A DNA stretch of 43,792 nucleotides, from the NCBI GenBank assembly GCA_947258975.1, contig CAMYKK010000018.1, positions 1 through 43,792 on the forward strand, read 5' to 3'. The notes beneath the pieces are model-generated. The model had not been told where the DNA came from. It did not search any database and saw nothing but the letters and a program-made list of their open reading frames with translations. Numbering within the stretch: position 1 is the stretch's first letter; each line of letters begins with the position of its first letter. This DNA comes from an uncultured Gammaproteobacteria bacterium (lineage in GTDB: Bacteria; Pseudomonadota; Gammaproteobacteria; Arenicellales; JAANXG01). Shown piece after piece: positions 1-43,792 of this stretch. The position numbers and the translations under genes are program-made.

Positions 1-79
1 CAATCCCACTGTGAAATCCGAGTTGTTGCATTATTTGGAGATCTTCAAGCAAGCTGCTTGAACACTTTCTCGTCACGAT

Positions 80-1240
80 TTATGCAATGATTGGGTTAAA
101 AGACGATCGCAGGATACGAAGTCGATGTTCACCGGGAATCGCGTTAGGGGAGTCGTTCGGAATAACGCGAAACGTCTTTTGCAAAGATTTCTCAAGGAAA
201 ACTAGGTCGCTCGAGTCACCGACAAGCAGCACAATGCGGTTTACAGCAACCGAAGCAATCAGTTGTTCGATCTCGAATATGCAACCCTGGGTTTTTGATG
301 AGAAGCCGCGAAGGTCCATGAGTATTGCATCTGCTTTTGGGGCGAGATGTGAGACGGTCATTTGCCACGTATTGTCGTGGCAGTAGAAGTCTTCGATGCG
401 GTAAGATCCATCGGGATCGGGCAATACGACGTCATTGGATAGGCGATGAATGAGGTTGTCCTGACCCTTTACGAAAGCGCGAGTTAGTGTACCGTTTAAA
501 AATTCAAAGAATTCGTGGGGTTCAATGGTCGCATAGGCAAGGTCTACGCGGCCGATCAGTCGAATAGGGCCAAGATATCGCCATCGTTGCCCGAGGTCCT
601 CAAGCAGCTGCTGCGTTCGCCGGTCATGGCCAAAAACGCGGAGGAGCAGGAGCGTCCGAGGTGAAACCGGCCATGCTAACCGCTGTCGGCGCCGCAAGCT
701 CCAGCGTGCATAGAATTTATAGACTGAGAAACCAACCAGCGCGCTGGTTCCCACAAACCAGCCGGGGTTGTTAAAGAACATGAATGATACAGACAGCGTG
801 AAGATCACCATTACGACATCAATGGCCAGCATCTGGTCGCTAGCGTGCTTGGCACGATAATGTCGGGCGAGCCACCGGACGAACGTCCAGCTCAGAATGG
901 CACCGAGGACCGCCGTAAAAAGCCAGATCCCAAAGAATCGAATTTTGACTCCCGTCGTCAACGCCGCAGCGTTTTCCGCGTTGATAACGCTCATTGGGTC
1001 ATTAACTATGGTCCTGATTCTGTCCAGTATTTCCGGAGCGGGTAGTCGCCGGATCTCGTTGAAAATCTTTGCCCCAGCGTCGAGCATGGAAAGCTCAGCC
1101 AAGTCCGTTCTGTAAAACTTTATCGGTCCGATCACTTCCCACACGGATAATGTAGCGTACACCAACCCAAAAATGAGGCCGAAAAGGAGAAGGAGGGTGG
1201 CGGCAAAAACAATTGGACTCACTGCGCGCAGCCGCCGCAT
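80..1240 (-). CDS. Membrane protein of unknown function with soluble C-terminal domain
   Basis: The 386-residue product has four hydrophobic segments, near residues 7-30, 100-122, 137-156 and 158-175, followed by a soluble domain of about 200 residues that should lie in the cytoplasm. The C-terminal domain has alternating hydrophobic strands and the stretches LLLRVFGHD (about 197-205) and ILMDLRGFS (about 308-316), followed by an FEIEQL helix and a VVLLVGD-type strand, which looks like a Rossmann-type alpha/beta fold. I recognise this general layout from uncharacterised bacterial membrane proteins but know no demonstrated function. It is divergent in context from everything to the right of it and belongs to the accessory region. 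A signalling or defence sensor role is possible by architecture only; I do not claim it. Start at 1240 is the first ATG of a clean hydrophobic N-terminus. Confidence 0.7.
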   Translation of the reverse strand: MRRLRAVSPIVFAATLLLLFGLIFGLVYATLSVWEVIGPIKFYRTDLAELSMLDAGAKIFNEIRRLPAPEILDRIRTIVNDPMSVINAENAAALTTGVKIRFFGIWLFTAVLGAILSWTFVRWLARHYRAKHASDQMLAIDVVMVIFTLSVSFMFFNNPGWFVGTSALVGFSVYKFYARWSLRRRQRLAWPVSPRTLLLLRVFGHDRRTQQLLEDLGQRWRYLGPIRLIGRVDLAYATIEPHEFFEFLNGTLTRAFVKGQDNLIHRLSNDVVLPDPDGSYRIEDFYCHDNTWQMTVSHLAPKADAILMDLRGFSSKTQGCIFEIEQLIASVAVNRIVLLVGDSSDLVFLEKSLQKTFRVIPNDSPNAIPGEHRLRILRSSFNPIIA

Positions 1241-1321
1241 GCTCAGTAGCAGAATAACACCGGTAGGAATACTAGCGGTCTACATCCAAAGAGTGATGGG
1301 AGAACCACCTACGCTATTTCC

Positions 1322-1570
1322 TCATACCAACATTAGAGCGATCAACGCGGCGACCGAAAGAATTAGAAAACCCAGCTTTTTCCTAAGTACCAGCGTTGGT
1401 GCCAATACTACGGGTGTACTGTTGACGAGGAAAAGCAAGCCACATAAAAATATCAACTTCGTCACATCAAGCGAATGTGAGGAAACTGCGACCATTGCTA
1501 GAGTGAGGATGAGTGCATACCAACATGCCGCTGCGGCGTAATTTGCCGCAACCTTGCGGGGGCATGCCAT
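1322..1570 (-). CDS. Small membrane protein, or C-terminal half of a frameshifted gene
   Basis: The 82-residue reading frame has two or three hydrophobic segments (residues 10-28, 37-58 and 66-82). It overlaps the upstream minus-strand frame (1498-1860) by 73 bases in another frame. Either these are two overlapping small membrane proteins, or one gene of about 180 codons broken by a frameshift near 1560, where the hydrophobicity of the upstream frame stops and that of this frame begins. I see no recognisable family. It lies directly upstream of the membrane protein ending at 80 and could be co-transcribed with it. Confidence 0.4.
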   Translation of the reverse strand: MACPRKVAANYAAAACWYALILTLAMVAVSSHSLDVTKLIFLCGLLFLVNSTPVVLAPTLVLRKKLGFLILSVAALIALMLV

Positions 1571-1860
1571 CGAGCGTCAGCAAGGAGAGGCAGAGCACGG
1601 GCCGTCCTGGCCAGTTTTGTTGTGGGGTCGATCAGCGCGATTGCCAGATAACTCTGTAGTTTATTGGCCTCCGATTGTTGCGTCGTGGTGATTTCTGCAG
1701 AGCCGGCTGTAGCCCGCATTGAGCGCTCGACTTGACTACGAAACAACCGGACTAGAACTAGCGTGATAACGATTGTACCTAGTAACGCGAGTAAAGCTAT
1801 GACCAAGAAAAACGCAGTTCCAAGTTCAAGCAGAAAACCACATTCAAGCTGTTGGAACAC
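1498..1860 (-). CDS. Small protein with one N-terminal membrane helix, possibly frameshifted
   Basis: The frame encodes 120 residues with a strong membrane helix at about residues 12-38 (LELGTAFFLVIALLALLG region), then a polar segment. Its last 24 residues overlap the next frame (1322-1570) and look less protein-like (rich in R, H, P, Q), which fits a frameshift near 1560 or an over-long overlap. No family recognised. The order of the three minus-strand frames (1860 to 80) suggests one transcript encoding membrane proteins. Confidence 0.4.
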   Translation of the reverse strand: MFQQLECGFLLELGTAFFLVIALLALLGTIVITLVLVRLFRSQVERSMRATAGSAEITTTQQSEANKLQSYLAIALIDPTTKLARTARALPLLADARWHAPARLRQITPQRHVGMHSSSL

Positions 1861-2345
1861 GATTGACGATCTCCAGAATCAGGGATACTTCCAAAAGACG
1901 TGTTGTCAACTTATGAAAGATTACAACGTCAAGTCATACTCTGACTTATTCCGCCTACCGCAGAACCTGCCCATTCATCTCACGACCTCAATATGCTAGC
2001 GGCGTTGACGTCGGCCGTCGACGGCGGGAAGATCATTTACGCGGGCCGAAAGCGGCCTTTTTATTGCGGTGCAAAACATCGCAATTACCTATCTATTGGA
2101 CGCTCACGCCGCGCGTGCTTGCTTTTCCATGAAGATCATCAACTTGCTAGGAATCAGACGCTAATGGCGAGCTGGATCAGCATAGTCGAATTTGGTCAGT
2201 ATTTCTGCTCCCCTTAGTGGCCTCTGCCGATTCCCTCACCGGCAAGGTCGTGGTGGGGGGCAGCGAGCGCTTTAGTCAGGTTCTCTTAGACAGTCCCGCG
2301 GGAGAACCTCTCAATTGTAATCCGGGGCATAGGAGAAATGTTGAA
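1861..2345. other. Gap without a supported gene
   Basis: The interval separates the leftward membrane-protein genes from the rightward secreted-protein gene and should contain both promoters. Short open frames here have no protein-like character. I see no RNA gene or repeat. A good Shine-Dalgarno (AGGAG at 2331-2335) sits at its right end, serving the gene at 2346. Confidence 0.4.
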
Positions 2346-2660
2346 ATGAGACACTCTATCGCACTTTCTTTGTTTACCGTCGTGCTTCTGTTCACGGGAG
2401 CTTCTTTGGCTTATGGCCCAAAATTCATGGTGGAACTAAAAACGGACCGTCAGGGAGGCGACTACAAGCAATTTGCAACATCTGGACTTGAAAGATGTAT
2501 ATCTGCTTGCGGGATACAAGCGACGTGTAAGGCCTTTACTTATGTCCGGCGAAACGGGCAACCTCCAAACTACAATAATCCCAAGCCAATCTGCTGGCTT
2601 AAGAACAGTGTGCCTGGCAAAAGATCGGATAACTGCTGCACAACGGGTGTAAAGCGGTAG
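2346..2660 (+). CDS. Small secreted PAN/apple-like domain protein
   Basis: The 104-residue product starts with a signal peptide (hydrophobic residues 5-22, cleavage likely after the LAYG region) and continues with a single small cysteine-rich domain with six cysteines (C51, C55, C61, C83, C97, C98). The pattern C-x3-C-x5-C-KAFTYV followed by a CWLK strand is that of PAN/apple-type modules, which bind proteins or carbohydrates outside the cell. The start at 2346 is chosen because AGGAG lies 10 bases upstream and the signal peptide begins there; the longer in-frame extension back to 2217 has no such features. An upstream ATG at 2338 runs into a stop after three codons. The next gene to the right also encodes a small secreted cysteine-rich protein. 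Confidence 0.7.
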   Translation: MRHSIALSLFTVVLLFTGASLAYGPKFMVELKTDRQGGDYKQFATSGLERCISACGIQATCKAFTYVRRNGQPPNYNNPKPICWLKNSVPGKRSDNCCTTGVKR

Positions 2661-2857
2661 ACCTTCCATGTGCAGTTGACTTGGTGGTGTGAAAGTCTGA
2701 CTGCTCGGACAATCACAGCATACCTCGAGAAGCTAGATGGCAAAAATGAATTGTTTAACCAAATTTAGAGGCAGATGTCTGACATCGTGCGCCGCTAGGT
2801 TGCCGATTATGGAGCACGACTACCACCGGATTTGAATACAGCTTTGGAGTAATTCTA

Positions 2858-3406
2858 ATGACCAAATCAACATCTTTGAAATATATGGCGGCTCAATTTT
2901 TGCTACTGTTATTTCTGCTGTGCGGGCAAAAGTATGCGTTGGGAGCAACATTCAACAACCCAAAAGTCGAAGGATATGGTCTGGATTACTGTCGAGAATG
3001 GACACAAAATTGCGGTTGGCCTGCTGCACACGCATTCTGTAAATCAAAAGGATATCGCAAAGCAATAGATTATAAGTGGGTGAAAGATAATCAGAAAACA
3101 AGAATCATACACGGCGGTCAAGTATGCGATGCTCAATTCTGTGATCGTATCTCACAAGTAGTTTGCCAACCTAAGACCGTCACATTTAACAATCCTAAAG
3201 TTAAGGGATATAGCCTGGATTATTGTCGAGAATGGACACAAAATTGTGGTTGGCCTGCCGCACACGCATTCTGTAAATCAAAAGGGTACCGGAAAGCTGC
3301 AAATTTTAGATGGGTAAAAGACAATCAAAAAACGAGAATAATAAATGGTGGTCAAGTATGCGATGCTCCGTTCTGTGATCGTATTAGCGCCGTAGTTTGT
3401 CAGTGA
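2858..3406 (+). CDS. Secreted protein made of two near-identical 73-residue cysteine-rich repeats
   Basis: The 182-residue protein has a signal peptide (residues 1-30, hydrophobic core 11-22, cleavage near LGA) and then two tandem copies of one domain, residues 32-104 and 110-182. Each copy contains six cysteines at matching positions (C45, C52, C61, C90, C95, C103 in the first; C123, C130, C139, C168, C173, C181 in the second), pointing to three disulphides per repeat. The shared core reads DYCREWTQNCGWPAAHAFCK. The two copies are almost identical in protein but differ at many third codon positions, so the duplication is not brand new yet the protein sequence has been kept. GGAG lies 8 bases before the ATG. 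I do not know a named family; comparable single repeats occur in secreted proteins of other organisms, which is my recollection only. A ligand-binding or surface role is an inference. Codon use is more AT-rich than that of the core genes. Confidence 0.75.
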   Translation: MTKSTSLKYMAAQFLLLLFLLCGQKYALGATFNNPKVEGYGLDYCREWTQNCGWPAAHAFCKSKGYRKAIDYKWVKDNQKTRIIHGGQVCDAQFCDRISQVVCQPKTVTFNNPKVKGYSLDYCREWTQNCGWPAAHAFCKSKGYRKAANFRWVKDNQKTRIINGGQVCDAPFCDRISAVVCQ

Positions 3407-3682
3407 TTCGATATAGGTAGGCCGTCGCCATTGGCGGTGGGTCTAGTGCACAGTTGCGGGCATAGTTTACTGGATTGACGTGCTAAGTAATTTGCGTAAT
3501 GACTATACGAAGAAGCATGTCGTGCTCTGGTCGTTGCCACGTCTGATCGGACTCGCGGCAGCACCTGGTCCGTGGTGCGCTGGCACCGCACGGCGTGGGT
3601 CGGCCTTATTAAGATGTTTCTCAGAGCGGCGAGATTATAGACTTGCGGGGAAAGATCCATATGTGCTACGTGGTTGGGGCGC

Positions 3683-4018
3683 TCACTGAAGAGAACGAGG
3701 ATGCATGACGCCGCTGTAGCCCAACGCCACTAAATCATCATACAGCTGCCGTAAGTTCCGGCGCTGTTTGCGATGCCGCGAGGATTCACGATGCAGCCAC
3801 GACGACAGCACCTCCGCATACTCATCGAGCTTGCTCGCACTCTTGCGTTTGGGATATTCCGGCTCGACCACACCATTCGCCAGATACTTTCGAATCGTAT
3901 TGCGCGACAGCCCAGTTCGTCTGGCAATTTCCCGGATCGCCATCCCGTCTCGCAGTCGCCAACGCCTGATTACACTCAATAACGCCACGTCTATCACTCC
4001 TCTTGTTCTCCTGCCCAA
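3683..4018 (-). pseudogene. istA: IS21-family IstA transposase, N-terminal fragment
   Basis: This frame encodes about 100 residues matching the start of IstA, the IS21-family transposase: an N-terminal helix-turn-helix (AIREIARRTGLSRNTIRKYL) followed by a lysine/arginine-rich linker and the start of the next domain (LRQLYDDLVALGYSG). The catalytic DDE domain and the istB gene are missing; IS21-like similarity appears to stop after GYSG, near 3707, and the reading frame ends soon after at 3683. The nominal first codon is TTG; a GTG a few codons further in is as plausible. The element end with two terminal repeats lies just upstream. Confidence 0.8.
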
Positions 4019-4042
4019 TTCTCGAGCAGGTAAAGGTTACAC

Positions 4043-4065
4043 GTGGGTCAATTTTCGGTGCAAAT
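4043..4065 (-). repeat. IS21 inner terminal repeat
   Basis: Second copy of the 23-base terminal repeat of the IS21-like element, 22 of 23 identical to the outer copy at 4077-4099 (shared core TTTTCGGTGCAAAT), with 34 bases from start to start. Confidence 0.75.
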
Positions 4066-4076
4066 ATCTAGACTAA

Positions 4077-4099
4077 GTGGGTCAGTTTTCGGTGCAAAT
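4077..4099 (-). repeat. IS21 outer terminal repeat
   Basis: Outer copy of the 23-base terminal repeat; read on the minus strand it starts ATTTGCACCGAAAACTGACC. It differs at one position from the copy at 4043-4065. It marks the end of the IS21-like fragment against the truncated reverse transcriptase gene. Confidence 0.75.
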
Positions 4100-4104
4100 C
4101 AACA

Positions 4105-5082
4105 CACAAGGTGCTGGAGAGCATCTACGTGTCCTTGTTTTTGGACTGTTCCTATTATGGGTTCAGTCCCGGGCGGGGATGTCACGATGCGGTTCGAGCG
4201 CTTTATCAGCATTTGTATCAGCATGAGGTTCAGGCGGTCATAGATGTTGATGTGGCTGGCTATTTTGACTCGATCGATCATGGACTGTTGCTTGAGATAT
4301 TACGAGAGAAGATCAACGATACGCGGTTGCTCCGTTATTTGGTCCGGCTATTCAAAGCCGGGGTGATTGCGGAGGGTGAGCTGCGTATTAGCGATGAGGG
4401 GGTGCCGCAGGGAAGCCTGTGCAGTCCCGTGCTCGCGAACATCTTTGCGCATTACGTGATTGATATGTGGTTTGAACGGACGGTCAAGCGTCATTGCGCG
4501 GGTCGTGTTGCCATGTTTCGCTATGGTGACGATGTGGTCGTGTGTTGTCAGTTTGAGAAAGATGCGAAGCGAGTTCGTGAAGCGCTGGGGAAACGGTTAG
4601 CCAGATATCGACTATGCCTCAACGAGAGGAAAACTCGATTGGTGCCGTTTTCCAGGCGTGCCCGGCAGCGGGGTGAACGACAAGGGGTGTTTGATTTCCT
4701 TGGATTTACCTTCTACCGGGGATGATCCCGGCGGGGCGCGTGGATTCCGAAGGTGAAGACCAGCGGAGCGAGTCTACGGATCAAACTCAAATGCGTCGCG
4801 ATCTGGGCTCGCGCGGTGCGGAACCGGAGACGATTGCCGTGGATCTGGGCGATATTTTGCGCCAAGTTGCGGGGGCACATTCAGTATTTTGGGGTGTCCT
4901 TTAACACCGCCACGGTGAATACCTTTGTCCACCGTGCCGCGCGCATCCTGTCCCGGCATCTCAATCGGCGCAGTCAACGAAGGTCCTTCTGCTGGGAGCG
5001 GTTTTCCCTGTTTATGCAGGCCCATCCGCTTCCTCGGGTGCGAATTCGTCACTCGCTTTTTGTCTCCCGTGTCGCCGCGTAA
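4105..5082 (+). pseudogene. ltrA: Group II intron reverse transcriptase/maturase, 5'-truncated with in-frame stop
   Basis: The frame begins inside the finger/palm part of a group II intron reverse transcriptase and reads through the standard blocks: DCSYYGFSPGRGCHDAV, DVDVAGYFDSIDH, GVPQGSLCSPVLANI, the catalytic FRYGDDVVV (YGDD in place of the usual YADD), LCLNERKT and FLGFTFYRG. A TGA at 4723-4725 then interrupts it; continuing in the same frame gives SRRGAWIPKVKT and the maturase (domain X) sequence with LRGHIQYFGVS, ending at 5082. The stop sits where related proteins usually have a residue in a GRSR/K-type context, so a CGA to TGA change is the simple explanation. The first part of the protein is missing; the IS21 end abuts it at about 4104. 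No endonuclease domain follows. The gene cannot make a complete maturase. Confidence 0.85.
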
Positions 5083-5095
5083 AGGGTTTTGTCTT

Positions 5096-5128
5096 GAGCC
5101 TACTGCCTTAATAGGGCACGGTGGGTTG
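5096..5128 (+). ncRNA. Candidate group II intron domain V
   Basis: Fourteen bases after the maturase frame, a hairpin fits the domain V pattern: an outer stem of seven pairs (AGCCTAC with GTGGGTT, including the 5' AGC triad), a two-base CG bulge on the 3' side, an inner stem (TGCC with GGCA) and a small loop. It is followed by a second GC-rich hairpin at about 5133-5162 that could be domain VI, with the intron 3' end near 5164. Position and shape both fit; the pairing was done by eye and the 5' half of the ribozyme is lost. Confidence 0.5.
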
Positions 5129-5234
5129 TAAACGGGGAAGGGCCGGTGTGCCCCGCCCCTCTACCAGCTTCACGGTCGTCGGGCTACACGTATTGGCTCG
5201 AGCGCAGTATCCAAGCTTGTTATTGCGGCAGAAC

Positions 5235-5254
5235 TGTCATACGCTTGTATGACA
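5235..5254 (+). promoter_or_regulatory. Palindromic operator of the VapBC-like operon
   Basis: Perfect inverted repeat TGTCATAC-GCTT-GTATGACA located 22 bases before the antitoxin start. Such palindromes in front of ribbon-helix-helix antitoxin genes are the usual site for autorepression by the antitoxin/toxin complex; the assignment is inferred from position. Confidence 0.65.
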
Positions 5255-5276
5255 AATAAATGAGGTTGAAGATGAC

Positions 5277-5537
5277 ATGCGGATCAATGCGCGACTCGAC
5301 GAAGATCATAGACGTAAGCTGGAGCACCTAATGCGCGCGACGGGGTCACGTGTCAGCGACATTTTAAAACAAGCGATAGATGTGCTCTACGCCCGTGCAG
5401 AGCAATCTGAGAGTCATCCTGAAAAGTTGTTGACACGAGCGAGATTCGTGGGTTGCGGCGACGGTCCTGAGGATCTGTCTTCACGGTATAAGGAGGAATT
5501 GAAAAGAACCGTCGCGGCTAAGCATGGTCATCGCTGA
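5277..5537 (+). CDS. Ribbon-helix-helix type antitoxin of a VapBC-like pair
   Basis: An 86-residue protein beginning MRINARLDEDHRRKLEHL, a typical ribbon-helix-helix DNA-binding start (CopG/Arc type): a short beta strand (RINARL), then helices through residue 45 including SRVSDILKQAIDVLYAR. The C-terminal part (about 46-86) is charged and would wrap the toxin. It overlaps the PIN toxin gene by 14 bases, so the two are translationally coupled. A perfect palindrome just upstream is a likely operator. It should neutralise the toxin and repress the operon. Confidence 0.8.
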   Translation: MRINARLDEDHRRKLEHLMRATGSRVSDILKQAIDVLYARAEQSESHPEKLLTRARFVGCGDGPEDLSSRYKEELKRTVAAKHGHR

Positions 5538-5937
5538 CACAGGATTCTGGCTCGCGTTGGCCAACCGCGGAGATAGATATCACGCGGCTGCCAAGAAGAC
5601 CCTCGCCACTATAGACGAGCCACTCATAACAACGTGGCCGGTTTTGACGGAGACGTGTCACCTGTTGCTACAACACTTAGGTAATCAGGCACAGCAGAAG
5701 CTTATAAAGAGCTACAGCATCGGTGCGTTCGAGATATTCGATCTAACTCGTAAGCACATTTCGGATATTCACAAGTATATGAAGAAGTATGCTGACCTCC
5801 CCATGGATCTGGCAGATGCATCGTTGGTCGTTCTTGCGGAACACCTTGGACACGGTCGAATTCTTTCGACGGACCAGCGGGATTTTAAAACTTACCGTTG
5901 GAAACAACGCAAGCCATTTAAAAATTTGATGTTGTAG
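5524..5937 (+). CDS. PIN-domain ribonuclease toxin (VapC-like)
   Basis: A 137-residue PIN-domain protein. The acidic metal-binding residues expected of the fold are visible: D5 in VIADTGFW, E43 in LTETCH, D98 in DLPMDLADAS and D117 in LSTDQRDF. PIN toxins cut RNA (often tRNA or rRNA) when freed from their antitoxin. All four acidic positions are present, so it is probably active. It follows the antitoxin with a 14-base overlap. The small gene pair looks intact in a region where most neighbouring mobile genes are broken. Confidence 0.85.
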   Translation: MVIADTGFWLALANRGDRYHAAAKKTLATIDEPLITTWPVLTETCHLLLQHLGNQAQQKLIKSYSIGAFEIFDLTRKHISDIHKYMKKYADLPMDLADASLVVLAEHLGHGRILSTDQRDFKTYRWKQRKPFKNLML

Positions 5938-5997
5938 GGGGCTTTGTCAACTTGAGCGGTGATCATGCACAATATCAGCATGAACAGTCATTCAAAG

Positions 5998-6620
5998 GTA
6001 AGCGGTTAATCGACAGCGCTCTTGACGTCGTCGGTACTTTTCAGTTCGACGCTGTAGGGTAACAGGGCCTCGACGTCTTCAACGGTTTTTGTGTTGGGTA
6101 ACTCGGCGAACACTCGGCGCAGATATTGATACGGTTCGATATTGTTTGCCTTCGCTGTCTTAATTAAGGCATAGCTGTATTTCTTGCGAAGATGCCGGAT
6201 CACCCGCACCTGGGCAGGAATAATGTCCAACTGTTCAGTCTTGACCTCGTCAATGACCCGCAGGGTCGCGCCATCATGAGGGCAGACACGTTCGGATTCC
6301 GGTAATTCATGGACCACCTCAATGCGCGGCAACTCCGGTGGCAGGGGCTTGCGCCCACCACGCTTGCGGCGATGGGCCGGAACCGCAATTGTATCGGCGT
6401 TGGATTGTTGATCGTTGTCACCGTCTTCCCGATCGACGATTGCTTCAGCTTCGTTGAACAGCCGCATCTGATCGACCGACCATTGCTCACTGCTAGCGCC
6501 AAACTGCTTATGCCGTGCCAGCTTGATCTGCTCGATCAGTTGATCAATAAAGGAGGATTGGCGTTGAATCTTGGCTTGTTGTCCGGAGGCCGGTTGTGAT
6601 CCGTAAAAAAGCCATCGCTC
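5998..6620 (-). mobile_element. IS66-family element remnant
   Basis: The right end of an IS66-family element is recognisable: the sequence starting GTAAGCGGTTAAT at 5998, 8 bases past the transposase stop codon, has the GTAA start typical of IS66 terminal repeats. The other end is not found; the transposase similarity fades near 6620. The genes tnpA and tnpB of the family are absent. Confidence 0.6.
6006..6620 (-). pseudogene. tnpC: IS66 TnpC transposase with the catalytic core deleted
   Basis: Reading leftward, the frame starts with the coiled-coil region of TnpC (FIDQLIEQIKLARHKQFGAS, about 6485-6545), continues with the lysine-rich linker and zinc-binding segment (CPHDGATLRVI ... EQLDIIPAQVRVIRHLRKKY), and then jumps in frame directly to the IS66 C-terminal domain (ALIKTAKANNIEPYQYLRRV ... 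VEALLPY). The roughly 250-residue DDE catalytic domain that normally lies between these parts is missing. So the product, if made, would be an N-C fusion of about 200 residues that may bind DNA but cannot transpose. The start codon is not determined; an internal ATG at 6467 gives 153 residues. Confidence 0.8.
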
Positions 6621-6763
6621 TGTAGTGGTCCCGCGATTTTAAGGTCGCGAGTCTGAGTTGATGGGGTAGAGGGAACCCTACGGGCACTGCCTTTTCGGGA
6701 CAGGTACCGGTGCAACCAAGAAACAATGACTGACAGTGGGTGAGACAGGGAGAAGAAGTTATT

Positions 6764-6846
6764 GTCTCGCTTCGCGAGTGTCTGATTTGCGTTTAGTGAA
6801 ACACGCAGATTTGGTCGGGGTGAGTGGATTCGAACCACCGGCCCCT
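6764..6846. repeat. Att-like direct repeat A (tRNA-Pro 3' part plus flank)
   Basis: An 83-base stretch matching 12868-12950 at 80 of 83 positions. It consists of 36 bases of the tRNA-Pro(CGG) 3' part (6811-6846) and 47 bases of downstream flank with a small hairpin (CTCGC/GCGAG type). After 6846 the similarity to the tRNA stops, so it is not a complete tRNA gene. It is the outer boundary of the island region reaching to the tRNA at 12.9 kb. Confidence 0.75.
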
Positions 6847-7059
6847 CGGCAACTGCTCCATGCGTTGCACTATCTCCTGCGTCCGTGCAGTCGTGCCTCC
6901 CGAATCCAGTGGTTATCTGAAAACTTTATTTAATACAATACGTTACACGCCTTCCCCGCGTGTAACGATGACTGGAAGGGACAGGAAATACACAGGAAGT
7001 GACTCCCGGGTTTCACGTTCCGGTGTTTGACGCTTCGGTATTATGAGGAAAAAAGATTC

Positions 7060-7103
7060 TTGACTTGCGTCGAAATTCTAGTAGTATCTACATATGTAGA
7101 TAC
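7060..7103 (+). promoter_or_regulatory. Promoter and palindromic operator of the MazEF-like operon
   Basis: A -35 element TTGACT (7060-7065) and a -10 element TAGTAT (7082-7087) are 16 bases apart. A perfect 20-base palindrome, GTATCTACAT followed by its reverse complement (7084-7103), overlaps the -10 element and the expected transcription start, so a bound antitoxin would block transcription directly. The antitoxin start is 18 bases further on. Confidence 0.7.
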
Positions 7104-7120
7104 AAACATGGCTTGAGCGA

Positions 7121-7378
7121 ATGCGAACCGAAATCAAAAAATGGGGCAATAGTGCTGCGTTGCGGCTTCCAGCCACGGCTCTCGCGAAGGCCGGGCTCGA
7201 GGTAAACAGCCCTGTGGAAATCGAGGCGGCGGAGGGGAAGCTTGTCGTGAGTGCGGTGAACATCCCGCAGTACAGCCTTGAAGAACTTTTGGAAAATTGC
7301 TCGCCGAGAAAGATGAAGCTAACTGAAGAAGACAAACAGTGGTTGGAATCTGAGTCGATCGGTCACGAAATCTGGTAA
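7121..7378 (+). CDS. AbrB/MazE-like antitoxin
   Basis: An 85-residue swapped-hairpin (AbrB/MazE) protein. The N-terminal 45 residues carry the hallmark KKWGNSAALRLPATALAKAG followed by VEIEAAEGKLVVSAV; the remainder is acidic and disordered-looking, as in MazE, and would occupy the toxin active site. The stop codon overlaps the toxin start (TAATG), implying translational coupling. The palindrome over the promoter is a likely target of this protein. Confidence 0.85.
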   Translation: MRTEIKKWGNSAALRLPATALAKAGLEVNSPVEIEAAEGKLVVSAVNIPQYSLEELLENCSPRKMKLTEEDKQWLESESIGHEIW

Positions 7379-7713
7379 TGGCAAGAAAATATGTCCCTAA
7401 TCGGGGTCATATTGTCTTCACCGACTTCGATCCTTCAGCTGGCCATGAGCAAGCTATGCGGCGCCCAGCTTTGGTTCTGTCACCTGAGCCATTCAATCGA
7501 AAGATCAAACTTGCTCTTGTCGCACCGATAACCAGCCGGATTCGGGGACACGGCTTCGAAGTCGAGCTCAAAGGCTCGAAAACGCACGGTGTAGTGCTGT
7601 GCCACCAGGTTAAGACCATCGATTACAACGCGCGCGGTATTCGTTTTATAGAACGAGCGCCAGAAGCAATTGTCCAGGAAGTACTGGCAAAAGTAAGAGT
7701 TTTAGTTACTTAG
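7378..7713 (+). CDS. MazF/PemK-family mRNA interferase toxin
   Basis: A 111-residue MazF-type endoribonuclease. The conserved starting strand RGHIVFTDFDPSAGHEQ, the RRPALVLSP loop and the VAPITSR segment are all present, which include the Arg and Thr/Ser residues used for RNA cleavage in this family. Length and C-terminus (IVQEVLAKVRVLV) are normal, so the protein looks functional. It would cleave mRNA at a short sequence that cannot be read from the protein. It overlaps the antitoxin by one base. Annotated relatives are called ChpB, PemK or MazF. Confidence 0.85.
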   Translation: MARKYVPNRGHIVFTDFDPSAGHEQAMRRPALVLSPEPFNRKIKLALVAPITSRIRGHGFEVELKGSKTHGVVLCHQVKTIDYNARGIRFIERAPEAIVQEVLAKVRVLVT

Positions 7714-7847
7714 AGTCTCCTCAAAAAGTCAGGAGCACACTCCTCAACCCAAAGTGCCTGTGACGAGTGGATGTGTTGGTCGGTAACGGAACAACATCTG
7801 ACCTCGTTGCCATAGCGCTAACAGGCCTGTCGGTGTCGAATTAGCAT

Positions 7848-8936
7848 TCATGCGGCTATTGGGAGCTGAAGCAATCCACGGCAATGCTTCTGCCATCGGA
7901 AATCATCAATTTTCGCATGCAGTGTCTTAGATTCTCCAGCCACTTCGGCTGGTGTATCTCCACCGAGCGAAGCGTGAACACGTTTATGATTGTAGTAATG
8001 TTGGAACTCGCCGAGCTTGCTTTCGAGATCCACCGCATTCCAGAAGAAGATATGATCGAGATATTCTCGGCGGATAGATCCTATTAAACGTTCGATGAAT
8101 GGGTGAGATACGGGAACATCGGGGACTGTCTTGATTTCGTCAACGTCAAGGACGCGCAGGTTTGCCTGCCAGCGGTGATACTCAAATAAAGGATCGTTAT
8201 CCGAACTCAAGTATTTCGGTGGTGTGATTCCGGTAACGACTTTGTTGAACATCCGGGAAAGGATCGCACCATTGACATCTCCCGCGTAAACCGAAAATCA
8301 GATGATGCGGCGCGTGAATTGATCCATGACTACCAGCACCCAATGACTTTTGAGCGTAATCGATTCGCATCGGAAAAGATCTACGCTCCACAAACTGTCT
8401 TTCATGTGCCCGAGGAAGGTTAACCAGGAAGGACCATTACCGCCCGCTTCCGGTCGGTAATACTTGGCGAGCACGCGCCGCACCACGTTTCCGTCAATCT
8501 CAACGCCAAACGTCTTTGAGATGATTCTCGCGATACGGGGATAGCCAAAACGTGGATTTCGGCGCTTGAGTTCGACAATGGCGCGGATGAGTTCTTGTGA
8601 CGGACCTTTGGGTCCGGGTTTGCCTCTGCTGTGAGGTGAGTAAAGGGCCCGATATTTCCGACGTACCAAATAGTCATGAAATCGCAACAGCGTCGATGGC
8701 CGTACACCTATGGCAATTTTCACAAGGCGGCCGGGCCGGAGAAACAGTGAAAAGAAGCCAAGTAGAAATCGGTCAGTCGGTAACAAATTCGGCGCACGCT
8801 GCCGGGGGCGGCAAACGACGAGCAGTTGTTGCTTGAGTAATAGGTTCTCAGCAATGATGCCCTTAATGCCACCCGAGCCGAGCAGCTTGGCGACAACCGT
8901 CAGTAGATGGATAAGAAGCAGAAAAACGTTCTTCAT
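7848..8936 (-). pseudogene. rve-type transposase, copy 1, with one in-frame TGA
   Basis: The gene encodes about 362 residues of an IS3/IS481-like integrase-core transposase: an N-terminal helical region (LLLKQQLLVV ... RQRAPNL), the helix-turn-helix linker (FGYPRIARIIS), and the catalytic core with Asp in WSVDLFRCES, Asp in YLSSDNDPL and Glu in SHPFIERLIGSIRR. One TGA at 8298-8300 interrupts the same reading frame after TRRII; the related copy at 10.2-11.3 kb has Gly there, so a GGA to TGA change is the likely lesion. The rest is continuous and full length. No clear terminal repeats found by eye. Confidence 0.85.
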
Positions 8937-9010
8937 GTTGTCGGTAGGTTATCAGAATTGCTGCCGACGACAAGATTGCGTTAGCCATTGATTTAAGGTG
9001 AGAATTACTG

Positions 9011-9286
9011 ATGGGACACCGACACGTTCACCCTCATGATCTGATGCGTACCTGCGGTAGCTGGCTGGTGCAGGCGGGCGTACCGATTCAGGCGGTGAGT
9101 GCGTTGTTGCGTCACAGCGACATCCGAATCACCGACCAGGTGTACGCGCACCTAGCACCGGAAACGGTAAGAACGGCTATCGAGGTGTTGGATGGGAATC
9201 CAAAAGGGGCGTCGGTTTCATGTTTGGGTTTCACGTTGGACGAAACAGCTCCAGAGGACGAAGCAGTGACCGTTGTAACTAGCTGA
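9011..9286 (+). pseudogene. Tyrosine recombinase (integrase), C-terminal fragment
   Basis: About 90 residues of the catalytic end of a phage-type integrase: HDLMRTCGSWLVQAGVPIQA, then ALLRHSDIRITDQVYAHLAPE with the nucleophile tyrosine in VYAHL. Normal members have HxLRHT; here the Arg-His pair reads Met-Arg, which should abolish activity even apart from the missing N-terminus. The fragment ends 16 bases before an exact copy of the tRNA-Pro 3' part, the usual place for an island integrase gene. The rest was replaced by the transposase to the left. Confidence 0.8.
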
Positions 9287-9301
9287 TTTGTTGGATTTAA
9301 G

Positions 9302-9350
9302 TTGGTCGGGGTGAGTGGATTCGAACCACCGGCCCCTGCCTCCCGAAGAC
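9302..9350. repeat. Att-like direct repeat B (tRNA-Pro 3' part)
   Basis: A 49-base exact match to 12915-12963, covering the tRNA-Pro(CGG) gene from the anticodon stem region to its CCA end. It directly follows an integrase remnant. This is the standard footprint of a tyrosine-recombinase attachment site in a tRNA gene. The 5' half of the tRNA is absent, so it is not a gene. Confidence 0.8.
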
Positions 9351-9487
9351 CATTCCTTACGTATTAAATCTTATTTAATCAGCAAGTTGCGCGCTTGGGC
9401 CCAGCGCAAATGTGCCTGGAAATGACACACAGAGACACGTTTTGACAAAAGCTAGTCACATTCTCGTCACACTGTTTGCTTGATAGG

Positions 9488-9506
9488 TGTACCGACACAC
9501 GGTACA
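9488..9506 (+). promoter_or_regulatory. Palindromic operator of the HigBA-like operon
   Basis: Inverted repeat TGTACCG-ACACA-CGGTACA ending 7 bases before the toxin start at 9514. It is well placed for repression by the HigA-type antitoxin encoded downstream. It also argues that the toxin starts at 9514 and not at the upstream GTG (9487), which would place the operator inside the coding region. Confidence 0.65.
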
Positions 9507-9513
9507 CTATGTA

Positions 9514-9792
9514 ATGATACGCTCCTTTAAGCATCGAGGGTTAAAGAGGCTTTATGAGCGAGGCGATCGCAGCCAAGTGAGGAGTGACCGCCTCGAACGC
9601 ATCGAGGATATTATTGCCCGATTGGATGTCGCCACCATTCCCTCTGACCTCGACCTGCCTGGTTATGAATTACATTCGCTTAAAGGTAAGTTGAAAGGTT
9701 TTTGGGCGGTAAAAGTTTCTGGCAACTGGCGGATCGTTTTCCGTTTTCAAGACGGCGACGCCCTTGATGTCAATTTAATCGACTACCACTAG
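9514..9792 (+). CDS. higB: HigB-type (RelE superfamily) toxin
   Basis: A 92-residue plasmid-maintenance toxin of the HigB/RelE family: [20 protein letters not shown] at the start, [21 protein letters not shown] in the middle, and the diagnostic [24 protein letters not shown] at the end. Members cleave mRNA on the ribosome. The start ATG at 9514 is preferred over 9487 because family members begin at this residue. The toxin precedes the antitoxin, the order typical for higBA. Confidence 0.9.
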
Positions 9793-9806
9793 AGAGTAAA
9801 ATTCGT

Positions 9807-10094
9807 ATGCCGATGAAGAACCCACCGCATCCCGGGCGATCCATCAAGGACGCGTGCCTCGAACCGTTGGGGTTGTCCGTAACAGAAGGGGCAGAAGTTC
9901 TTGGTGTGGCGCGCCACACGTTGTCGCGCGTCATCAACGGCCAAGCCGGGATCTCTCCGGAAATGGCGATTCGACTCGAAAAGGCTTTCGGTAGTAGCGC
10001 CGATAGCTGGCTACGAATGCAGGCCGCTTATGATTTAGCACAGGCCAGGCAGCACGAAAACGAAATTGATGTAGAACGCTACGCTACTGCCTAA
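9807..10094 (+). CDS. higA: HigA-type antitoxin with helix-turn-helix
   Basis: A 95-residue XRE-type DNA-binding antitoxin. It opens [20 protein letters not shown], a typical HigA start, then the helix-turn-helix ([20 protein letters not shown]) and the conserved [20 protein letters not shown] and [14 protein letters not shown] segments. It begins 14 bases after the toxin stop and should neutralise HigB and repress the operon via the palindrome at 9488-9506. Complete and normal in length. Confidence 0.9.
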
Positions 10095-10161
10095 AATACG
10101 ATAAGTGGGCTGTCATTCCCATTTATTCATCGTTCTCCAAGCTGTCCTTGGCGAATTATCA

Positions 10162-11251
10162 TCACGCCGCCATGGGTGTTTGGTACAAGCCCCGACAGTG
10201 TGACTGCCAGCGATAATTGCTGATATCGATGGTGTTGCCTGCGTCCATGCTGGAAGCGACCGCGGGTGTGCAGCCTCTGAGTGAGCTGTGGACGCGATGC
10301 CGGTTGTAATAGTCTGCGAACTCAATAAGTTTGTGTTCCAGGTCACGTTCGTTCCAGAAAAGTGTTCTGTCCAGGCACTCACGGCGAATGGTCCCGATGA
10401 GTCTTTCTACAAACGGATGTGACAGCGGGACGTAGGGAACGGTTATGACTTCCGTGATCTTTCGTATCCGGAGATTGGCGCGCCATCGATGGAATCGGTA
10501 TAGCGGATCGTGATCGGTGCTCAAGAACCGCGGTGTCGGTTGACCGCGAACCACGTGGGCGAACATTTGGCACAGAGCGGCACCGTCGACAATGCCTGCA
10601 TGTACCGCGAACCCGATGATGCGACGCGTGTATTGGTCCATTACAAGCAAAACCCGATGAGATCTGAGCGTCGCCGACTCGCAGCGGAACAGGTCAATAC
10701 TCTACAAGCTGTCTTTCATCTGGCCTAGGAAAGTGAGCCACGATGGTCCGTTTCCGCCGGGTATGGGCCGATAATGTCTTGACAGGACGCGGCGAACCAC
10801 ATCTTTATCCAGGGTAACGCCAAAGGCGAGGGAAATCTGCGCCGCGATACGCGGATAGCCCCAATCTGGATTGCGGCGTTTCATCGCAACAATGGTATCG
10901 ATCAGTTCTTGTGTAGGACCCTTCGGTCCTGGTTTTCCTCGATGAAGAGGAGAGAAGAGAAGCCGATATTTGCGCTTGACCAACGACCTATGGAATCCAA
11001 GGTTTGTCGAGGGCTTCAGAACAATGGCCGAACGACTCACCCGGGTTGGCCGCATCAGCAGTGCGCACAACCCAGAAACGGTTCGATCCAGTGTCCTCAG
11101 ATTTGGGCCACGCTGTCGCGAGCGATTAATGATCAAGAGTTGGTGCTTGATCAGCCAAAGACTCAGCAATGATGGACCGCGCACCGCCGGGCCCCAGCAG
11201 CCGGGCAATAGTCGTAAGAAAATGAAGAAACAGAACAGCGAGTTCGCGCAT
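10162..11251 (-). pseudogene. rve-type transposase, copy 2, with frameshift and nonsense codon
   Basis: A diverged relative of the transposase at 7848-8936, with the same layout (KPGPKGPTQELIDTIVAMKR, WGYPRIAAQIS, FLSTDHDPLY, SHPFVERLIGTIRREC). Two lesions are visible. Near 11155-11170 the frame starting MRELAVLFLHFLTTIARLLG shifts by one base (a likely extra G in TTGGCTGATC) to reach the frame of the body. At 10702-10704 a TAG replaces the Trp of the DSLWSIDLF motif seen intact in copy 1. The two copies differ enough to be separate acquisitions, not a recent duplication. Confidence 0.85.
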
Positions 11252-11372
11252 GGGTTCCATATCGTAGCGGACTCTGGCGCGCTGACAAGACTTGGATTGA
11301 ATCGTGATTTCGGCTATGAATTACGAATTCGCCATAGACAGGACGCAGTTTACTGACGTTAAATGTTTTTTT

Positions 11373-11444
11373 GCGACAAATACCACAAATAGGCGACAAA
11401 TAAGGTATTTATATGTCGTAAAAAGCGATTTAGCGACATATAAT
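11373..11444 (+). promoter_or_regulatory. Operator array and promoter of the Fic gene
   Basis: Two exact copies of GCGACAAATA start at 11373 and 11393, exactly 20 bases apart; a near copy GCGACATATA starts at 11433 and an inverted one (TATATGTCGT) at 11410-11419. The last copy overlaps a perfect -10 box TATAAT (11439-11444), only 7 bases before the ATG at 11452, so the transcript would have almost no leader. Spacing by two helical turns suggests cooperative binding of a repressor, perhaps the winged-helix domain of the Fic protein itself. Confidence 0.55.
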
Positions 11445-11451
11445 TCAATGC

Positions 11452-12855
11452 ATGCCCAAAAGGATTCCCGAACAAGAGCTCGACGCAATCGTCGAGATCG
11501 TTGCGGCGCACCCAGAGGGGGTACAAGTCAAGGCCATCCGTGAAGGGTTGGTATTCGATCTGCCCCCGCGGATGCTGCAACGCCGTCTGGCACTATTGGT
11601 CGAACAAAAGCGGTTGATCGCCGAGGGTCGTGGCCGAGGTCGTAGCTATCGGCTGTCATCGGGAGAAATGGGTGTGAGTCCCTCGGCCGGGAGACTTGCG
11701 CCCATAAGGCAAACTGCCCAAGTTGAAGTCTATCCGCCCATTTCCCCGGCGGCGGAGGCGATCAAAAGCACTGTTCGCAAGCCGATTCAGGAGCGAAAAC
11801 CGGTCGGATACCGGCAGGCATTTCTAGACGACTACAGTCCCAACGATACGTTCTATCTTCCAGCAGAAACCCGGCTGCGTCTCGTCGAGATCGGGCGCTC
11901 GCCGGATGGCCAGCTTCCGGCAGGGACCTATGCGCGCAAGATCTATAACCGCCTGCTGATCGACCTGTCATGGAACTCCAGCCGTCTGGAAGGCAATACT
12001 TACTCGCTGCTCGAAACCGAACGTTTGCTCGAGTTGGGAGAGATCGCCGAAGGCAAGGATGCGCGGGAAGCGCAGATGATACTCAACCACAAGGCCGTCA
12101 TCGAGCTGTTGGTCGAGCAGGCCGGGGAAATCGGATTCAATCGCTACACTATCCTCAATCTGCATGCCTTGCTTTCAGACAACCTGCTCGCCGATCCGCA
12201 GGCCTGTGGTCGTTTGCGCGCTATTACAGTAGGGATCGGCGGTACTGTCTACCTCCCCTTAGAAGTCCCGCAGCAGATCGAGGAGTGCTTCCAGCAAGTC
12301 CTCGATACCGCAGCGGCGATAGCTGATCCGTTTGAACAGGCTTTCTTCGCCGTGACGCATCTGTCGTATTTGCAACCATTTGAGGACGTGAACAAGCGCG
12401 TTTCACGTCTGGCGGCGAATATTCCTCTGATCCGGGAAAACCTGAGTCCGCTGTCTTTTGTAGATGTTCCCGAACGCGCCTACATCGATGGGATTCTCGG
12501 TGTGTATGAACTCAATCGTATCGAGTTGTTACGCGATGTGTTTGTCTGGGCCTATGAACGCTCGTGCGCGCGTTATTCCGCTGTACGCCAGTCACTGGGG
12601 GAACCGGACCCATTTCGTCTGCACTATCGCGTATTAATGGCCGAACTGATTGCTAAGATTATCCGTGGCCGGATGGATAAGAAAGCGGCCGCAGCCTTCA
12701 TCAAGCAGCACGCTTCGGAGCAGGTACCGCAACAAGATCGAGCACGCTTTGTAGAAGTGGTAGAAACTGAATTGATGGGCCTTCACGAGGGCAATATGGC
12801 CCGGTACCGTATACGTCCAGCGGAGTATCAGGCATGGCGACAACACTGGCGATGA
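11452..12855 (+). CDS. Fic-family protein with N-terminal winged-helix domain and atypical active-site motif
   Basis: A 467-residue protein with a DNA-binding winged-helix-like N-terminus (residues 5-68), a linker, and a Fic domain (about 165-360). The motif of catalytically active Fic AMP-transferases, HPFx(D/E)GNGR, reads QPFEDVNKR here (308-316): the catalytic His is Gln and the GNG anion-hole is VNK. An S-x-x-x-E-G inhibitory motif is present at 176-181 (SSRLEG), the position of class II/III Fic autoinhibition helices. The region after the motif (SRLAANIPLIREN) is well kept, so the gene is not simply decaying. The related QPFxDVNKR form occurs in other Fic-like proteins as far as I recall. 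It may modify proteins differently or act only as a regulator. It lies between the tRNA-Pro and a broken transposase, inside the island. Confidence 0.85.
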   Translation: MPKRIPEQELDAIVEIVAAHPEGVQVKAIREGLVFDLPPRMLQRRLALLVEQKRLIAEGRGRGRSYRLSSGEMGVSPSAGRLAPIRQTAQVEVYPPISPAAEAIKSTVRKPIQERKPVGYRQAFLDDYSPNDTFYLPAETRLRLVEIGRSPDGQLPAGTYARKIYNRLLIDLSWNSSRLEGNTYSLLETERLLELGEIAEGKDAREAQMILNHKAVIELLVEQAGEIGFNRYTILNLHALLSDNLLADPQACGRLRAITVGIGGTVYLPLEVPQQIEECFQQVLDTAAAIADPFEQAFFAVTHLSYLQPFEDVNKRVSRLAANIPLIRENLSPLSFVDVPERAYIDGILGVYELNRIELLRDVFVWAYERSCARYSAVRQSLGEPDPFRLHYRVLMAELIAKIIRGRMDKKAAAAFIKQHASEQVPQQDRARFVEVVETELMGLHEGNMARYRIRPAEYQAWRQHWR

Positions 12856-12867
12856 TGCGTAATGATG

Positions 12868-12963
12868 GTCTCGCTGCGCGAGTGTCGGATTTGCGTTTAG
12901 TAAAACACGCAGATTTGGTCGGGGTGAGTGGATTCGAACCACCGGCCCCTGCCTCCCGAAGAC
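12868..12963. repeat. Att-like direct repeat C, overlapping the intact tRNA-Pro
   Basis: The reference copy of the att-like repeats. 12868-12950 matches repeat A (6764-6846) at 80 of 83 bases and 12915-12963 matches repeat B (9302-9350) exactly. The flank 12868-12914 contains hairpins that could terminate the tRNA transcript. Confidence 0.8.
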
Positions 12964-12992
12964 AGTGCTCTACCAGGCTGAGCTACACCCCG
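12916..12992 (-). tRNA. proK: tRNA-Pro(CGG)
   Basis: The 77-base gene folds as a standard tRNA: acceptor CGGGGTG pairs with CACCCCG, the D arm reads GCTCAGCCTGGTAGAGC, the anticodon loop TTCGGGA has CGG as anticodon, and the T arm contains GGTTCGAATCC. Discriminator A and an encoded CCA end are present. It is the intact partner of two 3' fragments to the left and therefore the likely integration site of the island. Confidence 0.95.
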
Positions 12993-13033
12993 AACGAAGA
13001 GTTATCGTACAACGTAAAACGAGTAAGGCCTGT

Positions 13034-14047
13034 TCAAAAGCTCCTTTCGACCGCAAACACCGCCAGATCCATGAGCGCCTGTTTATGCGGCGATGCCGGC
13101 ACGATGGCCAGGGCTTGCCGGGCCAGTTCGGCCTCCTCGTGGGCCCGGCGCGCAGTGTACGCAAGTGAGCCAGTCGATTCAATGATCGCGCGGACGTCGT
13201 CGATATGTTCGCGTCCGCCATTTGTGATCGCGTCCCGGAGCAGTTTGCGTTGGGTGTCGGTGCCGCGCTGCATGGCATTGATGATCGGCAGTGTGGGTTT
13301 GCCCTCGTCGAGGTCATCGCCGATATTCTTGCCGATGTCGTCGGCGCTGGCATCGTAATCCAATACGTCATCGATCAACTGGAACGCGGTGCCCAGGTGA
13401 ATGCCGTAGTCGGCCAGGGACTGCTCCGTGGCGCTGGACTGGTTGCTGATCACAGCGCTGAGCTGGCTCGCGGCCTCGAACAGCTTGGCGGTCTTGCGAT
13501 GTATGGTATCCAGATACTGCACCTCGGAGGTGTCCGGCGAGTGGCAGTTCATCAACTGCATGACTTCGCCTTCGGCGATCTGGTTGGTGGTCTCGGCCAT
13601 GATCTCCATGATGCGCATGCTGCCGAGTTCCACCATCATCTGAAACGCTCGGGTGTACAAAAAGTCTCCCACCAGCACGCTGGCCTCGTTGCCCCATACG
13701 TGATTCGCGGTGGCTTTGCCGCGGCGCAACTCCGAGGCGTCGACCACATCGTCGTGGAGCAGGGTGGCGGTGTGAATGAACTCCACAATGGCGGCCAGGC
13801 TGATATGGGCGTCACCTCGGTAGCCGCAGGCGCCGGCGGCGAGCAGCACGGTAACCGGACGCAGCCGTTTACCGCCGCTGTGGACGATGTAGGCGGCGAG
13901 CTGGTTGATCAGGGCGATATCCGAGCGCAGGCGCGTGTCGATGAGGCGGTTCACGGCGGCCATGTCGGCATCGACCAGTGCGATGATGGCGTTGAGGTCG
14001 ACCCGCGCGCGGTCGGCGGTCTGGATGGAAATGGAATGAATGGCCAA
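13034..14047 (-). CDS. ispB: Octaprenyl (polyprenyl) diphosphate synthase
   Basis: Trans-prenyl transferase that makes the ubiquinone/menaquinone side chain by adding isopentenyl units to farnesyl diphosphate. The protein carries GGKRLRP, the first aspartate-rich motif LLHDDVVD and the second FQLIDDVLDYD, with GKNIGDDLDEGKPTLP following, all as in E. coli IspB. A TTG start at 14047 is chosen: it has CGGAG seven bases upstream and gives 337 residues, close to the normal length, whereas the longer open frame back to 14173 adds 42 residues without homology. It is transcribed away from rplU, the usual divergent arrangement. Confidence 0.92.
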   Translation of the reverse strand: MAIHSISIQTADRARVDLNAIIALVDADMAAVNRLIDTRLRSDIALINQLAAYIVHSGGKRLRPVTVLLAAGACGYRGDAHISLAAIVEFIHTATLLHDDVVDASELRRGKATANHVWGNEASVLVGDFLYTRAFQMMVELGSMRIMEIMAETTNQIAEGEVMQLMNCHSPDTSEVQYLDTIHRKTAKLFEAASQLSAVISNQSSATEQSLADYGIHLGTAFQLIDDVLDYDASADDIGKNIGDDLDEGKPTLPIINAMQRGTDTQRKLLRDAITNGGREHIDDVRAIIESTGSLAYTARRAHEEAELARQALAIVPASPHKQALMDLAVFAVERSF

Positions 14048-14232
14048 GCGTAAACTCCGACGATTCTTGTGGGTGATCGTTTTTCCCGTGGTTCGCTGTA
14101 GGTAAAGCATGCCGGGAGCGCGCGAAACATGCAAGCGGCAGCAGGGGAGGCTGGTGGTGATTGACCTGATCACGGCCCGTCGCTACAATCGCGCGCCTGC
14201 CCTTTCTAGCTGTTTTTCTTGAGGAAACAACC

Positions 14233-14847
14233 ATGTATGCGGTTATCGACAATGGCGGGAAGCAATACCGCGTGGCCCTGGGGGACCGGCTCAAAGTCGA
14301 GAGCCTGAAGGCCGAGCCGGGCGCGAAAATCAATCTGGAACGCGTGTTGATGGTGGCCGGTGAGGGCGATCTCGAGGTCGGGACGCCGCACCTGGACACG
14401 GCGGTGGAGGCGACGGTCATCGGTCACGGGCGCGGCAAGAAGGTGCGCATTTTCAAGATGCGCCGGCGCAAGGGCTCCCGGCAGCACGCGGGCCACCGGC
14501 AGAACTACACCGAGCTGGAAATCACCCGTATCGGTGACGCACAGGCGGCGCCGGCCGAGCCCCAGGCGGAAACGGCCGCCCCAGCACCGGAGACCGAGGT
14601 TTTAGAGCCGCAACCAGCGGCGCCCGAGGCAGCGGCGGCCGAAGATGATCTGACCCAGATCACCGGCGTCGGTCCGGCGATTGTGGACAAACTCAATGCC
14701 ATCGGCATCACCAGCCTGACACAGATCGCGGCGTTAACCGAAGAGGATATCGAGCGCGTCAATGGGGAGCTGAGTTTCAAGGGTCGCATCGAGCGCGATG
14801 ATTGGGTTGGGCAGGCGAAACAATTATTGAAAGCGGGCAAACAGTAG
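14233..14847 (+). CDS. rplU: Ribosomal protein L21 with a C-terminal helix-hairpin-helix extension
   Basis: Residues 1-102 are a normal L21 ([14 protein letters not shown] ... [20 protein letters not shown]), a 50S protein that binds 23S rRNA. It continues with an Ala/Pro/Glu-rich linker (about 103-139) and a 65-residue domain with [17 protein letters not shown] (143-159), the pattern of a helix-hairpin-helix, ending in KAGKQ. The total of 204 residues is twice the E. coli length. The same frame is unbroken, so it is a true fusion and not a misread. L21 with such tails occurs in some proteobacteria to my knowledge; their role is unknown. The gene precedes rpmA by 80 bases. Confidence 0.95.
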
Positions 14848-14927
14848 CATGGACCATGGACCAATTGCGCTCACCATCCGGTGCATCACGTCTGTTACCG
14901 TGAACATCTAATATCGAGGGTTTAGCG

Positions 14928-15185
14928 ATGGCACACAAAAAAGCCGGCGGCAGTTCCCGCAACGGGCGCGATTCGATCTCCAAACGCCTGGGCGTGAAAC
15001 GGTATGACGGTCAGCAGGTGTTGGCGGGCAACATCCTCGTGCGGCAGCGGGGCAGCACGTTCCATCCCGGCCGCAATGTCGGCATGGGTAAAGACTTTAC
15101 CCTGTTCGCCAAGGAGGCCGGCCGGGTGAAATTCGAAATCAAAGGCCCGCGTAAGCGCAAGACCATCAGCATCCTGTTGGCCTAG
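14928..15185 (+). CDS. rpmA: Ribosomal protein L27
   Basis: The 85-residue protein starts [20 protein letters not shown] and contains [20 protein letters not shown] and [16 protein letters not shown], the full L27 signature. L27's N-terminus reaches the peptidyl-transferase centre of the 50S subunit. No N-terminal prepeptide, as usual for proteobacteria. It is followed by a strong terminator, which separates the ribosomal pair from obgE. Confidence 0.97.
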
Positions 15186-15212
15186 GCAGGACCAAATTTC
15201 TCATGCCGCAGG

Positions 15213-15242
15213 CCCCACCTTGGCGACAAGGCGGGGTTTTTT
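15213..15242 (+). terminator. Rho-independent terminator after rpmA
   Basis: Stem CCCCACCTTG / CAAGGCGGGG with one mismatch and a GCGA loop, followed by TTTTTT. Starts 28 bases after the rpmA stop. Confidence 0.9.
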
Positions 15243-15280
15243 ATGGCCGCGCATGCAGGAGCAGGCTTCGCGGCGGGTGA

Positions 15281-17499
<2,219 letters not shown>

Positions 17500-17534
17500 C
17501 GCGCACTCGGTGCGGGTGGGTCGTAACACAGCGG

Positions 17535-17555
17535 CTGCCCCGCAGCGGGGGGCAG
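17535..17555. terminator. Hairpin between convergent proB and rpsT
   Basis: Stem CTGCCCC paired with GGGGCAG around a short GC-rich loop. It lies between two converging genes and could end transcription from both sides, although no clear U-run follows on either strand. Confidence 0.5.
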
Positions 17556-17558
17556 GCA

Positions 17559-17831
17559 TCAAGCAGACTGGGAGAAGGTCTTGAGCCGGGCGTTGAGCCG
17601 GCGTTTCAAACGCGCGGCACGGTTGCGGTGATGCAGATGTTTGGCGGCCGCGCGGTCGACCAGTGATGTGGCGTCCTGGTAGGCGGTGCGTGCCGCTTCC
17701 ACGTCGCTGCCGCCCAGCGCCTTGAGAAACCTCTTAACCGAGGTCCTCATCGCCGAGCGCTGCTTCGAGTTGAGCAATCGCTGCCGCAGGTTTTGCCGGG
17801 TGCGCTTGCGCGCCTGTGCGGAATTCGCCAC
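17559..17831 (-). CDS. rpsT: Ribosomal protein S20
   Basis: The 90-residue basic protein starts MANSAQARKRTRQNLRQRLL and has HLHHRNRAARLKRRLNARLK, the S20 signature; S20 binds 16S rRNA in the 30S body. ATG start. It is read opposite to proB and murJ, as in many gammaproteobacteria. Confidence 0.96.
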   Translation of the reverse strand: MANSAQARKRTRQNLRQRLLNSKQRSAMRTSVKRFLKALGGSDVEAARTAYQDATSLVDRAAAKHLHHRNRAARLKRRLNARLKTFSQSA

Positions 17832-18101
17832 TTGTCGTAGTCTCTTTCAAAAGTGGCGCGAACTATCCTGATTTTGTGGGGTGTTGTCAAGGTGTCGTCG
17901 TCGCGCACCCGGCCCCGATTGATGGTATCCCCCGGTAGCGACCCGCAACGTAACTGCTATGAAATGACGACATGGGTACGCGGTGTTGCTTGACAAGATC
18001 CGGGGCGGGCGCAGCGCGCGGGGGATGCCAGGCGCCGGTTGGCGCTGGCCCGTGTTTCTCTCTATAGTCGCGGCATTTGGCCGGGAATTAACCACCAACG
18101 C
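17832..18101. other. Divergent intergenic region rpsT/murJ
   Basis: About 270 bases holding the promoters of rpsT (leftward) and murJ (rightward). I see no RNA gene. An in-frame open extension of murJ back to 18039 shows no conserved protein sequence. Confidence 0.4.
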
Positions 18102-19652
18102 ATGTCGCGCAAGCTGCTCAAATCCGCCGGTGTCGTCGGCGGAATGACATTATTATCCCGTATCACCGGATTGGTGCGGGATGTGGTATTCGCTTATATC
18201 ATGGGCAGCGGCCTGGTTGCCGATGCGTTTTTTGTCGCCTTCCGCATCCCCAATTTCTTCCGGCGTATTTTTGGCGAGGGCGCATTTTCCCAGGCGTTCG
18301 TGCCGGTATTTGCCGAATACCGGGAAAAGCATTCCGCAGCCGAGGCGCGCGCGTTCACCAATCACATAGCGGGGCGTCTGGGACTGATCCTGTTGGTGCT
18401 CACGGTAGTAGGCATTGTCGCCGCGCCGGGGGTGGTGGTCATGATCGCCCCCGGATTTATCGATAATCCGGCACAGTTCGCGCTCACCGTAGACTCGCTG
18501 CGCATCACCTTTCCGTATCTGTTGTTTGTGTCGCTGGTGGCGATGTCGGCGGGGATATTGAATACGTGCGGATATTTTGCGGCGCCCGCCGCCACCCCGG
18601 TGTTGCTCAATCTTTGCCTGATCGCCGCCGCGTTGTGGATCGTTCCCGGTGTGGGTAATGCGGCCATCGGTCTGTCGCTCGGGGTGCTGATCGCCGGGGT
18701 GATGCAATTGGTTTTCCAGGTGCCGTTTCTGCGGCGGGTGGGATATCTCCCGTTTCCGCAAGTCCGCCCGCGCAACGAGGGGGTGAGCCGGGTGTTCCGG
18801 CTGATGTTGCCGGCGATCTTCAGCGTGTCGGTGGCGCAGATCAATTTGTTGGTGAATACCCTGTTGGCGTCGTTACTTGTCACCGGCAGCATCTCGTGGT
18901 TGTATTACTCCGATCGCGTGATGGAGTTTCCCCTGGGGGTGTTTGGTATTGCCCTCGCCACGGTGATTCTGCCGAGTCTCTCCCGGCTGCACGCGCGGGG
19001 CGAGCCCCAGGCGTTCTCGCAGCTCATGGACTGGTCTTTGCGGTGGGTGTTCTTGATCGGTGTGCCCGCGAGCGTCGGGTTGATCACCCTGGCCGGGCCG
19101 ATGGTGACGACGTTGTTTCAATACGGTGCGACCACGTCGGACGATGTGCGCATGATGTCCCAGAGCCTGATCGCGTTTGCCGTGGGCTTGCTGGGATTCG
19201 TGCTGGTCAAGGTGTTGGCGCCCGGGTTCTTCGCGCGGCAGGACACCAAGACGCCGATGCGGGTGGCGGTCGTGGCCATGGCCACGAATATCGTGTTGAG
19301 TCTGCTGTTGATCAAACCTATGGCGCACGTCGGTCTCGCGCTGGCGATATCGTTGGCCGCGTGGATCAACGCCGGGCTGTTGTATCGGTTGCTGCGCAAG
19401 CAGGGTATCCACGCACCGCGGGCGGGTTGGTTTGCCTATTTTACGCGCGTGGCGGCGGCGGGTGTGGTGATGGGCGGCGTCTTGTGGTGGGGCGCGGGTG
19501 ATCTGGACTCCTGGATCCACACGGATCTGGCCGATCGGGTCGTACGCCTGGGTGGTTGGGTGGCGGCCGGAGCGCTGGTGTATTTTAGTGTAATATTTGC
19601 CCTTGGTATTAGACCGAAACAGTTGCTATTGAGCAGGACCGGGATCGAGTAG
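18102..19652 (+). CDS. murJ: Lipid II flippase MurJ
   Basis: A polytopic inner-membrane protein of 516 residues that flips lipid II for peptidoglycan synthesis. The start MSRKLLKSAGVVGGMTLLSR and the following GLVRDVVFAYIMGSG, FFRRIFGEGAFSQAFVP and YYSDRVMEFPLGVFGIALATVILPSLSR are classic MurJ/MviN segments, with about 14 hydrophobic helices overall. ATG at 18102 is used because the family starts there. The charged residues in helix 1-2 (R, D) needed for function are present. It is the first gene of a rightward series leading to ribF and ileS. Confidence 0.95.
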   Translation: MSRKLLKSAGVVGGMTLLSRITGLVRDVVFAYIMGSGLVADAFFVAFRIPNFFRRIFGEGAFSQAFVPVFAEYREKHSAAEARAFTNHIAGRLGLILLVLTVVGIVAAPGVVVMIAPGFIDNPAQFALTVDSLRITFPYLLFVSLVAMSAGILNTCGYFAAPAATPVLLNLCLIAAALWIVPGVGNAAIGLSLGVLIAGVMQLVFQVPFLRRVGYLPFPQVRPRNEGVSRVFRLMLPAIFSVSVAQINLLVNTLLASLLVTGSISWLYYSDRVMEFPLGVFGIALATVILPSLSRLHARGEPQAFSQLMDWSLRWVFLIGVPASVGLITLAGPMVTTLFQYGATTSDDVRMMSQSLIAFAVGLLGFVLVKVLAPGFFARQDTKTPMRVAVVAMATNIVLSLLLIKPMAHVGLALAISLAAWINAGLLYRLLRKQGIHAPRAGWFAYFTRVAAAGVVMGGVLWWGAGDLDSWIHTDLADRVVRLGGWVAAGALVYFSVIFALGIRPKQLLLSRTGIE

Positions 19653-19657
19653 GCATC

Positions 19658-20071
19658 GTGGCCGTCAACGCCCCACAAATCACCCAGATCGGCTCCCTCG
19701 AGGAACCGCGCATCGTTACCTTGGATGAGGCCAACGAATTGTTCCCATTGGTGCGCCGGATCACGCACGATGCGCATAAAAAGCTGGAACCCATCAAGCG
19801 CCGGTTGGAGAATATGCTGGCGACGGATCCCCGCATGGTGGCGGTGGAAAAGGAATACGAGACGGTGGTCAAGTGCTGGGTGAGGAAAATGGAACGGCTG
19901 GGCCTGGTGGTACAGGGTCTATGGCTGGTGGACTTCGATACCGGCGACGGATATCTGTGTTGGAAATACCCGGAACTCAGGATCGGTTATTTTCATGACT
20001 ACACCTCCGGATTCTCCGGCCGGCGTCCGCTCAGCGAGATAATCGAGGAACTGGATCCGGACTGGGCGTAA
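19658..20071 (+). CDS. DUF2203-family protein
   Basis: 137 residues with the family pattern: EEPRIVTLDEANELFPLVRR near the start, a long helical middle (about 45-85), and GLWLVDFDTGDGYLCWKYPE followed by IGYFHDYTSGFSGRRPL at the end. The function of DUF2203 proteins is unknown. GTG start 5 bases after the murJ stop, so it is probably translated from the same mRNA. Confidence 0.8.
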   Translation: MAVNAPQITQIGSLEEPRIVTLDEANELFPLVRRITHDAHKKLEPIKRRLENMLATDPRMVAVEKEYETVVKCWVRKMERLGLVVQGLWLVDFDTGDGYLCWKYPELRIGYFHDYTSGFSGRRPLSEIIEELDPDWA

Positions 20072-20209
20072 TCGTTGCGCATCGTCCTGCCGGGGACAAT
20101 GGGCAGGACCCGGGCGGCGGGTACGACGCGCGATCGTAAATCCGCAGTCTTGAATTAATGTGATGCCTTAATGGGCGGCACCATGAGTGCTGCTCGGACA
20201 CTATGAGTC

Positions 20210-21154
20210 ATGGAACTTATTCGCGGCTTACAAAACCTGGAACCGCGCCATCGCGGCTGTGTCGCGACGATCGGTAATTTCGACGGCGTGCATCGCGGCC
20301 ATCAGGCGGTGATCCGTCAGCTGCAGCGGCAGCAGGCGGTCCTCAACATCCCGTCGACGGTGATCGTGTTCGAGCCGCAACCGCTGGAGTATTTTGCGGT
20401 GCCGAATTTGCCGCCGCGCTTGACGACATTCCGTGAAAAGTACGATTTATTGGCGGCTTATGGGGTGGATCGCGTTTTGTGTGTGCGGTTTGGGCGGGCA
20501 TTGGCGGAAATGTCCGCCGATGACTTTGTGCGCGCCGTGCTGGTGGACGGCTTGGGCGTCCGTTATCTGGTAGTGGGTGATGATTTTCGTTTCGGCAGGG
20601 GGCGGGCCGGAGATTTCGCGGCGTTGCAGGCTGCCGGCGAGGGATATGGATTTCGTGTCGATCGCACCGCAACCCTGGAGTTGGACGGCGAGCGGGTCAG
20701 CAGCACCAATGTGCGCGCCGCGTTGCAGGTGGGCGAGCTGGACGCGGCCGCGCGGTTGCTGGGGCGTCCTTATGAAATATTCGGCAAGGTGGCCCACGGT
20801 GACAAGCGCGGACGGGACTGGGGATTCCCCACCGCCAATATCCATCTCAATCGCCGCAGGTCCCCGCTCACCGGAGTGTATGCGGTGACGGTGCGCGGCA
20901 TCGACCACGCGCCGCTCACCGGCGTCGCCAATCTCGGCAACCGGCCTACGGTGGGCGGCACGCGCACGCTATTGGAAGTACACTTGTTCGACTTCGACCG
21001 GGAAATCTATGGCCACTGGGTGGCGGTGCGGTTCCAGTACAAACTGCGCGATGAACAACGGTTCGCGAGTTTCGACGAGCTCAAGGTGCAAATCGAACGG
21101 GACGTACACCGCGCGCGCGGTTATTTCCGGTCCCACATGGCGCAATGTTCATGA
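20210..21154 (+). CDS. ribF: Bifunctional riboflavin kinase / FAD synthetase
   Basis: Converts riboflavin to FMN and FAD. The N-terminal nucleotidyl-transferase domain has ATIGNFDGVHRGHQAVI (about 20-36), DDFRFGRGR and VSSTNVRAALQVGE; the C-terminal kinase domain has GRDWGFPTANI (about 203-213), GVYAV and the NLGNRPTVGG loop. Length 314 is normal. It is followed by ileS after about 70 bases, the usual ribF-ileS-lspA order. Confidence 0.95.
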   Translation: MELIRGLQNLEPRHRGCVATIGNFDGVHRGHQAVIRQLQRQQAVLNIPSTVIVFEPQPLEYFAVPNLPPRLTTFREKYDLLAAYGVDRVLCVRFGRALAEMSADDFVRAVLVDGLGVRYLVVGDDFRFGRGRAGDFAALQAAGEGYGFRVDRTATLELDGERVSSTNVRAALQVGELDAAARLLGRPYEIFGKVAHGDKRGRDWGFPTANIHLNRRRSPLTGVYAVTVRGIDHAPLTGVANLGNRPTVGGTRTLLEVHLFDFDREIYGHWVAVRFQYKLRDEQRFASFDELKVQIERDVHRARGYFRSHMAQCS

Positions 21155-21221
21155 TCGTTTGATACGATTTATTTCCATTGAACCGTCTGATTTTTTATAG
21201 GTATGAAATGGTGTTCCGTTG

Positions 21222-24047
21222 ATGGACTATAAGCATACGATCAATTTACCCGCTACCAAGTTTCCCATGAGGGCGAATCTCGCCCAGCGGGAGCCGAATA
21301 TCCTCGCGGCATGGGAAAAGATCGATCTTTACCGGTGCCTGCGCCAGGCCGGCGCCGGCAAGCCGAAGTTCGTGCTCCACGACGGCCCCCCCTATGCCAA
21401 CGGTGACATCCATATTGGCCACGCGGTCAACAAGGTACTCAAGGACATCATCGTAAAATCGCGGACCTTGAGCGGCTTCGACGCACCCTATGTGCCGGGT
21501 TGGGACTGCCACGGCTTGCCGATCGAGATGGAGGTCGAGAAGAAGGTCGGCAAGGCCGGAGCCAAGATCGACAAGCAGGCGTTTCGCAAGGCGTGCCGCG
21601 CGTACGCGGAGCGGCAGATCGACAACCAGCGCAAAGATTTTGTCCGCCTTGGCGTGGTCGGCGATTGGCAGCGTCCCTATCTGACCATGGACCCGGCGAC
21701 CGAGGCCAACACCGTACGCGCCCTGGCGAAGATCATCGCCGGTGGTCACATCTACCAGGGGTTGATGCCCGTATACTGGTGTACGCATTGCGGTTCGGCA
21801 CTCGCCGAGGCGGAGGTCGAGTACTTCGACCGTACCTCACCGGCCATCGATGTACGGTTTCCGGTGGTGGACGAGACCGAGTTTCTCAGCCGCATGGACG
21901 CCGCGCCCGGCGGTGCCGGCGCCGGACCGGTCAGCGTGGTGATCTGGACCACCACCCCGTGGACCCTGCCCGCCAATCGGGCGGTGGCGGTGCACGCCGG
22001 GTTCGACTACGTGCTGGTGCGTTTCGACCGTGGTGACGGCCGGCCGGAACGCCTGCTGCTCGCCGAGGCGCTGGCGTCCGCATCGGTGCAGCGCTTTGGC
22101 GTGGAGTCGTATGACATCGTTGCCCGTTGCCGGGGGGATGCCCTGGAACACGCCACCGTGCGTCATCCATTCTATGCCCGTGAGGTGCCCATCATTCTGG
22201 GTGATCACGTGACTACCGAGTCCGGCACCGGCGCCGTACACACCGCGCCGGGCCACGGTCAGGAAGATTTCGTCGTCGGACAACAGTACGGGCTGCCGGT
22301 TGACAATCCGGTGGGACCGGACGGCAAGTTCCTTCCGGATACGCCGTTATTCGCCGGAGAGTTCGTGTTCAAGGCCAATGACCATGTGGTCGAGGTGTTG
22401 CGCGAGCAGGGGGCGCTGCTGCACGTCGAGCCCTTTGCACACAGTTACCCCAACTGCTGGCGGCACAAAGAGCCGATTGTGTTCCGCTCCACCGCGCAGT
22501 GGTTCATCAGCATGGACAAAAAGAAGTTGCGTGCGGGGGTGCTGGCAGAAATAGAAAAGGTGCATTGGCATCCGGATTGGGGGCAGGCGCGTATCGCGGG
22601 CATGGTGGAAAACCGCCCCGACTGGTGCATCTCGCGGCAGCGGACCTGGGGTACGCCGATCACCCTGTATCTCGACCGCCGCAGCGGCGAGCTGCATCCG
22701 CACACCCAGCAGATCCTAGAGGAAGTGGCGCTGCGCATAGAACGTAAGGGCATTGACGCCTGGTTCGACATGGACGACGCAGACCTGTTGGGATCGGACG
22801 CGAGCAATTACGACAAGCTCAGCGACATCTTGGATGTCTGGTTCGATTCGGGCGTCACCCACGACACGATCTTGACCCGGCGGCGCGACCTCTCCGCGCC
22901 CGCGGACCTGTATTTGGAAGGTTCGGACCAGCACCGTGGCTGGTTTCAGTCCAGCATCATGACCGCGGTCGCCATGACCGGCAAGGCGCCGTACAAGGGG
23001 GTGTTGACCCATGGGTTTACGGTGGACGCCGAGGGCAAGAAGATGTCGAAGTCGCGCGGCAACGTCATCGCTCCGCAGAAAGTGATCAAGACCTTGGGCG
23101 CGGACATCCTGCGGCTGTGGGTGGCGGCCACCGACTATCGCGGCGAGATGAGCATCTCCGATGAGATCCTCAAACGCATGGCCGATTCTTACCGCCGCAT
23201 ACGTAACACCGCGCGCTATTTACTGGGCAATTTGGCAGGATTCGACAGCGGGAAGGCGGTGGCCCCCGAGCAGATGTTGGTGTTGGATCAATGGGCGCTG
23301 CATCAGGCCCGCGGCCTGCAGCGACAGATTGTGCGCGCGTATGACGATTACAACTTTCATTTGATCTATCAAAAGCTGCATCAATTCTGCGTGGTGGAGA
23401 TGGGCGGATTTTATCTGGATGTGCTCAAGGATCGCCTGTATACCTTGCCCGCCGACAGCATCCCGCGGCGTTCGGCGCAAACCACGATGTATCACATCCT
23501 CGAGGCGTTGGTACGCTGGCTGGCGCCGATTCTGACCTTCACCGCCGAGGAGATCTGGCAGCACATGCCCGGAGAGCGTGCGGCCTCAGTGTTGCTGACG
23601 TCGTGGTATGAGGACTGGCCGCAGATCGAGTTGAATCAAGGCGAGATGGGCGAGCAATACTGGGACGACGTGATTCGCGTGCGGCAGGAAGTCAGCCGCG
23701 AACTGGAGGCGTTGCGCGTGGCGGGTGATATCGGCTCGAGCCTCGACGCCGACGTGACCGTCTATTGCAACGACGGTGACTATCAAGCGCTGCGTAAGCT
23801 CGAAGACGAATTGCGCTTCATCTTTATTACCTCCTCGGCCAGCGTGCAACCCGGGGTGACCGGGGCGGAGCGCGGGGAACAGACCGGCAACGGCGTGCGC
23901 GTCGACGTGCAGCCGTCACCGAACACGAAATGTATACGCTGCTGGCATCGGCGCCCCGATGTCGGCGCGAACCCGGATCACCCGGAACTCTGCGAACGTT
24001 GTGTCGGTAACGTCGAGGGGCCCGGTGAACTGAGAAAGTTCGCCTGA
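21222..24047 (+). CDS. ileS: Isoleucyl-tRNA synthetase
   Basis: Class I synthetase of 941 residues. Visible are the HIGH motif ([12 protein letters not shown], near residue 64), the KMSKS loop ([11 protein letters not shown], near residue 605), the CP1 editing domain with [13 protein letters not shown] and [16 protein letters not shown], and the C-terminal zinc site CIRCW ... CERCV (about 905-928). ATG at 21222 is preferred to the TTG directly before it at 21219. The stop overlaps the lspA start (TGATG). Confidence 0.97.
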
Positions 24048-24526
24048 TGCTTCACTGGCTGTGGTTGTCCGTCGCGGTGATCGCCCTTGACCAGTTGACC
24101 AAATGGTTAGCGGTGAAATTCCTGTTCGGCCAACCACCGGTGGTCATCGTGTCCGGTTTCTTCGATTTGACGCTGGTCTACAACACCGGCGCGGCGTTTG
24201 GATTCCTGCGTGACGCCGGCGGTTGGCAGAACGCGTTTTTTATCGGGGTCGCGGCGATAGTGTCGGTGCTGCTGATCTCCATGTTGCGCCGCCTCAACAC
24301 CCACGAAGTGCAGAGCGCGGTGGCCTTCGCCCTGATCCTGGGCGGTGCCATCGGCAACGTCATTGACCGCGTTCACCGGGGTTATGTCGTCGATTTTATT
24401 CATTGGTTCTACCGGGATTGGCACTGGCCGGCGTTCAACATCGCCGATTCGGCAATCACCATCGGGGCTGTTTTATTGGTCTTGGATGTGTTGGGCATAC
24501 ACTTGCTGCGGGCGAGGACAAGCTAA
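24047..24526 (+). CDS. lspA: Lipoprotein signal peptidase (signal peptidase II)
   Basis: The 159-residue inner-membrane aspartyl protease removes signal peptides of prolipoproteins. Four membrane helices and the conserved blocks DQLTKWLA, LVYNTGAAFGFL, GNVIDRVHRGYVVDFI and WPAFNIADSAITIGA carrying the two catalytic aspartates are present. It overlaps ileS by one base triplet-shift (TGATG) and is directly followed by fkpB. Confidence 0.96.
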   Translation: MLHWLWLSVAVIALDQLTKWLAVKFLFGQPPVVIVSGFFDLTLVYNTGAAFGFLRDAGGWQNAFFIGVAAIVSVLLISMLRRLNTHEVQSAVAFALILGGAIGNVIDRVHRGYVVDFIHWFYRDWHWPAFNIADSAITIGAVLLVLDVLGIHLLRARTS

Positions 24527-24973
24527 TTGAGCACACATCCGGTGGCAGTGGGTTCCAAGGTGTCATTGGAATTCACATTGTCGCTTGCCGACGGTCAGAT
24601 CGTTGAGTCCGCGGATCGTGATGATCCGCTGCAGTTCATGATTGGTGATCAAACCCTTGTGGATGGGCTCGAGCAACGTTTGTTCGGCCTGTTACCGGGC
24701 GTGCGCGCATGCTTCAACATTCCGGCGCAGGAATTCGTATTCGGCGTGCACGATGACGATAAGGTCTTGACCATGGCGCGGAGGGATTTCGCGGACGACA
24801 TGAAGCTCGAAAAAGGCCATATCGTGGCCTTCGATCTGCCCAATGGCGAGGAGGTGTTGGGTACCATCCGTGGGTTGCACGGCCAGGATGTGGAGGTGGA
24901 TTTCAATCACCCCCTCGTGGGGCGGGACTGTATTTTTGAGGTAGAGATCATCGACGTAGTCATCGAGAGGTAG
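24527..24973 (+). CDS. fkpB: FKBP-type peptidyl-prolyl isomerase (SlpA-like)
   Basis: 148 residues of an FKBP with the IF (insert-in-flap) chaperone domain, like E. coli SlpA/FkpB: KVSLEFTLSLADGQIVESA, PLQFMIGDQTLVDGLEQRLFG, then the insert domain and VDFNHPLVGRDCIFEVEIIDV at the end. It helps fold proteins in the cytoplasm. The first codon is TTG, placed immediately after the lspA TAA stop. The order lspA-fkpB-ispH is that of E. coli. Confidence 0.9.
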   Translation: MSTHPVAVGSKVSLEFTLSLADGQIVESADRDDPLQFMIGDQTLVDGLEQRLFGLLPGVRACFNIPAQEFVFGVHDDDKVLTMARRDFADDMKLEKGHIVAFDLPNGEEVLGTIRGLHGQDVEVDFNHPLVGRDCIFEVEIIDVVIER

Positions 24974-24994
24974 AAGGTGTACCGATCTTTATAA

Positions 24995-25093
24995 GTCATC
25001 CCGAGGCGCGGAGTCGCAGTAAAGGATCTTACTCTATCGAAGTCGTCACCCTGGTTTAACACGGTGAGATTCTTCGTTTCACTCAGAATGACA
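24995..25093. repeat. Imperfect palindromic intergenic repeat
   Basis: About 100 bases that begin GTCATCCCGAGG and end CACTCAGAATGAC, i.e. with an imperfect inverted end pair GTCAT...ATGAC. This resembles dispersed intergenic repeats of the ATTCTGAGTGAAACGAAGAAT type that occur in multiple copies in some bacterial genomes. Only one copy lies in this window. Confidence 0.45.
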
Positions 25094-25150
25094 GTTTTAT
25101 GTTCGATAGGTGGGAGTGCAATCAATAAATGTGGGAGTGACATTCTGTCA

Positions 25151-25180
25151 CGATCTTCGCGGCAAAATGCCGCTCCCACA
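25151..25180 (+). repeat. REP-like palindrome, copy 1
   Basis: Sequence with core CGCGGC-AAAAT-GCCGC and CTCCCACA tail, one of four copies in this window of a small palindrome with a conserved TCCCACA end. Confidence 0.7.
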
Positions 25181-25205
25181 GTGAAGGTGTGATGTTGGAG
25201 GGTTT

Positions 25206-25237
25206 TGTGGGAGCGGCTTTTAGCCGCGACGCGATCG
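25206..25237 (-). repeat. REP-like palindrome, copy 2 (inverted)
   Basis: Copy in opposite orientation to copy 1 (TGTGGGAGCGGC ... GCCGCGA), 25 bases away, so copies 1 and 2 form an inverted pair upstream of ispH, a typical REP/BIME layout. Confidence 0.7.
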
Positions 25238-25282
25238 ATCATTCGGCTTTAAACCCGATAGGTTTAACTTTACACTCGTGAT

Positions 25283-26230
25283 ATGCATATCCTGCTTGCC
25301 AATCCGCGTGGTTTTTGTGCCGGAGTAGATCGCGCTATCGATATCGTTGAGCGTGCCCTGGAGATCTATGGCGCACCGATTTACGTGCGCCACGAAGTGG
25401 TTCACAACCGCTTCGTTGTCGATAGCCTGCGCAACAAGGGCGCCGTGTTTGTCGATGAGATTTCCGAAGTCCCGGACGGAGAAATCGTGATCTTCAGCGC
25501 ACACGGCGTGTCGCAGCAGGTCCGCGAGCAAGCGGCGCGACGTGATTTGAAGGTGTTTGACGCGACTTGTCCCCTGGTGACCAAAGTTCATGCGGAGGTG
25601 TCACGGTATCGCGCGCGGGGTATGGAGTGCATCCTTATCGGTCATGCCGGACATCCCGAGGTGGAGGGCACTATGGGTCAGGCGCGGGACGGGATGCACC
25701 TGGTAGAAAATGAGCAAGACGTGGCTCGCATCGAAGTGAGCAATCCGGATCAGCTGACTTATGTCACCCAGACGACGCTGTCCGTGGACGACACCACGAA
25801 GATCGTGAACGCATTGAGGCAGCGGTTCCCGCGCATCCAAGGACCGCGCCGGGATGACATCTGCTACGCCACGCAGAACCGCCAGGACGCAGTCAAGGCG
25901 CTGGCCGCCGAGTCGGATGTGGTGCTGGTGGTCGGTTCCCGGAACAGCTCAAATTCCAACCGGCTGCGGGAGATTGCAGAGCAGAACGGTGTTCCGGCCT
26001 ATCTGATCGACGGCGCCGAAGACATTCAACGCGAATGGCTGCGGGGAAAGGCGCGGGTCGGTGTGACCGCCGGCGCCTCGGCCCCGGAGCTGCTGGTACA
26101 GAATGTCATACACCGTTTGGAGCAGTGGGGCGGCGAGGCGGTGACCTCGGTGCACGGCGCGGCGGAAAATATCTCCTTCTCACTGCCGCCGGAGTTGCGC
26201 GGCGAAGCGCCCGTCGACAAGGCTTCGTGA
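25283..26230 (+). CDS. ispH: 4-hydroxy-3-methylbut-2-enyl diphosphate reductase
   Basis: Last enzyme of the non-mevalonate isoprenoid pathway, a [4Fe-4S] enzyme that makes IPP and DMAPP. It starts [19 protein letters not shown]; cluster ligands are C12, the Cys of [11 protein letters not shown] and the Cys of [26 protein letters not shown] and [11 protein letters not shown] are conserved blocks. Length 315 is normal. It provides precursors for IspB in the same window. Confidence 0.97.
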
Positions 26231-26338
26231 TGTCGTGCCGGAAGATGCAATGGGATCGGCCTTAACGTTGTCGCACCCGTTTGGTTATTGAGCAGCGCAG
26301 CGGAGAGTGAAAGTTTAGCCCTGGGACAAGTGTCACGG

Positions 26339-26365
26339 CGATCGCGGCTGAAAGCCGCTCCCACA
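26339..26365 (+). repeat. REP-like palindrome, copy 3
   Basis: Core ATCGCGGCTGAAAGCCGCTC with the CCCACA tail, same family as the copies at 25151, 25206 and 35533. Confidence 0.7.
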
Positions 26366-26398
26366 GGAGAGTGACGCGGGGAGCAGCAATGGGAAATA

Positions 26399-26421
26399 GG
26401 GCCCGCGTCGACAGCGGGCCC
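26399..26421. terminator. Perfect hairpin between convergent ispH and pilE
   Basis: GGGCCCGC-GTCGACA-GCGGGCCC, 8 perfect pairs, 11 bases past the pilE stop on the minus strand. It can end the pilus operon; the following T-rich stretch on that strand (TATTTCCC) is weak. Confidence 0.55.
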
Positions 26422-26431
26422 CATGTTTGCG

Positions 26432-26818
26432 TCAGCGTCTCCAGCAGCCATCCGGTGTTTTCGACCCGGTGCTGCGCAGGGTCATGGTGGTGCAACCGGT
26501 GTCTTTATCCTGCGGGGCGTTGGCCAACGCGTTGAGCGTATAGCCGGTTGCCGAGCCGCTGACGCTGAGATTGTAATACTGATCGGGTGAATTACCGGCG
26601 TGCCCGAGGCTCGTTTCATTGGGCGCGTAGCGGAAGTTCTGGGTGTAGAAACGTTCCTGCAGGTTCGCCAATTCCGTCAGTCCCGTCATGGCATCCGCGC
26701 GGCGGGTGCGGCGTACCTGATCAAAGTATGTCGGCAGCGCGAAGCTGACCAGGATCGACAGCACTATCAGCACGACCATCAGCTCGATCAGGGTGATACC
26801 GCGGGATTGCGTTTTCAT
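26432..26818 (-). CDS. pilE: Type IV pilin-like protein PilE (minor pilin)
   Basis: A 128-residue type IV pilin-like protein. The short leader ends in SRG, followed by ITLIELMVVLIVLSILVSFALP with the conserved Glu5 after the cleavage site; PilD would cleave after Gly and methylate the next residue (Ile here instead of the usual Phe). The C-terminal part has a Cys pair (GCTTMTLRS ... DGCWRR) forming the D-region disulphide. The 128-residue length is that of minor pilins PilE. The start ATG at 26818 gives a 7-residue leader; the six residues upstream in frame are unlikely to be used. Last gene of the operon. Confidence 0.88.
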   Translation of the reverse strand: MKTQSRGITLIELMVVLIVLSILVSFALPTYFDQVRRTRRADAMTGLTELANLQERFYTQNFRYAPNETSLGHAGNSPDQYYNLSVSGSATGYTLNALANAPQDKDTGCTTMTLRSTGSKTPDGCWRR

Positions 26819-26845
26819 CGGCATTGCCCCCACCAAGGTCTATGA

Positions 26846-29800
26846 CTACTCATCGATCAAGATCTCGTGCCACGAGGTGCGCGTCCCCGGCTCCCCGGTC
26901 AGATTGATCTCTTCCCGTCCGGTGGCGAGGGTGCTGCCGCTCCAGCGGAGGCTTACGATGCTCTTGCCGGACCCACTGCCCTCGTGGAACCCCGGCTCCA
27001 TGGCCCGCCCGGCCGTGGTCTTCGTGCGCGTCCCGGCCCAACCGAAATCATCCACCAGTGACGGTGCCAGCGGGTCAGGATGCCCGGTGCCGGTCTTGTA
27101 GTACACGATGTTGACGGCGCTCTCGCCCAGGGGCTCGCACAGCTCCTCGGAGGGGGTGAAATCGGCATAGGCCAATACCCCACCGGTCACTGCGGCCCGG
27201 CTCACGTTCCGGGTGCTGGGAATATCGCCACCCGCCTGCACCAATTCGTGCAACCAGCCGGCTTTATTGTCCTCGATGTACTCCTCCAGTTCCTTGAAGG
27301 TTTCGATAGTTTCGGTGCCAAACACGACATTGCCGCCGCTGCTCTTGAGTTTGATCACGCCGTCGCCATCGTTGTCATCGTCGACTGCGACGTTTATGTC
27401 CGACACGTCGAGCAGGTCGTCGCGGTCCACCTCCGCGTAGTTGATGTTGCCGCTGTTATTGACCGGTTCCTTGATGCCGTAGAAGGACTGCTGATGGTCG
27501 CTGAGCTTGTCGTCCTTGGCCTCGTAACGCCCGGTGCCCGCATATACCCAGATGCGGTTGTTGTCGTCGCGGCTGAGCGTTGGCGCATTCAAGAACGCCT
27601 GATTGGGGCGCTGGTCTGTCGCATCTGACGCATCGTCGGGATCGAGCAACAGCTTGAGGCTATTGGGGGGGTTCGCCGCGCCGTTGATCCGCTTCCAACG
27701 GTAGAGCCTGCCGGCCGGCACGTCCGGATCGCCGCTGGTGACGCCGAAATACCAGGCGTCGGTGCGGTATTTCTCGTTCTCGAGAAAGTTGTCGGCGGGT
27801 TGAAAGATGTCGAAGTCGGCGCCGGTGACATCGCCCACGAAACTGTTGGTGATGAACGCGACGTCGTCGGGATCGGGACTGGCGCCAAAGGCGTCGGCCA
27901 GATCCACCGGCCAGCCGTTGCGCATCTTCTTCGCCTTGAGATTGTAGTTGAACAGGTGGGCCGATTGGGTGCTGGTGTAATTGCTGAGATCGGTCGGCCC
28001 GGAGCCGAAGGCCAGAAACCACGTGTTAATCTCCTTCGTATCCGTGCTGTCGCGGCGAAAGATGATGTCCGGCGTGCTGGTGGTGAAACCGAGCTTGCCG
28101 TCCGGGTCGGCCGTGGTTCCGGTATCGACAATCTCCGCCAGCAACTTCGGCGGATCTTCCGGATTAGTGATGTCCATCACCACATAGGCCGAGCGCATGA
28201 CCAAGGTATCGGTGGCCGGGTCCTGATCGTGATCGATCTCGAAGGGGCCGCCGCCCAGGCGCATGCCGACCACCAGCACCGTGCCCCAGCCACCGGGATG
28301 CACGCTGTCGTCGGCGAAGATCTTGGCGTCAAACGCCTGGGGCTTGCCGTCGACGTAGTACACGTGGGAATAGCTCGGGTCCGCCAGCCATTGCAGATGC
28401 GGCAGCAGGTTCATCGGCGCGTAGGCCCACAGTTCGGAGCCGAGCGGATGCGTTCCCTCGCTTGACGGGGCGGTGGTCTTGTACTCACGGCTGGCCTCGT
28501 CGAAAAAACCGCCGTTAAAGGCCTGGATGAGGCCGCCGTTGCTGCCTGTGATGACGACCAGCCGGCGGTCTTTGTATTGGTCCTTGTAATCCCCGTAGGT
28601 GGGATCGCCCTGGATGATGTCGAAATTATCCATGGGTGGGCCCACCGCCAGCGGCGGCGAGTGCACGATGTCCGCAATCCGCCAGGTTTCCAAGCCATTG
28701 CCGAAATCGGCGGTGCGGTTGCGAAAGCCGGTGATGGTGTCGTCACCGCGAACGAAGTTGACGATATTCTCCGCCTCGGCCTGGCTGGCGACGCCGAAGA
28801 AGCCGAAATTGGTCGTTGTGACCGAGCTTGCCGTGAAGTCGTGGATCTCCGCGGGATCTTGGACCGTGCCATTGGGTTCGTTGCCCGCGTCCATCCACGT
28901 CAAGATGTGACGGCCGGCTGATGCCGGCGTGTCATAGCTGCGCTGGGTGGTGACGTCGGTCAGTTTCTTGAGTTCTTCACCGGCACTCCAGAGGGGTTCG
29001 AATAGTTCGAGAGCGACTTTCGTGTTATTTCCGGTTCCCACGAACTCATCGTCTTCCGCGCTTTCAAAACGTATCAGCTTGGTGGTTTCGGTAGTCGGGT
29101 CGTACTCGAACTCAACGACCTGGTCGGTCTGATAGCCTTCCAGGACCCCTTTCTGGCCGCTGTCCTCGCGCAGCAGGCCGAAATCGTCGATGAAGATCGC
29201 CTTGACGTCCCCGATCCAGCGCACCGTGTTGAAGTTCGCGTCTTGATATTCCGGTTGATACTGGGCCTGGAACGCGGCGCCAAATCCTACCGAGCTGCTG
29301 GAGACCACCGCCGCCGCCGCACCGGATGCCGGTGATTTGGATAACAGGTCCTCGAACACGCGGGTGATGGAGTTGACCAGCTGGGTTGGATTGCTCACCA
29401 GGAAATATTTATCGGGGACCCCGTCCGGCGTGTTGTCGGTGGGATCGAAATTGTTCTTTTCGTCCCACTCTTCCTGTAGATCCGGCACCGGGGTAGCGCC
29501 GCCGTTCAGGTTCTTGAATGACCCCCACTTGGCGGCGTAATACAGCGGCAGCTCGAGGATGCCGGCGATCTCATTGCCGATGTCATAGGTGTGCGAGCTT
29601 GCGGGGATGGGAACACCCGCCGGAAGCGGCGCGTCCAAATCCGGCCCAAATCCGACGACGCTGGAGGGGGCGCCGCAGAACGACGGGTTGTCGTCATTGG
29701 GGCACCCCGGCACCCCGGTGGCATCGGTCTGCGCCACGCCGCTACCGCCGGCGCGGTCGGGATACCGGAAATCATTGATACCCGAATGGGCGTGAAAGCC

Positions 29801-32017
29801 GTCTTGATTGACGGTACCGGCGATGACGTAGCCAAAGCCCATCGGGTGCGGGGTCGATTTCGCATGCACGTCGGTGGTGACGGTGATCTCGTTGGTGGCG
29901 GTGTCCACCGCGTATTCGATGGTGCCCCACATGTCCTGGTCGTAATCGCCGCCGGCCTCGCTGTCTTCCCAGTTGACGTAGAATTTGCCGCTGGTCGTGC
30001 TCTGGCTGACGACCTTGAAGTCGACCAGCGTGCAGCTGCCTTGAGGGTCACCGAACGAGGTGATCGGATTGTAATTGACGCAGGCCGGCAGTATCCCCAC
30101 GACACTGTCGCTGTTGGGCACGTTGACGATGATACGCGGTGTGGAAGGCGACAAGGTGACGCCGTAGGTGTCGATCACCTGGTTGCCGTCGATCCCGGTG
30201 TACTGATCGGTGATATGCGCCTCGTAGGCCAGGCCGGAGATCTTGTAGGAGCCGCCGACCCGCGGCGCCTCGGGGCAGATGCCGGCGGCGTCGGCAAAGT
30301 CGCTGATGGTCTTGCTGGTGCACAACTGGTTGTTGTCGACGCCGTTCTCACCGATGAAAAAATCGTTGCCGCTGATACCTTCTTGCAATGAGTTACCGAT
30401 CGCGTTTGTGCGGTTTGTCGCGGCGGTGTCCATATCTGGCATATCTGGTAACGTGCCGCTGTCTTTGGACGCGTAACTGGCGTTGAAGCTGACGATGTTC
30501 AGCGTGGCGCAGGCGTTGTCCTCGGTGATGAGGCCGGAGTTATCCCACGACGCGGTGGTGAGCCCGTGGATGTAGTCGTTGTCATCGGCTTGATAAGCGG
30601 CGATGCGGCTGCTCTTACCGCTCAGGTAGCGGATGCCTTCCAAGAAGATCTCCGTCTGCGGATTGCCCCAGTTGCTGCACTGGCCCTCCGGAAAGTTGCT
30701 CAGCCCGAACGTGCACTGGTCGCCGCCGTCCGTCAAGCTGTCGAGATAATGACCGCGCCGGAAATTGTACCCATAGATGCGGAAGGTGTTGAGGGTCTTG
30801 ATGATGCCGTCCGCATTCAAAAACTGACCGCTCGTGACGCTGATCTCGTCATCGATGGAGACCACGTTCTTGCGCAGCACCCCGCCGGACAGGTTCTTCT
30901 CATAACTGCCGGTGACCAAGCCGAAGCGAATGCTGTTGTCGCCGCCGAAATCTTGCAGCAGTCCCGCCGGTTTGAGGATGGGGGCGCCCGACCCGGGATA
31001 CGAGCGGCAATTCTCGGTGCCGATCAGATCGTCGACACAGGCGCGCACGCGGACGATGAAGTCCGGTCCGGCGCCGCCCGACAGCGCCAACCCGTCTCCG
31101 CCGCTTGCCACGGAATCTTTCGATGGCGGGTTGCTATGGGCAAAGATGCCGGACAGCGCGGGGACGTTGGCATTGGTGGCGGAGCTTTGTTCTTGGCTCC
31201 AACGGCACTGCCAGCGCTCGTTGCCGTTCCACAAAGAGAAGTTCCCCTGCGCAACCCGCATCAGCGGTGGGTAGCTGTTGGTGTTGACGTCCTGGGAATA
31301 GAGATCACTGCCGGGATTGCCGACATGCGTGGTGTTGCAGATGGTAATCCCCTGGTCTTCCGCCGCCGGTGGGCTGCTGGAACCGGCGTGGGGCGGATCG
31401 AACGGCGTGAGCTTCGCGATATCGGGCCCGTTGTAGTACTTTGCCGAGCTGTGGGCGTCGTTGGGCAGAAACACGCGCTCGAGTACGGTCAGAGCCGGAT
31501 CGTCGTCGTCGGTGTGGCGTTTGCCGCCGTATAACACCTTGCGCACGATATCCATGCGGTGCATGGCGGCCCAGTTGAGAAAGTTGCCGCTCCAATCGCC
31601 GCTGACCGCGTCGCAGTACTTGTCGGTGGTTTCCGCCTGCGGTTCGAAATAGCCGCTGCCGTTGTACGAATAACACTTGGCGTAATCGAAATACCCGTAG
31701 TAATCGATGGCATGGTTGTAGGTAAGATCGAGGGCCCCATCGCCATTTAAGTCCGAATAATCGTCGTAGGCCTTGTAATAGAGCTGATGGTCGTTGGACA
31801 AGGTCAACATCGCCAATGGCGGCGCGGAAAACGCGCTGTCTATGGGGGTCGCGAAAAAATCGGCCATTGATTCGCCGGCGGCGTGGGCAAGCTGGCTGCC
31901 CGCAAACGGCGCCAACGCCATGGATGCCGCAACCGCGCCCAGGACGATGCCCGAGATGCCGGAAGCCAGCCGGTTGTGAATCGCTGTCCGCTTGGAGAAT
32001 GTTGCTGTGATTTTCAT
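26846..32017 (-). CDS. pilY1: PilY1 pilus-tip adhesin
   Basis: A 1723-residue secreted protein with a Sec signal peptide (residues 1-about 43). The N-terminal half is variable, with a calcium-binding-like loop DLNGDGALDL near residue 69; the C-terminal half (from about residue 980) is the conserved PilC/PilY1 beta-propeller (VVITGSNGGLIQAFNGG, ELWAYAPMNLLPHLQWLADP, YYVDGKPQAFDAKIF, PGGWGTVLVVGMRLGGG). A DDDNDGDGVI loop near residue 1540 is another candidate calcium site. PilY1 sits at the pilus tip, promotes pilus extension and mediates adhesion and surface sensing. It lies between pilX and pilE, as in Pseudomonas. It is longer than P. aeruginosa PilY1 (about 1160 residues). Confidence 0.93.
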   Translation of the reverse strand: MKITATFSKRTAIHNRLASGISGIVLGAVAASMALAPFAGSQLAHAAGESMADFFATPIDSAFSAPPLAMLTLSNDHQLYYKAYDDYSDLNGDGALDLTYNHAIDYYGYFDYAKCYSYNGSGYFEPQAETTDKYCDAVSGDWSGNFLNWAAMHRMDIVRKVLYGGKRHTDDDDPALTVLERVFLPNDAHSSAKYYNGPDIAKLTPFDPPHAGSSSPPAAEDQGITICNTTHVGNPGSDLYSQDVNTNSYPPLMRVAQGNFSLWNGNERWQCRWSQEQSSATNANVPALSGIFAHSNPPSKDSVASGGDGLALSGGAGPDFIVRVRACVDDLIGTENCRSYPGSGAPILKPAGLLQDFGGDNSIRFGLVTGSYEKNLSGGVLRKNVVSIDDEISVTSGQFLNADGIIKTLNTFRIYGYNFRRGHYLDSLTDGGDQCTFGLSNFPEGQCSNWGNPQTEIFLEGIRYLSGKSSRIAAYQADDNDYIHGLTTASWDNSGLITEDNACATLNIVSFNASYASKDSGTLPDMPDMDTAATNRTNAIGNSLQEGISGNDFFIGENGVDNNQLCTSKTISDFADAAGICPEAPRVGGSYKISGLAYEAHITDQYTGIDGNQVIDTYGVTLSPSTPRIIVNVPNSDSVVGILPACVNYNPITSFGDPQGSCTLVDFKVVSQSTTSGKFYVNWEDSEAGGDYDQDMWGTIEYAVDTATNEITVTTDVHAKSTPHPMGFGYVIAGTVNQDGFHAHSGINDFRYPDRAGGSGVAQTDATGVPGCPNDDNPSFCGAPSSVVGFGPDLDAPLPAGVPIPASSHTYDIGNEIAGILELPLYYAAKWGSFKNLNGGATPVPDLQEEWDEKNNFDPTDNTPDGVPDKYFLVSNPTQLVNSITRVFEDLLSKSPASGAAAAVVSSSSVGFGAAFQAQYQPEYQDANFNTVRWIGDVKAIFIDDFGLLREDSGQKGVLEGYQTDQVVEFEYDPTTETTKLIRFESAEDDEFVGTGNNTKVALELFEPLWSAGEELKKLTDVTTQRSYDTPASAGRHILTWMDAGNEPNGTVQDPAEIHDFTASSVTTTNFGFFGVASQAEAENIVNFVRGDDTITGFRNRTADFGNGLETWRIADIVHSPPLAVGPPMDNFDIIQGDPTYGDYKDQYKDRRLVVITGSNGGLIQAFNGGFFDEASREYKTTAPSSEGTHPLGSELWAYAPMNLLPHLQWLADPSYSHVYYVDGKPQAFDAKIFADDSVHPGGWGTVLVVGMRLGGGPFEIDHDQDPATDTLVMRSAYVVMDITNPEDPPKLLAEIVDTGTTADPDGKLGFTTSTPDIIFRRDSTDTKEINTWFLAFGSGPTDLSNYTSTQSAHLFNYNLKAKKMRNGWPVDLADAFGASPDPDDVAFITNSFVGDVTGADFDIFQPADNFLENEKYRTDAWYFGVTSGDPDVPAGRLYRWKRINGAANPPNSLKLLLDPDDASDATDQRPNQAFLNAPTLSRDDNNRIWVYAGTGRYEAKDDKLSDHQQSFYGIKEPVNNSGNINYAEVDRDDLLDVSDINVAVDDDNDGDGVIKLKSSGGNVVFGTETIETFKELEEYIEDNKAGWLHELVQAGGDIPSTRNVSRAAVTGGVLAYADFTPSEELCEPLGESAVNIVYYKTGTGHPDPLAPSLVDDFGWAGTRTKTTAGRAMEPGFHEGSGSGKSIVSLRWSGSTLATGREEINLTGEPGTRTSWHEILIDE

Positions 32018-32051
32018 AGCACTACCCACCTAGTTGATCTGTGTTACCTGT

Positions 32052-32660
32052 TCAGCAGCGCCCGTTGCGTTTGCGATACGTGCTCTGCAGGCGTATCCGG
32101 GCGACGTTACTGCGTCCTGCCGCCTGTGACGTAATCCGGTATTTGTCGAACTTGACCGCGGTGCCCAGTTCCTCGCCGGGGACCGTGGGATCGCATGCAA
32201 TATCGTTGTACTCGATGATGTACTTCGGCACGGCGGCCAGATTCGGCACCAAGGCATTTTTATAGTCTGTGCCGCCGGTAAATTCGCCGAAATCCCGTGT
32301 GAGCGATGCACTGTCCCAATTAATGGTTTCCCAAACCGGGGGATCGGCAGTGGAAGCGGGCGGCAGGCACAGGCCATTGGTGCACGATGTGTCGAAGTTG
32401 GTGCCTGCGGTCATGTTGTTCTCCACGTCGATCTCGGCGTCGCGAAGCCCCGACTCTCCGGCCTGGAAGGCGTAGTTGCGGTCGAGCATGTTGCGCGCCA
32501 TCACTTCCTGCAGGTTGCCCGACGACATCGACGTTACGCCGATGATGGTCAACATCAACAGCATAATGAGCGCGACCGCCATCACCACGCCTTGCTGGCG
32601 CCGCGGTCCGATGATTGGCTTGGCCGGTTGACGCCGGCGCGTGTTGGATCTCGTATTCAT
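32052..32660 (-). CDS. pilX: Minor pilin-like protein PilX
   Basis: A 202-residue protein with the PilX N-terminal feature: QQGVVMAVALIMLLMLTIIGV, a membrane helix after a basic leader with Gly-Val at the cleavage position and no Glu5, as in PilX. The remainder is a soluble head with AFQAGESGLRDAE. The ATG at 32660 overlaps the pilW stop (ATGA), which fixes the start; the open frame further upstream overlaps pilW. Confidence 0.85.
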   Translation of the reverse strand: MNTRSNTRRRQPAKPIIGPRRQQGVVMAVALIMLLMLTIIGVTSMSSGNLQEVMARNMLDRNYAFQAGESGLRDAEIDVENNMTAGTNFDTSCTNGLCLPPASTADPPVWETINWDSASLTRDFGEFTGGTDYKNALVPNLAAVPKYIIEYNDIACDPTVPGEELGTAVKFDKYRITSQAAGRSNVARIRLQSTYRKRNGRC

Positions 32661-33439
32661 AGCAGTCGATTCCGCAGTTGCACGGTGGCTTGGAACTGCC
32701 GGTCGGGACGGTTCGCAACTTGCTCCTTGGCCTTGGCGGCGAGGGTTTCGTCCCCCGCTTCCACGGTTACCAGCACCCGCAGCGCGAGGACACTCGGCCA
32801 CTCCGCCGCGTCGGGCAGTTTGTCCGACGACGATTCGTGATCGGTGTAGCGGATGGTGCCGGCGCCGGTGAGGATGCCGTAATCAAGCTTGAGGTCACTG
32901 ACGCCTTGGATCAGAGGTTGGGGGTCATTACCGCGGCTTCCGCAATACAGCGACAAAGGGTCGCCGGCAGCTGCGCGTCCCACAAAGAAGGTTGCCGTGA
33001 CGGCTTCGTTCTTGACCAGTACGCCGCCGGCGCAGTCCCTGAGCCCGGCGTACGGCGCGGTGTATTTCACATGGATGGCATAGGAGCCGGGTTCCAAGGT
33101 TATGCCGGTGCCCAGATCGGCGTTGCCCGCGAATCCGACGCCGCAGTCCGTGCCCGCGATGCAACCGTCCACCGCGTCGGTGATGGGCTGCAGCAACGCC
33201 AGCTGCTCGTCCTCATTGTCCGGCCGGTAATCGGCAAGCCGCAGGTAGCGGGTCAAGATGTCCGTTGAAAAGCGGGCGTTCTCCTGGGTGCGCGACATGG
33301 CCTCGTTGGTGTTGTAGCTGGTCTTGCCGGCGATATACATGCCCACCAAACCGGTGATCAGAAACATGCCGATGGCGATCGCAACCATCAGCTCGGCGAT
33401 CGAGAAACCGCGCTGCGGCATCCGTTGCGTGCGGCTCAT
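32657..33439 (-). CDS. pilW: Minor pilin-like protein PilW
   Basis: A 260-residue prepilin: leader ending PQRG, then FSIAELMVAIAIGMFLITGL with the Glu of the pilin motif, TGLVGMYIAGKTSY and the PilW-type RTQENARFSTDILTRYLRLA. It belongs to the priming complex of the pilus. ATG at 33439 overlaps the pilV stop (ATGA). Confidence 0.88.
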   Translation of the reverse strand: MSRTQRMPQRGFSIAELMVAIAIGMFLITGLVGMYIAGKTSYNTNEAMSRTQENARFSTDILTRYLRLADYRPDNEDEQLALLQPITDAVDGCIAGTDCGVGFAGNADLGTGITLEPGSYAIHVKYTAPYAGLRDCAGGVLVKNEAVTATFFVGRAAAGDPLSLYCGSRGNDPQPLIQGVSDLKLDYGILTGAGTIRYTDHESSSDKLPDAAEWPSVLALRVLVTVEAGDETLAAKAKEQVANRPDRQFQATVQLRNRLL

Positions 33440-33987
33440 GGCGAGAACTCCAAGCGAAAACACGTCAACCCGGTGCCGGTGAGGGTGTCGTCGCACTCCT
33501 GTGCGATCTTTTCTTTTTCCCCGGAGTCGAGCGTGCCCTGGAGACTGGTGCCGATCTCCAACCAGCCGACGTCGATCTGGAAGATGGGCGCGGTGAGGGT
33601 CGCCGCAACCGCGAGGACGGTGACCGCACCTTCACCGCTCGGCAGTTTTTCGGCAAGCTCATCGGACCACTGGTCGCCATCGATGGCTGCCAACTGGGCA
33701 GCGGTGCACCCGGCGGCAAGACAGGTACTGTCCACGCTGCCGGAGACCGGCAGGCTGTCATAGGCACCGGCGCGAATCCCGGCCAGGTTGGCGCGCATGC
33801 GGTCGGCCATGTCGTAGGCCTGGACCATGGCGATGGAGCGGTTGAAGGACTTGTTGTTACCTTGCAGGGTCACCCCCTGCAGCGTCGCCAGGCCTAGAAG
33901 GCCGATCGACAGCACGAAAAACGACACCAGCACCTCGAGCAGCGTGTAGCCGGTCTGGTTTTGGCGCTGGTCAACAGGGTGGGTCAT
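33436..33987 (-). CDS. pilV: Minor pilin-like protein PilV
   Basis: 183 residues: leader to TG, then YTLLEVLVSFFVLSIGLLGL with Glu5, followed by ATLQGVTLQGNNKSFNRSIA and AYDMADRMRAN, all PilV features. Residue +1 is Tyr instead of Phe. ATG at 33987 shares a base with the fimT stop (TAATG). Confidence 0.88.
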   Translation of the reverse strand: MTHPVDQRQNQTGYTLLEVLVSFFVLSIGLLGLATLQGVTLQGNNKSFNRSIAMVQAYDMADRMRANLAGIRAGAYDSLPVSGSVDSTCLAAGCTAAQLAAIDGDQWSDELAEKLPSGEGAVTVLAVAATLTAPIFQIDVGWLEIGTSLQGTLDSGEKEKIAQECDDTLTGTGLTCFRLEFSP

Positions 33988-34469
33988 TAGTCGCACTCGA
34001 TGGTGGTGTGAGTGGTGTGGCCGACTACCGTGATCTCAATGCGGCGGCCGGATTTTTCCGGATCGCATAGCCGAAACACTTCGGCATCAGTAGTCAGAAA
34101 CCCGTTCGAATTGAACGTGACGATGTTCACATTGTTGACACTGCTGTCGAGCGCGAGTGACCCGGGTAGGGAAGGTGCTTCGCGCAGCGTCGTCGGCGTG
34201 GCGAGTAAGTCGATGATCCCCCAGCCTGCGCCCCACTCATTGGCGTTGTCGCTGGCGTCGGTGGCACGCAGGGAGACGTTGTGGTTGCGTCGAACCGCTT
34301 CGGTGCGGGTCTGTTGCACCGCGGCGATAAATTCGTTGGATTGCGTGGCCAGCCGGTTGCGGCGCACGAAGTCACGAAAGTTCGGAACCGCCAAGGCCAT
34401 GAGTACCCCCACTATGCTGATCACGATCATCAGTTCGATCAAGGTGAATCCTTTAATGTGCGCTCGCAT
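33987..34469 (-). CDS. fimT: FimT/GspH-like minor pilin
   Basis: First gene of the operon, 160 residues. A 7-residue leader (MRAHIKG) precedes FTLIELMIVISIVGVLMALA and the GspH-type FRDFVRRNRLATQSNEFIAAVQQTRTEAVRR. The family shows pilins needed for assembly and, in some members, DNA binding. Two further in-frame ATGs lie upstream (34490, 34502); 34469 is chosen because it gives the usual short leader. Confidence 0.85.
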   Translation of the reverse strand: MRAHIKGFTLIELMIVISIVGVLMALAVPNFRDFVRRNRLATQSNEFIAAVQQTRTEAVRRNHNVSLRATDASDNANEWGAGWGIIDLLATPTTLREAPSLPGSLALDSSVNNVNIVTFNSNGFLTTDAEVFRLCDPEKSGRRIEITVVGHTTHTTIECD

Positions 34470-34503
34470 CTGATTTCTCGCCCTATGCATACAAGCTAGC
34501 ACA

Positions 34504-34773
34504 AGATTTTGAACATGGCCGATAAAAGGCGACTAAAAACAGACAAACGGTATTTATTGGCAGATGAGAAGCACTTTTTGTATGAAGGACAACGGCACAT
34601 TTCAGGGCTGGATTCGTCATATATGGCGTGCATTCTTACAGTTTAGCGCTGTTTGTGGCCAACTCAAGTCGATCAGGTCGGCCACCGCTCGACCTCTCGC
34701 ACGAATCGCCCCGGCGGCATCCGGTCCACCCGTTGACCATACATGGCGATGATCTGCATGACTCGCCCCCTGG
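34504..34773. other. Gap between fimT and the Fur-family gene
   Basis: Contains the promoter region for the leftward pilus operon and the rightward regulator. No gene or repeat recognised. Confidence 0.4.
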
Positions 34774-34803
34774 TTAGACTTAGAACTATTCTAAGTCTAT
34801 AAT
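34774..34803 (+). promoter_or_regulatory. Promoter covered by a 25-base palindrome, upstream of the Fur-family gene
   Basis: Perfect inverted repeat TAGACTTAGAA-CTA-TTCTAAGTCTA at 34775-34799 that overlaps a consensus -10 box TATAAT (34798-34803) and a possible -35 box (TTAGAC at 34774-34779, 18 bases away). Its place makes the Fur-family protein encoded next a likely autorepressor. The -10 box ends six bases before the first ATG. Confidence 0.7.
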
Positions 34804-34809
34804 TTTGCA

Positions 34810-35253
34810 ATGGGCATGAAATTTCAAATGATGCAACCCGCACAGATCACTGAGCTGCTGCGTAGACGCCAGATTACGCCGACTTCGCAGCGGGTGAAGA
34901 TCGCCGGCACCTTATTCGCCGGACCCGCGCACTTCTGCGCAGAGGACGTGTATGCGCGCGTGAACGAGGACGATGCCGAGGTCTCCAAGGCCACGGTTTA
35001 CAACACCTTGGGTCTGTTCGTGGCCAAGGGACTGGTGCGGCAGGTGTTCGTTGAACCGGGCAAGGTCTTCTACGATTCCAACACCCAACCGCATCATCAT
35101 TTCTACGATAGCGGCACCGGTGAACTCACGGACATCGATGCCGTGGGTGTGGCGTTGCACGAACTGCCGCCATTGCCGGCAGACACCGAACTTGACGGCG
35201 TGGATGTCATCGTACGCATCAGACAGCGGCAGTCCAAGGATCGGCCGGCCTGA
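34810..35253 (+). CDS. Fur-superfamily transcriptional regulator (Irr/PerR-like)
   Basis: A 147-residue regulator with the Fur winged helix: ITPTSQRVKIAGTLFAGPAH, FCAEDVYARVNEDDAEVSKATVYNTLGLFVAKGLVRQVFV. The dimerisation part has HHHFYDSGTGELTDID. The histidine triplet is the metal/haem-linked site seen in Irr/PerR branches; the CxxC zinc pairs of Fur are missing, and only one Cys is visible. So iron, haem or peroxide sensing is likely, but the ligand cannot be read. No Shine-Dalgarno precedes ATG 34810, and the promoter lies directly before it, so the mRNA may be leaderless; ATGs at 34816 and 34828 are alternatives. Next, downstream, is tRNA-Thr. Confidence 0.88.
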   Translation: MGMKFQMMQPAQITELLRRRQITPTSQRVKIAGTLFAGPAHFCAEDVYARVNEDDAEVSKATVYNTLGLFVAKGLVRQVFVEPGKVFYDSNTQPHHHFYDSGTGELTDIDAVGVALHELPPLPADTELDGVDVIVRIRQRQSKDRPA

Positions 35254-35364
35254 TTCCACCGCCTCCCACGACCGGCTCGATGCCGGCGAAGCGCACAGAA
35301 AAAGCTTGAAGAACATCCTCGCGGCGACAATAATGCGCGGCGGTCTCTAATGAGGGCCTAACAC

Positions 35365-35440
35365 GCCGGCGTAGCTCAGTTGGTAGAGCAGCCGATTCGT
35401 AATCGGCAGGTCGTTGGTTCGACTCCGACCGCCGGCACCA
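35365..35440 (+). tRNA. thrW: tRNA-Thr(CGT)
   Basis: 76 bases with acceptor GCCGGCG paired to CGCCGGC, D arm GCTCAGTTGGTAGAGC, anticodon loop ATTCGTAAT (anticodon CGT), T arm GGTTCGACTCC, and an encoded CCA. Resembles E. coli thrW closely. Confidence 0.96.
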
Positions 35441-35532
35441 GTTTGGCATCGATGTAAACCATGACCTTGCCGACCGTGGGCGTGACATGACTTCCCCGCT
35501 GATCTGCTGCTGTGGATGGACCAGTATCGCGA

Positions 35533-35559
35533 CGATCGCGGCAGGATGCCGCTCCCACG
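35533..35559 (+). repeat. REP-like palindrome, copy 4
   Basis: CGATCGCGGCAGGATGCCGC followed by TCCCACG, the same palindrome family as at 25151, 25206 and 26339. Confidence 0.65.
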
Positions 35560-35615
35560 GGATCTGTCATCGCGCTCCCATAGATGGTGATGTGCGAGGG
35601 TCGGATCGCGAACGT

Positions 35616-36287
35616 TTAGTGGCGACCCACGCGCATTGTGGAGCGGCGAGTCTCATAATACGTTGCCAGCTTGTCGACCTCCTCGCCGGCGAGCAAGTCG
35701 GTCATGGCGTACATCATGGCGTTTTCGCGCATATGCTTGCTCTGAAAATCACGCATCTCGTGGGCGAGATACTCCCGTCTTTGTCCCGCTAAGATCGGGT
35801 ACTGTTGAATGGCATCTTTATTGAATTCGTTCGGTTCGTGGCACCGGTCGCATTTCTCAACCAACTCGGTCAGCTTTTGATCCAGGTTGACAGAAGATCC
35901 GCCGTCGGTGTTCGAACGCTTGACCTGTCCCTGAGCCCAGTAGTATGCGGCGGTGTCTTCGATTGCGGATTCACTGAGAGGCCTTACTACCGCGTGCATG
36001 CCGGGATTGTTTCGGGTGTTGTCACGAAATGCCCGCAACTGAATCATCAAGTAGCCCCTGCGTTGCCCGGCGAGATGTGGGACATAACGGGTGTCACTGA
36101 CGCCGTCCTCACCGTGACAGGTTGCGCACTGCGCGACGACCTGCGGCATGGGAGGTTTCCCCGTCTCCGTCGTTGCGGAGGATGCGGTCTCCTGCCCGGT
36201 GGGGGCCGTGTTCGCGCCACGGGTCAGCTGCCCATAGAAAATTGAGATCGCGGCCGTTAATCCGATTATCCATGCCATAGTCTTCAT
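35616..36287 (-). CDS. Dihaem cytochrome c (c4-like repeats)
   Basis: 223 residues with an N-terminal signal/anchor segment (MKTMAWIIGLTAAISIFYG). Two haem sites follow, CATCH near residue 54 and CDRCH near 146, each with a C-terminal Met-containing helix region typical of cytochrome c4 (HLAGQRRGYLMIQLRAFRDN and ILAGQRREYLAHEMRDFQ). GGAG lies 9 bases before the ATG. It is a periplasmic electron carrier. It follows, on the same strand, the tetrahaem lipoprotein and the large c-b fusion, with a gap of 374 bases in front. Confidence 0.88.
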   Translation of the reverse strand: MKTMAWIIGLTAAISIFYGQLTRGANTAPTGQETASSATTETGKPPMPQVVAQCATCHGEDGVSDTRYVPHLAGQRRGYLMIQLRAFRDNTRNNPGMHAVVRPLSESAIEDTAAYYWAQGQVKRSNTDGGSSVNLDQKLTELVEKCDRCHEPNEFNKDAIQQYPILAGQRREYLAHEMRDFQSKHMRENAMMYAMTDLLAGEEVDKLATYYETRRSTMRVGRH

Positions 36288-36661
36288 GATTTCACACTCC
36301 GCGGCGGTTAGTTACCCAACGAACCAAAGCTCCAGCCGCTATACTCCGGTCGTTATTACTAGCATATCCGTGCCAGTGCGTTCTCCTGGGATGGACGCTA
36401 CTGTGGCCGGCTGAAGCCGGTACCGGATACGTTCCCATGAATGTCCCCACGTAAAGTGCCGGCGGCGGATCACAGCCAACAACGTTGGATGACGCGGCAA
36501 GCGGGCACATGCTTTAGGGTGCCCATTCAGTCGATCAGATTGCGAACCACTGGGCGTCGGCACCACCGGCAAACTTCAGCTTGCGCCGACTTAACGCATC
36601 AACGCGCTCGGAATCGATCCTGATCGTGGCGCCCGCGCTTGATACGAAGATCGAACCCGGC
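36288..36661. other. Gap between the two cytochrome genes
   Basis: No protein-like frame. It contains a short GC-rich hairpin (GCCGGCTGAAGCCGGTACCGG near 36410) that could weaken read-through from the upstream cytochrome gene. Its exact role is unknown. Confidence 0.35.
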
Positions 36662-37774
36662 TTATCTTGGGTCCTGATTGGCATACAGGGAAGCGACACT
36701 TTCTATGATGGCCTCACTGTAGGGTAAGCTCATGTTGTGCATCAGCGAACTGCCGCGTTTGCCGTCGCGATATGCCCGCAATGCCCTAATCAGGTAGTCT
36801 CTATTCTGTCCGTGGATCTTCGGAATCGCCATCGCGGGATTGTCGATACCGGGAGCGTGACAACGGTCGCATTTTGCGGACAACTCGCGCACCGTTATGG
36901 GACCGGATTCCGCTGCTTGGGATTCTTGCGTTGCGTAAAACGCGGCGATGTCGGCGATTTCCTGATCGGTGTTGTCATCGAGCATGATGTCGTGGACCCG
37001 GGTCTGGTCCCGGTAGGATTTGATGGCGCTCACCAGATATTGTGCATCCTGTCCCGCAAGCGTCGGCGTCGTGGCGTCGTGGCTCACCCCCTTAGCGCCA
37101 TGGCAACCGCCACAGCGGGCGGTAAGCGGCTCGCCGGCAACCGGGTTGCCGACCGCAGGTCTGCCGCGTCGGACCGGGGTCTGGGATGCGTAATAGATGG
37201 CCAGGTTTTCCATCTCAATCTTGCTCATTCCACGCAGCATGGTTTCCATGGTGGCGATGTTGCGTGTGCCATGCAGATAGGCCTGCAGGGCGGACACGAA
37301 ATAACGCGGTTGCTGGCCCGCCAGACTCGGCATCCCAGGTGCGGTGGCATTGCCGTCTGCGCCGTGGCATCTGGCACAGGACTCGCTCGCCGCCTTACCC
37401 CGTTCATAGGGCGACAGCGTGAAGTCTTTTTTATCCGTCAGTGCCTCGAGCCGCGGCAGGGTGGAGTAAAAGGCGACGATATCGTGCATCTCTTGCGTGC
37501 GCAATTGTTTCGCCATATCGCGCAGTGCGGCGTGGGTGCGTTTTCCCTCTCTGTAAGCGAGCAAAGATGCGTACAGATACCCATCCACCTGTGCCGCCAA
37601 ATGCGGAATACCGGGCGCAACCCCTTTGCCGTCCAGCCCATGGCATCCCGCGCAGTGGGCCGCGGCCAAAGCCTTGCCGGCGTTGACATCGGGTTGCACA
37701 GTTTTTGTTTCTTGTTCGTCGGCGCAACCGGCCAACAGCAGTGATAAGCAGGCAAATAAAGCAAGATGTTTCAT
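36662..37774 (-). CDS. Tetrahaem c-type cytochrome lipoprotein (four c4-like repeats)
   Basis: 370 residues. The signal peptide ends LLLAGC, a lipobox, so the protein is probably an outer-membrane or periplasm-facing lipoprotein. Four CxxCH sites follow (CAGCH, CARCH, CGGCH, CDRCH), one in each repeat of about 90 residues; each repeat has the motif HLA/SLAGQxxYxxxxLxAYxxGxR and ends in a Met-containing helix as a sixth ligand candidate (repeat 1 MAKQL, 2 MLRGM, 4 MHNMS). That is a tandem duplication of the c4 unit, twice that of the dihaem protein downstream. The start at 37774 gives a proper lipoprotein signal; the frame extends 29 codons upstream without one. RBS GAGG lies upstream. Confidence 0.88.
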   Translation of the reverse strand: MKHLALFACLSLLLAGCADEQETKTVQPDVNAGKALAAAHCAGCHGLDGKGVAPGIPHLAAQVDGYLYASLLAYREGKRTHAALRDMAKQLRTQEMHDIVAFYSTLPRLEALTDKKDFTLSPYERGKAASESCARCHGADGNATAPGMPSLAGQQPRYFVSALQAYLHGTRNIATMETMLRGMSKIEMENLAIYYASQTPVRRGRPAVGNPVAGEPLTARCGGCHGAKGVSHDATTPTLAGQDAQYLVSAIKSYRDQTRVHDIMLDDNTDQEIADIAAFYATQESQAAESGPITVRELSAKCDRCHAPGIDNPAMAIPKIHGQNRDYLIRALRAYRDGKRGSSLMHNMSLPYSEAIIESVASLYANQDPR

Positions 37775-38012
37775 TGAATAACCTCGAGGTTCAAACATGC
37801 CGCATGACAATCCATAACTCGAACCCAACTTTGAAAAATTGTGTTGAGCGTCGATCATCATCGCACAACGAAAGAGCGTGTCGCAATAACTTCATCAGCC
37901 GCCGCCGGCCACTGCGGTAACCCTCCAACTTCGTCTCGCACTGCGTTCGATAGGTTGATTTCCGCCACTCGGTAGCCCGGTAATTCTCCAGCAGTCAGCC
38001 AAGGATTAGGGA
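37775..38012. other. Short gap between c-b fusion and tetrahaem lipoprotein
   Basis: About 240 bases with no protein-like frame, no recognised repeat and no clear terminator. The two genes are read in the same direction and could share a transcript. Confidence 0.35.
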
Positions 38013-40007
38013 TCATGCCATCACCACATTCTCCCAGAAGCCAACCAAGACCAAGACCAGCAGCGTCAGCCCGACGAGGATCAGGGTGGCGCCTAAAATC
38101 TTGGACCCAAGCGTCATGGGCCGCGACGGCGCGTCCACCAGGTAATTTTCCAGTTCGCCGCGTTCCAGTAAGCGCTGGTATTCCAGGGTGTGTTCGTGCT
38201 TGTATTCCTCCAGCGGCATCACGCCGGTGAACATAACGATGTCCTGTGGCAGTTTATCCGGCCGGAAATGGACATTGAAGAAATGCACCGAGAACAAGAA
38301 CACTGCAGCCAGGAACGCCTCCTCGCCGTGCACGATGGTCGCCACATTGAACACCCAGCCGGGCAACACCGAGGCGGTTACCGACGGAAACCACAGCATA
38401 GCGCCGCTGATGCCGATGATCGCCATGCCCCAGAAGGGTGCCCAGTAGTCAAATTTCTCCCAATAAGCCCAGCGGTCAAACACCGGGCGCGGCGCCAAGC
38501 CGAAGAACCACTTGAACATGGCCGCCGCTTGATTGAGGTCATCGAGATTGGGCACCAGGGAATTAGGGCCAAACCACTTCCACGTGTTACGGGTTTTAAT
38601 GATGTGATAGGCAAAGAAAATCAAGTGTCCGAAAAACAAGGTGATGAAGGTCAGCGCCGCCATGCGGTGCAGCAGCGCCGCAATTTTCGGTCCGCCGATC
38701 GATTTCATGACCGTCTGTGCCCAGGCACTCTCCGCGAACAGCGCAGAGGTGCCCGTGAGTACCAACGTCATCACCGCCAGCGCCAGCAACAGATGCGAGA
38801 TTCGCCATGCTAGGCTCCAGCGCTTGATGTACCGCCCGCTCGCGTCGGGCAGTTTATCCGTTTGAATATGGGGCGCGCTCTTGCCTTCCTTGCGGTCTTT
38901 GTATTCGCGGTAAAACCATAGTGCGGAGTGCAACCAAAAGAAGGCAAATACCCCGGCCAGCAGCCCGATCATGAATTTGGATGCGATCCACATAAACGGA
39001 TAACGGCTGAAGTCGGCGGTATTGCCGTGTGGGTGAAAGCTTACGAATCCCTTCGTCGCGTTCGCGTGGCACGTGCGGCAGGTTTCCAGGCGGTTGTCTA
39101 GATGCATCCTCGACGCCTCGTCATTCACCCGCTGAATCTGGTGATGTCCATGGCAGTCGTAGCATTTTGCGGTGTAGGCATAACCCAGTGTGGTAACTTG
39201 CCCATGATACGTGCCGGTATAGGTTTTCAGTTGTTGGCCATGGCAGTTTCCACAATTAGCGGTTATGGTCAGTTTGGTCGTATCGAGTCCGGGCGATTCG
39301 ATTTCATGGGTTGTGTGGCAATCGACGCAAACGGCGGCATTCGGATTGCGTTCCTGCGTTACTTCCCTCCCGTGCACCGATGTCATGTAAGTCTTTGCCA
39401 CGTCTGCGTGACACTTTCCGCACACCTCGGGTATCTGTAATCGAAAATCCCAACGGGCCTTGGTACCCAGGGGCGCGAAGGTGTGGGGATTATGACAATC
39501 GGAACAATACGCGTTGGGTTCAGCGAGGTCTTGCTTGCTGGGCCGCGCATGAACGGAGCCCATGTAGCTCTTGATCTTGTCAACCACCACATCGACCCGT
39601 TTGTATTCCTTCACTCCGTTCTCGTTTTGCGTCGCCATCGTGTCTAGATGACAGTTCAAGCAGTTCACGGCGTCTCTTTTCTCGTTTCTACGGTGCGGAA
39701 TTTGCACGATGTCCCAGTGGCAATCCACGCAAGCACGCCGCGAGTGCACGCTTTGTTTGAACAATTCCGGCGAGACATATAGCTTGCGCATGGACTGCTT
39801 ACCGGGCTCTCCCGTGGGAACACCAAAACCCTCGTAACCATGACATCCCAAGCACAGCTCATTCTTGGGTTTCGCATCACGGCTTCCGGCTGCCGCGTCG
39901 CCACGTAGACCTACCTGGGCTTGGGCGTCCGCCAACCAGCCGTCCGGTGCCGCCGCCAGCGCGATGACACAGGCAAGAATCCATACTGTTGATCTCGAAA
40001 TACGCAT
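38013..40007 (-). CDS. Nonahaem c / cytochrome b fusion, CbcL-like quinone oxidoreductase
   Basis: 664 residues. A signal peptide (1-about 30) is followed by a periplasmic domain with nine CxxCH haem sites (CLGCH, CVDCH, CLNCH, CSDCH, CGKCH, CVDCH, CGNCH, CYDCH, CRTCH; about 30-320), many with further His residues nearby for bis-His ligation (HTFAP, HGREV, HGQVTT, HGHH). The C-terminal part has six hydrophobic helices with His in the expected places for two b haems (RISHLLLALAV, LLHRMAALTF, GHLIFFAYHI, VHGEEAFLAAV, VHFFNVHF), the HydC/FdnI cytochrome b561 fold. The same layout, nine c haems plus diheme b, is that of Geobacter CbcL, which moves electrons between menaquinone and periplasmic carriers. 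The lipoprotein and dihaem cytochromes on the same strand would be partners. Homology is judged by layout only. Confidence 0.85.
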   Translation of the reverse strand: MRISRSTVWILACVIALAAAPDGWLADAQAQVGLRGDAAAGSRDAKPKNELCLGCHGYEGFGVPTGEPGKQSMRKLYVSPELFKQSVHSRRACVDCHWDIVQIPHRRNEKRDAVNCLNCHLDTMATQNENGVKEYKRVDVVVDKIKSYMGSVHARPSKQDLAEPNAYCSDCHNPHTFAPLGTKARWDFRLQIPEVCGKCHADVAKTYMTSVHGREVTQERNPNAAVCVDCHTTHEIESPGLDTTKLTITANCGNCHGQQLKTYTGTYHGQVTTLGYAYTAKCYDCHGHHQIQRVNDEASRMHLDNRLETCRTCHANATKGFVSFHPHGNTADFSRYPFMWIASKFMIGLLAGVFAFFWLHSALWFYREYKDRKEGKSAPHIQTDKLPDASGRYIKRWSLAWRISHLLLALAVMTLVLTGTSALFAESAWAQTVMKSIGGPKIAALLHRMAALTFITLFFGHLIFFAYHIIKTRNTWKWFGPNSLVPNLDDLNQAAAMFKWFFGLAPRPVFDRWAYWEKFDYWAPFWGMAIIGISGAMLWFPSVTASVLPGWVFNVATIVHGEEAFLAAVFLFSVHFFNVHFRPDKLPQDIVMFTGVMPLEEYKHEHTLEYQRLLERGELENYLVDAPSRPMTLGSKILGATLILVGLTLLVLVLVGFWENVVMA

Positions 40008-40615
40008 TTTCTCGTTATTGCCTTTTTGCCACCTATTTCGCCAACCCGCGGTCTTGGCGCCGGCGGACAATCTCTCTTAACTCTACACCGCTGAAGTCAA
40101 AGACCCACTAAGATATGGGAAACGCAGAGACTTCTGGCTGGGGTAATCGTCAGCTTGTGACTGATTTCCCTGCATCGTGGAGAAACCGGCCCCATGACCG
40201 AATTACAAGTCTTACATTTTCACGCGGTCCCGCTTACCCTGATTCCCGGAGTCCCGCAGACATGATACATCCCAATATTATATGCGCCCAATCGCCGCGA
40301 TGACCGCGGCACGCGCTAAAAGGCCGCGTCGTCGTCCTGTCACCGTGTGCGCAAACCGGAGGCGTGAAGCGTAAACAGCCGTAACCCCTGGATTTTCTGT
40401 TACTTCTTACGAGGCTGTCCACCCCAGACAAAGCTGTATAGCGCATGTGTTTTTCAACTTCCGTGACATAGATCAAGCGATGGCGGCTAGGATAGCCTAT
40501 CGCAGCCGCGCTGCGGAGCGAATGGCCAGGCCCCTGGCCGGTTGGACGATCCACCCGATGGCGTGCATTACGGTACCGGCGGGGGCACGGTCCCAAGGTC
40601 GTATTTTGCGATGGA
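40008..40615. other. Gap upstream of the cytochrome cluster
   Basis: About 600 bases with no protein-like frame. It must contain the promoter of the leftward cytochrome genes. The only motif seen is an FNR/ANR-like box at 40463-40476. No tRNA, repeat or riboswitch recognised. Confidence 0.4.
40463..40476. promoter_or_regulatory. Possible FNR/ANR-type site
   Basis: GTGAC-ATAG-ATCAA differs from the FNR consensus TTGAT-N4-ATCAA at two bases of the left half. It is 456 bases before the c-b fusion start, far for direct activation unless the transcript has a long leader. Confidence 0.3.
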
Positions 40616-41374
40616 TTACTGCGGAGTCAGCAGGTCGTCGGTCCCCGTCAGCTCACGTGCCGTCAGCAACGGATCTAAGCTTTCGGCCTCAACTAGGGGG
40701 TGCTTGTCGCGAGCCAGGGCGCCGCGCACCTCGAGGTTGCGGCGGAGGACATTGAAGATCAAGTTACGACGGGCCGTTGGGCCGCTCTCGTTTTTCGAGC
40801 TTTGCCAGAGCAGGTCAATCACCCGCAAGCTGGTGTCGCTGTCGGGGGGGGAGTGTGTGGGCTGGAAGAACAGGACCGGAAAATACACGCGGGCGTTGTT
40901 GACGTCCACGTGATTGGCCAGATAATGTAATCCACGGTGGACGCTGCACGCGCCGTGCAGTTCCTCAATGCCGAGAGTTAGCGGTAACGAGTCCACTACG
41001 TTGCCCTGTTGTTTGGCATCTTGATCCAGGCGTATGGCGTCAATGGTCTTGTTATGCACCATCAGTGTTGCGGATTGCCACTCGTGATTGTTGTCGTCGA
41101 CGGGAAGGATATAGCCGAGCTCCATACCATTTTCGGCGCTGTGCAAATAAACATGAGACAGTTCCTGCAGGTCGCGCAGGAATACCTCCAGTTCGGAAAC
41201 AAAGGTGGGGTGCTTGCGCATGAACTTGCGATCATGCAACTGTGGAAATGTCTCTTTGACGGGTTTGGAGTCCGCGGGGCGAATGAAACCTAAATCCGCA
41301 TTGCGATTGATGAAATAGAATCCTTGGACACCCGGATAACGCCGCACGAAGCGGGATACTGATTCGGGGGACAT
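40616..41374 (-). CDS. Conserved-looking protein of unknown function
   Basis: 252 residues, soluble, no signal peptide or membrane helix, two Cys at most. It contains short hydrophobic blocks (GVQGFYFINRNADLGFI, HVYLHSAENGMELGYILP, SATLMVHNKTIDAIRL, ARVYFPVLFFQP) in an alpha/beta-like pattern, which argues for a real protein. I recognise no family. It ends 608 bases upstream of the cytochrome fusion and is read in the same direction, so a link to that cluster is possible but not shown. Confidence 0.6.
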   Translation of the reverse strand: MSPESVSRFVRRYPGVQGFYFINRNADLGFIRPADSKPVKETFPQLHDRKFMRKHPTFVSELEVFLRDLQELSHVYLHSAENGMELGYILPVDDNNHEWQSATLMVHNKTIDAIRLDQDAKQQGNVVDSLPLTLGIEELHGACSVHRGLHYLANHVDVNNARVYFPVLFFQPTHSPPDSDTSLRVIDLLWQSSKNESGPTARRNLIFNVLRRNLEVRGALARDKHPLVEAESLDPLLTARELTGTDDLLTPQ

Positions 41375-41836
41375 AACGTGTTCCGCCCACTGGCTAATTC
41401 AGTTAATGGTACTTTACTCACGGCAGCGAACGCGCTTTGGGCGTCGTTACAAACAAACCGTTCGTCTGATGAAACACGCTGCAATTGACGCGATAATTGG
41501 CGGATATTCGGGGATGACCGCGACGTTTTACTCGTTAAACGGTAGGGTGTGCATCGCAGGCGGTATACGCTTGCACCGTGTCGCCTGGATGAACCATCCC
41601 GAATATTGCATCAAGCTGCGCCGCCCGTGTCTTTGGCGATACACCGCGTACAGCCGCGACGTCTAACCCAGGACATAACGATATCGATGCTACAGATTGC
41701 TTGGCAACACCAGGGGCGGGACTATCCCGGCCGTGGCTCGATCGCAAGCGCCCGTACTTGCACTTCACGCAACCCACAGCTGGCTAGGGGTTGCGTTCCA
41801 GCACGGCGTTCTTACCAATCGACCTTGCGGGGTGGT
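41375..41836. other. Gap upstream of ampD
   Basis: Divergent region for the unknown protein (leftward) and ampD (rightward). An in-frame open extension of ampD reaches back to 41549 but lacks conserved sequence. No RNA gene or repeat seen. Confidence 0.4.
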
Positions 41837-42406
41837 GTGCGTGTAAATCTGGATACCGGATTGATACAGGAGGCCCGCTTCGTCCCGTCGCCAAACTGTG
41901 ACGCGCGTCCCGCAGGCGCCGAAGTCGATGTTATCGTGATTCACTGCATCAGTTTGCCGCCTTGTCAATTTGGTAGTGATGATATCGAGGCATTCTTTTG
42001 CAATTGCCTCGACACGTCGCGGCATCCGTACTTTCACGAAATTCAAGGCCTCAAGGTATCAGCACATTTTCTTATCCGTAGAGGCGGTGAGTTGACTCAG
42101 TTCGTGCCCACGAATATGCGTGCGTGGCATGCGGGCGCGTCCGAGTTTCGCGGCCGTTGTGACGTCAACGATTTTTCCGTAGGCATTGAATTGGAGGGGA
42201 CCGAGGACCAGCCGTTCGCGGCGGCGCAATACGAGACCTTGATACAACTGACGCGATTGCTGATTGCCGTGTATCCGGGAATTAGCGACGCGCAGTTGGT
42301 GGGCCATTGCGATATCGCACCGATGCGCAAGACGGATCCAGGGCCGCATTTCGATTGGGACGAGTACCGCCGTCAATGCCGTGCCGGCTGGCGGACGCGT
42401 GCATGA
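41837..42406 (+). CDS. ampD: 1,6-anhydro-N-acetylmuramyl-L-alanine amidase AmpD
   Basis: Zinc amidase of the cytoplasm that splits anhydro-muropeptides during peptidoglycan recycling. Zinc ligands His in VIVIHCISLPP, His in GHCDIAPMRKTDPGPHFDW and its following Asp are visible, together with HFLIRRGGELTQFV, WHAGAS and FSVGIELEGT. GTG at 41837 gives 189 residues, the family length, and GGGG lies upstream. Loss of AmpD raises beta-lactamase expression in bacteria with ampR/ampC, not seen here. The stop overlaps the next start (ATGA). Confidence 0.92.
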   Translation: MRVNLDTGLIQEARFVPSPNCDARPAGAEVDVIVIHCISLPPCQFGSDDIEAFFCNCLDTSRHPYFHEIQGLKVSAHFLIRRGGELTQFVPTNMRAWHAGASEFRGRCDVNDFSVGIELEGTEDQPFAAAQYETLIQLTRLLIAVYPGISDAQLVGHCDIAPMRKTDPGPHFDWDEYRRQCRAGWRTRA

Positions 42407-43296
42407 GCCACCGGGCCCGAATGCGCGCGCGCATCCTGATCGGCGCTTGCATCGGCATCACGACGTGGGGTGCTGCGATGGCCGTTGTGGTCGTTGATGA
42501 CCGGGGGCAAAACTTCGAGTTCACCAAGCCGCCGCAACGAATCATCAGTCTCGCACCGAACCTTACCGAGCTGCTGTTTGCCGCGGGCGCCGGGTCCCGG
42601 GTAGTCGCGGTTTCGGAGCACAGCGATTATCCGGCGGATGCGTTGGCCTTGCCGAAAGTCGCCAATGCCCTGGGCGTGGATTTCGAGCGCGTTTTGGACC
42701 TGCAGCCGGATTTGGTGATTGCATGGCTTAGCGGTAATGGGCGCCGCGTGGTCGATCGTCTCGAGCACCTCGGTATCCGCGTGTTCGCTACCGAGCCGCG
42801 GCGGTTCGCGGACGTCGAACGCTTATTGTCCGTGTTCGGTCAGATTTCCGGATATCCGCGGCAGGGATCGAGTCGATCGTCTCGTTTTCGGCGACAAGTC
42901 GCCTCACTGCGAGACCGGTACGCATGGAAGTCTTCGATGTCGGTTTTTTATCAGCTCTCCCAGCGGCCATTGATGACCATAAACGGCGAGCACATGATCA
43001 GTGAGCTATTGAGATTGTGTGGGGGCGATAATATTTTTGGCGAGTACCGACTACTGGTTCCGACGGTCAGTGTCGAAGACGTCATGAAGCGCGACGCGGA
43101 AGTAATTCTGATTAGTTCGACGGTTCCCAACGTAAATCAGGTTCGCGCGCAATGGTTGACGATGAAGGACCTCAAAGCGGCGAAAACAGATCGAGTTTTT
43201 ATCGTCGATGCCGATCTCATCAACCGCCAGACCCCGCGGCTGGTGCAAGGCGCAGAACAGGTCTGCCGGCTGATCGATCGTGCTCGTTCGGATTGA
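42403..43296 (+). CDS. btuF: BtuF-like cobalamin/siderophore-type periplasmic binding protein
   Basis: 297 residues with an N-terminal signal (LIGACIGITTWGAAMA) and a class III binding-protein fold: QRIISLAPNLTELLFAAGAG, VVAVSEHSDYPADALALPKV, LQPDLVIAW. Family members deliver vitamin B12 (BtuF) or haem/siderophores to an ABC transporter. Overlap with ampD by four bases indicates co-translation. No btuC/btuD in the window. The neighbouring adenosyltransferase supports a B12 role. The PxxV/ALPK spacing and DVE motifs fit BtuF better than FhuD. Confidence 0.8.
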   Translation: MSHRARMRARILIGACIGITTWGAAMAVVVVDDRGQNFEFTKPPQRIISLAPNLTELLFAAGAGSRVVAVSEHSDYPADALALPKVANALGVDFERVLDLQPDLVIAWLSGNGRRVVDRLEHLGIRVFATEPRRFADVERLLSVFGQISGYPRQGSSRSSRFRRQVASLRDRYAWKSSMSVFYQLSQRPLMTINGEHMISELLRLCGGDNIFGEYRLLVPTVSVEDVMKRDAEVILISSTVPNVNQVRAQWLTMKDLKAAKTDRVFIVDADLINRQTPRLVQGAEQVCRLIDRARSD

Positions 43297-43539
43297 ACGA
43301 TATGTACCAGATGGGGGAGGGGGACAGACCCCGAAGTGCGGGGTGTGTCCGGAATGACACTCAGAGGCTAAAAAGTGCTGAATTGAGGGAGAATTTCCGG
43401 GTCCGTCGCCAGCAAGGATGCTGGCGCCGAGCCTATATGGAGGTATTGACGGCGTGTCCCGGGAATGGTCACTCGGTGCAGCGTGTCGTGGTCCCTTAAG
43501 TAAGTGCTATTCGGGCCTGTCCCCGTTTGCCCCACTTGG
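43297..43539. other. Convergent gap with hairpin
   Basis: An imperfect 11-pair hairpin with one mismatch lies at 43322-43350 (GGACAGACCCC / GGGGTGTGTCC), and a second GGCCTGTCCCC-like segment at about 43515. This GGGACAG/CTGTCCC type of sequence is reminiscent of dispersed repeats. It may stop btuF transcription. Confidence 0.4.
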
Positions 43540-43792
43540 TTAATCGCGAGACCAGAGCACGTCCGGGTGCCCGGCGGCACGGTTCAGATCCCGCGCCAAC
43601 ACGAATAACAGATCTGAAAGCCGGTTTAGAAATTGGCGGGAGACCGGTGAGACGTCCTCCGATTGTTTGGCCAATGTGACCAGGCGTCGTTCAGCGCGGC
43701 GGCAGACACCACGCGCGACATGGCATTGTGCGGCCGCGCGGCTGCCGCCCGGGAGAATAAATTCTTTCAAGGGTTCGAGTTGTGCATTGAAA
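43540..43792 (-). CDS. PduO-type cob(I)alamin adenosyltransferase, C-terminal end (partial)
   Basis: The gene runs off the right edge; only the last 84 residues or so are in the window. They read EPLKEFILPGGSRAAAQCHV, ARGVCRRAERRLVTLA, QFLNRLSDLLFVLARDLNRA, the diagnostic C-terminal half of PduO/CobA2-type ATP:cob(I)alamin adenosyltransferases. The helix with FILPGGS and the ARGVCRRAER helix carry ATP-binding residues. The enzyme makes adenosylcobalamin, which fits the BtuF-like neighbour. Convergent to btuF. Confidence 0.9.
   Translation of the reverse strand, partial: FNAQLEPLKEFILPGGSRAAAQCHVARGVCRRAERRLVTLAKQSEDVSPVSRQFLNRLSDLLFVLARDLNRAAGHPDVLWSRD

Follow-up and report, generated by a model that had tools for sequence, protein, structure and literature searches.

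Genes at the locus and the multihaem fusion

The 43,792-nucleotide stretch of DNA analysed here as a whole (the window), from an uncultured gammaproteobacterium, carries a same-strand block of cytochrome genes with the following members and near neighbours:

34810..35253, forward strand: Fur-family, Irr-like iron-response regulator, convergent neighbour (PF01475)
35616..36287, reverse strand: dihaem c4-like cytochrome, third member of the block (Pfam PF13442/PF00034)
36662..37774, reverse strand: tetrahaem c4-like cytochrome, predicted lipoprotein (three stretches matching PF00034, four CxxCH, lipobox)
38013..40007, reverse strand: nonahaem c / dihaem b fusion of 664 residues (CxxCH count, Pfam/NCBIfam, invariant ligands, AlphaFold2 model, HHalign)
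40616..41374, reverse strand: 252-residue protein, upstream of the fusion (no Pfam or NCBIfam match at E 0.1)

Elsewhere in the window, a minor pilin cluster (26846-34502, reverse strand; GspH, N_methyl/Tt1218-like, PilW and PilX by Pfam) ends in a protein of 1727 residues that is PilY1-like by eye and has no Pfam match.

The open frame of the fusion runs from an ATG at 40007 to a TGA stop, and an alternative TTG start 63 nt upstream would lengthen the product to 685 residues. Judged by eye, the N-terminus resembles a signal peptide of the Sec type. Nine CxxCH motifs are found at residues 52, 93, 116, 168, 196, 227, 252, 282 and 310; Pfam assigns c7/c3-type multihaem domains to the N-terminal half and a cytochrome b561 domain (PF01292) to residues 396-577 (whole-protein E 5.4e-8), and NCBIfam, under cut-off in both cases, likens the haem half to DmsE/MtrA-type decahaem cytochromes and the membrane half to the gamma subunit of formate dehydrogenase. 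Across 63 aligned sequences, the window's among them, all nine motifs are invariant, and so are nine additional histidines of the haem domain (88, 105, 153, 175, 212, 234, 268, 289 and 327). Since every haem motif is kept across these 63 sequences, the pattern goes beyond chance. A looser alignment of 79 rows, some of them truncated, retains Cys52, Cys55 and His56 at 0.96, His105 at 0.99 and the remainder at 1.00; these counts, like the 79-row tree discussed below, leave out L059 and L077 (<580 residues). The fusion is predicted to bind nine c haems, probably with bis-histidine ligation, in a domain that is probably periplasmic.

The AlphaFold2 model, computed from 63 aligned sequences, has a mean pLDDT of 81.7 and shows six long helices in the C-terminal half (337-373, 399-423, 440-471, 515-539, 551-580 and 629-662). 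Five histidines of the membrane domain (405, 447, 560, 575 and 580) are invariant in the 63 sequences. The best structural match of this domain is FdnI of Escherichia coli (1kqf_C; Z 14.0, rmsd 2.9, 204 aligned), a score to be read against the Z of about 13 that helical folds can reach through their common arrangement alone, and the second is a hydrogenase cytochrome b (Z 10.1). The same genome encodes two formate dehydrogenase gamma subunits with which the b domain was aligned by HHalign (probability 75, E 2.4e-5); His405, His447, His560 and His575 fell in register with histidines of these subunits, as read by eye from the alignment. These four residues probably ligate two b haems, which would bring the predicted total to eleven haems, nine c and two b. 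The preliminary description of this locus had reported nine CxxCH motifs and a six-helix b domain in a single 664-residue protein, which motif count, Pfam and AlphaFold2 confirm; it had also made its reading depend on conserved b-haem histidines, and the five invariant residues bear it out on this point.

Searches of the PDB gave only weak multihaem matches, 28pb_A being the best both with the single fusion sequence (E 3.4e-4) and with a profile (E 3.7e-8), and nothing relevant with the membrane domain alone. Foldseek returned no match to the whole model at E 0.001, the top entry being hydroxylamine oxidoreductase at E 0.05. A likeness of residues 77-330 to hydrazine dehydrogenase (VIA-align Z 5.7) was too weak for use. 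A nine-haem gene on contig C39 of the same genome (L094:8045-10106) was considered as a second copy of the fusion and rejected, as the separate b561 that accompanies it has no match to the fusion b domain and scores best, under cut-off, with PhsC; the two nine-haem c domains are 29.5% identical over 200 residues (E 1e-17). This nine-haem protein and its PhsC-like b561 adjoin genes that resemble sensor kinases and response regulators.

Family placement and distribution

A multihaem c domain followed by an FdnI/HydC-like membrane domain, six helices in the AlphaFold2 model and conserved b-haem histidines are all found in the fusion, which fits as a member of the published CbcL/MtrH/MtoC family of quinone oxidoreductases. 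In the available part of the text, the family was defined by Zhong and Shi (2018; PMC6295460) on 138 homologues, 103 of them proteobacterial, having 3-23 CxxCH motifs, mostly six helices and an FdnI/HydC-like membrane domain; its members are portrayed as gates for extracellular electron transfer at the inner membrane, and in that same part no feature was found to distinguish quinol oxidation from quinone reduction. The CbcL-type layout proposed in the preliminary description thus holds at the level of the family (domain order, six helices), but the nearer branch is probably not Geobacter CbcL, to which it likened the protein. According to identities given in the accessible text (PMC6295460), CbcL shares 35.4-35.7% with MtrH and two MtoCs, which are mutually 55-59% identical. 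In L083, a Rhodoferax record whose homologue shares 51% identity with the window protein, the fusion has beside it a decahaem gene (TIGR03507) and, as labelled by eye, two CymA-like genes, a setting similar to the one published for mtrH of R. ferrireducens (PMC6295460, same portion). The genus and gene setting of L083, taken with the published identities, support a place for the window protein on the MtrH/MtoC side.

The fusion is present in seven of 100 genomes around the window's own, namely in all six of the genus, in one of seven others of the same taxonomic family and in none of the 87 in the rest of the order. In an even class sample, 25 of 369 genomes, the window's own among the 25, have a homologue, and this frequency, together with the proteobacterial majority among the published homologues, runs against regarding a CbcL-type protein as unusual in a gammaproteobacterium. 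The relatives compared below are the nearest 80 of at least 592 matches and stem mostly from metagenome-assembled genomes (MAGs), so that counts out of 80 give no rate for the family as a whole. All 78 loci that were placed with the window on a tree, from these best 80 of at least 592, are Pseudomonadota. Among the matches listed, the relatives that follow next after L009-L011 come from records titled Gammaproteobacteria, Kiloniellales and Rhodospirillales, taxa that hint at horizontal transfer of the fusion; tblastn gave no plasmid-borne match in 72,556 plasmid records at E 1e-20.

The c4-like partners, other neighbours and the Mtr conduit

As the preliminary description had it, the fusion shares a strand block with two c4-like cytochromes, here a tetrahaem and a dihaem protein. 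The open frame of the tetrahaem gene begins at 37861, and its conserved and probable start, which yields a lipoprotein signal with the box LLAGC, is at 37774, 238 bp past the fusion stop. Because of this gap, co-transcription of the two genes is not certain; a scan for terminators found five, as against 5.4 in shuffled sequences, and hence no excess. A comparison of gene neighbourhoods, also proposed earlier, revealed a c4-type match on the same strand and at most 600 bp downstream of the fusion at 37 of the best 80 of at least 592 loci. Thirty-five of these match the tetrahaem query and two the dihaem (L011 owes its label to its dihaem), and among the c4-negative loci six contigs end too soon. 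The dihaem gene is kept downstream in L009 and L010 and adjoins the fusion in L011.

The aligned c4 partners have four CxxCH motifs in 32 of 34 cases and three in the other two. A lipobox cysteine is found in all 34 copies, window included (31 by the strict pattern), and residue +2 is aspartate in only two; by the +2 sorting rule of E. coli lipoproteins, most of these partners would therefore go to the outer membrane. The tetrahaem c4 of the window is probably a lipoprotein on the inner face of that membrane. Candidate axial methionines of the c4 haems are partly conserved (0.62-0.91 at the scored columns). Fusion and c4 gene distances correlate (Spearman 0.72, 33 rows, species kinship not corrected for), and rows with the plain c4 label, 28 of the 79, cluster on the tree, with nine changes as against 23.4 in shuffles and none of 500 shuffles as low, a low count to which near copies contribute. 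The best NCBIfam model for both c4-like genes is PdsA (NF049874), and their scores of 112.5 bits (tetrahaem) and 55.4 bits (dihaem) lie far under the 330-bit cut-off, so that neither counts as PdsA.

Other neighbours are rarer. On the 79-row tree (window and 78 loci from the best 80 of at least 592), the c4 label applies to 37 rows, of which 28 are plain, seven have Mtr genes in addition and two NrfD; the remaining rows show Mtr genes only (8), a histidine kinase directly downstream (7), an HAO-like octahaem gene (6), NrfD without an adjacent c4 (3), none of the genes sought (13) or a contig end (5). NrfD, the kinase and the HAO-like protein were rejected as main partner of the fusion, each being less frequent than c4 among these rows. 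The c4 gene is not required by the family, since elsewhere different genes, or none of those looked for, adjoin the fusion; Thiocapsa roseopersicina, for one, has a homologue with no c4 gene next to it. The octahaem HAO-like gene stands directly upstream of the fusion in L051, L055, L057, L058 and L065 (with PF13447 in the L057 copy), and the match ends 11-34 bp before the fusion start in records of Marithrix, Thiomargarita, Methylomonas and SZUA-229; such pairs perhaps represent an HAO-type enzyme coupled to the quinone pool. Close to the window's own block, the Irr-like regulator (IrrA 124.1 bits, under the cut-off of 150) is kept in L009 and L010 and may be linked to the fusion/c4 module. 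The 252-residue upstream protein, kept in seven of seven loci (L003-L007, L009 and L010) at 47-68% identity, is a conserved near neighbour and at most a candidate member of the module.

In the window's genome, no MtrB/PioB porin (PF11854) is found over cut-off (best E 0.0035), and MtrA-type TIGR03508 is over cut-off in none of the six genus genomes (best 104.8 bits against 192.2), each of which has weaker multihaem matches to this model; the combination of MtrB/PioB and MtrA that would mark an Mtr/Mto module is thus missing among the matches over cut-off. L014, the nearest locus on the tree after L009-L011 (best 80 of at least 592) and 66% identical, encodes on one strand, in this order, TIGR03507 (MtrC type), TIGR03508 (MtrA), TIGR03509 (MtrB), the fusion and c4. 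Among genomes from the best 80 of at least 592, an MtrB porin occurs in 24 of 36 with a c4-partnered copy (36 of the 37 c4-labelled loci, L040 being left out), in none of four HAO-partnered genomes, in one of four Chromatiaceae and in six of six labelled for Mtr. Within the nine-row clade of the window, L013 and L014 come from genomes with MtrB, which was not found in the genomes of L009, L010, L011, L012, L015, L025 and the window.

The even class sample contains MtrB in 28 of 369 genomes: in four of the 25 with a fusion homologue and in 24 of the 344 without (Fisher p 0.11, the overlap being counted by eye from two lists and the two draws taken as the same 369 genomes by their agreeing handles), which leaves 21 of 25 homologue-bearing genomes with no MtrB match. 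Fusion and MtrB are strongly associated among the near relatives, a biased set; the even class sample leaves the link unproven. A simple history would be that the fusion and c4 form the inner half of an Mtr-type chain and that the window's lineage carries the pair without the outer half. PdsA, NetBCD, MtoC and MtoD are described, in the accessible portion of PMC8805035, as modular companions of mtrCAB, which fits an exchange of chain parts.

The same genome holds further multihaem genes. Contig C17 (L118:1563-4884) has a Net/Nrf-like module in which a heptahaem protein with four multihaem motifs and three c4-type domains is accompanied by an FeS protein and NrfD; the three are 41, 75 and 63% identical, respectively, to proteins beside fusion relatives. 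Contig C18 (L115:9128-14554, about 127-133 kb) encodes, about 87 kb from the fusion, a predicted protein of 1808 residues that has 30 CxxCH motifs and repeats rich in TP; three trihaem c7 proteins and a c4-type dihaem are encoded nearby. On contig C1 (L097:6115-8361), a gene of the octahaem tetrathionate reductase family (TIGR04315 over cut-off) adjoins a b561 gene.

Electron flow and comparison with known systems

Geobacter CbcL is linked to menaquinone, and the preliminary description invoked this linkage, with its low-potential reading, for the fusion. The genus genomes do not support it: UbiG is over cut-off in six of six and MenB and MqnA in none of six, the lower MenB matches looking like ordinary enoyl-CoA hydratases, and the Rieske protein of bc1 is over cut-off in all six. 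The genus therefore appears to use ubiquinone, with bc1, and a CbcL-style menaquinone route is unlikely; judged on biosynthesis genes only, the fusion does not qualify as a menaquinone-working CbcL. As MAGs are incomplete (96.03% for the window's own genome), a missing gene may be an assembly gap, which is less likely for six genomes jointly.

We favour, with a probability of about 55%, the reading that the fusion is an inner-membrane quinone oxidoreductase of the MtrH/MtoC type that passes electrons from ubiquinol through its b and c haems to the adjacent c4 lipoprotein across the periplasm. Ubiquinol would probably be oxidised at the FdnI-like membrane domain, from which electrons would move via the two b haems (probable ligands as above) to the periplasmic chain of nine c haems and on to the adjacent, lipid-anchored tetrahaem c4, the dihaem c4-like protein being a possible mobile shuttle. 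In relatives with MtrCAB, the c4 lipoprotein would connect to this complex; here, where no MtrB-type porin is over cut-off, the acceptor would be some other periplasmic or surface cytochrome or a terminal oxidase. Haems of the c4 type usually lie above ubiquinone in potential, and flow from quinol to c4 would therefore be downhill; we infer this direction, which is the weakest step of the proposal. The preliminary description had suggested a route from quinone to periplasm other than bc1 or NapC, and layout, ligands and the HHalign comparison with formate dehydrogenase gamma subunits make such a route likely; it would be separate from bc1 and, given the Rieske protein of all six genus genomes, an addition to it and not a substitute. 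More speculatively, the fusion and the tetrahaem c4 might form a two-piece bridge from ubiquinol to a c4 chain held at the outer membrane, serving MtrCAB in relatives and here another surface acceptor, perhaps the 30-haem and trihaem c7 proteins, which are candidates by their presence on the same contig only.

Two other readings are distinctly less probable than this outward flow from ubiquinol to c4. Electrons could run in reverse, as in Mto-type uptake, from outside or periplasmic donors through the fusion to ubiquinone, with the c4 cytochromes passing part of them to an oxidase. Flow from c4 to ubiquinone would be uphill at the potentials given above, and the window's genome has no MtrB, nor the genus any MtrA, over cut-off; the relatives nevertheless include Gallionella, Thiocapsa, Sulfuricaulis and many Betaproteobacteria records (among the matches listed), L014 has MtrC, MtrA and MtrB models over cut-off beside its fusion, and reverse flow was proposed, in the portions of these papers available, for the nonahaem MtoC of Gallionella ES-2 (PMC5566968) and a similar mto operon of Dechloromonas (PMC6295460). 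The other reading, equally doubtful, is a bypass of bc1 within the periplasm, in which electrons from ubiquinol would pass the nonahaem protein and c4 and end at a terminal oxidase or at a soluble reductase of the periplasm, with no surface contact. Cytochromes of the c4 type serve cbb3 oxidases in other bacteria, and neither MtrB nor MtrA being over cut-off agrees with such a bypass, as do the 21 of 25 class genomes in which a homologue occurs with no MtrB match; yet it would lose energy in a genus that has bc1, and the lipid anchor of c4, with aspartate +2 so rare, fits the outer membrane better. A true CbcL, i.e., a menaquinol dehydrogenase for metal reduction at low redox potential, shares with the window protein the order of nine CxxCH motifs and six-helix b domain published in the accessible text of PMC6295460 and is nonetheless very improbable, in view of the quinone genes, the MtrH/MtoC side on which the protein probably falls and the lack of an MtrB-type conduit over cut-off in the window's genome (by Mtr-type profile, Geobacter-type porins lying outside it).

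The earlier suggestion of a small undescribed respiratory module stands in part. The quinone protein has already been described, and the variant part is its pairing with a c4 lipoprotein and its setting; a literature search of shallow coverage, outside which Figure 5 of PMC6295460 (neighbouring cytochrome genes) lies, found no description of the recurrent pairing of the fusion with a c4 tetrahaem lipoprotein. Here the "gate" of the family is accompanied by a c4 lipoprotein, and the quinone genes of the genus indicate ubiquinone. The label "CbcL, metal reduction" may be misleading for such genes in other Proteobacteria as well. We also would point out that the c4 lipoprotein offers a specific candidate, open to testing, for the partner in the periplasm.

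Among known systems, PdsA, the periplasmic dihaem shuttle of Mtr gene clusters, is the best-scoring model for the window's c4-like genes and, in the available part of PMC8805035, occurs beside mtrCAB and a quinol dehydrogenase; unlike PdsA, the main partner in the window has four haems and a lipid anchor, and no mtrCAB was seen. The fold of the fusion membrane domain is shared with FdnI, the gamma subunit of E. coli formate dehydrogenase N (1kqf). Unlike FdnI, the window protein joins this domain to a nine-haem domain, and its helices 337-373 and 629-662 fall outside the matched stretch (389-621). Differently from the menaquinone-linked CbcL of Geobacter sulfurreducens, it belongs to a genus with neither MenB nor MqnA over cut-off. 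In both proteins, six helices with an FdnI/HydC-like b domain come after nine c haem motifs (PMC6295460, in the part available). With MtrH of Rhodoferax ferrireducens and MtoC of Gallionella capsiferriformans ES-2 and Dechloromonas aromatica, the window protein has in common the layout, the six helices and the FdnI-like b domain, and MtoC of ES-2 is likewise nonahaem according to the accessible text of PMC5566968. Unlike these MtrH/MtoC systems, the window's genome has neither MtrB nor MtrA over cut-off, and the partner of the fusion is a c4-like tetrahaem lipoprotein.
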